Origin: Corallococcus carmarthensis
GTDB lineage: Bacteria > Myxococcota > Myxococcia > Myxococcales > Myxococcaceae
Reading direction: 5' to 3'
NCBI RefSeq assembly: GCF_003611695.1
Contig: NZ_RAWE01000050.1
Coordinates: 1-53,145, forward strand
DNA: 53,145 nt
Below, one piece after another: positions 1 through 53,145 of the stretch. Numbering within the stretch: the stretch's first letter is position 1; the number at the start of each line of letters is the position of its first letter. The position numbers and the translations under genes were made by a program. Under the pieces are notes generated by a model that was given only the letters and a program-made list of their open reading frames with translations, had not been told where the DNA came from and made no database searches.

Positions 1-8
1 CGCCCCCG

Positions 9-899
9 GTGGGCCCGGTGGAGACGGGGCTCCTGGCCCAGCTGGCCCCCGCCGTGGTGCCCCAGGTGCACTGGCTGCCCGGAGGCGGGGCGGTGCGGAT
101 CCTCGAAGGGGGTCCCCCAGAGGGAGCGCACTCCACGGTCGTCTTCCTCCACGGGCGTGGGAACGCGGCGACCCACTGGTTTCCGTACCTGACGGCCCTG
201 GCCCGGCACCACCGGGTGCTGGCCCTGGACCTGCCCGGCTTCGGACAGTCCACCCCGGCGGACGTGCCCGTGCGGTCGGCGGAGGACGCGGTCCGCTTCT
301 TCACGGGGCCGGTGGAGGAGGCCCTGGGGATGCTGGCGCCGGGGCCGGTGTCGGTGGTCGGCCACTCGCTGGGCGGACTGGTGGCGCTGGAGCTGGCGCT
401 GCGCGGCACGGTGCCGGTGAAGCGGCTGGCGCTGGTGGACGCGATGGGGTTGGGGCCGGAAATGCCACGGGCCTCGCGCCTCTTCTTCCGCGCGGGGCCG
501 GAGCGGCTGGCGCGCAACCTGGGGCCCTGGGCGATGGCGCGGATGCTGCCGCCTCCCCCCACGCCGCTGGGGGAGAAGCTGGGACAGCTGGGCTACGAGC
601 TGTTGAGCGTGCCCGGAGGCAGGCCCGAAGCGGCGCAGGCCTTCAACGCGCTGGTGCCGCTGACGGGTCCGGTGTTCCACCGCCGCGAGCGGCTGGGCGA
701 GGTGAAGGTCCCCGTGCTGCTCATCTGGGGTGAGCAGGACGAGACGCTGCCCGTCTCCCTGGCGGACGAGGCCGCGCGAGGGCTTGCCCAGGCCCGCGTC
801 CTGCGCGTGACTTGCGGACACAGTCCGCAGTTGGAGCATCCCGAGCGCGTGCTCCCCGAGCTGAAGGCCTTCCTGGGCGAGGAGCCCTCCGGCCATTGA
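9..899 (+). CDS. alpha/beta hydrolase
   Basis: Alpha/beta-hydrolase-fold enzyme of unknown substrate, 296 residues from a GTG at 9. The HGRGN loop near residue 48 fits the oxyanion hole. GHSLGG carries the nucleophilic serine. WGEQDE supplies the acid, and GHSPQLEHP near the C-terminus supplies the catalytic histidine, so the triad looks complete. There is no signal peptide, so it is probably cytoplasmic. The frame stays open to the left edge of the window, so the true start may lie upstream. It is 49 nt ahead of the DUF2157 gene on the same strand and may be co-transcribed with it. An esterase, lipase or haloperoxidase-like role cannot be separated from sequence alone. Confidence 0.85.
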   Translation: MGPVETGLLAQLAPAVVPQVHWLPGGGAVRILEGGPPEGAHSTVVFLHGRGNAATHWFPYLTALARHHRVLALDLPGFGQSTPADVPVRSAEDAVRFFTGPVEEALGMLAPGPVSVVGHSLGGLVALELALRGTVPVKRLALVDAMGLGPEMPRASRLFFRAGPERLARNLGPWAMARMLPPPPTPLGEKLGQLGYELLSVPGGRPEAAQAFNALVPLTGPVFHRRERLGEVKVPVLLIWGEQDETLPVSLADEAARGLAQARVLRVTCGHSPQLEHPERVLPELKAFLGEEPSGH

Positions 900-948
900 G
901 CGGGCGCGGCGTCCCCGGCGTCACCCGAACCGGGTACAGTCCGCCGCC

Positions 949-1959
949 GTGCCGAAAGACTTCCTCGACTTGGAGGCGACACCAGAGCGGCTGCACGCGC
1001 TGGCGGACGCCGGAATCCTGAGCCCGGACGCGTACGGGCGAGCGCTGCACCTGGCGGTCGCCACGCCGTCGCGGCCCGCGTGGCGCGCGTTCCTGTCCAC
1101 GACGTTGATGGCCCTGGGCTCGCTGCTGGTGCTGGCGGGCGTGGTGTACTTCTTCGCCTTCAACTGGGCGGAGCTGGGGCGCTTCTCGAAGCTGGGCCTC
1201 GTCTCGCTGGGCATCGCCGGGGCGGCGGTGGGCGCGTGGCGGCTGGGCGACAGGCCCGCGGGGCAGTTCGCGCTGCTCGCGGCCGCGGTGCTCGTGGGCC
1301 CGCTGCTCGCCGTGTACGGGCAGGCGTACCAGACGGGCGCGGACCCGTATGAGCTGTTCATCGGCTGGGGCGTGCTCATCCTGCCGTGGGTGGCGCTGGC
1401 GCGCTTCACGCCGCTGTGGATGCTCCAGGTCGTGCTCGTCAACACGGGCGTCATCCTCTTCTGGGGCCAGCGCATGGGGAGCTCCTATTCGCGCGACTCG
1501 GTGCTGGCGCTGTTGCTGGGGCTGATCAACGGCTTCGCCTGGGCCACCTACGAGCACTTCGCCAACAGGAAGGTGTCCTGGCTCCAGGGGAGGTGGATGC
1601 CGCGCGTGCTGTCGCTCATGACGCTGATGCCGCTGGTGGGGCTGGGCATCCTGTTCATCGTGGACAACCGTGGGCACTCGCTCACCGGAGGCGTGTCCCT
1701 GCTGCTGACGCTGGGCGCGATGGTGGCCATCTACGCGCTGCACCGGCACCTGCACGGCGAGCTGTTCCTGCTCACCGTGGGCGCGCTGTGCGTCATCACG
1801 CTCGTCACCACGGCGGTGGGCTACTTCCTCATCGAGGTGACGCGCGCCGAGGAGCTGACCCTCTTCATCCTGCCCCTGCTGCTCATTGGCGAGGTGGGGC
1901 TGGCCGTGTTCTGGCTGCGCCACGAGTCGCAGGTCACGGGCGTTTCGGAGGAGACCTGA
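949..1959 (+). CDS. DUF2157 domain membrane protein
   Basis: Integral membrane protein of 336 residues starting at a GTG. The first ~45 residues are soluble and contain the DUF2157-type segment (short helices, RLHALADAGILS). About nine to ten hydrophobic segments follow to the C-terminus. The family is recognised by this layout and by its partners: the next two genes are a DUF4401-type membrane protein and a GDYXXLXY protein, a trio that recurs in many bacteria. Its function is not established. A 2-nt gap separates it from the next gene, indicating translational coupling. Confidence 0.8.
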   Translation: MPKDFLDLEATPERLHALADAGILSPDAYGRALHLAVATPSRPAWRAFLSTTLMALGSLLVLAGVVYFFAFNWAELGRFSKLGLVSLGIAGAAVGAWRLGDRPAGQFALLAAAVLVGPLLAVYGQAYQTGADPYELFIGWGVLILPWVALARFTPLWMLQVVLVNTGVILFWGQRMGSSYSRDSVLALLLGLINGFAWATYEHFANRKVSWLQGRWMPRVLSLMTLMPLVGLGILFIVDNRGHSLTGGVSLLLTLGAMVAIYALHRHLHGELFLLTVGALCVITLVTTAVGYFLIEVTRAEELTLFILPLLLIGEVGLAVFWLRHESQVTGVSEET

Positions 1960-1961
1960 TC

Positions 1962-3071
1962 ATGGCCCTGCGACCGACAATTCAAGACGTGCTGGCGGGG
2001 CTCAAGGCCGAAGGCCATGTGGACGCCGAGGTGGACGCGCGCGCCCGCACCACCCTGGAGATCCGGCAGAAGGCCGTGGGCGCCTCGCCCTGGTTCGTGA
2101 AGGCGCTGGCAGGAGTGGGCGCGTGGATGTCCGCCGCCCTCATGCTCAGCTTCTTCGCCTGCGTGGGCCTGTGGAAGGAGGAGGCGGCGCTCACCGGCCT
2201 GGGGCTCGCGCTGGCGGTGGCGTCGGTGTTCCTGCGCCGGAGCACCCGGGGGCCCTTCATGGAGCAGCTCGCCCTGGCCTTGTGCATGGCGGGCGTGGGC
2301 GCGTTCCTGGCGGGACTGGGAGCCATGGACCAGGGCACCATCACCCTCGCGTTCACGGGGATGGTGGTGTCCCTCGCGCTGCTCGCCGTGTTCCCGGACC
2401 TCATCCTCTACTTCCTCGCGACGGTGGGGATCTGCGTGTCCGTTGGCGTGCTGGCGCTGGAGACGGTCGGTGGCTCGGGCGTGGACGTGTGGATGCTCGT
2501 GTGCGCGGCGGCGCTCGCGGGCATCCTGCTCTTCGAGCCCCGGTTGCGGCGCGGGCAGCTGGGCGCGCGCGTGGGCCCCATCGCCTTCGCGCTCGCGTGC
2601 GCGGTCCCCGGGTGGTTGCTGTTCCGCAGCTTCGAGAACTCCCAGGAGGGCTTCCACTACGTCTTCCGCTTCGAAAGTGAGTTCGTGCCAAGCGCGTACC
2701 TCTCCCTCGCGCTGGCGCTCCTCGCGCTGGGAACGGGGTGGCGGGTGCTGCGTGAGATGGGCCTGGAGCATGAGAAGCGCGTCTGGATTCCAGCGGCCTG
2801 CGCCCTCGTGCTGCTCACGGTGATGACGCTGAACACGCCCGGCGTGCTCGTGGCGGCGCTGATGCTGACGCTCGGCTTCCACCGCCGCAGCCGCGTGATG
2901 CTGGGGCTGGCGGTGGCGTTCCTGCTGACGTTCGGCGCGTACTACTACTACGACCTCCACATCACGCTGCTGGCCAAGGCGCTCGCGCTCGCGGGCAGCG
3001 GGCTGGTGCTGCTGGGCGTGCGGCAGTTCTTCCTGCGGCGTGAATCCGCCGTGCTCGCGGAGGCCCGATGA
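1962..3071 (+). CDS. DUF4401 domain membrane protein
   Basis: Polytopic membrane protein of 369 residues. The ATG at 1962 lies 2 nt after the stop of the DUF2157 gene. The frame is open for another ~570 nt upstream, but that stretch is the out-of-frame shadow of the previous gene. The N-terminus has a short soluble helix pair (TIQDVLAGLKAEGHVD) followed by about ten transmembrane segments, the pattern of DUF4401 proteins that pair with DUF2157. Its stop overlaps the next start as ATGA at 3068-3071, so three proteins are probably made in fixed ratio and may form one membrane complex. The biochemical role is unknown. Confidence 0.75.
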   Translation: MALRPTIQDVLAGLKAEGHVDAEVDARARTTLEIRQKAVGASPWFVKALAGVGAWMSAALMLSFFACVGLWKEEAALTGLGLALAVASVFLRRSTRGPFMEQLALALCMAGVGAFLAGLGAMDQGTITLAFTGMVVSLALLAVFPDLILYFLATVGICVSVGVLALETVGGSGVDVWMLVCAAALAGILLFEPRLRRGQLGARVGPIAFALACAVPGWLLFRSFENSQEGFHYVFRFESEFVPSAYLSLALALLALGTGWRVLREMGLEHEKRVWIPAACALVLLTVMTLNTPGVLVAALMLTLGFHRRSRVMLGLAVAFLLTFGAYYYYDLHITLLAKALALAGSGLVLLGVRQFFLRRESAVLAEAR

Positions 3072-3565
3072 AACGCGGCGCCGTCATCTTCGGAGGGCTT
3101 GGGCTGGTGTTCGCCGCGCTCGCCTTCCTCGTCGTGCAGAAGGAGACCGTGCTGAAGCGGGGGCAGCCGGTGTTGCTCCGGCTTGCCCCGGTGGATCCGC
3201 GCTCGCTCATCCAGGGCGACTACATGGTGCTCGACTACGCCATCAACCAGGGCTGGCGCGAGGGCCGCGAGCAGCCCCAGGAGGACGGCAACGTGGTGGT
3301 GCGCCTGGACGAGCACGACGTCGGGGAGTTCGTGCGCTACGAACCGCCGGGCACCGCGCTCGCGCCCGGCGAGGTGCGCGTGCGCTTCCGCATCCGCAAC
3401 TCGCAGATGCGCCTGGGCGCGGAGGCCTTCTTCTTCCAGGAAGGCCACGCGGAGCGCTACGCGAAGGCGCGCTTCGGCGAGCTGCGCGTGATGGACAACG
3501 GCACCAGCGTGCTCGTGGGCCTGCGCGACGAGAACTACCAGCCGCTGGGCAGCGCTCTCCAGTGA
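3068..3565 (+). CDS. GDYXXLXY family protein
   Basis: Small exported or membrane-anchored protein of 165 residues. It has one N-terminal hydrophobic segment (residues ~8-23), then a soluble domain holding the diagnostic motif GDYMVLDY (family consensus G-D-Y-x-x-L-x-Y), preceded by the typical VDPRSLIQ. The family is named after this motif and is normally encoded downstream of DUF2157/DUF4401 proteins, as here. It overlaps the upstream stop by 4 nt. The soluble domain is expected outside the cytoplasm. No enzymatic residues are recognised. Confidence 0.8.
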   Translation: MKRGAVIFGGLGLVFAALAFLVVQKETVLKRGQPVLLRLAPVDPRSLIQGDYMVLDYAINQGWREGREQPQEDGNVVVRLDEHDVGEFVRYEPPGTALAPGEVRVRFRIRNSQMRLGAEAFFFQEGHAERYAKARFGELRVMDNGTSVLVGLRDENYQPLGSALQ

Positions 3566-3570
3566 CGGCC

Positions 3571-3592
3571 GCGCCCCGGTCTCCCGGGGCGC
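3571..3592. terminator. hairpin between convergent genes
   Basis: Perfect 9-bp inverted repeat GCGCCCCGG / CCGGGGCGC with a 4-nt loop. It sits in the 33-nt gap between the stop of the GDYXXLXY gene (+) and the stop of the sigma-54 activator (-). There is no U-tract, so it is a candidate bidirectional stabiliser or terminator rather than a textbook intrinsic terminator. Confidence 0.45.
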
Positions 3593-3598
3593 AGTGCC

Positions 3599-5320
3599 TC
3601 AGTCCGCGTCCTCGTTCTCCAGCAGGTCGGAGAAGGGCGAGCCGTCCTCGCCCAGCGCCTTGTAGAGGCCGTCCACCTTCTCCAGCTCGCGCTTGAGCGC
3701 CTTGTGGTGGTTGCGGTTCTTCACCAGGCTCTCGCGGCCCAGCAGGCGGAAGGCCTCGTCGCGCCCCACCTGGCGGATGGCCATGCCCAGCACCAGCCCG
3801 CGGAAGCCGTCCGCGTAGTCCAGGTCCAGCGGCGAGCCGCGCCTGCGCGCCTCGCTGACGAACGCCTGCGCCGCGGCCCGCATCGCCTCCGGCAGCGGAC
3901 GGCCGCCCGGGGCCTGCTCGTAGCCCAGCGCCTGCGACACGTGCTTCTCCTGCAACACGAGGTCGCCGGTGCTGCCCGCGTGCTCCACCATCGCCAGCGA
4001 GTAGGCGCGCCGCACGATGTTGTCGAGCTGCCGCAGGTTGCCCGGCCAGGTGCTGGTGGTGAGCAGGTGCTCCGCCTCCGGCGCCAGGCGCGCGGAGCCC
4101 TCCGGCAGCCGCTCGCGGTGACGGCGGTTCACCATGTACCGCGCCCAGAGGGGAATCTCGTCCTGCCGGTCCTGCAGGGGCGGCATGCGCACCGGCAGCA
4201 CGTTCACGCGGTAGTACAGGTCCTCGCGGAAGCGTCCGGCGCGCACCTGCGCGTGCAGGTCCGCGTTGGTGCCGATGATGAAGCGCACGTCCGCGAGCTT
4301 CTCGCCGGTGCCCTCGCCCAGCGGCCGGTAGCTGCGCGACTCCAACAGGTGCAGCAGGCCCGCCTGCGCCTTCAGCGACAACTTGTCGATTTCGTCGATG
4401 AACAGCGTGCCGCCGTCCGAGCGGGCCACCACGCCCGGCGCGTCGCGCACCGCGCCGGTGAACGCGCCCTTCTTCCAGCCGAAGAGCTCCGCCATCTGGA
4501 GGTCTTCCGGCACCGTCACCAGGTCCAGCGTCTCGAAGGGCTTGCCCCTGCGGCCGGAGCGCTCATGGCACCAGCGCGCCAGGCGCGACTTGCCCGCGCC
4601 CGTGGCGCCGCTCACGAGGATGGTTTCGTCCTGGAGGGCGAACACGCGCAGGATGGGCAACAGCTCCGCCATGGAGCGGCCCACCACGGGGAGGAACTCG
4701 TCCACCTCCGGCGTGGCCACCGGCCGCTGCGGCAGCGCGGTGAGGTACGGCGCGGCGATGTCCGTGAGCAGCTGGAGCAGGTCCCCGGCGTCGCGCCAGA
4801 CGAACTCCTGCCCCATGGCGGCCAGACAGTCCGCCTCCAGCGAAATCATGCCCTCCATGCCCGAGGGCGTGCGCAGGGGCAGCACGCAGACGTGCGTCGC
4901 GTGGCGGCCCAGGAAGCGCTGCTTGCTCTCGTTGCTGTGGAAGCCCGCGAGGCCCGGGTCGCCCGTCACCGGCGCGTCCGGGGCGTGCGGCTGCACCGTG
5001 CCGATGTTCACATCGATGGACACCGCGCACCGGTGCTCCACCACCGCGCGCCAGGCCGTGGCGGAGGTGAAGAAGGGCGTCCCGACGCCCGCGTCCGTCA
5101 CCTCGCGCGCGCCCACGTCCAACGCCGCCAGCCGCCGGTACGCCTCGCCGGGACGCAGGTGGACGATGCCGCGCAGGACCCGGGCCCGGCCCGCGTAGCG
5201 GCTTGCGGCCACCGCGGCGTCCGCCACGGCCAGCATGCGACGCAACGTCGCCGCCGCCGCGGTCTCGAAGTCCCTGGAATCCCGAAGCGCGGCCATGAGC
5301 CGCGCCAACTCGTCTTGCAT
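3599..5320 (-). CDS. sigma-54-dependent activator, GAF-AAA+
   Basis: Enhancer-binding protein that should remodel RNA polymerase-sigma-54 at -24/-12 promoters. Residues ~20-190 form a GAF-like sensor. The AAA+ domain has Walker A GATGAGKS (238-245), the sigma-54-contacting loop GAFTGA (285-290) and Walker B GGTLFIDEI (~303-311). The C-terminal ~110 residues lack a clear Fis-type helix-turn-helix; a basic stretch around KNRNHHKALKREL is the only candidate DNA-binding region. The ATG at 5320 is chosen because GGGAGG lies 7 nt upstream. An in-frame GTG lies two codons earlier, and a longer frame reaches 5485 without a better ribosome site. 573 residues. No receiver domain, so control is probably by ligand or partner binding. 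Confidence 0.9.
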   Translation of the reverse strand: MQDELARLMAALRDSRDFETAAAATLRRMLAVADAAVAASRYAGRARVLRGIVHLRPGEAYRRLAALDVGAREVTDAGVGTPFFTSATAWRAVVEHRCAVSIDVNIGTVQPHAPDAPVTGDPGLAGFHSNESKQRFLGRHATHVCVLPLRTPSGMEGMISLEADCLAAMGQEFVWRDAGDLLQLLTDIAAPYLTALPQRPVATPEVDEFLPVVGRSMAELLPILRVFALQDETILVSGATGAGKSRLARWCHERSGRRGKPFETLDLVTVPEDLQMAELFGWKKGAFTGAVRDAPGVVARSDGGTLFIDEIDKLSLKAQAGLLHLLESRSYRPLGEGTGEKLADVRFIIGTNADLHAQVRAGRFREDLYYRVNVLPVRMPPLQDRQDEIPLWARYMVNRRHRERLPEGSARLAPEAEHLLTTSTWPGNLRQLDNIVRRAYSLAMVEHAGSTGDLVLQEKHVSQALGYEQAPGGRPLPEAMRAAAQAFVSEARRRGSPLDLDYADGFRGLVLGMAIRQVGRDEAFRLLGRESLVKNRNHHKALKRELEKVDGLYKALGEDGSPFSDLLENEDAD

Positions 5321-5427
5321 CCCCACGCCTCCCGTACGGAAGCCGCGCCACCGCCGACCGGCGCAGCCGTCCAGAAACCAGACGCGGACTCTATCGGAGA
5401 TGACGGGGAGGTGCGGATTCAGATGGA

Positions 5428-5461
5428 GAGCGCGGAAGGAGCGGCCCCTCCTTCCGCGCTC
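5428..5461. repeat. 14-bp perfect inverted repeat
   Basis: Arms GAGCGCGGAAGGAG and CTCCTTCCGCGCTC separated by a 6-nt loop, about 110-140 nt upstream of the sigma-54 activator start. Neither side has a U-run, so an intrinsic terminator is unlikely. A strong mRNA leader hairpin or a dimeric protein-binding site fits the location. Confidence 0.6.
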
Positions 5462-5579
5462 CGGATGCATCTGGATGCGGTACACGCCGTTGCCGGCGTA
5501 TGGCCAGACGCTATTGCGGATGCCGTGCCAGGAAAGAAGCCCAGTGATTTCGCGGAGTCACGAAGAGCACGCCTCCAAG

Positions 5580-5620
5580 TTGCGTCCTACTGGAACGCAG
5601 GCGCGTCCGGACGGAACGCA
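5580..5620 (-). repeat. TGCGTTCC-type repeat cluster
   Basis: On the minus strand TGCGTTCC occurs at 5620-5613 and 5599-5592. The related inverted copy GGACGCAA lies at 5587-5580, and a palindrome CGTCCGGACG sits at 5613-5604. The paired, inverted arrangement resembles a multi-site operator or enhancer about 260-300 nt upstream of the activator gene. No known regulator is recognised. Confidence 0.4.
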
Positions 5621-5683
5621 AAACCCGTCTCGTTTGAGCTCCAATGCCTGACGGACGACCTCCCGGACAGGCAGACGTCCGGG

Positions 5684-6355
5684 TCATTCCATACCAGTCA
5701 GGGAGAAGTGGGGCAGGCTCCAGCCGCGCCAGACGCTGACCATGCGCAGCGCGAAGCAGGCCGCGCCGCCCACCAGGGCCATGGTGCGCGAGGGCAAGCC
5801 CAGGCGCTGGCCGGCCACCATGACGAGTGCCCCGGCGAGCGCCGCCACGGCGTAGATGTCCGCGCGCAGCACGGTGGGCACGTGGTTGAGGAAGAGGTCG
5901 CGCAGGGTGCCGCCGCCGGAGCCGGTGATGGCGGCCATGAGCACGGCCATCAACGGACGCAGGCCGAAGTCCAACGCCTTGCGGGCCCCTGCGATGGCGA
6001 AGAGGGACAGCCCGGCGGCATCCAGCGTGACGAGCAGCAGCGGCGGCACGTACGTCACGAAGCGGTGGAGGAAGAGCACCGTCGCGCCGCCCGCGAAGGC
6101 GACCATCGCGTAGCGCTCGTCCCGGATGGAATTGGGAGGCGTCGCGCCGATGAGCAGGTCGCGGAGGATGCCGCCGCCCAACGCCGTGGCGAACGACAGG
6201 ACCATGATGCCCAGTGGGTCCAACCCGCCCGCGATGGCCGCGATGGCGCCCTCCACCGCGAAGACGTAGGTGCCGGCGAAGTCGAGCCCCAGCAACAGCC
6301 GCGCCTCGCGGCCGTCGAGGAGCGCCTGCGTCCCTGCCACCGCGGAGGGTTCCAT
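5684..6355 (-). CDS. TRIC-type (UPF0126) membrane protein
   Basis: Member of the prokaryotic trimeric intracellular cation channel / UPF0126 family; relatives form homotrimeric cation channels. About seven transmembrane segments. The two internal repeats each carry the family glycine motif followed by RD: GGGILRDLL near residue 60 and GGGTLRDLF near residue 145. The ATG at 6355 gives 223 residues, close to the usual family length. An ATG at 6412 would add 19 polar residues before the first membrane segment and cannot be excluded. It is a single gene, 90 nt from the methyltransferase on the same strand. The permeant ion is unknown. Confidence 0.85.
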   Translation of the reverse strand: MEPSAVAGTQALLDGREARLLLGLDFAGTYVFAVEGAIAAIAGGLDPLGIMVLSFATALGGGILRDLLIGATPPNSIRDERYAMVAFAGGATVLFLHRFVTYVPPLLLVTLDAAGLSLFAIAGARKALDFGLRPLMAVLMAAITGSGGGTLRDLFLNHVPTVLRADIYAVAALAGALVMVAGQRLGLPSRTMALVGGAACFALRMVSVWRGWSLPHFSLTGME

Positions 6356-6445
6356 CCCGGCGACGCTAGCACCCGCGTCCCGGAGGCCCACGTCACGGCG
6401 CGGGCGCTCCATCCACCGAACGACACCGCGGCAGCGCGTGCGGCG

Positions 6446-7243
6446 TCAGACCTTGGAGCCGGCGTCCGGCTTGAGGACGAAGACGCGGTCCAGGCGCGGG
6501 CTGCCGCGTCCCACGGGCGAGTCCAGGTCGTAGTCGAAGTCGAACGTGGCCGCGACGCGGAGGCCGGACTTGCGGAACAGCCGCTTCACCTGGGCCTCGT
6601 CGTACGTGCGGAAGTACCACGTCGTCTCGATGAGCCAGTCCTTGCCGGGTCCGGTGACGCGCAGCCGGTTGCGCATGGGCGAGCGGCGCAGGCGCTGCTC
6701 CGGCAGGCCCTCGTGCGTGTTGCACACGACCTTGTCCTGGCCCACCTGCCCCACCCAGCGCTCGTGCTCCGGGCCCGAGCGCGCGTAGTCGGTGAGGTGG
6801 AAGCCCAGCACGTAGATGCCGTCCGGATTGAGCAGGCGGCGGGTGCCCGTGAGGTGCTCCACCGCGGCCTTCTCGCTGTCCAGGTAGCGGAAGGTGGAGA
6901 CCAGCGTGTGCGCCAGGTCCACGCGGCCCTCCAGCGCCGGGTCGAAGAAGTCCTCCATGCGCGCCTGGGACAGCTTCACGCGGCGGCGCTCGGCGGGGGA
7001 CAGCCGCTTGCGCGCGTGCGCGAGCATGGCCTCCGACAAGTCGTAGCCCGCGACCTTCAGCCCCCGGCCCGCGGCCTCCTCCACCAGCCGGCCCGCGCCG
7101 CACGCGGGCTCCAGCCACTGATTGCCGCCGGTGCCGTAGCGCCGGCTCAGCACCTGGAGGAAGTCCGCCTCGCGCACGGTGTCCGTGCCGAAGATGGCCT
7201 CGTAGTACTCCGGGTGCTCGTACCAGTCCTTGCGTCGTTCCAT
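6446..7243 (-). CDS. class I SAM-dependent methyltransferase
   Basis: Rossmann-fold methyltransferase of 265 residues. SAM motif I is EPACGAGR (near residue 45), followed by the acidic ribose-binding residue in GYDLSEAM. The substrate is not recognisable. It lies 7 nt downstream of the ZIP transporter stop, so the two are probably one transcript. The soluble N-terminus MERRKDWYEHPEYYEAIFG is typical of small-molecule methyltransferases of the methyltransferase-25 type. Cytoplasmic. Confidence 0.85.
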   Translation of the reverse strand: MERRKDWYEHPEYYEAIFGTDTVREADFLQVLSRRYGTGGNQWLEPACGAGRLVEEAAGRGLKVAGYDLSEAMLAHARKRLSPAERRRVKLSQARMEDFFDPALEGRVDLAHTLVSTFRYLDSEKAAVEHLTGTRRLLNPDGIYVLGFHLTDYARSGPEHERWVGQVGQDKVVCNTHEGLPEQRLRRSPMRNRLRVTGPGKDWLIETTWYFRTYDEAQVKRLFRKSGLRVAATFDFDYDLDSPVGRGSPRLDRVFVLKPDAGSKV

Positions 7244-7250
7244 GGTGTCT

Positions 7251-8009
7251 TCAGTGGTCCGTGTGGCCCAGGAGCCGCGCGAGCACGAACATCACCAGCA
7301 ACCCGGCTGCCAATGCCACCAGGTTGCGGCCGGGCTTGTCCCTGCCGTGCTTGTTCACGTGCGGCAGCAGGTCCGACACGGCGATGTAGAGGAAGGTGCC
7401 CGCGGAGAAGGCCAGCGCCTTGGGCGCCAGGGACTGGAAGCTCAGCACCGCGTCGAAGCCGAAGTAGAGCACCGCGCCCACCGGCACCATCAGGCCGTAC
7501 AGCGCGGTGTACGCCAGGATGGTGCCGCGCTTCTTGCCCTCCGCCTGGAGGATGGACGCGAGCGACAGCGACGAGGGCACCTTGTGCGCGGTGATGGCCA
7601 GGAGCGCCATGGCGCCCACGCCCTCCTTCACGGAGGAGCCCAGCGCGATGCCGTCGAAGAGCGTGTGCGTGGACAGGCCCAGGAACGCGCTGAAGCCCAG
7701 CGCGTGGCCGTGCACGTGCTCCGCGCAGTCCGGCGGCTCTTCACAGGCGTGGGCGACGAGGTAGCGCTCCAGCACCAGCACGAAGAGGAACCCCATGGGC
7801 ACGAGCGCGAAGGCCCACCAGCCGCCGCCTTCGTACGCTTCCGGGAGCATGTGGAAGAAGGCCGCGCCGAACATCACGCCCGCCGCGAAGGCCAGGAACG
7901 TCACGAGCCGCGTGGACCGGTCATTGAAAATGACCACCCCCGCGCCGGCCAACGCGCTCACCACGACGATGAAGGAGTAGAGGACGACTTCGGCCACGAC
8001 CGGCGACAT
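7251..8009 (-). CDS. ZIP family metal transporter
   Basis: Divalent-metal transporter of the ZIP family (zinc or iron import), 252 residues with about eight membrane segments. The metal-site helices are visible: HTLFDGIALGSS in the fourth membrane helix and AHKVPSSLSLA in the fifth (family pattern H-x-x-P). A histidine/acid-bearing loop (EEPPDCAEHVHGHA) lies before the fourth helix. It is followed after 7 nt by the methyltransferase. Metal specificity cannot be read from sequence. Confidence 0.88.
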   Translation of the reverse strand: MSPVVAEVVLYSFIVVVSALAGAGVVIFNDRSTRLVTFLAFAAGVMFGAAFFHMLPEAYEGGGWWAFALVPMGFLFVLVLERYLVAHACEEPPDCAEHVHGHALGFSAFLGLSTHTLFDGIALGSSVKEGVGAMALLAITAHKVPSSLSLASILQAEGKKRGTILAYTALYGLMVPVGAVLYFGFDAVLSFQSLAPKALAFSAGTFLYIAVSDLLPHVNKHGRDKPGRNLVALAAGLLVMFVLARLLGHTDH

Positions 8010-8041
8010 GGGGCGCGCACCCTACTCCCAAAACGACGCCG

Positions 8042-9331
8042 TCAGTAGCTTCGCACCACCAGCACCTCCACCCGCCCCGGCTTCACCTCCACCAGGTGCG
8101 TGCTGGGCCGACCCGGTGCATCCACCTGGACGGTGTGTTTTCCCGGAGGAAGCCGGAAGCGCGCCACCTGGAACTCCGCCGGCAGTGAAAGCCAGGAGCG
8201 CAGGTCGGGCTGGTTGCCCGCGTTGAGCACCAGGAAGGTGAGCACGCCCAGCTCCTTGCTCTTCGTCAGCGCGCCCACGCCCGCCGCCACGCCCGCCTTG
8301 GCCACCGCGCCCGCGAGCTGCTTCGCCAGCATGCGGCCAATGCGGTCGTTGAGGTGCACCTGGGCCACGCGCGACAGCGACGTCACCGTCACCGCCCGCT
8401 CCGCCTGGCCCTCCACCGACACGCGCACTGGCGGTGTGCCGCCGCGGTCCCGGTACACGGGCACCTCAATCAGGTCCCCGGAGTCACCGTAGTCGCGCGA
8501 CGCGCGCTGCTTCTCCGGCGACAGGCCCGCCTCCACCACCACGACGAGCTGGCCGTCACCGGGGCCCATCGGGTCATGCGCCACGTCCGGGAACTTCTGG
8601 GACAGGGTGTCGTAGGCGTCATCGCGGCCCGTCTTCTTCGCCAGCCGCAAGAGCGGCTCCACCAGCCCGTCCAGCCGGGGCTCCAGCTCGTACGCCTTCA
8701 TGTAGTCGATGAAGGCGGAGTCCCAGTCGTGCTGGTCCTCGTACAGCACGCCGCCCAGGTAGCGGGCGATGGCGAGCTGCTGGTAGGGCTTCTTCTCCTC
8801 GATGATCATCTTCTCGATGCGCTCGTTGACGCGGCGGGCCTCCACGAGCGCGTCCTCGTCCCGGCCCAGCTCCGTGTAGTTGAGCGCCTGGAGGACGGAG
8901 ATCATCAGCTTCTCGAAGTCCTCCCCCCGGTAGGCGCGGCGCCGCTCGTTGCTGAGCAGCACCCCGGCCTCTTCACTCACGGAGGTGATGTCCAGCTGCG
9001 AGCTGAGGTCATCCGCCTGGGCCAGCACCTTCGTGCTCTCCTCCCACTGCCCGGACGCGTGCAGCACCATGCCCTTGTCCAACAGCAACAGGAGCTGGTC
9101 GCGCTCCGGCGCTTCCTTCTGCTCGTCGTCCAGCTCGCGCAGGGCGCGCGGATAGTCGGAGGACTGGTACGCGGAGCGCGCGGAGGCCGTGCGCGCCACG
9201 TAGTCACTGGCGCATCCGGTGCCGACGCCCAAGGCGCTCAAGGCCAGGATGAACAACAGGCCCCAACGCCCCCCCGCCGGAGAGGCGGAGATGCGCGGGG
9301 CCTGGGATGCGATGTCGGAGAGGTTGGACAC
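8042..9331 (-). CDS. COG3014-like TPR lipoprotein
   Basis: Exported protein of 429 residues from a GTG at 9331. After a 24-residue N-terminal region comes a hydrophobic segment ending in a lipobox-like GVGTGC, so it is probably an envelope lipoprotein. Residues ~50-240 are TPR-like helical repeats including YRGEDFEKLM and ALNYTELGRDEDALVEARR, the hallmark of the uncharacterised COG3014 group. The C-terminal ~180 residues are beta-rich and end with a PEGA-like segment. It lies 9 nt after the LpoB-like gene. COG3014 and LpoB-type genes are neighbours in other Gram-negatives, suggesting a joint role in cell-wall synthesis control (inference). Confidence 0.75.
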   Translation of the reverse strand: MSNLSDIASQAPRISASPAGGRWGLLFILALSALGVGTGCASDYVARTASARSAYQSSDYPRALRELDDEQKEAPERDQLLLLLDKGMVLHASGQWEESTKVLAQADDLSSQLDITSVSEEAGVLLSNERRRAYRGEDFEKLMISVLQALNYTELGRDEDALVEARRVNERIEKMIIEEKKPYQQLAIARYLGGVLYEDQHDWDSAFIDYMKAYELEPRLDGLVEPLLRLAKKTGRDDAYDTLSQKFPDVAHDPMGPGDGQLVVVVEAGLSPEKQRASRDYGDSGDLIEVPVYRDRGGTPPVRVSVEGQAERAVTVTSLSRVAQVHLNDRIGRMLAKQLAGAVAKAGVAAGVGALTKSKELGVLTFLVLNAGNQPDLRSWLSLPAEFQVARFRLPPGKHTVQVDAPGRPSTHLVEVKPGRVEVLVVRSY

Positions 9332-9340
9332 GGCGGACGG

Positions 9341-9952
9341 CTACCAGCTCACGCCCTGCTTCTCGAACTTCTTGCGGATCTGCTTCTCGTCCGTCCACGC
9401 CAGCGTTCCGGTGCGCACGTCGTTCAGCTTCGCCGTCATCTTGTAATAGACGAGCTTGTCGCGGCCGACCTCCTGGATGATGGACGCGAGGTCGCCCGTC
9501 ATCAGGAAGTCCACCGACGCCTGCTGGCCCGGGGCCTTGGCGGCGTTCGGGTTCACGTAGCCGGACTGCTGGTACTCGTACTCCTCCGCGATGTCCTGGC
9601 GCGCGGCCTGGTCCACCAGCGCGAAGCGGCCCGTCTGGGCGAGCGCCGTTTGAATCTTGTCCGCCAGCGAGCGCATGTCGATGTGCTCACTGGTGCTGTT
9701 GCGCAGCTTGCCCACGAGGACGATGGGCAGGGGCTGGCCCTGCGGCGGGGCCTGCACGAAGCGCGGGGAGCTGGCGAGCGACTCGGCCATCTTCTTCGCG
9801 ATGAGCTGCAGGTCGTTTTCGTTGAAGCGGTCCCCCAGCATCTCGATGGTGTTGGGGTCTTCGTAGGTACCGCGCGTGAAGGCGCGGGGGCCTCCGCAGC
9901 CGGCGAGCGACACGGCGACGAGGGCGGACAGCAACAGGCGGCGGGTGTTCAT
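9341..9952 (-). CDS. LpoB-like PBP activator lipoprotein
   Basis: Lipoprotein of 203 residues. The signal peptide MNTRRLLLSALVAVSLAGCGG has its lipid-attachment cysteine in LAGC. The mature domain matches the LpoB family: DLQLIAKKMAESL, PLPIVLVGKLRNSTSEHI, LADKIQTALAQTGRFALVD and the late strands DFLMTGDL and YYKMTAKLNDV. In enterobacteria LpoB spans the periplasm from the outer membrane and activates PBP1b. The ATG at 9952 is chosen over one 19 codons upstream because it begins the signal peptide. It is the middle gene of a three-gene envelope operon. Orthology to E. coli LpoB is family-level only. Confidence 0.82.
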   Translation of the reverse strand: MNTRRLLLSALVAVSLAGCGGPRAFTRGTYEDPNTIEMLGDRFNENDLQLIAKKMAESLASSPRFVQAPPQGQPLPIVLVGKLRNSTSEHIDMRSLADKIQTALAQTGRFALVDQAARQDIAEEYEYQQSGYVNPNAAKAPGQQASVDFLMTGDLASIIQEVGRDKLVYYKMTAKLNDVRTGTLAWTDEKQIRKKFEKQGVSW

Positions 9953-9966
9953 GGTCGGGTCGACTC

Positions 9967-10782
9967 CTAGTTCCATTCGCATTCGAAGCGGCTGCCTTCG
10001 AAGTTCCACTTGTAGGCAAGCACCGCGTCGCGGCGGTAGCCGGCCGTCAGCCGGCAGAGGCTCTGCAACGAGGCGCGCGGATAGTCGAAGCTGTACGTCT
10101 GCGCCTTCGCGCGCTCCTGCGGGGTGAGCTGCGAGGGGTGCGTGAGCGTGGGGCTGGCGCTGGCGGCCACCATCACGCGGTGCGCGCCGTACGTCTTGAG
10201 CGGCACGTGGCCCGCGAGCTGGATGCGGCGCACCGTGCGCGCCACCATGATGTCGCTGCGGTCCACCATGGTCTCGTGGCTGTTGCGGCGCTGCAGCAGC
10301 TCCGGGAGGTTCGCGGAGAACACGCGGGTGATGTCCCCGTCGTCCACGAAGAAGTAGAGGAACGCCTCGCGCGCGGTGCGGCTCTCGCCGGTGAAGTCCA
10401 GCGTCACCAGGATGTCCAGCTGCCGGTTGGGCGCCAGGCCATGCCGCGACACCGCCGCCAGCACCGTCTTGTCCACGCCCGCCTTCTTCAGGCGGATGAG
10501 GCCGTCCGCGCTCGCGTCGCAGGCGCAGCGGCGCTCTTCGATCATCTTCACCAGCTGCGCGGGCTCGAAGCCGGCCTGGGACAGCTTGGTCAGCTCCTCG
10601 TCGGTGAGCGGGAGCTGATCCGAGCGCTCATAGATGCGCGGCAGCTGGTTCGGGTCCCACTGGATGATGTTGTAGGTCTGCACATCCCCCGACGGGAACG
10701 GCAGTGACACGGACGGCGCCGCGGCGCGGGGCGCCTGGGCCGTGGTCAACGCGACAGCTGCGGCGAGCAATTGAGCGATCAT
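9967..10782 (-). CDS. exported protein of unknown function
   Basis: Protein of 271 residues with an N-terminal signal peptide (MIAQLLAAAVALTTAQA). I do not recognise the family. It has a helical central section (DEELTKLSQAGFEPAQLVKM, with CACDAS following) resembling a helix-hairpin fold, then a beta-rich half with YFFVDDGDITRVF. It is the first gene of the operon that continues with the LpoB-like and COG3014-like genes (14 nt, then 9 nt gaps), so a periplasmic or outer-membrane role tied to peptidoglycan synthesis is plausible but unproven. Three cysteines sit in the middle and a fourth near the end. Confidence 0.7.
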   Translation of the reverse strand: MIAQLLAAAVALTTAQAPRAAAPSVSLPFPSGDVQTYNIIQWDPNQLPRIYERSDQLPLTDEELTKLSQAGFEPAQLVKMIEERRCACDASADGLIRLKKAGVDKTVLAAVSRHGLAPNRQLDILVTLDFTGESRTAREAFLYFFVDDGDITRVFSANLPELLQRRNSHETMVDRSDIMVARTVRRIQLAGHVPLKTYGAHRVMVAASASPTLTHPSQLTPQERAKAQTYSFDYPRASLQSLCRLTAGYRRDAVLAYKWNFEGSRFECEWN

Positions 10783-10791
10783 GGCGTGCAG

Positions 10792-11355
10792 TTAGAACCG
10801 GTAGCCGACGTTCATGAACAACCGGTTCGTCACTCCTCCTCCCCCGATGGGAATGTCCGGCGAGTAGTGCAGGCCCATGAGCACGCGGTCGCGGCGGTCC
10901 AGGAAGATCTCCGCGCCCACCTGCGGCGACAGGGCGAACCGCAGGCCCTCGCCCTCCGGGATGACGATGGCGCCCGCCTTGAGGCCGAGCGTGAAGGACA
11001 GCGGCCAGCCCCAGGTGCGGAAGGTGGGGCCCACGTTGCCGATGAAGCGCCCACCGTCGAACACGTATCCGGCGCTGGCGTCCAGCCGGTACCAGTCATC
11101 GCCCCAGAGGGACAGGGTGGCGCCCACGAACAGCGGCGGGCCTTCCGGCGCGCCCGCGGGGTTCTCCCGCGAGTTGATGGCCGCGCCCCAGTCGAACTGG
11201 AGCGACACACCCCGGCGGTTGTCGCCGTAGCCACCCTTGCCGTACTCCGACTCCTCGGGCCCGTCGGTGCGGCCCCGCTCCTGGGCGCTCGCGGTGAGCG
11301 GCGCGGCGACGGCCAGGAGCGCCAGGGCTCCGCACAACGTGACAGGACGCTTCAT
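10792..11355 (-). CDS. outer-membrane beta-barrel-like protein
   Basis: Protein of 187 residues with a clear Sec signal peptide (MKRPVTLCGALALLAVAAPLTASAQ). It has alternating polar/hydrophobic strands and a terminal aromatic NVGYRF, the usual C-terminal phenylalanine signature of outer-membrane barrels. Around eight short strands can be counted, such as FVGATLSLW and LGLKAGAIVIP. No enzymatic motif is seen. It is 9 nt upstream of the unknown exported gene, so it may lead the envelope operon that includes LpoB-like and COG3014-like proteins. Confidence 0.72.
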   Translation of the reverse strand: MKRPVTLCGALALLAVAAPLTASAQERGRTDGPEESEYGKGGYGDNRRGVSLQFDWGAAINSRENPAGAPEGPPLFVGATLSLWGDDWYRLDASAGYVFDGGRFIGNVGPTFRTWGWPLSFTLGLKAGAIVIPEGEGLRFALSPQVGAEIFLDRRDRVLMGLHYSPDIPIGGGGVTNRLFMNVGYRF

Positions 11356-11475
11356 CTGATGAACTCCCCAGCGTGGGTGCGACTGCTCTTACGCGCGTCA
11401 TACGCCGCGATGGGCGCCATATTCATCGTGTGGCGAGCGTCCGTGCAAGCGGCCGTTTTCCCAGGCGGCCCGGGG

Positions 11476-13113
11476 TCAGGCCCGGGGCTCCGGGGCGCCC
11501 TGCGTGGCGTCCAGGGTGTCCTTGGAGGGCGGGGCCACGGCGGGACGGGACTCGCTGCGCACCGTGGGCAGCCATTGGGGCCGGGTGCGGATGAAGAGCA
11601 CCAGCCGCTCACGCACGAGGAAGCGCAGGTCCCCCAGCTTGTCGGAGTTGGCCGCGCTCACCAGCGCCCGCAGGGTGAGCGTCTTGTCCATCACGTCGAA
11701 GACGACCAGCGTCTTCACCCGGCCATCCCACAGGTGCTTGCCTTCGTGGGTGAGGATGCGGTCCAGCTCCGCGCGCAGCGCGTCGATGTCCGCCATGTAG
11801 TCCACCTGGAGGATGACCGTGCCCAGCATCTCCGGAGAGCCCTTGCTCCAGTTCTGGAACGGCTTGTCCAGGAACTGGGTGATGGGGATGACCATCCGGC
11901 GCTGGTCCCAGATGCGCAGCACGACGTACGTGAGGGTGATCTCCTCCACCGTGCCGAACTCGCCCTCCACCAGCACGTTGTCGCCAATGCTGACGGGCTG
12001 GGTGATGGACAGCTGGATGCCGGCGAGCAGCGTGGACAGGGACTTCTGCGCGGCGAGACCGATGGCGAGGCCGGCGATACCCGCGGAGGCGAGCAGCGAT
12101 ACGCCGACGTTGCGGACCACCTCGAACTGCATGAGCAACAGCGCGGCGGCGATGACGTAGGTGGCGACCTCGAACACCGCGCGAAGCACCGCCAGCTGCG
12201 TGCGCAGCGAACGGGCGCGCGGGTGGTTGCCCGTCTCGGAGGTGACGCGGCTCTGGACGAACGCCTCCGACACCCGGAGGAAGCGCAGGATGAACCACGC
12301 AACCGCGATGATGACGAGCGAGTAGCTCACCCGGTCGCTCAGCAGGCGCAGCTTGGGCGGCAGCAGCAGGAACGAGGTGCCCAGCGCCAGCAGGAGCGAG
12401 AAGAACGGCAGCCGCAGAGGGCCCCGGCCCGCGCTGACGAGCTGGTCATCCCAGGCGATGCGCGTCCAGCGCGCCACCCGCAGCGCGGCGGACAGGAGGA
12501 GCTTCTCGATGAGGTACGAGAAGATCCACGCGCCCAGCAGCGTCACGGCGAGCCCCAGCCACTGCCACAGCTCCAGCCCCAGCACCGTGCGCTCGAAGAA
12601 GACGGCGGGGAGCGTTTCGGTGAGCAGCGGGCCGTACTCCTCGAAGAGCGGGTCCACCATCTTCACCGTGGACTCCGCCAGCACCCAGGTGGGCGCGCCG
12701 TCCACGGTGATGCGCTGCAGCCGGATGGGGATGGAGTCGCCCTTGAGCGGGATGGCCCCCAGCGACACGAAGCGCGAGTTGGCGGACTCGCCTTCCGGCG
12801 TCTTCGGCAGGACGGACGTGTCCACCGACAGCTCGCGGTCCAGGACGAACTTCATCTTCCGCGCCAGCTGGGCGCCCTGCGCGGGCTGCTCGGCGGCCGG
12901 GAGGTGGTCCAGGTAGAGGTAGTGGGCGGCGCGGGCGTACTCCCCGCGATGCACCGCGTCCAGGAAGCCCTGCGCGGTGGCGCGCGGCGACGTGCGGTCG
13001 AGGTCCTGAGGGACCTCACCCAGCCCTCCGTTCAGAGCGAAGACAGGGAGGCCACCGAGGACGCACCCCAGGAGAACGAGGGCCACCAGGACCCGGGAGG
13101 CATGGCGCTTCAT
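11476..13113 (-). CDS. mechanosensitive channel, MscS family
   Basis: Large MscS-type channel of 545 residues that should gate on membrane tension. A signal peptide (MKRHASRVLVALVLLGC) precedes a ~150-residue periplasmic region, then about four or five membrane helices. The pore-lining helix is AGIAGLAIGLAAQKSLSTLL. The beta domain carries SIGDNVLVEGEFGTVEEI, and a mixed alpha/beta tail follows. The ATG at 13113 is fixed by an excellent AAGGAGG six nucleotides upstream; the frame is open to 13284 without another such site. It is transcribed divergently from the response-regulator gene. The C-terminal tail is alanine/proline-rich. Confidence 0.92.
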   Translation of the reverse strand: MKRHASRVLVALVLLGCVLGGLPVFALNGGLGEVPQDLDRTSPRATAQGFLDAVHRGEYARAAHYLYLDHLPAAEQPAQGAQLARKMKFVLDRELSVDTSVLPKTPEGESANSRFVSLGAIPLKGDSIPIRLQRITVDGAPTWVLAESTVKMVDPLFEEYGPLLTETLPAVFFERTVLGLELWQWLGLAVTLLGAWIFSYLIEKLLLSAALRVARWTRIAWDDQLVSAGRGPLRLPFFSLLLALGTSFLLLPPKLRLLSDRVSYSLVIIAVAWFILRFLRVSEAFVQSRVTSETGNHPRARSLRTQLAVLRAVFEVATYVIAAALLLMQFEVVRNVGVSLLASAGIAGLAIGLAAQKSLSTLLAGIQLSITQPVSIGDNVLVEGEFGTVEEITLTYVVLRIWDQRRMVIPITQFLDKPFQNWSKGSPEMLGTVILQVDYMADIDALRAELDRILTHEGKHLWDGRVKTLVVFDVMDKTLTLRALVSAANSDKLGDLRFLVRERLVLFIRTRPQWLPTVRSESRPAVAPPSKDTLDATQGAPEPRA

Positions 13114-13244
13114 GGGCGCCTCCTTACTCCGTGTCCCTGTCGGTTGTCCGGGAAAGACGGTGGGTGATTCCGAGCCCGCCCGGCCGCTGGGAAGCCCGGG
13201 GTCGAAAACAGAAAAGCCGTGCCGGAACGCGACACGGGAAAGCA

Positions 13245-13274
13245 TTGGTACGCCGCTGGGTGGTGGGCTAGAAC
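13245..13274 (+). promoter_or_regulatory. candidate promoter for response regulator
   Basis: TTGGTA at 13245-13250 and TAGAAC at 13269-13274 are separated by 18 nt. Each matches the vegetative consensus at four of six positions. It lies about 20 nt before the GTG at 13296, which has an AGGAAGG ribosome site. Suggestive only. Confidence 0.4.
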
Positions 13275-13295
13275 CGACCCCCAAGGAAGGTCGCC

Positions 13296-13682
13296 GTGTC
13301 CGAAGAGAAGCGAAGAATCCTCCTCATTGACGACAGCGAGATCACCCTCGCCATGGAGAAGGCCGTCCTGGAGGCGCGGGGCTATGAGGTCGTGGCCACC
13401 TCCACGCTCATGGAGTTTGAGAAAACGCTTCAGAGCTGGCGGCCGGACCTCATCCTCACGGACATCCACATGCCCGAGGCGAAGGGCACGGACATCTGCC
13501 GCACGCTGAAGAACGAGTACAACACGCAGGACATCCCCATCGTGTTGTTCTCCAGCCTGCCGGACGACGAGCTGTCGAAGCTGGCCGAGCAGGTGGGCGC
13601 GGATGGCTCGCTCTCCAAGGTGAATGGCCTGGAGGCAATGGGCGAGAAGATCGACGAACTGGTGCAGAGCATCCTCTGGTGA
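13296..13682 (+). CDS. single-domain response regulator
   Basis: CheY-like receiver of 128 residues with no output domain. All phosphorylation-site residues are present: the acidic pair in LIDDSE, the phospho-acceptor aspartate in LTDIHMP (near residue 54), the switch serine in LFSS and the conserved lysine in LSKV. It should act by protein-protein contact in a phosphorelay. A GTG start preceded by AGGAAGG fits. The stop overlaps the ATG of the tetrahaem lipoprotein gene by one base (TGATG), so the two are translated together, an uncommon pairing. Confidence 0.92.
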   Translation: MSEEKRRILLIDDSEITLAMEKAVLEARGYEVVATSTLMEFEKTLQSWRPDLILTDIHMPEAKGTDICRTLKNEYNTQDIPIVLFSSLPDDELSKLAEQVGADGSLSKVNGLEAMGEKIDELVQSILW

Positions 13683-15271
13683 TGACGATGCGCGCGGCCG
13701 TCCTCGCGGTGCTCGTGAGCGCGCTTCTCACCGGATGCAGACGCCAGGAGCCGCGCCCGCTGGAGAGCGGCGACAGCAGCGCTCCCGGGCAGCAGACCTC
13801 CACCGCGACCACCCCCACCGCCGCTCCCCCGGGCGCGGTGCTGTTCATCTCCGCGGACACGCGTGGCTATCTGGGCCCCTGCGGTTGCAGCGAGAACATG
13901 CGCGGCGGCATTGGCCGGGCGGCGTTCCAGGTGCAGCAGGCGCGCAAGGGCGGCCAGCCGGTGCACTACATCGACGGCGGCAACAGCCTCTTCGGTGAGA
14001 CGCACCTCAAGGCGGATCAGGTGCCGCAGGAGGAGCGCAAGGCGAAGGCGCTCGCGGATGCGTTCCGCACCATGGGCATCGCGGCGCGAGCCACGGGCGA
14101 ATTGGACGACACGCGCGGCGCGGCGTTCCGCCAGGGCCTGGGCCTGCCGGAGGTTCCCGCGGGCGGGGTGAAGGTGCTGGACGCTGGGACGCGCAAGGTG
14201 GGCGTGGTGGCGGCGGCTTCCGGCGAAGCGCTGGTGAAGGCGAGCCAGCAGGCGCGCGAGCAGGGCGCGGACTTCGTGGTGGGCCTGTTGGACCAACCGC
14301 TGGAGGCCGCGCAGGCCGCCGCCGCGCTGCCGGGCCTGGCCGCGAACCTGGTGGTGGCCACGCACAGCGCTGGTGAGTTCTCCGCGGAGGAGAACCGGCT
14401 GGTGCGCTCCGACGTGCCGGCGGTGGCGGTGCAGAGCAAGGGGCGCTCGCTGTTGCGCGTGGACCTGACGTACGCGCCCGCGAAGGGGCCCTTCACGCTC
14501 CAGCGCTCGCAGGGGGACGTGGAGCGGGAGGTGGCGGCGCTGGAGCAGCGGCTGGCGCTCCTGGACAAGGAGATCTCCCATCCCGGCATCGACCCGAAGT
14601 TGAAGGCGCTGAAGCAGGGCAAGCGCGACGAGCTCGCGGCGCGCAAGCAGGGCTTCCTCACCGCGCCGCCCGCGCCCGCCACCGACGTCAACGGCTTCGC
14701 GCTGCGCTTCCTGCCGCTGGAGTCGAACCTGCCCACCGCGCCGGATGCGCAGGCCCTGGTGAAGGCGTACGACGCGGACGTGGGCCAGCTGAACCTCGCG
14801 TGGGCGAAGGCGCACGGCCAGGACTGCCCGCTGCCCGCGAAGGGCCAGGCGGGCTTCGTCGGCAGCGCGGTGTGCGCGGACTGCCACCCGGACGCGACCG
14901 CCGTGTGGGAACGCACGAAGCACCACCACGGCTGGGAGACGCTGGAGGAGGTGGGCAAGCAGCACCACCTCAACTGCGTGGGCTGTCACGTCACCGGCTG
15001 GCAGAAGCCCGGCGGCGTGTGCCGGCTGGACAAGGTGGCGGGGCGCGAGGCCGTGGGCTGCGAGAGCTGCCACGGTCCGGGCTCCCTGCACGCGGACGCG
15101 CCGAGCCCGGCCACCATCGTGGGCAAGCCGGGACAGGCCGTGTGCGTCACCTGCCACAACGCGGAGAACTCCCCGCACTTCGACTTCGCCACCTACCTGC
15201 CGCGCATCCTCGGTCCCGGCCATGGAGGAACGGGGAAGAGCGGGCAGGCAGGAGAGCCCCCGGCGAAATAG
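13682..15271 (+). CDS. tetrahaem lipoprotein, metallophosphatase-like N-half
   Basis: Lipoprotein of 529 residues with a lipobox LLTGC. Residues ~55-330 resemble the UshA-type metallophosphoesterase fold (start SADTRGYLGPCGCSEN, then YIDGGNSLFG), but the usual D-x-H metal motif reads D-x-R and other ligands are not evident, so this half is probably inactive. Residues ~395-505 hold four c-type haem sites (CADCH, CVGCH, CESCH, CVTCH) plus extra histidines for axial ligands, as in the cytochrome c-554 group. The likely place is the periplasmic face, in electron transfer. The start overlaps the response-regulator stop by one base; a GTG one codon upstream is also possible. Confidence 0.85.
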   Translation: MTMRAAVLAVLVSALLTGCRRQEPRPLESGDSSAPGQQTSTATTPTAAPPGAVLFISADTRGYLGPCGCSENMRGGIGRAAFQVQQARKGGQPVHYIDGGNSLFGETHLKADQVPQEERKAKALADAFRTMGIAARATGELDDTRGAAFRQGLGLPEVPAGGVKVLDAGTRKVGVVAAASGEALVKASQQAREQGADFVVGLLDQPLEAAQAAAALPGLAANLVVATHSAGEFSAEENRLVRSDVPAVAVQSKGRSLLRVDLTYAPAKGPFTLQRSQGDVEREVAALEQRLALLDKEISHPGIDPKLKALKQGKRDELAARKQGFLTAPPAPATDVNGFALRFLPLESNLPTAPDAQALVKAYDADVGQLNLAWAKAHGQDCPLPAKGQAGFVGSAVCADCHPDATAVWERTKHHHGWETLEEVGKQHHLNCVGCHVTGWQKPGGVCRLDKVAGREAVGCESCHGPGSLHADAPSPATIVGKPGQAVCVTCHNAENSPHFDFATYLPRILGPGHGGTGKSGQAGEPPAK

Positions 15272-15326
15272 GGTCGCCTGCTCCTACTTTGGGTCCTTCC
15301 CCGGGGCACACCACGCGACTTGTTGT

Positions 15327-15354
15327 TTGACTGTCAAGAAAGCTGGCGAATACT
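15327..15354 (+). promoter_or_regulatory. candidate promoter for lytic transglycosylase
   Basis: TTGACT (five of six consensus) at 15327-15332 and AATACT at 15349-15354, spaced 16 nt, lie 43 nt upstream of the MltD-like ATG. It sits in the least GC-rich part of the 125-nt gap. No clear ribosome site precedes the ATG. Confidence 0.4.
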
Positions 15355-15396
15355 GCGGCCTTCGCCTGCTTCTGGGCGACCTCGCCTGGCGTTCCC

Positions 15397-17346
15397 ATGC
15401 CGCCTCTTTCGCTCCTCCTGCTTGCCCTGGCCTCGGTTCCCTCCTCGCAGGGCGTGGCGCCGACACCGGTGCCGCCGCCTGGCGTGCATGCGGTGCCCTC
15501 TCCGGAAGCCGCCCTGCTGACGGCGAATGGCAACCTGGCCACGCCTCCGGTTCCCATGGAGGAAGGCGAGGAGACGGAAGAGGTCGAGTCCGAGTCCGCC
15601 GAGCTGGAGGAGCTGCGCGCGCTGGAAGGCGCGACGCTGGACCCGGAAGCGAAGCCGAACGCGGAGATGATGCAGTCGCTGCGGCGGCTGGGCCTGACGA
15701 ACCCGTTGCGGCTGCGAATGTTGGACGCGCTGGAAGAGCCCACCTTCCGCGAGGACGACACCGCCCCGCCGCTGGCGCGCATCACCGACCTGGCGAGCTT
15801 CGATATTTCGCAGGTGAAGGACCGCTACGACATCCCGGTGGACATGCAGCCGCGGGTGGCCGAGTACATCCAGTTCTTCCAGGGCCCCGGCCGCAAGTGG
15901 TTCCGCAAGTGGATGGCGCGCTCCACGCGCTACCTGCCGGTGATGCAGCCCATCCTGGAGGCGAAGGGCCTGCCCCGGGACACGGTGTACCTGGCGATGA
16001 TTGAAAGCGGCTTCTCCGCGAACGCGTACTCGTGGGCGCACGCGGCCGGGCCGTGGCAGTTCATCTCCAGCACGGGCAAGCAGTACGGCCTCAAGCAGGA
16101 CTTCTGGGTGGACGAGCGGCGCGACCCCATCAAGGCCACGCAAGCGGCGGCGGCGTACCTGAAGGACCTCTACGGCGAGCTGGGCCACTGGTACCTGGCG
16201 TGGGCGGGCTACAACACGGGCTCGTACCGGGTGCGCAAGATGGTGGAGCGCTACGGGACGAACGACTTCTGGGTGCTGGCGGAGGAGCGCGGGCTGGCGA
16301 AGGAGACGAAGCACTACGTGCCCAAGCTCATCGCCGCGGCGCTGGTGGCGAAGAACCCCACCGCGTTCGGCTTCTCCGAGGAGGAGTTCCAGTACGAGTC
16401 CACGCTGGAATACGACGAGGTGAAGCTCACGGACGCGACCGACCTGGACGTGGTGGCGCGCGCGGCCGGGGTGAGCGTGCTGGACGTGCAGGAGCTGAAC
16501 CCGGAGCTGCGCCGCTGGTGCACGCCTCCGGCGACGGCCGCGAAGCCCTACGTGCTGAAGCTGCCGCGCGGCACCACGACGCTCTTCGCGGAGAACCTGC
16601 AGAAGCTGTCGCCCGCGGAGCGGCTGACGTTCCGGGTGCACACGGTGAAGCGCGGCGACACGCTGTCGCAGATCGCCGAAAAGTACGGCACGGCGCCGGA
16701 GGCCATCCTCCAGATGAACCGGCTGAAGAGCGCGCGGACGCTGAAGGTGCGCGCGGAGCTGGTGATTCCGGTGCCGGCGAATGGCCGGGGTGGCAGCGGT
16801 GACGCGGGCGGCGCCATCGCGACGAAGGTGGCGCAGGCGCGGCGCAGCGGCGTGGTGGCGACGCGGCCGGAGGACGAGGTCCCGGCGGGCACGCCCCGGG
16901 GCCCCGTGGCGGCGGGCCCGGTGAAGACGGAGAAGGTGGATGGCAAGACGCGCGTGACGTACGGCGTGCAGGAAGGCGACAGCCTGTGGCTCATCGCCAA
17001 CCGCTTCCAGGTGTCGGTGGACGACCTGAAGAAGTGGAACAACCTGCCCCGCCGCAACCGCACGCTGTCGCTGGGCACGCTGCTGGCCGTGTGGCCGCCG
17101 GACTCCAAGGGCGCGGCGCCCGCGAAGGTGGAGGAGCGCGGCGGCACCATCGTGGTGGCCACCGCCGTGGCGGGACAGGCGCCCGTGGGCCCCAAGGGCA
17201 AGGTGCACACGCTGGCCGAGGGCGAGACGCTCTGGTCGGTGTCGCAGCGCTACAACGTGTCCGTCGAGGACATCATGAAGTGGAACCACATCAAGGACCA
17301 CCGCACGGTCCCCACCGGCAAGCTGCTGTCGCTGAGCGCGCCGTAG
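15397..17346 (+). CDS. MltD-like lytic transglycosylase, three LysM
   Basis: Peptidoglycan-cleaving enzyme of 649 residues. A signal peptide is followed by an acidic linker, then an SLT domain (~residues 170-330) with catalytic glutamate E203 in MIESGFSANAY and the family motifs AAGPWQFI and AWAGYNTG. Three LysM glycan-binding repeats follow, starting at about residues 412 (HTVKRGDTLSQIAEKYG), 525 (VQEGDSLWLIANRFQ) and 605 (HTLAEGETLWSVSQRYN). The order SLT then LysM matches membrane-bound lytic transglycosylase D, although the LysM spacers are long and basic/proline-rich. An L,D-transpeptidase gene follows 49 nt downstream, so cutting and cross-linking enzymes are adjacent. Confidence 0.93.
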   Translation: MPPLSLLLLALASVPSSQGVAPTPVPPPGVHAVPSPEAALLTANGNLATPPVPMEEGEETEEVESESAELEELRALEGATLDPEAKPNAEMMQSLRRLGLTNPLRLRMLDALEEPTFREDDTAPPLARITDLASFDISQVKDRYDIPVDMQPRVAEYIQFFQGPGRKWFRKWMARSTRYLPVMQPILEAKGLPRDTVYLAMIESGFSANAYSWAHAAGPWQFISSTGKQYGLKQDFWVDERRDPIKATQAAAAYLKDLYGELGHWYLAWAGYNTGSYRVRKMVERYGTNDFWVLAEERGLAKETKHYVPKLIAAALVAKNPTAFGFSEEEFQYESTLEYDEVKLTDATDLDVVARAAGVSVLDVQELNPELRRWCTPPATAAKPYVLKLPRGTTTLFAENLQKLSPAERLTFRVHTVKRGDTLSQIAEKYGTAPEAILQMNRLKSARTLKVRAELVIPVPANGRGGSGDAGGAIATKVAQARRSGVVATRPEDEVPAGTPRGPVAAGPVKTEKVDGKTRVTYGVQEGDSLWLIANRFQVSVDDLKKWNNLPRRNRTLSLGTLLAVWPPDSKGAAPAKVEERGGTIVVATAVAGQAPVGPKGKVHTLAEGETLWSVSQRYNVSVEDIMKWNHIKDHRTVPTGKLLSLSAP

Positions 17347-17369
17347 CGGTACCCGGGCATGGCGCGACG

Positions 17370-17391
17370 GCCGGGACCTTGCAGTCCCCGG
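17370..17391 (+). repeat. hairpin before L,D-transpeptidase start
   Basis: GCCGGGAC pairs with GTCCCCGGC (one bulged C) around a 5-nt loop, ending 4 nt before the next ATG. No U-tract follows. It could attenuate or occlude translation of the L,D-transpeptidase gene, or mark the 3' end of the transglycosylase message. Confidence 0.4.
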
Positions 17392-17395
17392 CGCC

Positions 17396-18484
17396 ATGCT
17401 CGCATCCGCACTGCTTCGAGAGTCGCCGCTTCCTCTCCGTGAAACGCCCGACACGCGCGAACCCGCGCCTGTCCTGTCCGTCCTGCCCCGTGGAGTCGAA
17501 CGTCCAGGGGACAGGACGGTCTTGGGGGCGAACTCGCTGACGCGCTTCAGCGGGCCCGGTCCGGGCGCGCTGAGCGTCAGCCTGGCACCCGGAACGGAGC
17601 GCCCAGGCGGCGTGCCCGAGGCAGCACGGGGGCTGTCCCTCGCGTCCCCGTCCGACGGGGTGTCCGCATTCGTGGAGCGCTCGCGCGACACCGTGACAGA
17701 CACGGCGGCGACCGTGCTGGAGCATCCCCGCTTCACCGGCTCGCCGCAGCTCGCGGACGTGGCGTCCGGCGCGACGGTGCTGGGCGCGGGTGCACGGGGG
17801 GACGGACTTCGTGCGGTGCAGGGCGCGCTCATGGACATGGGGTTCGCGCTGTACGGCGGCGCGGACGGACGCTACGGCCCGGACACGGCCCGCGCGCTCC
17901 GCAACTTCCAGGTGCATGCGAGCGCGCTGTTCCCCGGCGTGCGCTCGAACGGGGTGCTCGATGCCGCCACGCTGCGGGCCCTGGAGGCGCTCGCCCCGGC
18001 GGCGGGCTCACGAGGGCAATCGCGCGCCCTGCCCTCCCCCTTCTACGCGGGCCAGCCGGTGCGCGTGGTCATCGCGCTGCGCGAGCACCGCACCTTCCTC
18101 TTCGACCCGGCGGGCCAGCTCATCGACATCTTTCCCAATGCCGTGGGCACCGCCACCACGCCCACGCACCCGGGCCTCAAGGTCGTCAGGGCGAAGTTGG
18201 ATCAGGTGGCCACCGAGGACGCGGGGGCACGGCTGTGGAATGACCGGCACGTGTTCGGCGTGCGGCTGCTGGACCTCTCCTGGGCGGATGGCCACCGCAG
18301 CGGCGAGGAGCTGCACGGCACCAGCGCCCCCGCCCTGCTCGGGGGCGACGTGTCCCACGGCTGCATCCGTCACGCGAACGAGGACATCCTCGTACTGCAT
18401 GACGCGCTCGCCGTGGGTGACCGCATCGCGGTGGTGGAGACGCTCCAGGACCCGCACCTGGGCGTCCCCGTCACCGTGGGCTGA
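17396..18484 (+). CDS. L,D-transpeptidase with peptidoglycan-binding domain
   Basis: Protein of 362 residues expected to form or remodel L,D cross-links or attach proteins to peptidoglycan. The N-terminal ~130 residues are low-complexity, rich in Ser, Pro, Gly and Arg. Residues ~135-200 are a PG_binding_1 domain (GLRAVQGALMDMGF, DGRYGPDTARALRNFQ). Residues ~210-355 are the YkuD catalytic domain with HGTSAP and the active-site SHGCIRHAN, whose cysteine is the nucleophile. No Sec signal peptide or lipobox is visible, which is odd for a periplasmic enzyme. The ATG lies directly after a hairpin and lacks an obvious ribosome site; an alternative start is not evident. Confidence 0.85.
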   Translation: MLASALLRESPLPLRETPDTREPAPVLSVLPRGVERPGDRTVLGANSLTRFSGPGPGALSVSLAPGTERPGGVPEAARGLSLASPSDGVSAFVERSRDTVTDTAATVLEHPRFTGSPQLADVASGATVLGAGARGDGLRAVQGALMDMGFALYGGADGRYGPDTARALRNFQVHASALFPGVRSNGVLDAATLRALEALAPAAGSRGQSRALPSPFYAGQPVRVVIALREHRTFLFDPAGQLIDIFPNAVGTATTPTHPGLKVVRAKLDQVATEDAGARLWNDRHVFGVRLLDLSWADGHRSGEELHGTSAPALLGGDVSHGCIRHANEDILVLHDALAVGDRIAVVETLQDPHLGVPVTVG

Positions 18485-18516
18485 TGGCCTGCGGCCCGCC
18501 GCCGACTGCTCGCCGT

Positions 18517-20280
18517 TTACTGCTCTTCGAGGAGCATCTTCAGCTCCCGCACGCGCTTGCTGATGAAGTCCCGGTCCAGCTTGCGGAAGTTCTCCGGCAG
18601 CAGCGCCCGGCTGGTGCACTCCTGCACCGCCACCAGGTTCTGCATCTCAATCTCCAGCGGGTAGCTGGGCGGCACGAAGTCCGCCAGCACCGCGGCCAGG
18701 TCGTCCTTCGTCACCTGGTCGCGCCCGTCCGCCAGCGCGCGGAACTTCGAGCGCACCATCACCGCCTCGATGTCCGCGCCGCTGAAGGCGCGCACGCCGC
18801 CGGGGATGAGCGCGGCGAAGGAGTCCACGCCCTCCACCGACACGCCGGTCTTCTTGCTCATCGCCTGGAACAGCTCGTTCCGCTCCTCGTCCGTCTGCGG
18901 ATAGAAGAGCGCGAGGTGCTCCTCCGCGCGGCCCTGGCGCTTCAGGTCGATGGGCAGCAGGTCCGGCCGAGCCGTCAGCAGGAACCAGACGATCTTGCCG
19001 CGGTACTGCGTGTTGCCCATGAAGGACGCGATGGAGCCGAAGATGCGGCTGCTCGTCCCCGAGTCCCCGCCGGAGTCGCGGTTGCCGAGGAAGGTGTCCG
19101 CCTCGTCGACCATCACCGCCACCGGCCACAGGGCCTTCAGCAGGTTGAAGATCTTCTCCAGGTTCGATTCCGTCACGCCCTGCCACTGGCTGCGGAAGTT
19201 CAGGAACTTCACCACCGGGATGCCAATCTCCCCGGCGAAGCAGCTCACCATGAACGTCTTGCCCGTGCCCACCGGCCCGCTCACCAGGTAGCCCATGGGC
19301 ATGACCTCGATGCGGCCCTTCTTCAGCGCGGACGCCGCCTGCCGCAGCATCTGCTTGGCGGGCGCGTGCCCGGCCACCGCGTCCAGCGTGTGCGCGGGCT
19401 CGATGAACTCCAGGAGGCCATGGCACTCCGCCTGGATGAGCTCCTTCTTCTTCTCCTTGAGCATCTCCGGAGTGATGCGCACCTCCCGCTCCAGCGCCTC
19501 CGTGAGCACGCGGTCCAGGTTGATGCGCGACAGGCCGGCCGTCATCTTCGCCAGGCCCGCCAGCGGCACGTCCGACACCGACTGGAGCTTCTTGCCCTCC
19601 AGCTTGGAGCGCACGTACTCCAGGCGCTCCTCCTCCGTGGGCAGCGGCAGCTCGATGGGCGCGACGTAGGGGTTGCGGCTGATGCGCGGCGACACGTCCG
19701 ACAGGTTCTCCGCCAGCAGCACCACCGACACGTCGCCCGCCAGGAACTGCGGGTCGTGCGCCCACTTGTCCAGCGTGGCCACGACGAAGCGGTCCTCCGC
19801 GGACAGGTGGCTCATCTCCCCGCCGGGAACCAGCGTCTCCGCGTAGTCGATGATGAGCGCCATCGAGCGGCCCTCGCTCAGGCGCATGCGCAGGAAGTTC
19901 TCCAGGATCTGGAGCGCGCGGCCCGGGTCGCGCGGCATGACCTTGGAGAAGTCCGTGCCGTACATCGCGTCGTAGCCCGTCATGGCCCGCGCCAGGTCCT
20001 TCTGCGTCTCCGGCGTCGCGGAGCGGATGCCCGACGAGCGGTCGTAGAAGAGGACGTGGTCCCGCCCGCCGAACAGCTCCTCGGACAGGAACGTCTTGAG
20101 CGTCCCGAAGCCGCGTCCGCCGTCTTCCAGCTGCAGGGGCTGCAAATCGCGCACGGCCCCGTACAGCAGGAAGGTGCTGACCGTCTTCGTGTAGTACTTG
20201 CGCGCCAGTTGCTGCGCCCACCGGGGCAGATCCGCCAGCGGATCCGCCTTGTTCACCTTGCGCACCTTCGTCACGGACAT
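18517..20280 (-). CDS. AAA family ATPase, tandem degenerate/active
   Basis: Soluble 587-residue ATPase. Residues ~30-230 look like an AAA-type module without a P-loop (a Walker B-like ALIIDYAETLVP remains at ~141-152). Residues ~300-500 form an intact classic AAA module: Walker A GPVGTGKT at 335-342, Walker B VAVMVDEADTF at ~387-397, sensor-1 region LLTARPD and an arginine-finger region KRQGR. The inactive-plus-active tandem suggests an unfoldase or remodeller with one working ring. It is the only gene of its unit or follows the kinase gene (79-nt gap). Substrate unknown. Confidence 0.85.
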   Translation of the reverse strand: MSVTKVRKVNKADPLADLPRWAQQLARKYYTKTVSTFLLYGAVRDLQPLQLEDGGRGFGTLKTFLSEELFGGRDHVLFYDRSSGIRSATPETQKDLARAMTGYDAMYGTDFSKVMPRDPGRALQILENFLRMRLSEGRSMALIIDYAETLVPGGEMSHLSAEDRFVVATLDKWAHDPQFLAGDVSVVLLAENLSDVSPRISRNPYVAPIELPLPTEEERLEYVRSKLEGKKLQSVSDVPLAGLAKMTAGLSRINLDRVLTEALEREVRITPEMLKEKKKELIQAECHGLLEFIEPAHTLDAVAGHAPAKQMLRQAASALKKGRIEVMPMGYLVSGPVGTGKTFMVSCFAGEIGIPVVKFLNFRSQWQGVTESNLEKIFNLLKALWPVAVMVDEADTFLGNRDSGGDSGTSSRIFGSIASFMGNTQYRGKIVWFLLTARPDLLPIDLKRQGRAEEHLALFYPQTDEERNELFQAMSKKTGVSVEGVDSFAALIPGGVRAFSGADIEAVMVRSKFRALADGRDQVTKDDLAAVLADFVPPSYPLEIEMQNLVAVQECTSRALLPENFRKLDRDFISKRVRELKMLLEEQ

Positions 20281-20359
20281 CCCTCCGGCGTCGCTCCCCC
20301 CAGGGACATCCGGGGGGAGGACCCCCAGGCCTACCTTAAGTGTCAGGGCCGCGGGGCCG

Positions 20360-22918
20360 CTAATCGCGGCAGCGCGCCTGCTTCTTCAGGGCTGCTTCCA
20401 CCTTGACCGTGGAGCCCGCCGGGGACGGCGTGCCCACGGACACATCCGCGTCCGAGTAGCACTTCGCCTTCAGCGTGAGCTCCCGCGTGCCCCACGGCAC
20501 CCGGATGGTGGCCGGGGTGACGATGCCCAGGTCCTTGTTGCCCTGGAAGATGGCCGCGCCCTCGGGCTCTGACTCGACCCGGACCTCCACGGCCGCGCGC
20601 TCCAGCGTCGCCACCACGTCCAGGCCGTTGTTGTTCACCGCCATCTTCTTGATGAACGGCACGTAGCCCGGGGCGGACACCTCCACGAGAGGGGCGTCGT
20701 TGCTCAGGGAGAAGTCCCGGAGCACCTGATCCCGGACGCCCTGCTTGCGGGCGACCTGGTTGTCGATCTTCACCTCGGCGTCATCCGGCTGGGTCTTGAA
20801 GACCACGACGATCGAGCGCGACTGCCGCTTGAGCACCACCGGCACCTGCGTGGCATTGGTGCCCTCGGACACCGTCACGGGCTGGGTGAAGGCCTCGTAG
20901 CCCGGCGCGGTCACCACCACCAGCACGTTGCCCACCGGCATCGGCTTCAGCATGTAGCCGTTCGACGGGAACTTCTCCGGAGGCCCCGGGGGAATGGACA
21001 CCGCGTTGATGGACACCATGGCGATGTCCTTCGCCTCCTGCGTCTTGAGCTCCACCATCACGTAGCCCTGCGCGGCCTTGCTCGGGGAGAAGACCAGGGC
21101 CACGCCCACCAGCAGGAACAGCGAGGCCAGACCCACGACGCCGTAGAGCAGGCGCTTGTCCATGCCCCGCAGGCCCAGGCCCCGGGCAGTGCCCTCCTCG
21201 GGCGCGTGCTTCGCGCGGGATTCCTTCGCGGAAGGCTCCCGGCCCTGCGGCGGACGCGGCGGGTTCCCGCCGTTCAGGACGGGGGGCGCGGGCGGACGCG
21301 GCGGGGACGGCATCTGTTCCGGCGGAGAGTCCGGCCGGTGCAGGCGGGGCAGCGGGTTGTCGTTGCCCCGGTTGGGCGTCTGCCGGGGCGCGGGCGCGTC
21401 GTTGGACATCAACGTGGGCACGTTGGTCAGCGACGGGCGCGGGGGCGCGGCGCTCAGCACCGGCGCGCCGTTCTGGGACAGGCGCGGCGGCCCCGGAGGA
21501 GGCAGCGACGAGGGCGGCGGGATGACGGCGGTGCGGCCCGCCACGTCCTCCCCGTCGTCGTCGGGCGCGGCCGGCGACTCCAGCGGCGTGACGGCGCGGC
21601 CAATGGCGGCGCCCGGCTGGGTGGTGGGCTCCGGCGCGTCGTTGAAGACGGCGTCGCGGTCCACCATCTGCGTCGCCAGCTCCTCGTCCTCCTTGGGCGA
21701 GGGCGCGGCGGGGGCGGCGGTCAGCTTGGGCAGCGCGGCGAGCGTGGGCGAGCGGCGCGCGCCCTGACCGTTGTTGGCGCCGGAGTTGGAGGCGCGCGGC
21801 GGCGGCGCGGAGACGGGCTCCACGGCGGGCGCGGAGGGCGCCACCGCCGGGATGTTGGTCATGCTCTGCGTGGGCACCGGGGACGGGCCGCTGTAGCCCG
21901 CCTCGATGGCCGCCAGCATGCCGTCCGGCGCGCGGATGTCCGCGTACTCGGCCAGGCGCTGCTTCTCGCGCTCCACCTCTTCGGCGAACGTGGACTTCAT
22001 GTACTGCATGAGGTCCTTGCGGCCGAAGATGGAATCGCTCGTCAGCAGGAAGCGCTGCAGGTCGTCGCCCAGCTCGCTGGCGTACTGGTAGCGCTCCTCC
22101 ACGTCCTTCGCGAGCGACTTGAGGACGATGCGCTCCAGCGCCTCCGGGATGCGCCGGTTGTACGTGGACGGCGACGGCACCTCCGCCTTGCGCACCTTCT
22201 CCAGCACGGAGAAGTCGCTGTCGCCCACGAAGAGGCGCTCGCCGGTGAGCATCTCGTAGAGGCACACGCCGATGGCGAACACGTCCGAGCGGCGGTCCAG
22301 CGGCAGGCCGCGGATCTGCTCCGGGCTCATGTAGCCGAACTTGCCCTTGAGGATGCCGGCCTGCGTCTTCGTCGCCTTGCCCGCCGCCTTCGCGATGCCG
22401 AAGTCGATGACCTTGACCTCGCCCTCGAAGGACACGAGCACGTTCTGCGGCGAGATGTCGCGGTGGACGATGTTGAGCTCGCGCCCCATCCCGTCCTTCT
22501 TGCGGTGGGCGTAGTCCAGGCCCTCGCACATCTTCGCCACGCAGAAGGCGACCAGCGGCACGGGCGCGGGCTCACCCTTCTTCCGGCAACGGTCGAAGAT
22601 GGCCCGCATGTCCTTGCCGGGGATGTACTCCATCGAAATGAAGTAGCTGCTGGCGATCTGCCCCAGCTCGTAGATCTGCGCGATGTTGGCGTGGGTCAGC
22701 TGGACGCTGATCTTCGCCTCATCGATGAACATCGAGATGAATTCTTCATCTTCGGCGATGTTCGGCAGGATGCGTTTGATGGCGACGAGCCGCTCGAAGC
22801 CACTGGCGCCGAACTGTTTGCCGCGCCAGACCTCCGCCATGCCGCCGATGTTGACGCGGTCCAGGAGGAGATACTTCCCGAACGGGATGGGTTGCCGCTT
22901 CGGTTGAGAGGTCGTCAC
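20360..22918 (-). CDS. Ser/Thr protein kinase with PEGA domains
   Basis: Membrane-spanning eukaryotic-type kinase of 852 residues. The kinase domain (~15-290) is complete: glycine loop NIGGMAEV, ATP lysine in VAIKR, catalytic HRDISPQN, metal-binding DFG in VIDFGIAK. A long proline/alanine-rich linker (~340-580) leads to one membrane helix (~590-612, LLYGVVGLASLFLLVGVALVF). Beyond it are three PEGA-type beta repeats, for example VTAPGYEAFTQPVTV, VSAPGYVPFIKK and a third with VESEPEGAAIF, expected outside the cytoplasm. This is a common myxobacterial layout for sensing envelope or ligand signals. The promoter candidate lies at 22947-22976. Confidence 0.95.
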   Translation of the reverse strand: MTTSQPKRQPIPFGKYLLLDRVNIGGMAEVWRGKQFGASGFERLVAIKRILPNIAEDEEFISMFIDEAKISVQLTHANIAQIYELGQIASSYFISMEYIPGKDMRAIFDRCRKKGEPAPVPLVAFCVAKMCEGLDYAHRKKDGMGRELNIVHRDISPQNVLVSFEGEVKVIDFGIAKAAGKATKTQAGILKGKFGYMSPEQIRGLPLDRRSDVFAIGVCLYEMLTGERLFVGDSDFSVLEKVRKAEVPSPSTYNRRIPEALERIVLKSLAKDVEERYQYASELGDDLQRFLLTSDSIFGRKDLMQYMKSTFAEEVEREKQRLAEYADIRAPDGMLAAIEAGYSGPSPVPTQSMTNIPAVAPSAPAVEPVSAPPPRASNSGANNGQGARRSPTLAALPKLTAAPAAPSPKEDEELATQMVDRDAVFNDAPEPTTQPGAAIGRAVTPLESPAAPDDDGEDVAGRTAVIPPPSSLPPPGPPRLSQNGAPVLSAAPPRPSLTNVPTLMSNDAPAPRQTPNRGNDNPLPRLHRPDSPPEQMPSPPRPPAPPVLNGGNPPRPPQGREPSAKESRAKHAPEEGTARGLGLRGMDKRLLYGVVGLASLFLLVGVALVFSPSKAAQGYVMVELKTQEAKDIAMVSINAVSIPPGPPEKFPSNGYMLKPMPVGNVLVVVTAPGYEAFTQPVTVSEGTNATQVPVVLKRQSRSIVVVFKTQPDDAEVKIDNQVARKQGVRDQVLRDFSLSNDAPLVEVSAPGYVPFIKKMAVNNNGLDVVATLERAAVEVRVESEPEGAAIFQGNKDLGIVTPATIRVPWGTRELTLKAKCYSDADVSVGTPSPAGSTVKVEAALKKQARCRD

Positions 22919-22946
22919 TGTGTGTGGGGGTCGAGTCCTTGAGGGG

Positions 22947-22976
22947 AGCCTATCGATCGCGGCTCCAAAGGGTCAA
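22947..22976 (-). promoter_or_regulatory. candidate promoter of the Ser/Thr kinase
   Basis: On the minus strand TTGACC (22976-22971) and TAGGCT (22952-22947) are 18 nt apart, about 28 nt upstream of the kinase ATG. The -35 is good and the -10 is weak. Confidence 0.4.
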
Positions 22977-23026
22977 CCGCGCGCGCGGACCTATTTCCGC
23001 CCGCTTGCTCCCCAGGCGACCCAGAC

Positions 23027-23788
23027 TCAGGGCGAATCAGACGTCGCCGCGCCCCCATCCACCGTGGGGATCTCCAGATCAATGCCCTCGATGACGTCAT
23101 TCTCCTCGGGGATCCGGGCATGCACGGCGGCGACGCGCGGCTCGCCCCGCTGGGAGAGCACGGCAGGCACACCAAAGCGCACCTCGGAGGGCAACCCGAC
23201 CAGCGTCACCCAGGCCTGCTTGCCATCCCGGGCAATGCAGTACAGCAGCGTGCCGGGCCGAGTGCCGGGGGCATCACGGACCGGGCCCTCGCATTCCATG
23301 CGCACCTGGAGTGTGTAGGCCGGCACCGGCACGCCGCGCTCCAGGTAGGGCGGCGCGCCCAGCGCGTCCACGAGAGGCTGGAGCACCTGCGCCCGCGAGG
23401 GCACGGCGGCCTCCGTGGCCAGCTTCTGCGCCTCGCCCTGGAAGCGCTGGAGCGCCACCGCGCCCAGCTCCGGCGAGTCCAGCGGCGTCCGGCCCTCCGC
23501 CACCACCAGGTCCAGGAAGAGCGCGACCACGAGCAGGATGGGCAGGAGCCGGTAGCCCTTGAAGCCCTCCGGCTTCTTGCGCAGCAGCCCCGCGACGAAC
23601 ACGGCCAGCCCGACGCCCGCGAACCCCAGCACCAGGCTCGCGCGCACGGCGGACGGCGGCGTCAGGAGCGCGGAGACCTCCGCGGTCCGGGCGCGCAGGG
23701 CATCCGAGAGGTCGCCCCCGTAGATCCACCCGAGCGCCCCCAGGCACACGACGTTGACCAGCAGCGACTTGCGCGAAGGGCCGTTCAT
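23027..23788 (-). CDS. membrane protein of unknown function
   Basis: 253 residues, not recognised. Three hydrophobic segments lie in the N-terminal ~115 residues (around 8-24, 50-67, 80-97), followed by a soluble ~140-residue C-terminal domain with two cysteines (RMECEGPV, LLYCIARDG). It is the last gene of a four-gene operon. Its ATG overlaps the permease stop by 4 nt (ATGA), so it is probably a subunit or accessory protein of the ABC system upstream. The C-terminal end is acidic. Confidence 0.7.
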   Translation of the reverse strand: MNGPSRKSLLVNVVCLGALGWIYGGDLSDALRARTAEVSALLTPPSAVRASLVLGFAGVGLAVFVAGLLRKKPEGFKGYRLLPILLVVALFLDLVVAEGRTPLDSPELGAVALQRFQGEAQKLATEAAVPSRAQVLQPLVDALGAPPYLERGVPVPAYTLQVRMECEGPVRDAPGTRPGTLLYCIARDGKQAWVTLVGLPSEVRFGVPAVLSQRGEPRVAAVHARIPEENDVIEGIDLEIPTVDGGAATSDSP

Positions 23789-25071
23789 CCCGCCAGCGTC
23801 CTTGCCGGATCCGTGGCGGCGGCGCGGCGGCTGGGGAAGTAGGCCCCGGCGAGCGCGGCCACGAGCCCCAGCAGCACGCCGCCCAGCACCACCACCACGG
23901 GGAAGGAGAAGAAGCTCTCCGGCTTGAAGGGGAAGTTGGGCAGGTAGCCCTTCGCGAGCCGGTCCACGAGGAAGGCCAGCACCAGCGCCGCCGCCGTGCC
24001 CGCCGCGCCGCCCAGCATGCCCACCACACCGGCCTCCGCCAGCACGATGGCGCGCACGTCCGCGCGCGACGCGCCCACCGCCTGCATCACGCCAATCTCC
24101 TTGGCCCGCGCGCGCACGGACGAGGACATGGCGTGGGCGATGTTCACCGCGGCCAGCACGCAGATGAGGATGGACAGGAGCGCCAGCGCGGACGTGGTGA
24201 GCGCCACCGCCGCGCCCGCGTTCTCCGCCAGCCTGCGCTCCTGATCATCGATTTCGAAGCCCATCCCCTTCACCGCCTCCACCAGCTCCGGGACGCGGGA
24301 CGGGTCCGCCGCCACCAGCGTGACGCCGGAGTAGCTGTCCGCGTCCGCGCCGGAAGCGCGGTTGATGCGCACCGCCGTGTCCAGCGGGATGGTGATGCCC
24401 GCGAGCATGGCCCGGTCGGACGCGCCCACCACCTGCGCCTGCTGCGTCGTCGTGGGCCCACCGGACGTGGCCGCGACGTAGGAGCGGTTGAACTCCACCG
24501 GGAAGCCAAAGCCGATGAGCATCTCCGCGGACAGCTGGGGCAGCTTGCGCGCGGGCGCGAACGTCTTGTTGTACAGCTCCAGCAGGCGCGTGGAGATGAG
24601 CGCGGGGATGGCCTTGCCCTCGCCGGGGTCCTTGAAGTCCTTCGCCTCCGGAAGCCCCACGTCCTTCTGCACGAGGCCGGGGTCCACGCCCACCGCGAGC
24701 ACCTCCATGCCCATGCGCAGGCGCGAGCCGAAGAAGACACCGTCGTAGCGGGTCACCGCCGGCACGCGGACGTTCATCTTCCGGTACGTCGTCTCCACGC
24801 CGGGCAGCGCGGCCAGGCGCTCCACCGCGGCCGGATCCAGCTTGCCGCCGCCCAACAGGCCCAGCGACACCGACGGGGGCACCACGTCCACCAGCCGCGA
24901 GTCCGTGGGGAAGATGCGCTCGCGGATGACGCGCCCCACGCCCAATCCCAGGCCCACGAAGAACACCAGCGCGCCCACGCCCATGGCCACGCCGAAGGCG
25001 GAGAAGAACGCGCCCTTGCGCTCGCGCGCGAGGGACAACCTCACCAGTCGTGACAGCGCATCGAACCTCAC
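23785..25071 (-). CDS. ABC transporter permease, MacB/FtsX type
   Basis: Permease of 428 residues with the type VII ABC layout: one membrane helix near residues 20-50, a large extracytoplasmic domain (~55-290), and three C-terminal helices with the coupling segment SVRARAKEIGVMQAVGAS. Relatives drive mechanotransmission in lipoprotein release, antibiotic efflux or cell-wall hydrolase control. The GTG start overlaps the ATPase stop (GTGA), and the stop overlaps the downstream gene (ATGA). There is no MacA-type adaptor in the operon; a lipoprotein takes the first place instead. Confidence 0.9.
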   Translation of the reverse strand: MRFDALSRLVRLSLARERKGAFFSAFGVAMGVGALVFFVGLGLGVGRVIRERIFPTDSRLVDVVPPSVSLGLLGGGKLDPAAVERLAALPGVETTYRKMNVRVPAVTRYDGVFFGSRLRMGMEVLAVGVDPGLVQKDVGLPEAKDFKDPGEGKAIPALISTRLLELYNKTFAPARKLPQLSAEMLIGFGFPVEFNRSYVAATSGGPTTTQQAQVVGASDRAMLAGITIPLDTAVRINRASGADADSYSGVTLVAADPSRVPELVEAVKGMGFEIDDQERRLAENAGAAVALTTSALALLSILICVLAAVNIAHAMSSSVRARAKEIGVMQAVGASRADVRAIVLAEAGVVGMLGGAAGTAAALVLAFLVDRLAKGYLPNFPFKPESFFSFPVVVVLGGVLLGLVAALAGAYFPSRRAAATDPARTLAG

Positions 25072-25772
25072 GGGGCACCTCGCGAGGCCAGGGCTTCCCG
25101 CGCGGGGGATTCCTCCACCAGCCGCGCGTCCTTGAGCCGCAGCACCCGCCGGGCCACCGCGCTCATGCGCTCCTCGTGGGTGACGGTCAGCACCGTGAGC
25201 CCTTCCCTGTGCAGCTCCTGGAAGAGCTGGATGACCCCCGCGCCCGTGGAAGCGTCCAGGTTGCCCGTGGGCTCGTCACACAGCAGCAGCTTCGGGCCGC
25301 CGAAGAGGGCGCGGGCGATGGCCACGCGCTGGCGCTCACCGCCGGACAACCGCACCGGCGCGCGGTCCTGCTTGGAGCCCAGGCCCACGCGCTCCAGGAG
25401 CTGGCTCGCGCGCTTGCGCCCGTCCGCCGAGGCGGGGCCGAAGTGCGACGGCAGGAGCACGTTCTCCAGCGCGGACAGGTTGGGGATGAGGTGGAAGGAC
25501 TGGAAGACGAAGCCCACGTGCGTGTTGCGGAAGCGCGCCAGCTCCTGGTCGCGCAGGCCGGTGAGCTTCACGCCGCCCACCTCCACCTGCCCCTGGTAGT
25601 GCACGTCCAGGCCCCCCAACAGGTGCAGCAGCGTGGACTTGCCGCTGCCGGACGCGCCCACCACCGCGACGAAGTCCCCGGCCTCCACGTCCAGCGACAC
25701 GCCGTCGAGGACGCGCACGCGGGCCCCTTCGCCGTCCTCGTACTCCTTCACGACATCGCGCGCGTGGATCAA
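25068..25772 (-). CDS. ABC transporter ATP-binding protein, LolD/MacB type
   Basis: ATPase of 234 residues partnering the FtsX-type permease. Walker A is GASGSGKST, signature LSGGERQRVAIARAL, Walker B LLLCDEPTGNLD, and the switch histidine lies in VTHEERM, all intact. The start is taken as TTG at 25772, overlapping the upstream stop as TTGA, because the first beta strand (IHARDVVKEYEDGE) begins there and no ATG or GTG fits without cutting it. The frame is open to 25949, but that part is the shadow of the DUF3352-like gene. Confidence 0.92.
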   Translation of the reverse strand: MIHARDVVKEYEDGEGARVRVLDGVSLDVEAGDFVAVVGASGSGKSTLLHLLGGLDVHYQGQVEVGGVKLTGLRDQELARFRNTHVGFVFQSFHLIPNLSALENVLLPSHFGPASADGRKRASQLLERVGLGSKQDRAPVRLSGGERQRVAIARALFGGPKLLLCDEPTGNLDASTGAGVIQLFQELHREGLTVLTVTHEERMSAVARRVLRLKDARLVEESPAREALASRGAP

Positions 25773-27421
25773 GGCGTGGCCGGGGTCGTTGTCGTGGTGC
25801 CAGCGGGCGCGGGCGTCAGCCGCAGGGAGATTTCGGCCTGCAGCGCCTTGTCCTTGCGCGACAGGGCCAGGGTCACCGCGCGCAGGTCGTCCGTGGCGTC
25901 CAGCCAGCGCACGGTGGTGGCCTTGATGGCGAAGCCGCCAATGCCCCACGCGGCGGACGGCAGCGCCTTCACCGCGTCCGCCAGCCGGCGCAGGTCCAGG
26001 AGCACCACCAGCGCGGCGTCCTTGCCCACCGTCTTCAGGTCCTCCGACACGGGGCCCGTGCCCGCCGGCTGCGCGAGCGAGGCCAGGGTCGACTCCAGGC
26101 GCGCCCGGGGGCCCGCGAGCACCAGCTTGCCGTCCTTCGACAGCGCGAAGTGCGCGCCTTCACCCGCGCGGTACGACGTGAGGTAGGCCTTCTGGCCGCT
26201 CATGTCCGTGGGCTCCACCTTCGCGCCGAAGCCGCCCGCGAAGCCGGGCACCTTGTCCAGCGTGGCCTGCCCCTTCGCCACGTCCTTCACCTCCGCGAGC
26301 GCCACCAGGTTGACGAAGCGGAAGGGGTTGGTGCGCCGCAGGTCCAGGTCCGGCATGCCCGAGGACAGGTTGACCGTGGGCGACAGCGACAGCGACAGCA
26401 CCATGCCCGGCTTGAGGTTGTCCAACACCTCCGTCTTCACGTTGAAGCCCGCCTCCTGCACCGCGCGCGTCACCTGCGAGCCCGCCAGGTACGGCCACAC
26501 GCCGTCCAGCTGCGCGGGGTCGCCCCGGAAGCGCGCCACGAAGAAGCTGTCCTGCGGCAGCCAACCCGCGAGCGCCTCACCGCCCTTGGGCTCCAGCGCC
26601 GCGAGCGAAGTCTGCGTGTCCGGCCACGGCGCGTCCGCGCGCAGCGTCACCGCGCGCTCCTCGATGTGGCCGGTGAAGGTGATGCCCTGCACGGTGCCCG
26701 CGGGCAGCAGGCCCGAACCGCCCGGCAGCCACACGTGGAAGTCGCGGTCGCCCGAGAGCCGCTTGAGCGACGCCTCCAGCACCGGCTCCTTCGCGAGCGA
26801 CTGCTCCTCCGGCAGCGCCGCCAGCTCCGTCAGCCGCGCCACCGACGCGCCTCCGCCCAGGAGCACCAGGTCGTGCTTGAGGAAGAGCATGCCCACCATG
26901 GGCGTCGTGGAGCCCGGACGGTTGAAGGTGACGAGCCTGCCGGTGTCCACCTTCGTGTCCTTCTCCTCCGACGCGCCCAGCCGCGTGCGGGCGAAGGTGG
27001 CGAGGGTCGTCTTCAGCTTGTCCGCGTCCTTCACGCCAATGACGGACACCGCCTGCATGCCCCCGAAGAACGCCGCGCCCGCGCCGCGCTTGGGGTCGAT
27101 GCCGGCGTCCTCCAGCGCCTTCCTGCTGCGCAGGTCCACGCCCACCTGCCGCATCACCGCGGACACGTAGCGCTCCGCGGAGGGGAAGTTCTGCAGCTGC
27201 GCGACGAACGAGGCCACCTTGAGGTTCTGGAAGCGCGCGAGCTTCTCGCCCAGCGTGCCCAGGTCGTCGATGACGACGGCCGCCTGCGCGGTGCGCGGCA
27301 GGTAGCGCGACACGCCCCGGGGCGAGTCCGCGGGCCCTGCCGCCTCCTTCCCACAGCGCGAGCAGCCGGCGAACACGACCAACAGCAGGAGCAACGGGAG
27401 GGACCCAACGCGGCGGAGCAT
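25769..27421 (-). CDS. DUF3352-like lipoprotein
   Basis: Exported lipoprotein of 550 residues. The signal peptide (LPLLLLLVVFAGCSRC) has its lipid-attachment cysteine in FAGC. The mature part resembles DUF3352 proteins: it opens with SRYLPRTAQAAVVIDDL, continues with LGEKLARFQNLKV, and has two half-repeats with ALEDAGIDPKRGAG and AYLTSYRAGEGAHFAL. The ATG at 27421 begins the signal peptide; an upstream in-frame ATG at 27505 would add 28 basic residues. It is the first gene of the operon with ABC ATPase, permease and the 253-residue protein. It may serve as extracytoplasmic partner of that transporter (inference). Confidence 0.75.
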   Translation of the reverse strand: MLRRVGSLPLLLLLVVFAGCSRCGKEAAGPADSPRGVSRYLPRTAQAAVVIDDLGTLGEKLARFQNLKVASFVAQLQNFPSAERYVSAVMRQVGVDLRSRKALEDAGIDPKRGAGAAFFGGMQAVSVIGVKDADKLKTTLATFARTRLGASEEKDTKVDTGRLVTFNRPGSTTPMVGMLFLKHDLVLLGGGASVARLTELAALPEEQSLAKEPVLEASLKRLSGDRDFHVWLPGGSGLLPAGTVQGITFTGHIEERAVTLRADAPWPDTQTSLAALEPKGGEALAGWLPQDSFFVARFRGDPAQLDGVWPYLAGSQVTRAVQEAGFNVKTEVLDNLKPGMVLSLSLSPTVNLSSGMPDLDLRRTNPFRFVNLVALAEVKDVAKGQATLDKVPGFAGGFGAKVEPTDMSGQKAYLTSYRAGEGAHFALSKDGKLVLAGPRARLESTLASLAQPAGTGPVSEDLKTVGKDAALVVLLDLRRLADAVKALPSAAWGIGGFAIKATTVRWLDATDDLRAVTLALSRKDKALQAEISLRLTPAPAGTTTTTPATP

Positions 27422-27575
27422 GGGCGTCAGGACAGGATGCCTGCGGCGGAGAGTCAATCTATTCGTGTGGCGTTCCAAGCCCCCGCCACGGCTGCAAGGT
27501 GCCACGGTGAACAGGTGCCCGCCGGAGCGGCTCGCATCGCCCCCAGGCGGCCCGCCGTCCGGGCCCGTGCCCGCC

Positions 27576-28382
27576 CTACCGCACGCGGGTGCCGCCGTGC
27601 GGCAGCGGCGCGGACGTCTCCTCGGTGAAGTCGAGGAAGCGCTCCATCTGGCGCACCGTCTCGTCCGTGGCCTCCGTCTCCGCGGAGAGCACGTCGAGCT
27701 GCCGGTTGACGCTCTCCGGGTCGCGGATGGCGATGGACTGCTCGTGCGTCAGCCGCATCAGGTCCTCGATGCCGGCCAGCTGGTGGCTCACCACCTCGCG
27801 GCTCTCGCCCGCCTGCTCGAAGCGCATCAGGCGCTTGCGCTGAATCTCCACGCGCTTGCCCTTCACGTCCTTGAGGCGCGGGTTGGACTCCCCGGCGACC
27901 TCCGCCTCCAGCGCCGCGACCTCGGACGTCAGGTGCTCCCGGTCGGAGCCGCTCAGGTACGTGCGGTACTGGTTGAGCGCGGAGATGAGCCGCAGGAAGG
28001 ACGTGAGCAGCGCGTCCAGCTTGGGCTCGCTGTCCGCCGCCAGCACGCGCCCGCCGGGCAGCTTGCGGTAGTTGGCGAGGATCTTCTCCTTCAGCCCCAC
28101 CAGCTGCTGGTAGTGGTCGCGCTGCGACGGCGCCAGGTCCGCGAGCAGCGAGTCCACCGCCGCGCGCGCGGCCTCCGGGTTGTCCGGCTGCTGGGAGCGC
28201 ACGACCCGCTGGAAGCGCTTCATGGACGACAGGACGGCCAGGTAGACGCCCTCCACGCCCAGCGCCACCATCATGGGCAGGGGCTCCTGCGTCACGGCGC
28301 TGGACATGGCCGCCGTCGTCAGCCCCACCAGGTTGGCCGGCAGGAGGAACGCGGCCTTGATGTAGTTCGGTGTCTTCGCCAC
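27576..28382 (-). CDS. membrane-anchored coiled-coil protein
   Basis: 268 residues, family not recognised. Two hydrophobic segments in the first ~60 residues ([20 protein letters not shown] and [20 protein letters not shown]) are followed by ~200 residues of charged helix with heptad character ([36 protein letters not shown]). It is the third gene of a unit that begins with PspA and a substrate-binding-like protein, with small gaps (33 and 41 nt). A role in envelope stress together with PspA is inferred from this order only. Confidence 0.7.
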
Positions 28383-28423
28383 GTCCGACTCCCCTTCCCT
28401 CTCGGGCCCTTCACTCGAGCCCG

Positions 28424-29611
28424 TCAGGGCCCCCGCGCCTCGGAGACGTATTTCAGCGCGCCCAGGTCCCGCGTGTCCTCCGCCGGAGGGGGCGCCGTCC
28501 CGCGCTTGAGCTTCTGGAAGAGCGCCGCGGCGCTCTGGAAGAGCTCGTCATAGGTAACCGGCGCCTCGCCGGAAAGTCCGAAGAAGGCCCGATTGTCCGC
28601 CAGCGTCGCCGGCGGCGCGCTGCGGATGGCCTCCGTGGGGTCGCCCAGGTAGGGCGCCACCTCTCCCAACAGCCGCGCCCCGGCCGCCGGGTCCTTCAGC
28701 ACGCCCTGCCCCGCGTCCAACAGCCCCCGGAGCACCCGCCGCACCGCGTCCGGGTAGCGCGCCGCGAAGTCGCCCCGGGCCACCAGCACCGTGGCCAGCA
28801 GGTGCGGGGCGTCCGCCGTGGTGGCCAGCACCTTGCCGCCCCGGTCGCGCGCCGCCAGCTCCACGTCGCCCCACAGCCCCACCACCACGTCCGCCCGCCC
28901 CTCCCGGAGCGCCCGGCCCGCGTCCAGCGTGGACGGCAGGTCCACCCACCGCACGTCGGAGGTGCGAAGCCCCGCGCGCGCCAGCACCCACAGGGCGAAG
29001 TAGTGCGACGAGCCGCCCGGATACACGCCCACCCGCTTGCCGCGCAGGCTGGCCAGGTCCGGCACGCCCACCGCCGCCATGGCCTCCTGGCCCCGGCTTC
29101 TCCCCACGAGCAGCACCGTGCGAGGCGCCGCGTCCCGCAGGGTGGGCGCCCACGACGCGAGCCGGTCCACCGACAGCGCCGCCATGTCCACGCCGCCGTT
29201 CTCCGCGCCCACGGACAGGGCCTGCTTCAGCTCCTCCTCGCGCGCGAAGAGCACCGCGCGGGCGTCCAGGGCGTAGGCCGACTTGAGCAGCCCCTGCGCG
29301 GCGCCCGGGGGCGTGGCGGGGTTGTCCAGCGTGGTGGAGCCGCCAGTGGCGACGAGCAGCGCGGAAGCCGAACCACGCGGGGTGAAGCCGATGAGCACGG
29401 GCCTGAGCGGCACCGACGCCACGTCCGCCACCGGGGCCGCGACGCCCGCCGGGAAGTCGCCCGGGGACAGCCGCACCGCCTCACGGGTGGAGGGGAAGAA
29501 ACGCGCCTGCAGGCGGTCGAGGTAACCCGCCCGCGAGGCGAAGACGTACCCCGCGCCCAGGACACAGAGCGCGAGGAAGAGAAAGAGGCCGGGTCCGCGG
29601 TGCAGCTTCAT
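28424..29611 (-). CDS. ABC-type substrate-binding-like protein
   Basis: 395 residues, membrane-anchored by an N-terminal helix ([21 protein letters not shown]). The body resembles the NMT1/TauA periplasmic-binding fold: [19 protein letters not shown] is the typical second-lobe entry, and [11 protein letters not shown] with [18 protein letters not shown] follow the family pattern. No permease or ATPase is adjacent, so it may not serve transport. It sits between PspA (33 nt upstream) and the coiled-coil membrane protein (41 nt downstream), suggesting it senses a ligand or envelope state. Confidence is good for the fold and low for the role. Confidence 0.75.
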
Positions 29612-29644
29612 CCGTGTGCGCCGGCCCCTTTCATGGGGGGAGAC

Positions 29645-30382
29645 CTACTTGATCTCCACCTTCTTGCCGATGGTCTTTTCCGGACCGGCGCCCACGTCCG
29701 ACACCGGCGCGGGGCTGTCCAGCAGGCCCATCTCCATCTTGAACTGCTTCACCAGCTCGTCGCCCTGGATCTTCTCCGCCTCTTCCTCGATGGCCGCGGC
29801 CTGGTGGTCCACCGACTCCAGCGCCATCTGCATGCGCGCCTCGTTGATGGCCGTCTTCTCCTGGACCTTGCGGAGCATCTCGTCGTGCGTGGAGTCCACG
29901 CCCGCGACGGTGAAGGACTCCATCGTGTCGGCGACCTTCGCCTGCCACTTGGCGCGCCGCGCGTCCCGGACGGCGTTCATCGCCTCCTGGGTCTTGCGGT
30001 CCTTCTCGCGCATGAACGCCTTCTTGACGTTCAGGGCCTTTTCATAGGCCTGCTTGGCGATATCCAGCTGCTGCTGGTTGCGCGCGAGGGCTTCCTTCTC
30101 CCCCTGGAGCTTGGTCGCGTAGGTGCCGGCCAGGTCGTCACGGCCCGCCTGGATGGCGGCCTTGACCTTGGCGGTCAGCTCCCGCACGTCCTGCTGGTAC
30201 TTCATGTTCTCCTTCTCGAGCAGCGTCACATTCGCCCGGACCATGGCGATGGACTCATTCATCTTGGGGACCTGATCGTTCAGGTCACGGATGTTCTGCT
30301 CGAGAATCAACTCCGGATCCTCGATGGAGGAGACGAAGAAGCCCGCGAAGCTCCGCATCGCTCTCTTGAATCGCTGCCACAT
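29645..30382 (-). CDS. pspA: PspA/IM30 family protein
   Basis: Phage-shock/ESCRT-III-like membrane-stabilising protein, 245 residues. The start is amphipathic ([17 protein letters not shown]) followed by [17 protein letters not shown], the conserved beginning of PspA (x-EDPE-x-x-L). The rest is long alpha-helix with typical breaks ([34 protein letters not shown]). The ATG at 30382 is chosen because homologues start at this amphipathic helix; a GTG at 30394 would overlap the GGAGG ribosome site. It is the first gene of a three-gene unit. No PspF or PspB/C partners are in view. Confidence 0.88.
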
Positions 30383-30662
30383 GTCGGCTCTCACCTCCGC
30401 CTGTGCCTAATCCCAGCCACCTTACACGAACTCCGACGCCCACAAGCATCCGGCCGCAAGGCGCGTGTCACCGTGACTACGCCCGCCCGGGACGGATGAT
30501 TGCCCCCGGAAACCCGCCGCCCGCCAGCCCGGCCGGGTCCAGGGCCACCAGACAGCCCCCATTGGCCACTCCCTGTCCTTAGGGGTCCACCCGGGGTCGC
30601 GAAAGACGACGCGGCCATGAACTTGCCGGGCGGGGTGGAAGCGGGGAAAACGAGAGTGTCGC
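30383..30662. promoter_or_regulatory. divergent promoter region, pspA / histidine kinase
   Basis: A 280-nt gap between the divergent pspA operon and the histidine kinase gene. It must hold both promoters. No open frame with coding character and no convincing promoter pair was found. The pspA ribosome site GGAGG lies at 30394-30398. Confidence 0.5.
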
Positions 30663-32066
30663 ATGGACCCGACTCCTCCCGTCGCTTTCGAGAATGAGCT
30701 TGCGCGGGTGGTGGCCGCCCAGCGGAGGCGCGTTCTGGGCGCCGGGGCAGCGGTGCGGCTGGTGGGCACGGCCGTGTTCTTCGCCGCCAGCCTGGGGCTG
30801 TGGCTGACGGGCGCCCGGGACTGGGCCCACTACCCACCCGTGCTGCTCTGCTACGGCGGCGTGGTGGCGCTGCTGTTCGCGCTGCGCTTCAAGCCGCTGA
30901 CGAAGCAGCTGGGCGTCGTGCAGTCCCTGGTGGACGTGGGGCTGGTGTTCGGCCTCCAGCAGCTGGCCCTGCCGGTGTCGCCCTTCCCGGCGGGCGTGGC
31001 GGGCTTCAGCCTGGGGCTGTTCGCGCTGGTGGTGGCGCTCTCCGGCCTGGAGCTGATGCCCTGGCTCGTCTATGGCACGGCGGGCCTGGCGTCGTTGAGC
31101 CAGGCGGTGCTCATGCACCAGGCGGGCGTGGGCCCGGGCGCCATGGGCGTGGCAGCGGTGACGCTGGTGCTGGTGGCGGCGGTGAGCCACTACGGCACCG
31201 GGCGGCTGCGGCAGCTGGCCATGGACCTGTCGCACGCGGAGGTGTCCCGGCAGCTGGAGGCCCGCCGCACCACCGAGGTGGAGGACGCCCACCGCACCAT
31301 CGAGCGCATGCTGTCGGAGGCCCACGCGCGCAACGCCCAGCTGGAGGCGCTCCAGGCCCACCAGGAGCAGCTGATGCAGTTCCTGGTGCACGACCTGCGC
31401 TCGCCGCTGTCCGCCGTGACGCTGTCCCTGTCGTGGATGGAGCAGGAGCTGCCCATCGGCACGCCGCTGGTGGAGTCCGTGCGCACGGGCCTGGCCGTCA
31501 CGGCGCGCCTGGACCGGATGATCTCCGACCTCCTGGACGTGCCCCGGCTGGAGCAGGGCCGGCTGTCCCCTCGCAAGCAGCCCTTCCCGGTGGCGCCGCT
31601 GTTCGACGAGGTGCGCCGCTCGCTGGATGGCGCGGCCCGGCTGCGCAAGATCAAGCTGGAGCTGGCGTGCCCGCCGGGATTCCAGCTGGTGGGCGACGCG
31701 GGCCTGCTCATCCGCGTGGTGGAGAACCTGGCCACCAACGCGCTCCGCTACGCGCCGTCCGGCGGCCGGGTGCGCCTGGAGGCAGGCGAGACGGAAGGCC
31801 AGCAGTGGCTGGCGGTGCGCAACGACGGCATCGCCATCCCGCCCGAGGCGCGCGAGGCCCTCTTCGACAAGTACGTGCAGGGCAGCCGCGAGAAGGAGGG
31901 CCGCCGGGGCTACGGCCTGGGGCTGTACTTCTCCCGGCTGGCGGCGGAAGCCCACGGCGGGAAGCTGACGGTGGAGGACGCGGAGGGTTGGGCCACGTCC
32001 TTCGTGCTGCGCCTGCCCCGCGCGCAACCGTCGCAGGGCCCGGCGGCCGTCCATCAGCGCTTCTAG
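30663..32066 (+). CDS. membrane sensor histidine kinase
   Basis: 467 residues. The N-terminal half carries five or six membrane helices (about residues 25-170) with little periplasmic loop, so it probably senses within the membrane. A coiled linker (HAEVSRQLEARRTTEVEDA) leads to the dimerisation domain with phospho-acceptor histidine in FLVHDLRSPLSAV. The ATPase domain has N-box ENLATNALRYA and G2 box RRGYGLGLYFS; the G1 region reads NDGIAIPPE, slightly divergent. No response regulator is adjacent (an orphan, common in myxobacteria). The stop TAG overlaps the stop of the convergent amidohydrolase gene. Confidence 0.93.
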   Translation: MDPTPPVAFENELARVVAAQRRRVLGAGAAVRLVGTAVFFAASLGLWLTGARDWAHYPPVLLCYGGVVALLFALRFKPLTKQLGVVQSLVDVGLVFGLQQLALPVSPFPAGVAGFSLGLFALVVALSGLELMPWLVYGTAGLASLSQAVLMHQAGVGPGAMGVAAVTLVLVAAVSHYGTGRLRQLAMDLSHAEVSRQLEARRTTEVEDAHRTIERMLSEAHARNAQLEALQAHQEQLMQFLVHDLRSPLSAVTLSLSWMEQELPIGTPLVESVRTGLAVTARLDRMISDLLDVPRLEQGRLSPRKQPFPVAPLFDEVRRSLDGAARLRKIKLELACPPGFQLVGDAGLLIRVVENLATNALRYAPSGGRVRLEAGETEGQQWLAVRNDGIAIPPEAREALFDKYVQGSREKEGRRGYGLGLYFSRLAAEAHGGKLTVEDAEGWATSFVLRLPRAQPSQGPAAVHQRF

Positions 32067-33400
32067 GAGGCCTTCAGCTTCGCGCGGGCGAAGAGCTTCG
32101 TGGCCTGCGTGCGGGCGTTGGCCAGCACCGCGTTCGCGTCCATCGTGGTCAGCTCGCCCTCGCGCAGCACCAGCTTGCCGTCGATGAGCACGTGCGACAC
32201 GTCCGTGGAGCGCGCCGAGTACACCAGCGGCCCGGTCACGTCCTCCGGCAGCGGGCAGAAGTGGAAGCCGCGCGTGTCCACCACCGTGAGGTCCGCGCGC
32301 TTGCCGACCTCCACCGAGCCGATTTCGTCCTCCAGGCCCAGGGCGCGCGCGCCGTGCAGCGTGGCCATCTCCAGCACGTGCATGGGCGTCATCGCTACCG
32401 GGCCCACGCGCGGGTTGTGCAGCACGGACGCGAGCCGCATCTCGTGGAACAAATCCAGCGTGTTGTTGCACGGGGCGCCGTCCGCCCCCAGCGCCACGGG
32501 GATGCCGTCCTGGAGCAGCTCCGGCACGCGCGCGTAACCCGACGCGAGCTTCAGGTTGGAGCCCGGGCAGTGGCACACCACCGTGCCGGACTCGCGCAGC
32601 AGCTGCTGCTCCGTGCCCTCCACCCAGACGCAGTGGGCCAGCGTGACGTGGCTGCCGGTGAGCCCCAGGCCGTGGAAGAAGGCGATGTTGTCCTGGCCCG
32701 TCGCCTTCCGGACCACGTCCGTCTCCGTGCGGTTCTCGCTGGCGTGCGAGTGGATCCGCACGCCCTTCTCACGCGACAGCCGGCCCACTTCCCGCAGCAG
32801 CTCCGGCGTGCAGGACAGGGCGAAGCGCGGCGCGAACGCGTAGCGCAGGCGGTTGTCGTGGGTGCCGTGCCAGCGCTCCATCAGCGCCAGGCTCTCCGAC
32901 AGCGAGTCCGCCGTCGTCTCGCGCAGGCCCCGGGGGACCTCGTCGCCGGAGTCCATCATCGCCTTGCCACCGACGAGCCGGTAGCCGCTGTCACGCGCAG
33001 ACTCGAAGACGGCGTCGTAGTGGTGCACGGTGCCCATGTCGAGCGCCGCCGTGGAGCCGGAGCGGATGAGCTCCGCGAAGGTGAGGTCCGCGCTGGCGCG
33101 CAGGGACGCCGCGTCGTGCGCCGCCTCCATGGGCCAGATGCGCTCGCGCAGCCAGTCCAGCAGCTCCCGCTTGTCCGCGTGGCCACGGAACAGCGTCTGG
33201 CAGGCGTGCAGGTGGCCGTGGATGAGGCCGGGCATCACCACCTGCCCGGCGAGGTCCAGGACGCGGCAGGCGCCCTTCACCTTCAGGCCCCGGCCCACCT
33301 TCGCGATGCGCCCGTCCTGCACGAGCACGTCCGCGCGCGGCAGCACCTCGCGGTCGCGGTTCATGGTGACGACGGTGGCGCCAGTGAGAAGCAAGTCCAC
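32063..33400 (-). CDS. amidohydrolase, adenosine/SAH deaminase-like
   Basis: 445-residue metal-dependent hydrolase of the MtaD/SsnA-type subgroup of amidohydrolases (S-adenosylhomocysteine, 5'-methylthioadenosine, 5'-deoxyadenosine or related deaminases). Metal ligands are visible: the H-x-H pair in PGLIHGHLHACQTL, a histidine in IHSHASENRTE, another in TLAHCVWVE and the aspartate in GADGAPCNN. Start GTG at 33400. It lies 12 nt downstream of cytidine deaminase, so the pair forms a purine/pyrimidine nucleoside deamination unit. The precise substrate cannot be assigned; guanine or chlorohydrolase activity is the main alternative. Confidence 0.85.
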   Translation of the reverse strand: MDLLLTGATVVTMNRDREVLPRADVLVQDGRIAKVGRGLKVKGACRVLDLAGQVVMPGLIHGHLHACQTLFRGHADKRELLDWLRERIWPMEAAHDAASLRASADLTFAELIRSGSTAALDMGTVHHYDAVFESARDSGYRLVGGKAMMDSGDEVPRGLRETTADSLSESLALMERWHGTHDNRLRYAFAPRFALSCTPELLREVGRLSREKGVRIHSHASENRTETDVVRKATGQDNIAFFHGLGLTGSHVTLAHCVWVEGTEQQLLRESGTVVCHCPGSNLKLASGYARVPELLQDGIPVALGADGAPCNNTLDLFHEMRLASVLHNPRVGPVAMTPMHVLEMATLHGARALGLEDEIGSVEVGKRADLTVVDTRGFHFCPLPEDVTGPLVYSARSTDVSHVLIDGKLVLREGELTTMDANAVLANARTQATKLFARAKLKAS

Positions 33401-33412
33401 GTGGGGAGGGTC

Positions 33413-33817
33413 CTAGAGGAAGGAACGGGTGAAGGCGTGGGGCAGCAACTCGCTGAGCGAGTAGCGCGCCTCCTGCCCGTTGAGGGTGCGGCTTCGCACC
33501 GGAATGTCAGGCCCGGCGAACTCGGCCATCACCTGGCGGCACATGCCGCACGGGGGACAGGGCTCCGGGGTGTCCACGACGACGGCCACGGCCACCGGCT
33601 TCTCGCGGCCCTGGGCCACGCCCACGGCGAACGCGTTGCGCTCCGCGCAGACGGTGAGGCCGTAGGTGGCGTTCTCCACGTTGCAGCCGGCCACGACGGA
33701 GCCGTCCGCGTACAGCACGGCGGCCCCCACGGGGAACTTCGAGTACGGCACGTGCGCGCGCTGACGCACCCGCAGGGCCTCCTCGAACAGCCGCTCCCAG
33801 GGAATCTCCTCCGCCAT
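33413..33817 (-). CDS. cdd: cytidine deaminase
   Basis: Homotetrameric-type cytidine deaminase of 134 residues, converting (deoxy)cytidine to (deoxy)uridine. The zinc and proton-shuttle motif CAERNAF and the second motif PCPPCGMCRQ are both intact, with NVENATYG preceding the first. The ATG at 33817 is preceded by GGAGG at 33827-33823. The amidohydrolase follows after 12 nt. Uridine or deoxyuridine made here would feed the phosphorylase encoded 1.7 kb upstream on the same strand. Confidence 0.95.
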   Translation of the reverse strand: MAEEIPWERLFEEALRVRQRAHVPYSKFPVGAAVLYADGSVVAGCNVENATYGLTVCAERNAFAVGVAQGREKPVAVAVVVDTPEPCPPCGMCRQVMAEFAGPDIPVRSRTLNGQEARYSLSELLPHAFTRSFL

Positions 33818-33889
33818 GCCGCCCTCCTTCGCGGGACGCCGTCCACCGGCGCCCGTCCAACCGACAAACGCCCTGGCGGGCGCCCGGGG

Positions 33890-34243
33890 TTATTCCTTGC
33901 TCTGGTCGTCCAGGTGCCGGGCGATGGCGAGCTCCAGCTCCACCGGCAGCTCCACGAAGCGCACGCGCACCACCGGGCCCGTCATGCCGGCCTTGGGGGG
34001 CAGCACCTCGCCGCGCACCTGCACCTCTTCCAGGGACGGGGGCAGCGCGAAGCGCACCTCCACGCTCTGGCCCGGGTCCAGCGCCTCTCCCACCCATCCC
34101 ACACCGCCCAGGGACAGGTCCCCCGCGCGGTCCAGGAAGCCTTCCGCCCCCTCCCGCCGGACCTTCAGACGCATGGGGACGCGGGGCGAGTCGCGCCGGT
34201 CCTCCCCCGTCCTGCTGTCCTGGTTCTCATTCTGCTCGGACAT
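33890..34243 (-). CDS. PilZ domain protein
   Basis: 117-residue single-domain protein. The c-di-GMP-binding motif is readable: RRDSPRVPMRLKVR holds the R-x-x-x-R type element and DLSLGGVGW the (D/N)-x-S-x-x-G element. It should be a cytosolic c-di-GMP receptor, in myxobacteria often linked to motility or development. It lies 72 nt upstream of cdd on the same strand; a functional link to nucleoside use is not evident. In the first element the arginines sit a little closer than in canonical PilZ, so binding is likely but not certain. Confidence 0.82.
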   Translation of the reverse strand: MSEQNENQDSRTGEDRRDSPRVPMRLKVRREGAEGFLDRAGDLSLGGVGWVGEALDPGQSVEVRFALPPSLEEVQVRGEVLPPKAGMTGPVVRVRFVELPVELELAIARHLDDQSKE

Positions 34244-34378
34244 CGCCGTCGTCTCCCTGCCGCTGCCGATCTCGTATCCGACCCGGGTCGCGTTCCACCA
34301 CCGCCCCGGGTCCGGGCTGGCGGCATCATACGCGGGCCCGTCCGATCCGTTGCCCCTGAAAATGCATCCGACGGCGCC

Positions 34379-35539
34379 TCAGGCCCCCGTGGCGCAGAAC
34401 TGCTCGTAATCGATGAGCTCCACCTTCGCTCCCGGCGCGCACACCGGGCACTCCGGGTCCCGGCGCAGCTTGAGCTCCTGGAAGCGCGTGCCCAGCGCGT
34501 CGAAGGTGAGCAGCCGCCCCGAAAGCGACTCCCCCACCCCCAGCAGCAGCTTCAAGGCCTCCGTCGCCTGGAGCATCCCGATGAGCCCGGGCAGCACGCC
34601 CAGCACGCCGGCTTCCGCGCACGACGGCGCCAGCTCCGGCGGGGGCGGCACGGGGTAGAGGCAGCGGTAGCAGGGCCCCTGGCCGGGCAGGAAGGTGGTC
34701 ACCTGCCCCTCGAAGCGGAACACGGAGCCGTGGATGTTGGGCTTGCCCATTAGCACGCACGCGTCGTTGAGCAGGTAGCGCGTGGGGAAGTTGTCCCCGC
34801 CGTCCAGCACGAGGTCGAAGTCCGCGAGGATGCGCTCCACGTTGGCGGTGGTGAGCCGCTCCTGGAAGGGCACCACCTTCACGTCCGGGTTGAGCGCCTC
34901 CAGGGCGGTCTTCGCGCTCTGGACCTTCGGCTGGCCCCGGCGCGCCAGGGTGTGCAGCACCTGCCGCTGGAGGTTGCTCAGGTCCACCACGTCCGCGTCC
35001 ACCACGCCCAGCGTGCCCACGCCCGCGGCGGCCAGGTACAGCGCCGCGGGAGAGCCCAGCCCGCCCGCGCCCAGCAGCAGCACCTTCGACTTCAGGAGCT
35101 TCGCCTGTCCCTCCTCCCCCACCTCCGGGAGGATGAGGTGGCGGCGGTAGCGCTCTTTCTGCTCGGCGGAGAGGACCACGGGCTTCTCCACCGGCAAGGC
35201 CGCGTCGCTCCAGCGGTTGTAGCCGCCCGCGAGCGACGACACGCGCGTGTAGCCCATCTCCCGCAGCGTGCGGGCCGCGAGCGCGGACCGGGTGCCGCCC
35301 GCGCAGTAGAGGACGAGCTCGTCCTCGCGGTCCGCCTTCTCCTCGATGCGCAGCTCCAGGTAGCCCCGGGGGATGTGCACCGCGCCGGGGAGCCGGCCGC
35401 CCGCGTACTCGTCGGCCTCGCGCACGTCGACGAGCTTCACCTTCGCCCCGGAGTCCAGGAGCTGGCGGACGTGCTCGTGGGAGACCTCGCGGATCTCCTT
35501 CTTCACCTCCGACAGCAGCTCGCGGAACGAAGGGGCCAT
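34379..35539 (-). CDS. moeB: MoeB/ThiF-type adenylyltransferase with N-terminal rhodanese
   Basis: Fusion of 386 residues that should activate a sulfur-carrier protein C-terminus with ATP. A rhodanese domain comes first (~20-115; active-site loop CAGGTRS with C79). The E1-like adenylyltransferase follows (~125-375): GAGGLGSP nucleotide loop at 157-164, DADVVDLSNLQRQ, the arginine of QRQ, and zinc pairs CYRC and CPVC. The catalytic-type cysteine is in PSCAEAGVLG. In MoeZ/MOCS3-type fusions the rhodanese is usually C-terminal, so the order here is reversed. It could serve molybdopterin, thiamine or cysteine/thiocarboxylate synthesis. It is 13 nt downstream of the phosphorylase gene. Confidence 0.9.
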   Translation of the reverse strand: MAPSFRELLSEVKKEIREVSHEHVRQLLDSGAKVKLVDVREADEYAGGRLPGAVHIPRGYLELRIEEKADREDELVLYCAGGTRSALAARTLREMGYTRVSSLAGGYNRWSDAALPVEKPVVLSAEQKERYRRHLILPEVGEEGQAKLLKSKVLLLGAGGLGSPAALYLAAAGVGTLGVVDADVVDLSNLQRQVLHTLARRGQPKVQSAKTALEALNPDVKVVPFQERLTTANVERILADFDLVLDGGDNFPTRYLLNDACVLMGKPNIHGSVFRFEGQVTTFLPGQGPCYRCLYPVPPPPELAPSCAEAGVLGVLPGLIGMLQATEALKLLLGVGESLSGRLLTFDALGTRFQELKLRRDPECPVCAPGAKVELIDYEQFCATGA

Positions 35540-35552
35540 GGAAATTGGCTAA

Positions 35553-36857
35553 CTACTCCAGCCGCTCCAGCACCAGCGGGCGGGCCGCGGGCGCCCGGTC
35601 GCCAAACCGGTAGGCCGCGAGCAGCCGCGCCTTCACGTCCTCCACCGGCCCGGCATCGTTGTAGTGCACCTGCACCACGGGCTCGCCCTGCGTCACCGCG
35701 TCGCCCACCTTCTTAAGCAGCGTGAAGCCCACGGCCGGGTCGATCTTGCTGTCCACCCGCTGCCGCCCCGCGCCCAGCGCTACCGCCGCCAGCCCCACGC
35801 CTTCCGTGTGGATGCCGGTGACGAAGCCGTCGCGCGGCGCCACCACGTCCGTCGTGGCCTTCGCCGTGGGCAAGAGCGAGTAGTCGTCGATGGAGCGCGG
35901 ATCGCCGCCCTGCGACTGGACGATCTCCTTGAGCTTCTGGATGGCGCTGCCGTCCTCCACGGAGCGGCGCAGCATCCCGCGCGCCTCCTCCACGTTGGCG
36001 GCCTTCTTGCCCAGCACCAGCATCTCCGCCGTCAGCGCGTAGGTGATCTCGGTGTAGTCGTCGGGCGCCTCGCCGCGGAGCATGTCCACGGCCTCGCGGA
36101 CCTCCAGGGCGTTGCCCACCTGGCGGCCCAGGGGCTGATCCATGTCCGTGAGCAGGGCCACGACCTTGCGGTTCATCTCCGCGCCCAGGCCAATCATGGT
36201 GCGGGCCAGCACGCGCGCGTCATCCGCCGTCTTCATGAAGGCGCCACTGCCCACCTTCACGTCGAGCACCAGCGCGTCGATGCCCTCCGCCAGCTTCTTG
36301 CTCATGATGGACGACGCGATGAGCGGGATGCAGTCCACCGTCGCCGTCACGTCGCGCAGCGCGTAGAGCTTCTTGTCCGCGGGAGCCACCTGGGCCGTCT
36401 GGCCGATGAGGCAGCAGCCCACCTCGCGAACCAGCCGGCGGTAGTCCGCGGTGGACAGGTTCACGTTGAAGCCGGGGATGGACTCCAGCTTGTCCAGGGT
36501 GCCGCCGGTGTGGCCCAGGCCGCGTCCCGAAATCATGGGCACGGGCACGCCGCAGGCCGCCGCCAGGGGCGCGAGGCTCAGGGACACCTTGTCGCCCACG
36601 CCACCCGTGGAGTGCTTGTCCACCTTGATGGCCGGCGTGTCGGAGAGGTCCAGGACCTCACCCGAGTGGAGCATGGCGCGGGCCCACGCCCCCAGCTCCC
36701 GCGAGTCCAGCCCCTTGAAGAAGATGGCCATGCACATGGCGGCCATCTGGTAGTCGGCCACGGTGCCGGCGGTGTACGCCTGGATGAACGCCTGGATGTC
36801 CGACGGGTCCAGCCTGCCGCCGTCGCGCTTGGCCTTGATGAGCTCGTAGGGTTGCAC
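35553..36857 (-). CDS. deoA: thymidine / pyrimidine-nucleoside phosphorylase
   Basis: 434-residue class II nucleoside phosphorylase, splitting thymidine, deoxyuridine or uridine with phosphate to base plus (deoxy)ribose-1-phosphate. The phosphate/nucleoside signature KHSTGGVGDK (near residue 82) and GRGLGHTGGTLDKLES are intact, with DVKVGSGAFM and the C-terminal biotinyl-like beta domain (VVAPRDGFV). Length and N-terminus MQPYELIKAKRDGGRL fit the pyrimidine-nucleoside phosphorylase (Pdp) branch as well as DeoA, so base specificity is open. It is divergent from the nucleoside ABC importer genes (89-nt shared control region). Confidence 0.93.
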   Translation of the reverse strand: MQPYELIKAKRDGGRLDPSDIQAFIQAYTAGTVADYQMAAMCMAIFFKGLDSRELGAWARAMLHSGEVLDLSDTPAIKVDKHSTGGVGDKVSLSLAPLAAACGVPVPMISGRGLGHTGGTLDKLESIPGFNVNLSTADYRRLVREVGCCLIGQTAQVAPADKKLYALRDVTATVDCIPLIASSIMSKKLAEGIDALVLDVKVGSGAFMKTADDARVLARTMIGLGAEMNRKVVALLTDMDQPLGRQVGNALEVREAVDMLRGEAPDDYTEITYALTAEMLVLGKKAANVEEARGMLRRSVEDGSAIQKLKEIVQSQGGDPRSIDDYSLLPTAKATTDVVAPRDGFVTGIHTEGVGLAAVALGAGRQRVDSKIDPAVGFTLLKKVGDAVTQGEPVVQVHYNDAGPVEDVKARLLAAYRFGDRAPAARPLVLERLE

Positions 36858-36946
36858 GGAGGCAGGCCATAGCAGGAAGTCCCCACTCCATGCACCCCCT
36901 CGCGGGAAGGGAAAGCCCCGGCGGCATCTGGTAGATAGCGGGGCCC
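36858..36946. promoter_or_regulatory. divergent control region, phosphorylase / BMP importer
   Basis: The 89-nt gap between the nucleoside phosphorylase (-) and the BMP importer operon (+) must contain both promoters. No strong -35/-10 pair is seen; a weak TAGATA lies just upstream of the importer lipoprotein start. Shared control of uptake and breakdown by one regulator is plausible. Confidence 0.4.
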
Positions 36947-38143
36947 ATGATGCTCCGCCGACTCCACGTGCTCGCCCTGGCCGCGCTCCTGTGCGCCTGT
37001 TCCAAGAAGTCCGAGGACGCCCCCAAGGCGCCCTCGCAGGCCTCCACCGCCACGAAGCCCCCCGAGGGAAAGCCCGTGGTCGTGGGGCTCGTCATCGACG
37101 TGGGCGGCCGGGGTGATCACTCGTTCAACGACGCGTCCCTGCGCGGCCTGGAGCTGTGGGCCGCCGGCAAGAAGTACGAGGGCGGCAAGTACGTGGACGC
37201 CCCCGCTGGCGAAGTGCGTCAGTCCATCTCCTCCGACCTCGCCGCGCTCGCACCGGAAGTGAAGCCGCTGCCAGTGCAGCCGCTGGTGCTCCAGAGCAAG
37301 GCGCAGGAGGACTACGCCCCCAACCTCCAGCTGCTCGTGGAGCAGGGCGCGAAGCTGACCATCGGCAACGGCTACCTGCTGGCCAACGCGGTGCGCGACG
37401 TGGCGACCGAAAACCCGGACGCCAGGTTCCTGCTCATCGACAGCCAGTTGCTGGACGCGCAGGGCAAGCCGAAGTCGCTGCCCAACGTGCGCACGGTGCT
37501 CTTCAAGGAGCAGGAGGGCAGCTTCCTGGTGGGCGCGCTGGCGGGGCTCGTCACCAAGACGAACAAGGTGGGCTTCGTGGGCGGCATTGAAGTGCCCCTC
37601 ATCAAGCGCTTCGACGTGGGCTACCGCGCGGGCGTGCGCACCACGAACGCGAAGGCGGCGGACGCGTTGATGGCCGTGTACACGGGCAGCTTCAACAGCG
37701 TGTCCGCGGGCAAGGAAGTGGCGCAGGACCTCATCGCCAAGGGCGCGGACGTCATCTTCCACGCGGCGGGCACGGACGGCCTGGGCGTCATCCAGGCGGT
37801 GAAGGAGGCGCGCGCGGCGGGCAAGACGGTTTTCGCCATCGGCGTGGATTCGGATCAGTCCCACCTGGCGCCGGACGCCATCCTCACGTCCATGGTGAAG
37901 CACAGCGACCTCGCCGTGTACCAGGCGTCGAAGGACCTGGTGGACGGCAAGCTGACGGCGGGTGAGCAGGTGCTGGGCCTGAAGGAGAACGGCGTGGGCA
38001 TGGCGGACGTGCGCGTGGAGTTCCCGGGCAAGGCGGAGGCGCTCCAGAAGGTGGAGACCCTGCGGCAGCAGATCCTCGCAGGGAAGCTCACCGTGCCGGG
38101 CACGCAGGCGGAGCTGTCCTCCTTCCAGGTCGCGCGGCCCTGA
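36947..38143 (+). CDS. BMP family nucleoside-binding lipoprotein
   Basis: Basic-membrane-protein (BMP/PnrA) type substrate-binding lipoprotein, 398 residues. The signal peptide ends in LLCACSKK. The family ligand loop is present: GGRGDHSFNDAS (near residue 50), DVGYRAGV and the late VDSDQSHLAPD. Known relatives bind purine and pyrimidine nucleosides. It is the first gene of a four-gene importer. An ~25-residue insertion after the GLELW helix (GKKYEGGKYVDAPAG) is longer than in typical relatives. The next reading frame begins at its stop codon. Confidence 0.92.
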   Translation: MMLRRLHVLALAALLCACSKKSEDAPKAPSQASTATKPPEGKPVVVGLVIDVGGRGDHSFNDASLRGLELWAAGKKYEGGKYVDAPAGEVRQSISSDLAALAPEVKPLPVQPLVLQSKAQEDYAPNLQLLVEQGAKLTIGNGYLLANAVRDVATENPDARFLLIDSQLLDAQGKPKSLPNVRTVLFKEQEGSFLVGALAGLVTKTNKVGFVGGIEVPLIKRFDVGYRAGVRTTNAKAADALMAVYTGSFNSVSAGKEVAQDLIAKGADVIFHAAGTDGLGVIQAVKEARAAGKTVFAIGVDSDQSHLAPDAILTSMVKHSDLAVYQASKDLVDGKLTAGEQVLGLKENGVGMADVRVEFPGKAEALQKVETLRQQILAGKLTVPGTQAELSSFQVARP

Positions 38144-39675
38144 TCTCCCTCCAGCACATCGCGAAGCGCTTCGGGTCGTGCGTGTCCCTGGAGGATGCGT
38201 CGCTGGACATCGTCCCGGGGGAACTGCTCGCCGTGGTGGGCGAGAACGGCGCGGGCAAATCCAGCCTGATGAACGTGCTCTACGGGCTCTACCACCCGGA
38301 CTCGGGCACGTTCCGGATGGACGGCAAGCCGGTGCGGTTCAAGAGCCCGCGCGACGCCATCGCGAAGGGCATCGGCATGGTGCACCAGCACTTCATGTTG
38401 GTGCCCACGCTGACCGTGGCGGAGAACGTGGTGCTGGGCCGCGAGCCCACGAAGCGCGGCCTGCTGGACCTGGACCGCGCCTGTGACGAGGTCGCGGCCA
38501 CGGCGAAGCGCTTCGGCTTCCAGCTGGATCCGCGGGCCCGCGTGGACACACTCACGGTGGGCTCGCAACAGAAGGTCGAAATCGTCAAGGCGCTGCACCG
38601 GGGCGCGCAGGTGCTCATCCTGGACGAGCCCACCGCCGTGCTCACGCCGCAGGAATCCGACGAGCTGTCGCAGGTGATGCGCGGGCTGGTGGCGCAGGGC
38701 CGCACGGTGGTGTTGATCAGCCACAAGCTCAAGGAGGTGCTGGGCGTGGCGGACCGCGTGGCGGTGATGCGCCGGGGCCGCACCGTGGCGGAGGTGCGCG
38801 CCAGCGAGACCACCGTCTCCGAGCTGGCCTCGTTGATGGTGGGCGAAGGCACCAAGGGCGCCGCGCTGACCGGCGTGCCCGCTGTCGCGTCCGAAACGCC
38901 AGAAGCGGCGGCGGGTCCGGTCGTGCTCGAAGCGAAGGACCTGCGGGCCACGGGCGACAATGGCCGTCCCGCGCTCCAGGGCGTGAGCCTCACCGTGCGC
39001 GCGGGCGAAATCGTCGGCATCGCGGGGGTCGACGGCAACGGCCAGCGCGAACTGGCGGAAGTGCTCACGGGCCTGCGCAAGCTGGAGGGCGGCGAAGGAA
39101 CGCTGCTCGGCGGTCCCCTGGCGGGGCTCACCCCGGCGCTGGCGAAGGCGCGCGGCGTGGGCCATGTCCCCGAGGACCGCCTGGCCCGCGCGGTGGTGAA
39201 GGCGATGACGGTGGAGGAGAACGTGGCGCTGGGCCGGCACCGCCAGCCGCCGTTCGCGCGCGGGCCTTGGATAGACTTCAAGGGCCGCCGCGAGCGCACG
39301 AACCAGCTGCTGACCGCCTACGACGTGCGCCCGCCCGACCCGGCGGTGGCGCTGCAGGCGCTGTCCGGCGGCAACCAGCAGAAGGTCGTGGTGGCGCGCG
39401 AACTGGACGCGGCTCCGAAGCTGCTCGTCGTCGTGCAGCCCACGCGCGGGTTGGACATTGGCGCGGTGGCGCAGGTGCACGAGCGCCTTCGCGAGGCCCG
39501 GGCCCGGGGTGCGGGAGTGGTGATGGTGTCGCTGGACCTGGAGGAAGTGCTGGCCCTGTCCGACCGCGTCTACGTCCTCTACGAAGGCCGTGTGACGGGG
39601 CACTTCCCGCGCAAGGACCTGGACGAGCGCGAGCTGGGCCGCCGCATGCTGGGCGCGGAGGGAAGCCATGGGTGA
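38140..39675 (+). CDS. nucleoside ABC importer ATPase (double NBD)
   Basis: 511-residue ATPase with two nucleotide-binding domains, as in NupA/RbsA-type importers. First half: Walker A GENGAGKSS, signature-like LTVGSQQKVEI, Walker B VLILDEPTA. Second half: naturally degenerate Walker A GVDGNGQRE, signature LSGGNQQKVVV, and VVVQPTRGLD. Start: a GTG at 38182 would remove the first beta strand (ISLQHIAKRFG), whereas CTG at 38140 overlaps the upstream stop as CTGA and gives the full domain. No ATG, GTG or TTG lies between them, so a rare CTG start is the best reading. Confidence 0.88.
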   Translation: MISLQHIAKRFGSCVSLEDASLDIVPGELLAVVGENGAGKSSLMNVLYGLYHPDSGTFRMDGKPVRFKSPRDAIAKGIGMVHQHFMLVPTLTVAENVVLGREPTKRGLLDLDRACDEVAATAKRFGFQLDPRARVDTLTVGSQQKVEIVKALHRGAQVLILDEPTAVLTPQESDELSQVMRGLVAQGRTVVLISHKLKEVLGVADRVAVMRRGRTVAEVRASETTVSELASLMVGEGTKGAALTGVPAVASETPEAAAGPVVLEAKDLRATGDNGRPALQGVSLTVRAGEIVGIAGVDGNGQRELAEVLTGLRKLEGGEGTLLGGPLAGLTPALAKARGVGHVPEDRLARAVVKAMTVEENVALGRHRQPPFARGPWIDFKGRRERTNQLLTAYDVRPPDPAVALQALSGGNQQKVVVARELDAAPKLLVVVQPTRGLDIGAVAQVHERLREARARGAGVVMVSLDLEEVLALSDRVYVLYEGRVTGHFPRKDLDERELGRRMLGAEGSHG

Positions 39676-40807
39676 GCGGACGCGGCAGGTGCTGCCGTCG
39701 GTGCTCTCCGTCCTGCTGGCGCTCGCGGTGTGCTGGCTGACCATCGCCTTCACGCGCGACGCGGACACCGCCACGCGCGCCTATCTCCAGATGCTCTGGG
39801 GCGGTATCGGCAACTGGCCCGCGTTTCTCGAAGGCGGCAGCAGCAACGCCGTGCTGCGCCCCCTGGGCGAGGCCGCGATGAAGGCCGCGCTGCTCACCCT
39901 CACCGGCCTGTCCGTCGCGGTGGCCTTCAAGGTGGGCCTGTTCAACATCGGCGCGCAGGGGCAGATGATCTGGGGCGCGCTGGCCGCGGCGCTCGTGGGC
40001 GCGCACGTGTCACTGCCCGGCCTGATCCACGTCCCGCTGGCCCTCATCGCGGCTGCCATCGCCGGCGCGGCGTGGGCGAGCATCGCCGGCGTGCTGAAGC
40101 TCAAGCGCGGCGTGCACGAGGTCATCTCCACCATCATGCTCAACTGGGTGGCGGTGAGCCTCGTGGACAACTGGCTCGTCATCGGCCCGCTGCGCGCGGT
40201 GGCGGAAGGGGCGTCGTCCATCACCGGCACCGCCGAAATCCTCCCCACCGCGCAGCTGCCCCGGCTGCTGGGTGACAGCTCGCGCCTCAACCTGGGCTTC
40301 CCGCTGGCGCTCGTGGCGGCGCTGGGCGTCTGGGTGTGGCTGTCCCGCACGCGCTCCGGCTACGAGACGCGCGCCGTGGGCCTCAGCCCGGAAGCGGCCC
40401 GGGCCGCGGGCATCCCCACGCTGTGGCGCGCGGGCGGGGCCATGGCGCTCGCGGGCGCGCTGGCGGGCCTCGCGGGCGCGGTGCTGGTGCTGGGCACGGA
40501 GGGCCGCTACCCGGGTTCGCTGGGCGCGCCCTACGGCTTCGACGGCATCGCCATCGCGCTCATCGGCAACAACCACCCGCTGGGCGCGGCGCTGTCCGCG
40601 GCCGTCTTCGGCATCCTGCGCGCGGGCGGCACGCGCATGCAGCTGCTCGGCGTGCACAAGAGCTTCCCGGAGCTCATCCAGGGCTTCGCGCTGCTCTTCG
40701 TCGCCGGCCGCATGGTGTGGCTCGCCCTGCTGGACCGGCGCCAGAAGCGCGCGCAGACCCAGGCACAAGGCCCGGCCCAGGCCGGAGCGGAGGTGCCCCG
40801 TGTTTGA
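39668..40807 (+). CDS. nucleoside ABC importer permease 1
   Basis: Permease of the BMP/branched-chain-type (BPD_transp_2) family, 379 residues with about nine or ten membrane helices. Family motifs are visible: FNIGAQGQMIWGALAAALVG and, late, GFDGIAIALIGNNHPLG. The start overlaps the ATPase stop by 8 nt. The C-terminal ~25 residues are Gln/Ala-rich and cytoplasmic. It pairs with the next permease to form the heterodimeric channel for nucleosides supplied by the BMP lipoprotein. Confidence 0.92.
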   Translation: MGERTRQVLPSVLSVLLALAVCWLTIAFTRDADTATRAYLQMLWGGIGNWPAFLEGGSSNAVLRPLGEAAMKAALLTLTGLSVAVAFKVGLFNIGAQGQMIWGALAAALVGAHVSLPGLIHVPLALIAAAIAGAAWASIAGVLKLKRGVHEVISTIMLNWVAVSLVDNWLVIGPLRAVAEGASSITGTAEILPTAQLPRLLGDSSRLNLGFPLALVAALGVWVWLSRTRSGYETRAVGLSPEAARAAGIPTLWRAGGAMALAGALAGLAGAVLVLGTEGRYPGSLGAPYGFDGIAIALIGNNHPLGAALSAAVFGILRAGGTRMQLLGVHKSFPELIQGFALLFVAGRMVWLALLDRRQKRAQTQAQGPAQAGAEVPRV

Positions 40808-41729
40808 GGTGCTCCACTCGCTCCTCTTCTCCACCCTGGACGCGGCCCCCGCCCTGGTGTTCGCCGCGCTGGGCGCGATGCTCTCCGAGCGCGCCGGCGT
40901 GGTGAGCGTGGGCGTCGAAGGAATGATGCGCACCGGCGCCTTCTTCGCGGCCGTGGCGGCGCTCGTGATGCCCACGCCGCTCGCGGTGCTCGTGGGCATG
41001 GGCGCGGGCGCCGGCATCGCCGCGGTGCACGGGTTCCTGAGCATCCGCTGGCGGTCGGATCAGGTCGTCTCCGGCATGGCCCTCAACCTGGTGGCCATGG
41101 CGGGAGGCACCTTCCTGCTGGAGTCCCTCTACGGCCCCAACGGCACGCCCGCCATCACCCAGCTGTCGCGCTGGAACCTCCCGGGCCTGTCCCACGTCCC
41201 GCTCCTGGGCGCGCTGTCCGGCCACGCGGCGCCCACGTACCTGGCGCTCACCCTGCCCTTCGTCTTCCACCTGCTCCTGACGCGCACGCCGCTGGGCCTG
41301 AGACTGCGCGCCGTGGGCGACAAGCCGCACGCGGTGGCCACGCTGGGCCTGTCCGTGCCCGCCCTGCGCTGGGGCGCGGTGCTGGGCGGCGGGCTGATGG
41401 CGGGCCTGGGCGGCGCGGTGCTGTCCACCGCCGTCCTGGACCGCTTCGAACAGCACACCCCCGCGGGCCTGGGCTTCATGGCCCTGGCCGCGATGGTGTT
41501 CGGCCGCTGGACGCCGCTGGGGGCCTTCGCCGCCGCGCTCTTCTTCGCCTTCGGCAACGCGCTGCGAATCGGCCTGGCCTCGAGTGCTCCCTGGCTCCTC
41601 GACCTGGTTCCCCAGGGCTTCCTGCTCGCCCTGCCCTACCTGTTGACCCTCCTCGTCCTCGCGCTCCAGGGCCAACGCGGCCACGCTCCCGCCGCCCTGG
41701 GCACCCCGTACGAGCAGGAGTCCCGCTGA
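40800..41729 (+). CDS. nucleoside ABC importer permease 2
   Basis: Second permease, 309 residues, about eight or nine membrane helices, with ERAGVVSVGVEGMMRTGAF (the paralogue of FNIGAQGQM in permease 1) and RWTPLGAFAAALFFAFG. The GTG at 40800 is chosen because CGGAGG lies 6 nt upstream and the protein starts at the first membrane helix. It overlaps the previous stop by 8 nt. The frame is open much further upstream, but there it is only the shadow of permease 1. It is the last gene of the importer operon. Confidence 0.92.
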   Translation: MFEVLHSLLFSTLDAAPALVFAALGAMLSERAGVVSVGVEGMMRTGAFFAAVAALVMPTPLAVLVGMGAGAGIAAVHGFLSIRWRSDQVVSGMALNLVAMAGGTFLLESLYGPNGTPAITQLSRWNLPGLSHVPLLGALSGHAAPTYLALTLPFVFHLLLTRTPLGLRLRAVGDKPHAVATLGLSVPALRWGAVLGGGLMAGLGGAVLSTAVLDRFEQHTPAGLGFMALAAMVFGRWTPLGAFAAALFFAFGNALRIGLASSAPWLLDLVPQGFLLALPYLLTLLVLALQGQRGHAPAALGTPYEQESR

Positions 41730-41954
41730 CCATTTTGAGAGGGAGTGGGTGCATCAATACCCGGGTCTGGATTCACTTTTGGTCAGCCCCGACCCGTCAA
41801 ATCTGAAGCGGCCACCCGTCCTGATGCGTCTGGTCATCCTTCGGGAAGCCGCCAACCCCCTGACCTTATTGGATCACACTTTTCGGCATTTCCAGTGTGG
41901 GCTGATCTGCCATCGGGTGGACGTCCGGCATGGCGCTGGCATGGGAGTGCGACC
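41730..41954 (+). promoter_or_regulatory. less GC-rich non-coding stretch
   Basis: Together with the small frame that follows, this makes a 353-nt gap before the next long gene. It is visibly poorer in G+C than its surroundings, and its open frames lack the local codon pattern. It holds an interrupted palindrome (41875-41899). It could be a promoter/operator region or the remnant of a lost gene or mobile element; I see no intact element ends. Confidence 0.5.
41875..41899. repeat. interrupted palindrome CACACT-N13-AGTGTG
   Basis: CACACT at 41875-41880 and AGTGTG at 41894-41899 are perfect 6-bp arms, flanked on both outer sides by GATC-containing sequence. It lies 55-80 nt upstream of the small frame that leads into the degenerate kinase gene. 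The size fits a dimeric regulator site. Confidence 0.4.
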
Positions 41955-42086
41955 ATGTCGGATTGCGTACCGGACAGCGAGCAGGCGCAGCAGGTGGGCC
42001 TGTGCGGTTCCGGGACGCGGTCCCCCGGGTTCGTGACGGCGCCTCCGGGCGTTGGCGGACCCGGTTTCCAGGCCGGGGTGGCATGA
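41955..42086 (+). CDS. possible 43-residue small protein
   Basis: Small frame beginning MSDCVPDSEQAQQVG and ending in a glycine/proline-rich tail. GGAG lies 7 nt upstream of its ATG, and its TGA overlaps the ATG of the following regulator gene (ATGA), the layout of a translationally coupled leader. Third-position G+C is high but below that of surrounding genes. It has two cysteines and no known family. It may be a real microprotein, a leader peptide that sets kinase expression, or chance. Confidence 0.35.
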   Translation: MSDCVPDSEQAQQVGLCGSGTRSPGFVTAPPGVGGPGFQAGVA

Positions 42087-43261
42087 CCATGCAGACGACG
42101 GGAACAGGCTCGACGTCACCCCAGCGGCCGCGAGTGATCGCGGTCAACGTGGAATCCGGCGGCGTGGAGCGGGTGCGCTCCATCCTGACGCCGGCCGGCT
42201 ACGACGTGCTGCCCGCGCGCGGGACGACGGCCGCGCTGGAGGCGGTGTCGCGCCACTCCGCGGACCTGGTGCTGCTGGACGTGGACAGCGCCCGCACGGT
42301 GGGCCTGGCCGCGTACCGGCGCCTTCGCGAGGAGCTGGCCCCGCCGCAGTTCCCCATCCTCATGCTCACGCCCTCCGCGGACCGCCAGACGCGCCGCGAG
42401 GTGATGGAGGCAGGTGTGGACGACTTGCTGACGACCGAACCCCTGGACCCGCTGGAGCTGAAGGTGCGCGTCCACACCCTGCTGGAGCTCAAGGCGCACC
42501 GCGAGCAGGGCGGCGTCCGGGAAGTGCTTCAGGACCCGCGCACCCGCTGGGTGCGCATGGAGCGCCTGGCGCGCGTGGGCACGCTCGCCGCGGACCTGGC
42601 CACGCAGATGGACCAGCTGGGCGTGGGCCTCCAGCGGGCGCTGGAGCACGTGCGCGCCCGCGCTGGCCTGGGGCTGCCGCCGGACACGGAGGAGCTGCTC
42701 AAGCTGGGCGTGGCGGGCGAGCAGATGCGCCTGCACGGCCAGCACCTGCTGTCCCTGGGCCCCACCAGCCCCAAGGACATCCAGCGCTTCGACCTGCGGG
42801 AGGTGGTGCCGGAGGTGGTGTCGCACCTGCGCGCCGCCGGGCGCCTGGGCCGCGCGGACGTGCGCGTGGTGCTGCCGGAGGACCCCATCGCGGTGGTCTT
42901 CAACCGCCGTCAGCTGGAGCAGGTGGTGACGGAGCTCGTCTGCAACGCGGTGGACGCCGTGGAGGACGTGAAGGACCGGCCGCGCGTGGTGCAGGTGGGC
43001 GTGGAGATGCCCGACATGTTCGGCGACTTCGGCCCCCAGCTCTTCGTGAAGGACACCGGCATCGGCATCTTCGAGGACGAGCTGCAGGCCATCTTCTCGC
43101 CGTACTACACGACCAAGGCCCCGGAAAAGAGCGTGGGCCTGGGCCTCACGGTGGCGCGCACCCTGGTGGAGAGCATGGGCGGCAAGCTGACCGTGAAGAG
43201 CCGCGTCAACCTGGGCAGCACCTTCACGGTGGAGCTGCCCGAGCAGACGTCGTCCTGGTAG
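42083..43261 (+). CDS. degenerate receiver plus histidine-kinase-like ATPase
   Basis: 392 residues. The N-terminal receiver-like domain (~17-135) keeps the central aspartate (D66 in LLDVDSAR), but the acidic pair is replaced (IAVNVES) and the conserved lysine is lost (LLTTEPLDP). The HisKA-like helix (~158-190) reads ERLARVGTLAADLATQMDQL, where the usual A-H-E has become A-T-Q, so there is no phospho-acceptor histidine. The ATPase domain is intact: N-box ELVCNAVDAV, G1 DTGIGIFED, F-box YYTTK, G2 VGLGLTVA. It likely acts as an ATP-binding scaffold or phosphatase in another phosphorelay. Start ATG at 42083; ATG 42089 is possible. Confidence 0.88.
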   Translation: MTMQTTGTGSTSPQRPRVIAVNVESGGVERVRSILTPAGYDVLPARGTTAALEAVSRHSADLVLLDVDSARTVGLAAYRRLREELAPPQFPILMLTPSADRQTRREVMEAGVDDLLTTEPLDPLELKVRVHTLLELKAHREQGGVREVLQDPRTRWVRMERLARVGTLAADLATQMDQLGVGLQRALEHVRARAGLGLPPDTEELLKLGVAGEQMRLHGQHLLSLGPTSPKDIQRFDLREVVPEVVSHLRAAGRLGRADVRVVLPEDPIAVVFNRRQLEQVVTELVCNAVDAVEDVKDRPRVVQVGVEMPDMFGDFGPQLFVKDTGIGIFEDELQAIFSPYYTTKAPEKSVGLGLTVARTLVESMGGKLTVKSRVNLGSTFTVELPEQTSSW

Positions 43262-43273
43262 CCCCGGAGCCAC

Positions 43274-43306
43274 CACACGGGCGGGGAGCGCGTCCCCGCC
43301 CGCGTG
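43274..43306. terminator. strong hairpin between convergent genes
   Basis: Arms CACACGGGCGGGGA and TCCCCGCCCGCGTG pair over 14 positions with one mismatch around GCGCG. It lies in the 52-nt gap between the convergent degenerate-kinase gene and the barrel-like protein. No U-run; probable bidirectional transcript end. Confidence 0.55.
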
Positions 43307-43313
43307 AAGCCGG

Positions 43314-43952
43314 CTAGAAGCGGTAGGCCACGCCCGCCAGCGCTTCCATCGTGAAGTAGCTGTCGTCGAAGCGCGGGACGATGGAGGGCCCCAACCGCAG
43401 GTTGAAGTTCACGTTGAGGTTGTTGTTCACGAAGTACTCCAGGCCGCCTCCGAAGAGGATGGGGATGACCGGCCCGATGCCTTCACCGATGTAGACGTTG
43501 AACGGCACGTCGATGCCGGCGTTGATCATCAGCGCGCTGCCCACGGGGATGCCCACCACGAACGCCACCGGCAGTGCCATGCCGAAGAGCGTGTTCCCCC
43601 GGGGGAAGTAGACGAACGGCCCCGGCTGGAAGGTGATGGCGAAGGCCACCTTGTCCGTCTGCGCGATCATCACGCGCAGCCAGCCCTGGAGCTTGAGGCC
43701 CGCGTCGGACGCGTCCACCAGGCCCTCACGGCCCCAGTTGAAGCTGAACTTGCCGCCGACATCCACGTTGTCCGAGCCGCCGTGCAGCAGGCCCAGCGAC
43801 AGGCCCGGGAAGCCGATCTGCGCGCTGAACATGTTGCGGCCCGAGCCGACGGTCTCCGCCGCCAGCAGGGACCAGCCCTGCCCGCGAGCCATCGCGGTGC
43901 CGGGGACGGCCAGGAGCACGGCCAGGAGGAAACCAGGAATGAAGCGCTTCAC
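43314..43952 (-). CDS. outer-membrane-like protein of unknown function
   Basis: 212 residues from a GTG at 43952 with AGGA just upstream. The signal peptide is MKRFIPGFLLAVLLAVPGTAMA. The mature part is made of alternating strands rich in Gly and aromatic residues (GFPGLSLGLLHGG, NNNLNVNFNLRLGPS) and ends in GVAYRF, the C-terminal phenylalanine typical of outer-membrane barrels. No relatives are named here. It resembles the 187-residue barrel-like protein at 10792 in style but not clearly in sequence. Transcribed as a single gene. Confidence 0.72.
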   Translation of the reverse strand: MKRFIPGFLLAVLLAVPGTAMARGQGWSLLAAETVGSGRNMFSAQIGFPGLSLGLLHGGSDNVDVGGKFSFNWGREGLVDASDAGLKLQGWLRVMIAQTDKVAFAITFQPGPFVYFPRGNTLFGMALPVAFVVGIPVGSALMINAGIDVPFNVYIGEGIGPVIPILFGGGLEYFVNNNLNVNFNLRLGPSIVPRFDDSYFTMEALAGVAYRF

Positions 43953-44033
43953 GAGGTTCCTTTCAGCGAAGGGCCGCGACTCGGGAAGCCGCGACCCAGG
44001 GGTTGAGTTGAAGGGTGATTCAAGACTCAGGAC

Positions 44034-45761
44034 TCAGGCCGGCTGGCCGCGATCACGTGCCAGCGCCAGGAAGGCGTCGATGAGGGCGCCCAGCTTCGCC
44101 TCCGCGCGCTGGCGGGCCTGGGGGAGCGGCTCGCCGGGGGCGGGCGTCTCCTTGTGCTCGAAGTAGTATTTGATCTTCGGCTCGGTGCCGGAGGGGCGCA
44201 GGGTGACGCGGCCGCCGCCCTCCAGCGCGAAGGCGACGACGTTGGACGGAGGCAGGCCGCCCTCGCCCTGCTGGTAGTCACGCACGGCGCTCACGCGGGT
44301 GCCACCGATGTCCTGGGGCGGCGAGGCGCGGAAGGCCTGCATGATGGCGCGGATGGTCTGCGCACCGGCGGCGCCGGGCAGCGTCACGTTGCGCTGGGCG
44401 CCCACGTGCAGGCCGAAGCGGCGCTGGATCTCCTCCAGGTAGCCCAGCACGGTGACGCCGCGCGCCTCGCACCACGCGGCCAGGTCCGCCATCACCAGCG
44501 CCGCGCCCACGCCGTCCTTGTCGCGGGTGGCGGTGCCCACGGTGTAGCCGAGCGCCTCCTCGTAGCCGAAGACGAACTGCGTGCCGTCCTTCGCCGTGCG
44601 CTCCAGCGCGCGGTTGGCGATCCACTTGAAGCCGGTGAGCACCTCGTCGTACGCGGCGTCCAGCCCGCGCGCGATTTCGCCCAGTTGCGTGGAGGACACG
44701 ATGGTGGTGACGACGTGCGGGCGCGCGCGCTTCGTCCCCTGAGTGAGGACGTAGTGGCCCAGCAGCACGCCCACCTCGTTGCCGGTGAGCAGGCGCAGCT
44801 TCCCGGACGCATCCCGCGCCATCACCGCGAGCCGGTCCGCGTCCGGATCATTGGCGAGCACCAGGTCCGCCTTCACGCGCTCCGCGGTGGCGACGGACAG
44901 GTCCATCGCGCCCGGCTCCTCCGGGTTGGGGAAGCGCACGGTGGGGAAGCGGCCGTCGGGCTGCTGCTGCTCGGCCACGGGCGTCACGCGCGGGAAGCCC
45001 GCCTCCTTGAGCGCGAGCGCCGCCCACGCGCCGCCCACGCCGTGCATGGCGGTGTAGACGATGGACAGCGTGTCGCTGCCCTTGCGGTACAGGCGCAGGT
45101 CCAGGATGGCGCGCAGGTACGCGTTGCCCACGTCCTCCGGCAGGTCGCGCCACAGCCCCTTGGCGCGCCCTTCCGCGGGCGTGAGCAGGGGGACGGCGTT
45201 GGCCGCCTCCACCTTCGCGATGGCGTCCGCGATGCCCACGTCCTGCGGCGGGACGATTTGAGCGCCGTTGCCCCAGTAGACCTTGTAGCCGTTGTACTCG
45301 GGCGGGTTGTGGCTGGCGGTCACCATCACCGCGGCGGCGGCGTTGAGGTGCAGCACGGCGAACGCGGTGACGGGCGTGGGCACCGGCTCTGGGAAGACGT
45401 GCGCGGGGATGCCCTCCGCGGCGAACACGGCGGCGGTGTCCTCCGACAGCTCCTTGCTGAGGCGGCGCGCGTCGCGGCCCACCACCACGCCGCGCGTGGT
45501 GACGTCCGGCACGGTGGCCTTGAGGTAGCGCGCCAGGCCCGCGGTGGTGCGGCGCACGACGGCGCGGTTCATCCGGTTGGGGCCGGCACCCAGCACGCCG
45601 CGCAGGCCCGCCGTGCCGAACTCCAGGTCCTGCGCGAAGCGGTCCGCCAGGTCCGCCCAGTCCGACTTCGCGAGCACATTGGCCAGCTCCGCCTGGGTCT
45701 CCGGATCCGGATCCGCCTTGCGCCAGGCCTCCGCCCGCTCCCTGAGTCCGGTCGTGTCCAT
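44034..45761 (-). CDS. PGM2-type phosphosugar mutase (phosphopentomutase candidate)
   Basis: 575-residue alpha-D-phosphohexomutase-family enzyme. Catalytic phosphoserine loop TASHNPPEYNGYK (S150), metal loop NDPDADRLAV (~300-310) and the phosphate-binding end RPSGTEPKIKYY are all intact. The opening FGTAGLRGVLGAGPNRMN matches the PGM2 branch, whose members include phosphopentomutases, rather than classic AlgC/PGM. Location beside deoC and near a nucleoside phosphorylase supports interconversion of (deoxy)ribose-1- and -5-phosphate (inference). The ATG at 45761 is chosen over 45845, which lies in the intergenic region. The stop overlaps a tandem GACTCAG repeat. Confidence 0.88.
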   Translation of the reverse strand: MDTTGLRERAEAWRKADPDPETQAELANVLAKSDWADLADRFAQDLEFGTAGLRGVLGAGPNRMNRAVVRRTTAGLARYLKATVPDVTTRGVVVGRDARRLSKELSEDTAAVFAAEGIPAHVFPEPVPTPVTAFAVLHLNAAAAVMVTASHNPPEYNGYKVYWGNGAQIVPPQDVGIADAIAKVEAANAVPLLTPAEGRAKGLWRDLPEDVGNAYLRAILDLRLYRKGSDTLSIVYTAMHGVGGAWAALALKEAGFPRVTPVAEQQQPDGRFPTVRFPNPEEPGAMDLSVATAERVKADLVLANDPDADRLAVMARDASGKLRLLTGNEVGVLLGHYVLTQGTKRARPHVVTTIVSSTQLGEIARGLDAAYDEVLTGFKWIANRALERTAKDGTQFVFGYEEALGYTVGTATRDKDGVGAALVMADLAAWCEARGVTVLGYLEEIQRRFGLHVGAQRNVTLPGAAGAQTIRAIMQAFRASPPQDIGGTRVSAVRDYQQGEGGLPPSNVVAFALEGGGRVTLRPSGTEPKIKYYFEHKETPAPGEPLPQARQRAEAKLGALIDAFLALARDRGQPA

Positions 45762-45792
45762 CGCGCGTTGCCTCGTGGTTGAAGAAGGGCGT

Positions 45793-46188
45793 TCAGCCCT
45801 TGTAGTCGGTGAGGTGCTTGCGGCGCACCGGCCCCTTGGGGCCATCCTTGTTGTTCTGACACGCGACGCAGAACTCCGCGTAGGGCATGGCCTTCAGCCG
45901 GCCCATGGGAATCTCGTCGCCGCACTCCTCGCAGTCGCCGAAGGAGTCCGGATCCTCGCGCAGCTTGCCCAGCGCCTTCACCACGCGCGCCAGCGTGCCG
46001 TCGGTGTTGCGGTTCCGGCTGGACGCGATGGCCTGCATCATCTCGTTGAGGGGCTGCTCGTCCTCGTCGCCGCCCACGCGCGCCTCGTCGGTGCGGTTGG
46101 GTTCGATGCGCAGGGGCGTCTTCCCGGTCAGCTCCGCGTGGAGCGCGAGCAACTGCTGGAGGAAGTCCTCTCGCTGCTTCGGGGTCAC
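45793..46188 (-). CDS. DksA/TraR-type zinc finger protein
   Basis: 131 residues. The C-terminal zinc finger is complete: C-x2-C in DCEECGDEIPMGRL and C-x2-C in EFCVACQ. An N-terminal coiled coil (~1-80) includes REDFLQQLLALHAELTG and NEMMQAIASSRN. Such proteins bind the RNA polymerase secondary channel; short family members vary in function. The coiled-coil tip lacks an obvious DxxDxA motif, so a DksA-type role in the stringent response is unsure. It lies between the mutase (31 nt) and deoC (18 nt) and could be in one transcript with them. Confidence 0.85.
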   Translation of the reverse strand: MTPKQREDFLQQLLALHAELTGKTPLRIEPNRTDEARVGGDEDEQPLNEMMQAIASSRNRNTDGTLARVVKALGKLREDPDSFGDCEECGDEIPMGRLKAMPYAEFCVACQNNKDGPKGPVRRKHLTDYKG

Positions 46189-46206
46189 GGTGCGGGCTCC
46201 GGAAGG

Positions 46207-47067
46207 TCAGTACTGCGCGGTGGAGATCTGCCCGGTGACGATGGCCACGGACGCGGAAGCGCCCAGGCGGTTGGCGCCCGCGCGCAAGAGCTTCACGGCG
46301 TCCTCCGCGGAACGCACGCCACCGGAGGCCTTCACGCCCACCTCGTCCCCCACCACCGCGCGCATCAGCTCGATGTCCTTCACCGTGGCGCCGCCGGGCC
46401 CGAAGCCGGTGGACGTCTTCACGAACGCGGCGCCCGCGGCCTTGGACAGCGCGCACGCGACGACCTTCTCCTCGTCCGTGAGGTGGCCCGTCTCCAGGAT
46501 GACCTTCACGGGCAGCGGGTGGCTGGCCTCCACCACCGCGGCGATGTCCTGGTGCACGCGCTGGTAGTCGTGCGCCTTGAGCGCGCCCAGGTTGAGCACC
46601 ATGTCGATTTCACGTGCCCCGGCGCGGATGGCCTCGCGCGCCTCGAAGGCCTTCGCGGACGACAGCGCGGCGCCCAGCGGGAAGCCCACCACGGCGATGG
46701 GCACGACGGTGGAGCCCGCCAACACGCGCGCGGCGGTGGCCACGTGGCAGCTGTTCACGCACACGGTGGCGAAGCCGTACTGGCGGGCCTCCTCGGCCAC
46801 GCGCACCACGTCCTCGGCGCGCGCCTCGGGCTTGAGCAGCGTGTGGTCGATGTACGGCGCCAGGTCCGAGGCCTTGAGGAGGGTGGCCGGGTCCACGCGC
46901 GCGGTGGCGGTCTTCACGCCGGGCGGGCGCGGGGGCTCCGGGTTCAGGACGGCGGCGGGCGCGGGCGGCACCGCTTCCTGCTGGACCTTCCAGGCGTGCA
47001 GACGGTGACGGGCCTGGTCGACCAGCTCTTCCAGGACGGTGAAGAAGGCTTCGGCGTCGGACGGCAT
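46207..47067 (-). CDS. deoC: deoxyribose-phosphate aldolase
   Basis: 286-residue class I aldolase, cleaving 2-deoxyribose-5-phosphate to acetaldehyde and glyceraldehyde-3-phosphate. The Schiff-base lysine is in FVKTSTGF, the proton-relay lysine in VGVKASGGVR, and YIDHTLLKPEA begins the barrel. The barrel starts only at ~residue 70; the N-terminal extension has a helix (FFTVLEELVDQARHRLHAW) and a Pro/Ala-rich linker, making it ~60 residues longer than most DeoC. It is the first gene of a unit with the DksA-like and mutase genes, giving the final step of deoxynucleoside breakdown. Confidence 0.94.
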   Translation of the reverse strand: MPSDAEAFFTVLEELVDQARHRLHAWKVQQEAVPPAPAAVLNPEPPRPPGVKTATARVDPATLLKASDLAPYIDHTLLKPEARAEDVVRVAEEARQYGFATVCVNSCHVATAARVLAGSTVVPIAVVGFPLGAALSSAKAFEAREAIRAGAREIDMVLNLGALKAHDYQRVHQDIAAVVEASHPLPVKVILETGHLTDEEKVVACALSKAAGAAFVKTSTGFGPGGATVKDIELMRAVVGDEVGVKASGGVRSAEDAVKLLRAGANRLGASASVAIVTGQISTAQY

Positions 47068-47180
47068 GCCGCGCCCCTTAGCCCACTCCCGGCCCTCGGG
47101 GAAGCGCTCGCGGGGGAACGGGACGCCCGGTCAACGCACGGGGGGACGCGAAGGGGAGCGGGGCTGTAGAGTTCCAACCC

Positions 47181-48410
47181 GTGAAGGTCTTCGCGCGGCT
47201 GCTCGCACTCCTTGTCCTCCTCCTCGCGGCGCTGCCGGGCCACGCGGCGGCTCCGGCCTCCTCGGGCCTCCCCTCCCCCGCCCCGGGCCGGCTGACGGTC
47301 TACTTCCTCGACGTGGGCCAGGGGGACGCGGCGCTCATCGTGTCGCCCACGGGCAAGACGGTGCTCATCGACGGCGGGCCCCCGGAGGCCGGCACGCGGC
47401 TGGCGGCGCGGCTGCGCGAGCTGGTGAAGGGACCATTGGACCTGGTCATCCTCACCCACCCGCACCTGGACCACCTGGGCGGGCTGCGCGCGGCGGTGAA
47501 GGCGGTGGGCGCCAGGCGGTTCATGGACCCCGGCTTCGACCACCCGAGCGAGGCGTACCGCGACCTGCTGGACTTCGTGGGCAACGAGGTGGGCCAGGTG
47601 ATGAGCCCGGAGCCCAACCCTTCCTCGCCCCAGACGCTGCTCACCGTGGGCCTGGGCGAAGGCGTGGCGCTCACCGTGCTCTGGCCGCGCGTGCCCCAGG
47701 AGCCGTTCCTCGCGAACACGCGCTCGGACGCGAACGCGAACTCCATCGTCACCAAGCTCACCTATGGGAAGACGGCGTTCCTCTTCACGGGGGACTCGGA
47801 GCCGCCCACGGAAGAGGTGCTGCTGCAGAAGCCGGTGGACCTCGCCGCCACGGTGCTGAAGGTGGCGCACCACGGCGGCAAGCACTCCTCCACCGCGGCC
47901 TTCCTGGAGCGCGTGAAGCCGCAGGCGGCGGTCATCTCCTGCGGCGTGGGCAACGACTACGGCCACCCGAGCCCGGAGGTCCTGGGCCGCCTGCGCGACG
48001 TGCGCGCGCGGACCTTCCGCACCGACCAGGACGGCGAGGTGATGGCGGTGAGCGACGGCGCGACCGTGACGTTGCGCTCGGCGAGGGGCGGCGCAGGGGC
48101 CTCCAGCGTGTCCGGCACGCAGCAGTCAGGAGGCCCGGTGGCGCTGGGCCCCATCGAACCCACGCCGCACGGCCGCGCCGGCCGCTCCGTGGAGAAGGAA
48201 CCGGAGCCGGGCGCGTCCCGGACCCGGACGCCGGTGGAGCCCACGGCCCCCGCGGCCACGGGCGAGCGCTTCGTGTCGCTGAAGGGCAGCAAGGTGTTCC
48301 ACCGCGAGAGCTGCTCGACCTTGAAGCGCTCGAAGAACGAGCGCACCGTCTATCCAAGCCGCGCCGACGCCCTGCGTGAGCGCCGCCCCGCCGAGGATTG
48401 CCATCCATGA
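47181..48410 (+). CDS. secreted ComEC-type MBL-fold hydrolase
   Basis: 409 residues. The signal peptide (MKVFARLLALLVLLLAALPG) is followed by a metallo-beta-lactamase domain like the nuclease-type domain of ComEC/Rec2 (~38-300): DVGQGDAALI, the metal motif THPHLDHLGG (H93, H95, D97, H98), FTGDSE and VAHHGGKHSST, all ligands present. After a charged linker a short C-terminal domain (KVFHRESC ... EDCHP) resembles Ada/nuclease-associated metal-binding modules, although only one cysteine remains at the end. It probably acts on phosphodiesters outside the cytoplasm. Its stop overlaps the start of a paralogue (ATGA). Confidence 0.9.
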   Translation: MKVFARLLALLVLLLAALPGHAAAPASSGLPSPAPGRLTVYFLDVGQGDAALIVSPTGKTVLIDGGPPEAGTRLAARLRELVKGPLDLVILTHPHLDHLGGLRAAVKAVGARRFMDPGFDHPSEAYRDLLDFVGNEVGQVMSPEPNPSSPQTLLTVGLGEGVALTVLWPRVPQEPFLANTRSDANANSIVTKLTYGKTAFLFTGDSEPPTEEVLLQKPVDLAATVLKVAHHGGKHSSTAAFLERVKPQAAVISCGVGNDYGHPSPEVLGRLRDVRARTFRTDQDGEVMAVSDGATVTLRSARGGAGASSVSGTQQSGGPVALGPIEPTPHGRAGRSVEKEPEPGASRTRTPVEPTAPAATGERFVSLKGSKVFHRESCSTLKRSKNERTVYPSRADALRERRPAEDCHP

Positions 48411-49777
48411 AGGCCCGCATCGCGCTGGGAGTGGGGCTGATGCTCGCCTCCCTGGCCTGTCAGCAGCAGTCGTCCGCGCCGCCCGCGCAGGCGGCCCCGG
48501 AGAAGTCGCGCTACTTCGGCGGCGCGCCGGACGGGAAGCTCCACGTGTACTTCTTCGACGTGGGCGCGGGGGATGCCGCGCTCATCGTCACGCCGCGCGG
48601 CAACACGGTGCTGGTGGATTCAGGGCCCGCGTCCGCCGAGTCCCACCTGGTGAACCGGCTGCCGGAGCTGCTGCGCCGCGAGCTGGACCTGGTGGTCCTC
48701 ACCCAGCCGGATCCGAAGCACCACGGCGCGTTGGAGGCGGTGCTCAAGCGCGTGGGCGCGCGGCGGTTGATGGAGCCGCAGCTGCCCGACACGTCGAAGA
48801 CCTACGACGCGCTGCTGACGGCGGTGGGCTCGCGGGGGGTGCAGATCATCTCCCCCGCGCCGTCCTCGTCCGCGCCCAAGGAGCTGGTGCGGTTGACGCT
48901 GGAGGACCGGGTGAACCTCACGGTGCTCTGGCCCCGCGCGCCCGCGGAGCCGCTCCTGAAGGGGGCCGCGGACGCGGAGGGGCGCAACGCGGCGAACTCC
49001 ATCGTGCTGCGCCTGACGTACGACGACACGTCGGTCATCTTCGCGGGCGGCGCGCGCGGTGAGACGGAGGCCCAGCTGCTGGAGCGTGGGCTGCTGTCCC
49101 CGGCCACGCTGCTGAAGGTCGCCTCGCCCGGCGTGGAGGGGGCGAACTCGCTGGCCTACCTGGAGGAGGTGCGGCCGCAGGCGGCGGTGTTCAGCGGGGA
49201 TGACAGCCTGGGGAAGAACCCGAAGGTGAAGGAGCTCCTCGCGCGGCTGCGCGGCGTGGATGCGCGGGCGTTCCGCACGGACGTGAACGGCGAGTTGCAC
49301 GCGGTGAGCGACGGCAAGCAGTTCACGCTCTCGCTCCAGCGTCCGACACCGGGGGAGGCGGGCGGCACGCGGCGCATCTTCCCGGGGTTGGATCCGCGCC
49401 CGGCGCTGGTGCGGACGGCGAAGCCCGCGCCCGTGGTGAAGCCGGCGCCCACCGAGCCGCCCCCGGCCATCAAGACAGAGCCCGCGCGAGTCGTCGCGGC
49501 ACCGCGAGACACGACGTCCCGCGCCAGCAATGTGACGGACGTGGATGACCTGCCCACCGCGAGCAAGGGCACGCGGACGGAGGAGCCGGAGAAGGCGGTG
49601 CGCTCTTCCGCCAGTTCGTCCATGGGTGGCTACCGGGCGAGCAAGAACAAGCAGATCTTCCACAAGGCCACCTGCCGGAGCGTGAAGCTCATCAATCCGG
49701 AGAACCTGCTCACGTGGAGCACGCGTGACGCGGCGGTGAAGTCGGGCCGCAAGCCCGCGGGAGACTGCAACCCGTGA
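48407..49777 (+). CDS. ComEC-type MBL-fold lipoprotein lacking metal ligands
   Basis: 456 residues; tandem paralogue of the preceding gene with the same domain order (MBL fold ~45-310, linker, C-terminal KIFHKATC ... GDCNP). It is a lipoprotein (LASLAC, C18). Every metal motif is altered: THPHLDH has become TQPDPKH, FTGDSE has become FAGGAR, and AHHGGKHSS has become ASPGVEGAN. It therefore cannot bind the usual two metals and is a pseudoenzyme, perhaps a membrane-tethered partner or regulator of the active copy. The ATG at 48407 overlaps the previous stop; the stop overlaps the DUF3006 start (GTGA). The frame is fully open, so it is not a decaying pseudogene. Confidence 0.9.
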   Translation: MKARIALGVGLMLASLACQQQSSAPPAQAAPEKSRYFGGAPDGKLHVYFFDVGAGDAALIVTPRGNTVLVDSGPASAESHLVNRLPELLRRELDLVVLTQPDPKHHGALEAVLKRVGARRLMEPQLPDTSKTYDALLTAVGSRGVQIISPAPSSSAPKELVRLTLEDRVNLTVLWPRAPAEPLLKGAADAEGRNAANSIVLRLTYDDTSVIFAGGARGETEAQLLERGLLSPATLLKVASPGVEGANSLAYLEEVRPQAAVFSGDDSLGKNPKVKELLARLRGVDARAFRTDVNGELHAVSDGKQFTLSLQRPTPGEAGGTRRIFPGLDPRPALVRTAKPAPVVKPAPTEPPPAIKTEPARVVAAPRDTTSRASNVTDVDDLPTASKGTRTEEPEKAVRSSASSSMGGYRASKNKQIFHKATCRSVKLINPENLLTWSTRDAAVKSGRKPAGDCNP

Positions 49778-50034
49778 CGAAGAAGACGAAGCCCCGGTCC
49801 AGGGCCACGGTGGACCGCATCGAAGACGACGTCGCCGTGCTGGTGGTGGACGGTCAACAGATGACCCGCGCGCTGGACACCCTGCCGCCCGGCGTGCGCG
49901 AAGGCGACGTCTTGGACCTGGAGACGGGGACGGTGGACGCCGAAGCCACCGAGTCCCTGCGCACCGACGTCCGCGCCGCGAGGGAACGGGCGATGGGTGG
50001 CAAGAAGCCGCCCGCGGGAGACTTCGACCTCTGA
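49774..50034 (+). CDS. DUF3006 domain protein
   Basis: 86 residues, GTG start overlapping the previous stop. The pattern RATVDRIEDDVAVLVVDG followed by LPPGVREGDVLDL is the DUF3006 signature, a small beta-rich domain often encoded beside stand-alone ComEC-type MBL proteins. The C-terminal half is charged helix (TDVRAARERAMGG). No signal peptide is visible, unlike its two partners. The function of DUF3006 is unknown. Confidence 0.88.
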   Translation: MTKKTKPRSRATVDRIEDDVAVLVVDGQQMTRALDTLPPGVREGDVLDLETGTVDAEATESLRTDVRAARERAMGGKKPPAGDFDL

Positions 50035-50068
50035 GCAGGGCCGCGCGCTCGACGGGCGAACGCGGCTG

Positions 50069-50096
50069 GCCGGTCGCAGGAGCCGGAGTGACCGGC
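50069..50096. repeat. inverted repeat GCCGGTC / GACCGGC
   Basis: Perfect 7-bp arms with a 14-nt spacer; the first of three inverted repeats in the 176-nt gap between convergent genes. Confidence 0.45.
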
Positions 50097-50105
50097 TGAA
50101 TCGGA

Positions 50106-50148
50106 GCCTCCTGTTCGACGTGCCGTCAGCCCGGCCGGAACAGGAGGC
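50106..50148. repeat. inverted repeat GCCTCCTGTTC / GAACAGGAGGC
   Basis: Perfect 11-bp arms (50106-50116 and 50138-50148) with a 21-nt spacer. The second of three inverted repeats between the DUF3006 gene and the GYF-domain gene. Confidence 0.5.
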
Positions 50149-50161
50149 GGAGAGTGGGAGC

Positions 50162-50196
50162 GGGCCTGCTCACCGCAGGGTGCGGAAAGCAGGCCC
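50162..50196. repeat. inverted repeat GGGCCTGCT / AGCAGGCCC
   Basis: Perfect 9-bp arms with a 17-nt spacer; third inverted repeat, just beyond the 3' end of the minus-strand GYF-domain gene. No U-tract. Together the three may end both transcripts or form one complex fold. Confidence 0.5.
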
Positions 50197-50210
50197 AACT
50201 CACAGGTGGA

Positions 50211-51512
50211 CTACGGCGTGGAACCTTCCGCCGGAGCCGCGGGCTCACCACCCGCCGCGGTCCCCTGCGGGGGCACCACGGGCTGGGCGGCGCCCGGGGC
50301 GGGGGCGGCGCCCGGAGCGGGAGCGGCGCCCGGAGCGGGAGCGGCCTGACGCGGGGCCGGAGCCACGGGCGGCGGCGCCTTGCCGGTCACCTTGTTGACC
50401 ATGTCCGCCAGGGCGGGAGGCAGCATGCCCGCCGCCCCCAGGCCGAACAGCGCCACCGCCGGCAGGACGATGAGCAGCACCAGCACCAGCGCCACCACCT
50501 TCAGAGGGCTGCCACGGCGGGCCGGCACCACGGGACGCTTCCGGGCGGCCTTCGAGTCCACCTGGCGCGCGTCCTCTTCTTCCTCCTCGTCGTCGCGGGG
50601 ATCCTCGCGCGTCTCGTCCTGACCCGGGTCCTCCTCGTCCGAGCCATCGCCCCGGTTGCCGGGCAGGTCCAGGTCGGAGAACAGCTCGTTGAGGGGTGCA
50701 CCGCTCGCCGCGGGGGCATCCTCCACGGGCGCGGCCACCGCACGGCGCGGGGCGGGCGTGGGCACCGGGGCGGGCGCCTGGCGGTTGTTGCCGAAGAGCG
50801 TGCCCTCGTCCTCGTCTCCGTCGCGCTCGAAGCCGCCGTTGTCGTCCTCGGACGCGGCGGGCTCGCTCTCCGCGTAGAAGGGCTGCTGGGGCTCCGGCTC
50901 GCGACGGGCGGGCGCGCCGCGCGACGGAGGCGCGGCGGCCACGGGCGGCGGCTCCGGCGGCGGAGGCGGCGGCTCCGGCGCCGCGGCGGGCGCGAGCAGC
51001 GCGGCCAGCTCCGGGATGTCCGAACCGCGCTTCCAGTCCGGCATGCCCTGGCGCCAGAAGAAGCTGCGCGCGCTGATGGTGCCCGCGGCCATCCACTCGG
51101 CCACGGCCGACTCGTCCAGCGGGCCCTCCTGCTTGTTGCGCACCATCACGAACCACGGCGCCCCGGCTGTCTGGCGGGGAGGCGCGGTGCGCGTGGGCTC
51201 ATCGTCCCAGGGGGTCTGGGGAGCCGACGCAGGAGGTTTGGCCAGGGGCGCAGGCACTGCCGCGGCGGACACCGGTGCCGGAGCGGCGGCCGCGGGCGCG
51301 GCGGCGGCACCACCTCCCGCCAGCGAACGCTCCTGGGCCCGGATGCGCTCCACGTCGGCGAGCGACACCACGCGGGTGCTCTCCTCCTCGGCGGGCCCTT
51401 CCACGGTGATGACGTTCTGGCAGTTCTTGCAACGGACCTTGACCGTCTTGCCGCGGACTTTCTCGTCCGCAATGGAGTACCGCTTCTGGCAATTGTCGCA
51501 GGTGAAGTTCAA
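50211..51512 (-). CDS. zinc-ribbon / GYF domain membrane protein, GltJ-like
   Basis: 433 residues from TTG 51512. An N-terminal zinc ribbon (CDNCQKRYSIADEKV ... CKNC) is followed by a GYF_2 domain (~120-180; PWFVMVRNKQEGPLDESAVA, RQGMPDWKRGSDIPEL), an acidic proline-rich linker, one membrane helix (~370-395, VVALVLVLLIVLPAVALFGLG) and a tail with PAPGAA repeats. Zinc ribbon plus GYF plus one helix is also the plan of the Myxococcus gliding protein GltJ (AgmX), whose zinc ribbon and GYF domains contact MglA; this protein is shorter. Related proteins usually begin just before CDNC, supporting TTG; an in-frame ATG at 51605 would add 31 residues across the opposing promoter. Confidence 0.82.
   Translation of the reverse strand: MNFTCDNCQKRYSIADEKVRGKTVKVRCKNCQNVITVEGPAEEESTRVVSLADVERIRAQERSLAGGGAAAAPAAAAPAPVSAAAVPAPLAKPPASAPQTPWDDEPTRTAPPRQTAGAPWFVMVRNKQEGPLDESAVAEWMAAGTISARSFFWRQGMPDWKRGSDIPELAALLAPAAAPEPPPPPPEPPPVAAAPPSRGAPARREPEPQQPFYAESEPAASEDDNGGFERDGDEDEGTLFGNNRQAPAPVPTPAPRRAVAAPVEDAPAASGAPLNELFSDLDLPGNRGDGSDEEDPGQDETREDPRDDEEEEEDARQVDSKAARKRPVVPARRGSPLKVVALVLVLLIVLPAVALFGLGAAGMLPPALADMVNKVTGKAPPPVAPAPRQAAPAPGAAPAPGAAPAPGAAQPVVPPQGTAAGGEPAAPAEGSTP
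50290..50345 (-). repeat. 18-bp tandem repeat encoding PAPGAA
   Basis: About three copies of an 18-nt unit (GGCGCCCGGAGCGGGAGC on the plus strand) in the 3' part of the GYF-domain gene. It encodes PAPGAA hexapeptides in the extracytoplasmic tail. Copy number is likely to vary between strains. Confidence 0.7.
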
Positions 51513-51583
51513 AGGGGGCGTCCGGCTCTCGGGGGAAACCGGCGGGGATGCTACCGCCAGAAATCTCCCGCGCAAACACACGG

Positions 51584-51612
51584 TTGACTCTGTTCTTCGG
51601 CCCATCTATTCA
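51584..51612 (+). promoter_or_regulatory. candidate promoter of TIGR02300-type gene
   Basis: TTGACT (51584-51589) is followed after 17 nt by TATTCA (51607-51612), 40 nt upstream of the ATG at 51653, which has GAGGG six nucleotides before it. The -35 matches five of six; the -10 keeps the initial TAT. Confidence 0.5.
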
Positions 51613-51652
51613 GCCGCCCTCTGTTTCACTCCAGGCTCTACGAGGGTGGCGC

Positions 51653-51946
51653 ATGCCGGCGAAGGATCTCGGGACCAAGCACTCGTGCTTCAAGTGCGGG
51701 ACGAAGTTCTACGACATGAAGAAGCCGGACCCCATCTGCCCCAAGTGCGGGGCGGATCAGCGGGAGAACGTGGTCGCCAAGCCCACCGAGGGTCGGCGTG
51801 GCCGTCTGGCCGCCGCTCCGAAGGTCATTGAGCCCGAGCCCGAGGAGACGCCCGCCGCCGAGGAGGACGAGGAGAACCTCGACTCCTTCGGGGAGGACGA
51901 GGACGCCGAGGCCGGCGCCGAGCCCGCCGAGGACGAAGAGATCTAG
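51653..51946 (+). CDS. TIGR02300-type acidic zinc protein
   Basis: 97 residues. The N-terminal half is a small zinc ribbon with the family pattern GTKHSCFKCGTKFYDMKK and ICPKCGAD, hence two C-x2-C pairs. The C-terminal half is almost wholly Glu/Asp with alanine (EEDEENLDSFGEDEDAEAG), a highly acidic tail. The family is widespread in proteobacteria and uncharacterised. It is a single gene with its own promoter and intrinsic terminator, suggesting strong independent expression. The ATG at 51653 is the one preceding the conserved PAKDLGTKH. Confidence 0.9.
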   Translation: MPAKDLGTKHSCFKCGTKFYDMKKPDPICPKCGADQRENVVAKPTEGRRGRLAAAPKVIEPEPEETPAAEEDEENLDSFGEDEDAEAGAEPAEDEEI

Positions 51947-51971
51947 CGTCTCCTGGTGGTTCCAGCATCCA

Positions 51972-52003
51972 GGGCCCCCCGAGCTGCTCGGGCGGGCCCT
52001 TTT
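51972..52003 (+). terminator. intrinsic terminator
   Basis: GGGCCCCCCGAG pairs with CTCGGGCGGGCCC (one bulged C, 3-nt loop) and is followed by TTTT at the 3' side, 25 nt after the stop of the TIGR02300-type gene. It is the clearest intrinsic terminator in the window. Confidence 0.85.
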
Positions 52004-52058
52004 GTCGTTTCCCGCCCCTCACGGCCTGGGGCCAGGAACACCCCACCCGGAGCGGGAG

Positions 52059-52070
52059 CCCTCGCGAGGG
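52059..52070. repeat. 12-bp palindrome CCCTCGCGAGGG
   Basis: Uninterrupted palindrome between the terminator and the small-protein stop codon. Probably part of the 3' region of the minus-strand small gene; function unknown. Confidence 0.3.
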
Positions 52071-52095
52071 GCCCACACCGCTCCAGGAGGTCACC

Positions 52096-52281
52096 TCAGG
52101 TGCCGTTCAGACGCTCGTGGGACGACGCCAGCGACAGCTCGGTGAGTGCGCTCTCGATCTTCTCGTAGAGGTTGGGCCCCATCTCCTGCATGCCTGCCGG
52201 CCGGGCGCCCTTGCGGCGGACCCCGATGGGCAGGCGTTCGACCTCTGCGGACACTGTGAGTTGCTTCCTGGCCTGATGCAT
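52096..52281 (-). CDS. 61-residue small protein under sigma-54 promoter
   Basis: Small protein, no known family: it begins MHQARKQLTVSAEVERLP, continues with a basic GVRRKGARPAG and ends in a predicted amphipathic helix (NLYEKIESALTELSLASS). It lacks a signal peptide and cysteines. Gene support: GAGGGGG about 8 nt before the ATG, and a well-spaced sigma-54 -24/-12 element placing transcription start ~29 nt upstream. Expression would therefore depend on an enhancer-binding activator, a mode used for starvation, development and motility genes in myxobacteria. Confidence 0.65.
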   Translation of the reverse strand: MHQARKQLTVSAEVERLPIGVRRKGARPAGMQEMGPNLYEKIESALTELSLASSHERLNGT

Positions 52282-52320
52282 GACGAGTCCCCCTCGGGCG
52301 GAAGTGTTGGCTTCCTAGAA

Positions 52321-52337
52321 AGCAATTTTGCCACCAA
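52321..52337 (-). promoter_or_regulatory. sigma-54 (-24/-12) promoter
   Basis: On the minus strand TTGGTGGCAAAATTGCT: GG at -24 and GC at -12 have exactly ten bases between them, the -12 element TTGCT matches fully, and TTGG matches the -24 start; CACG after it is replaced by TGGC. It lies 40 nt before the ATG of the 61-residue protein. Confidence 0.6.
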
Positions 52338-52418
52338 GACAGAAGTCTGAACAAGGGGCGTGCTTCCCGGCACTTATACGGAACCCCGAGCCGACGATTT
52401 CGTTCCACGGGGCCCGGA

Positions 52419-52436
52419 CCTGACAGCAGTGTCAGG
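52419..52436. promoter_or_regulatory. 18-bp palindrome, candidate activator site
   Basis: CCTGACA-GCAG-TGTCAGG, perfect 7-bp arms. It lies about 110-125 nt upstream of the predicted sigma-54 transcription start, the usual distance for an enhancer-binding protein site. It also sits 7 nt past the stop of the cupredoxin-like gene, but no U-run follows on that strand, so a terminator is less likely. Confidence 0.5.
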
Positions 52437-52442
52437 GTCGCG

Positions 52443-53145
52443 CTACTTCTCCGAGCCGGCCTGACGCAGCGCTTCCACGCCCCAGGTCTGATCGACGTGG
52501 ACGGTCTCCCCCGCGCGGACGGTGACGGTCCGGGACGTTTCCGGCAGCCGGTCATGCCAGAAGACGAGCGTGTGCGCCCCTTCGGGGACGCGCAACCGGA
52601 AGCGCCCGTCCGGGGCGGTGGTGGTGAAGTACGGGTGGTTGAAGGTGCGCACCACCGCGCGCATCCAGGGGTGCACGTCGCAGCGGACCTGGACGGTGCC
52701 CGGTTCGGCGGGCAGGGGGCGGCGCAGGGTCATGCCCTCCAGGGGCATGGCCACGTTGAAGACGGAACGGTTCGTCCCGGCCTGGGCGCGCACGTTGTGC
52801 ACCAGCGGGTCGGAGTTGCGCAGCAGCAGCTCCCCGCCGGCCTTGGCCGCGAGCGCGGGCGGTTCGTAGTGGCACTGCTTCTGGTCCAGCACCGGCGGCG
52901 GCGCGGGCGTCTCCGGCTCAGGCAGGGCCGCGCCGTCCTGGAGCGAGACGACGGCGTGGGCCAGGGCGCCCTCCCCTCCCACCACGAGCGAGCGGTCTTG
53001 CGCCTGGTCGCCGCACACACTGGCGACGGTGGCGGTGGTCGGCGCGCTGGAGGCCTGGGGAGGGGTGCCGGTGAGGAGCACCCGGCCCTCGATTTCACCC
53101 CACTTCACCGGCCCGGTGGGGCGCGGTGCGACAGCGGCGGGAGGG
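52443..53145 (-). CDS. cupredoxin-like exported protein (partial)
   Basis: At least 233 residues; the 5' end is outside the window. A GTG at 53108 exists, but it has no ribosome site and the frame continues to the edge through a proline-rich linker (PPAVAPRPTGPV), so the signal peptide is expected beyond. The middle is a cupredoxin-like domain: a histidine in NSDPLVHNVRA and C-x2-H-x2-M in RCDVHPWM, the ligand spacing of amicyanin, so a type 1 copper site is possible. The C-terminal ~70 residues (YFTTTAPDGRFRLRVPEG, HTLVFWHD) form a carboxypeptidase-regulatory-like beta domain. Confidence 0.75.
   Translation of the reverse strand, partial: PPAAVAPRPTGPVKWGEIEGRVLLTGTPPQASSAPTTATVASVCGDQAQDRSLVVGGEGALAHAVVSLQDGAALPEPETPAPPPVLDQKQCHYEPPALAAKAGGELLLRNSDPLVHNVRAQAGTNRSVFNVAMPLEGMTLRRPLPAEPGTVQVRCDVHPWMRAVVRTFNHPYFTTTAPDGRFRLRVPEGAHTLVFWHDRLPETSRTVTVRAGETVHVDQTWGVEALRQAGSEK

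Follow-up and report, generated by a model that had tools for sequence, protein, structure and literature searches.

The nearest solved structure for the two MBL proteins described here is the C-terminal MBL nuclease domain of ComEC from M. glycerini (PDB 9ic4). In the ComEC nuclease domain, alanine mutants of H598, D602, H603 and D700 were virtually inactive, D600 being the exception (PMC12455585). The MBL domain of S. pneumoniae ComEC has substituted metal residues and was judged unlikely to bind zinc (PMC5031224), and a DNA-guiding role was suggested for it if inactive (PMC8579336). Stand-alone ComEC-like MBL nucleases belonging to a gene pair are described for the Hachiman, Avs1, Lamassu and DRT trypsin-MBL proenzyme modules (PMC12799240). 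A sequence-only reading of the present locus had regarded a pseudoenzyme partner for a stand-alone ComEC-like nuclease as undescribed. Our literature search found no dead MBL partner for a stand-alone bacterial ComEC-like protein (and no paper joining MXAN and ComEC), but dead MBL partners are known in eukaryotes, where INTS9 is a pseudo-MBL protein with lost ligands paired with an MBL nuclease (PMC7980224).

The locus and its three predicted proteins

The window is a stretch of 53,145 nucleotides from Corallococcus carmarthensis (contig NZ_RAWE01000050.1). The Myxococcus family, to which it belongs, consists of predatory soil bacteria. The following features were located in it:

46207..47067, minus strand: deoC-type aldolase, divergent neighbour; context outside the A-B pair
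47181..48410, plus strand: gene A, GTG start, TGA stop, 409 aa; predicted secreted stand-alone ComEC-type MBL hydrolase, mapped catalytic residues all intact
47457..47474, plus strand: A motif II HPHLDH, residues 93-98 (H598-H603 of M. glycerini ComEC), by site mapping
47793..47795, plus strand: A Asp205 (D700), by site mapping
47868..47873, plus strand: A His230-His231 (H725-H726), by site mapping
47964..47966, plus strand: A His262 of the GHP motif (H757), by site mapping
48267..48407, plus strand: A C-terminal Ada_Zn_binding-like domain; residues 364-400 form strands and helices in the model, and L210, an order relative, passes PF02805
48393..48396, plus strand: GAGG inside A, possible ribosome binding site of B, read from the sequence
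48407..48410, plus strand: ATGA, overlap of A stop and B start
48407..49777, plus strand: gene B, ATG start, TGA stop, 456 aa; lipoprotein-type paralogue of A, pseudo-MBL
48458..48460, plus strand: B Cys18, predicted to be lipidated
48704..48721, plus strand: B degraded motif II QPDPKH, residues 100-105, by site mapping
49049..49051, plus strand: B Gly215, replacing the Asp equivalent to D700, by site mapping
49124..49129, plus strand: B Ser240-Pro241, replacing HH (H725-H726), by site mapping
49628..49774, plus strand: B C-terminal Ada-like domain, common to A (A1 alignment, modelled strands)
49774..49777, plus strand: GTGA, overlap of B stop and C start
49774..50034, plus strand: gene C, GTG start, 86 aa; DUF3006 protein, signal peptide not seen by eye

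Gene A carries the motifs THPHLDH, FTGDSE and AHHGGKH, and gene B has TQPDPKH, FAGGAR and ASPGVEGAN, exactly as first read. Protein A matches Lactamase_B (4e-19) and the ComEC MBL domain of 9ic4 (1.4e-32), and 9ic4 is the best PDB match of its predicted structure (model mfd9b656857c7, TMt 0.88). The nine mapped residues of the ComEC-type two-metal nuclease site are intact in 69/69 Myxococcaceae copies of A. Its match to TIGR00361 (118 bits) covers the MBL part only and lies under the 190-bit cut-off for ComEC/Rec2, and a Pfam scan of A and B revealed neither a competence (channel) domain nor a beta-CASP domain. The same proteins gave no Ada_Zn_binding match in Pfam; the relatives L114, L139 and L210 pass that cut-off. 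The N-terminus of A in the window is signal-peptide-like and has no lipobox Cys, a lipobox-like Cys being present in 3/69 family copies. A is best explained as a secreted or periplasmic ComEC-type phosphodiesterase, with secretion predicted, and by analogy with ComEC it is most likely a Mn-dependent nuclease acting on DNA. The phosphorylcholine esterase Pce, second fold match of both A and B, counts against this best explanation.

Protein B gives weaker matches than A to Lactamase_B (17.3 bits, below the cut-off of 22.7) and to 9ic4 (2e-15), and reaches 47 bits against TIGR00361, again over the MBL part only and under the 190-bit cut-off. Its model (mdcb9dd95d676) nevertheless has pLDDT blocks of 91-98 in the MBL domain and 9ic4 as best PDB match (TMt 0.82). 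The proposal that B has become a lipoprotein is supported at the level of its N-terminus: a hydrophobic stretch precedes Cys18 (LASLAC) in the window, and a lipobox-like pattern, a loosened version of PROSITE PS51257, occurs in 59/62 B copies; two of the three exceptions are L072, which a contig end truncates, and L067, whose start is unclear.

Of the site residues, B of the window retains the equivalents of D600, H603 and N682 and is altered at three of the four positions H598, D602, H603 and D700. When all 69 A and 62 B copies were counted, the equivalents of H725 (first His of HHG) and H757 (His of GHP) were found in 0/62 B copies, that of D602 in 43/62 and that of D700 in 46/62; no B copy (0/62) has all nine residues together. 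Comparison of these counts with the 69/69 intact sites of A supports a pair of an active and an inactive paralogue. Decay of the site is graded. The reading that the metal motifs are rewritten in B was overstated: the site is broken in Corallococcus and partly lost in a few other lineages, whereas HxHxDH and the bridging Asp, and with them a possible metal site, persist in most genera.

In the B copies that retain HxHxDH and the Asp, which are the majority, some residual or altered activity may persist. On another view, B continues to work as an enzyme in most genera, on a different substrate or with an altered metal site, and activity was lost only in Corallococcus and a few other lineages. 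The equivalents of H598, D602, H603 and D700 are all present in 20/28 B rows of the tree, and those of H603 and N682 in all 62 copies, as this would predict. It is rendered quite unlikely by the lack of both the H725 and the H757 equivalents in every copy, by the constraint on Corallococcus B despite its broken site, and by relaxation of the substrate-side positions as well.

Gene order, origin of B and the older DUF3006 module

Each of the three genes in the window overlaps the next by 4 nt, at the positions first given, and this layout would favour co-translation of A, B and C. Every same-contig pair of the Myxococcaceae (60/60) has A and B overlapping by exactly 4 nt, so the arrangement is not due to chance. 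The overlap of B with C is not general, however: C starts at -4 in 27/59 loci of the family, and elsewhere about 9-28 nt downstream of B, or in one case perhaps at -1.

A was detected in 69 and B in 62 of 96 Myxococcaceae genomes, and genomes of 10 genera share the A-B order, so that the pair is not limited to one strain. In a tree of 77 rows, hand-picked to span genera, the B rows form one clade (28/28 rows, support 100/100), while the A rows cannot be set apart by any one branch, those of g10 and g17 diverging first on long branches. A single old event near the base of the Myxococcaceae, in which A was duplicated in tandem, gave rise to B. Its reading frame stays intact, as had been noted: no frame break was seen among 62 copies, three of which are cut by contig ends. 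Six genomes, four of them in one genus, have A and C without B, indicating that A does not need B. The converse case of B lacking A was met in a single genome (G047, 78% complete), where B lies on a 6.7 kb contig that also lacks DUF3006.

Protein C matches DUF3006 (PF11213) with 51.5 bits, above the gathering cut-off of 32.3, and is probably cytoplasmic, judging from its sequence; a PDB sequence search with it gave no match. DUF3006 adjoins a stand-alone ComEC-like MBL gene in 17/60 distant stand-alone loci, from archaea to Bacillota, and also lies beside such genes in other Myxococcota. Its neighbours are MBL or RadC/RecQ genes, both of them DNA contexts. A and DUF3006 constitute an older two-gene module, found outside the Myxococcaceae without B. 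DUF3006 had been counted as a member of the active/inactive pair and belongs instead to this module; likewise, the order active, inactive, DUF3006 recurs across the Myxococcaceae, but outside the family A and DUF3006 stand without B in the regions read. The deoC-dksA-mutase neighbours, considered as a link to DNA catabolism, are explained by family synteny, and the deoC of the window was found in 0/74 distant loci within the flanks searched.

An anti-phage MBL module of the Lamassu, Avs1 or trypsin-MBL type was also considered, and A does match LmuA (69.9 bits), RTasMBL (49.6) and Avs1a (43.7) in PADLOC. These matches are partial and confined to MBL parts; B matches RTasMBL only (E 0.002), and no protease, STAND, SMC or other defence core gene lies among the six neighbours scanned. 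Synteny of the locus is kept throughout the family, which sets it apart from mobile defence islands, and A and B have export-type N-termini. An identity as defence module was dropped as extremely improbable.

Constraint on B and its possible role

Selection was estimated from 15/16 Corallococcus genomes (L048 omitted) and 24 genomes of the Myxococcus group g19, using pairs with dS of 0.02-1.2. The dN/dS of the MBL domain is 0.32 in B versus 0.28 in A for Corallococcus, and 0.41 versus 0.33 for the Myxococcus group. The linker shows 0.67-1.11, and its Corallococcus value of 0.67 is well above that of the B MBL domain. The C-terminal domain of B is less constrained than that of A (0.59 versus 0.20 in Corallococcus). 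In Corallococcus the site of B is broken, yet the protein is constrained and its model takes the ComEC nuclease fold with high confidence; B is therefore a pseudoenzyme under selection. A twin kept by selection despite a broken site suggests a job other than catalysis.

Could B instead be in decay in Corallococcus and about to be lost? The Corallococcus stem branch is long (0.40 for B, 0.077 for A) and B has apparently been lost in genus g3, as decay would entail. The crown is short again, though, all 16 Corallococcus genomes carry B without a frame break (one copy being cut by a contig end), the lipobox-like Cys and the overlap are retained, and the MBL domain is more constrained than the linker, all of which make decay very improbable.

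When truncated copies were omitted (L096 and L090 of A, L048 and L077 of B), 27 positions were at least 97% fixed in A and less than 70% in B, and 17 of these lie in or beside the catalytic motifs by sequence position; the fold positions are common to both. As the active-site face varies while the fold core is held, the job of B is most likely non-catalytic and performed by other surfaces.

We propose, with a probability of about 0.5 for the whole, that A is an exported nuclease-type enzyme, B a tethered non-catalytic scaffold or dock, and C a component of the older module. After the duplication, B would have gained a predicted lipid anchor, lost catalysis stepwise and been retained as a pseudoenzyme tethered to the membrane and translated directly after A. 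With its fold core held and its active-site face free to vary, it would serve as a membrane-bound dock, probably for A itself or for the products of A, contact with A being conjectural. It would be neither a second nuclease nor a groove binding DNA as A does.

B had also been put forward as the partner of A. Its status as pseudoenzyme stands, with ligands lost and constraint kept, but the partnership gained nothing from evolutionary rate covariation: over the 45 of 60 pairs having all seven genes, the partial r between A and B was 0.14 (p 0.19), no better than controls, and gave no support for contact. B might rather be an independent lipoprotein with a new binding function, such as a ligand or nucleic-acid receptor, that makes no contact with A and has only regulation in common with it through the operon. 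Besides the covariation result, the persistence of A without B in six genomes and the relaxed catalytic face of B speak for this; the -4 overlap unbroken in every pair and the near absence of B without A speak against it, and we consider it rather unlikely.

Net charge was tried as a hint of DNA binding and rejected as uninformative, since the means of A (-4.9) and B (-6.3) compare with -7, by a similar count, for the DNA-cutting 9ic4 domain. In M. xanthus, +2 Lys directs lipoproteins to the inner membrane and +7 Ala to the matrix (PMC3222651). The +2 residue of B is Q in 23, K in 21, E in 10, R in 4, L in 1 and T in 1, and +7 Ala occurs in 13/60 (for L056 an earlier Cys was taken by the script), so no uniform sorting is predicted.

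Comparison with known systems

The catalytic residues of the ComEC MBL nuclease domain are common to A, except that A has His for D600. Unlike ComEC, A and B have no competence channel and are exported as separate proteins, and the site of B is broken. The degenerate domain of S. pneumoniae ComEC resembles B in that a ComEC-type MBL has been kept although its metal residues are substituted, but it is part of a channel protein, whereas B stands alone as a lipoprotein with an intact paralogue next to it. In trypsin-MBL modules the partner is a protease fusion acting in antiphage defence, unlike the A-B pair. The pair of a stand-alone ComEC-like MBL with DUF3006 is the arrangement of A and C, with no B in between in the regions read outside the Myxococcaceae, and the present locus offers a testable context for DUF3006. 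It also lets the evolution of a pseudoenzyme be followed through natural grades in one gene, after a single duplication: two site His are lost in every B seen, metal residues are lost further in some lineages, and Corallococcus is the endpoint, with most of the site gone and fold and constraint kept.

The eukaryotic pairs CPSF73/CPSF100 and INTS11/INTS9 likewise combine an MBL nuclease with a related pseudo-MBL, and B is such a paralogue with catalytic residues lost, kept beside an active one. Those pairs are proven dimers in RNA-processing complexes and contain a beta-CASP domain, while A and B are known here from genes and single-chain models. It is a tentative and, on balance, unlikely extension that A and B form a co-translated envelope heterodimer, a lipid-anchored bacterial counterpart of CPSF73/CPSF100 in which the broken-site B would anchor and gate an exported ComEC-type DNase. 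If B works on A, the active/dead pairing of MBL nucleases known from eukaryotic RNA processing would have a counterpart in the bacterial envelope.

Three overlapping genes and their recurrence in Myxococcaceae

The source genome of the window (10.8 Mb, 530 contigs; genus Corallococcus, g1) carries three consecutive genes that overlap by 4 nt at both junctions and end with DUF3006, just as the sequence-only reading had described them:

47181-48410, + strand: gene A, stand-alone ComEC-type metallo-beta-lactamase (MBL) protein with a signal-peptide-like start
48407-49777, + strand: gene B, paralogue of A with a lipoprotein-type N-terminus
49774-50034, + strand: gene C, DUF3006

A most closely resembles the ComEC nuclease domain, and A and B share 47% identity over the aligned part. 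At the C-terminus each has a small domain akin to the Ada zinc-binding domain; scores above the Pfam cut-off are reached by relatives only (e.g., L139, L114 and L210). A further ComEC-type open frame of 832 aa with intact MBL motifs is found in the same genome (G000:C55:18658-19419; L003, L034), therefore it is unlikely that A replaces ComEC.

In the family survey, 96 genomes were searched with B and the matched regions were then read. A was found in 69/96 and B in 62/96 genomes. The two lie on one contig in 60, where the stop of A and the start of B overlap by exactly 4 nt in every case (60/60), so the expected recurrence was borne out within the family. In G056 they are on two contigs, with the break at the pair, and the fragment of B at the edge of a contig in G083 was left out of the counts. 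DUF3006 follows B in 59/60 copies that have 300 nt or more of downstream sequence. B occurs in genera g1, g3 (2/6), g5, g6, g7, g8, g9, g10, g13, g19 and g20, all of which except g13 have the A-B pair. On one 6.7 kb contig of a 78% complete genome (L067, G047:C219), B stands directly after deoC, and both A and DUF3006 are missing from the contig. The remaining 26 family genomes gave only weaker matches (best E ~1e-5 to 1e-15) or none.

A and DUF3006 occur without B in six genomes (G001, G002, G003, G005, G006 and G051), which shows that B is dispensable for A; in G002 the A frame is apparently broken behind the MBL domain. Four of these genomes belong to g3 (G002, G003, G005, G006; loci L099-L102), in which two relatives retain B, an apparent loss of B.

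Upstream, deoC is divergent from A (or B) in all 67 family loci where 1.2 kb of sequence was available (window 44034-47067, - strand); 65 of them also have a dksA/traR-type gene, and 66 have a PGM/PMM-type mutase gene. Within the order, two further families likewise have deoC close to the MBL gene (L214, L216), and a search of 74 distant loci found it in none. This neighbourhood possibly reflects a link to DNA-sugar catabolism or plain synteny.

Loss of catalytic residues and remaining constraint in B

Site positions follow the residue numbering published for the nuclease domain of M. glycerini ComEC (PMC12455585); the HPDADH motif served as the anchor, and D541, D700 and S728 land at the positions given there. 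A keeps nine site positions in 69/69 copies, with His replacing D600. B has lost H725 (first His of HHG) and H757 (the GHP His) in 62/62 copies, and no frame break was seen among them, three being cut by contig ends (L048, L072, L077), in line with the proposal of an inactivated paralogue in an intact frame. Other site residues are retained to different extents in the 62 copies (D602 in 43, D700 in 46, H598 in 50, H603 and N682 in all 62). In the 16 Corallococcus copies, D602 is replaced by Lys or Arg, D700 by Gly, Ala or Ser, and H726 by Pro. The set H598, D602, H603 and D700 is complete in 20/28 B rows of the tree, on which its loss requires at least three changes.

According to the accessible text of PMC12455585, ComEC alanine mutants of H598, D602, H603 and D700 are virtually inactive, D600A being the exception, and H725 is described as a residue that putatively binds DNA. 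In Baker et al. (PMC5031224), as far as the accessible part goes, His693 of B. subtilis is taken to be one of the positions that bind zinc; we infer it to be the equivalent of H725. Judged from the residue losses and the published mutant effects, Corallococcus B is very probably catalytically dead, and copies from other genera are probably impaired, not demonstrably inactive.

In family f7, an additional and separate MBL paralogue (L208, 5695-6951, G137:C2) lacks the GHP His and retains HHG, a parallel first step of decay; DUF3006 was not found in the 13 kb region around it.

Constraint was measured as median pairwise dN/dS (Nei-Gojobori), with the linker serving as control because GC bias may shift absolute values. 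In Corallococcus (105 pairs each) the MBL domain gave 0.28 for A and 0.32 for B, and the linker 0.82 and 0.67. The Myxococcus group (276 pairs each) gave 0.33 and 0.41 for the MBL domain and 0.87 and 1.11 for the linker. The model of B has pLDDT 91-98 across the MBL domain (ten-residue blocks) and 9ic4, the M. glycerini structure, as first structure match (TMt 0.82); the first match of A is likewise 9ic4 (TMt 0.88). The alignments behind both models contained A-type relatives, which may draw B towards the A fold. Core positions common to both include WPR (168-170 in A), K227 and TDxxG (281-285). Twenty-seven positions are at least 97% fixed in A yet below 70% in B, 17 of them in or beside catalytic motifs by sequence position. 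This relaxed catalytic face argues against DNA being held by B in the same groove.

Origin of B within a DUF3006-MBL module

In a tree of 77 MBL domains, B forms a single clade (28/28 rows, support 100/100) that emerges close to the base of the A proteins from this family. Where precisely it emerges is uncertain, since the A proteins of g10 and g17, which sit on long branches, split off earlier, though g10 has B. The Corallococcus stem branch is 0.40 changes per site in B versus 0.077 in A, and the B crown is short again.

Outside the family, 145 order genomes were searched with profiles and 195 phylum genomes for DUF3006, and the regions were read. DUF3006 was found in 14 genomes, in all of which a copy of it adjoins an MBL gene retaining HxHxDH, HH and GHP (the DUF3006 gene being on the opposite strand in G119 and G120). 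A second MBL between the two was seen in 0/14, some contigs stopping near the MBL gene; the suggested active/inactive/DUF3006 order was not seen in these regions outside the family. Of 74 loci in more distantly related, named genomes, 60 are stand-alone proteins, and at least 17 of these, from Listeria and clostridia to methanogens, have a DUF3006 neighbour, a lower bound since the narrow profile was built from the family's own C proteins. Therefore, A with C is an old module into which B was inserted by duplication.

Of seven fetched regions having DUF3006 without MBL, six (L249, G000:C159, 4684-8139; L250, L256, L257, L258, L260) contain a second, divergent DUF3006 gene next to radC, and in four recQ adjoins as well. 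DUF3006 is therefore found in two settings related to DNA. In the seventh region (L255, 410-2519, G139:C104), one open frame of 703 aa close to the end of a contig has two DUF3006 matches, and neither an MBL nor a RadC match lies beside it.

Proposed roles and known systems

The best supported mechanism combines an exported enzyme with a lipid-anchored scaffold. A would be an exported phosphodiesterase, probably a DNase. B, translated directly after A, would be a pseudoenzyme with a lipid anchor that may act at the membrane as a scaffold or docking site without catalysis. Of the steps in this scheme, duplication, synteny, ligand loss and constraint are established, while secretion, lipidation, substrate and A-B contact are inferred or predicted. 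The earlier interpretation is thus partly supported: it holds for a constrained pseudo-MBL paralogue beside A, and the B-A partnership gained no support from branch-rate covariation, the single computational test of it (partial r 0.14, p 0.19; the mutase gene gave 0.42 with A and 0.48 with B).

The pair is moderately surprising because B has decayed by degrees and repeatedly, under continued constraint. A search of mainly open-access journal papers turned up none that describes such an active/dead MBL pair of stand-alone bacterial proteins, and none on DUF3006. Judging from the accessible parts of the sources, active/dead MBL nuclease pairs are known in eukaryotes as INTS11/INTS9 and CPSF73/CPSF100 (PMC7980224; PMC10688271), S. 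pneumoniae ComEC has a probably dead MBL domain in cis (PMC5031224; PMC8579336), and stand-alone ComEC-like nucleases are paired with a protease in defence systems (PMC12799240).
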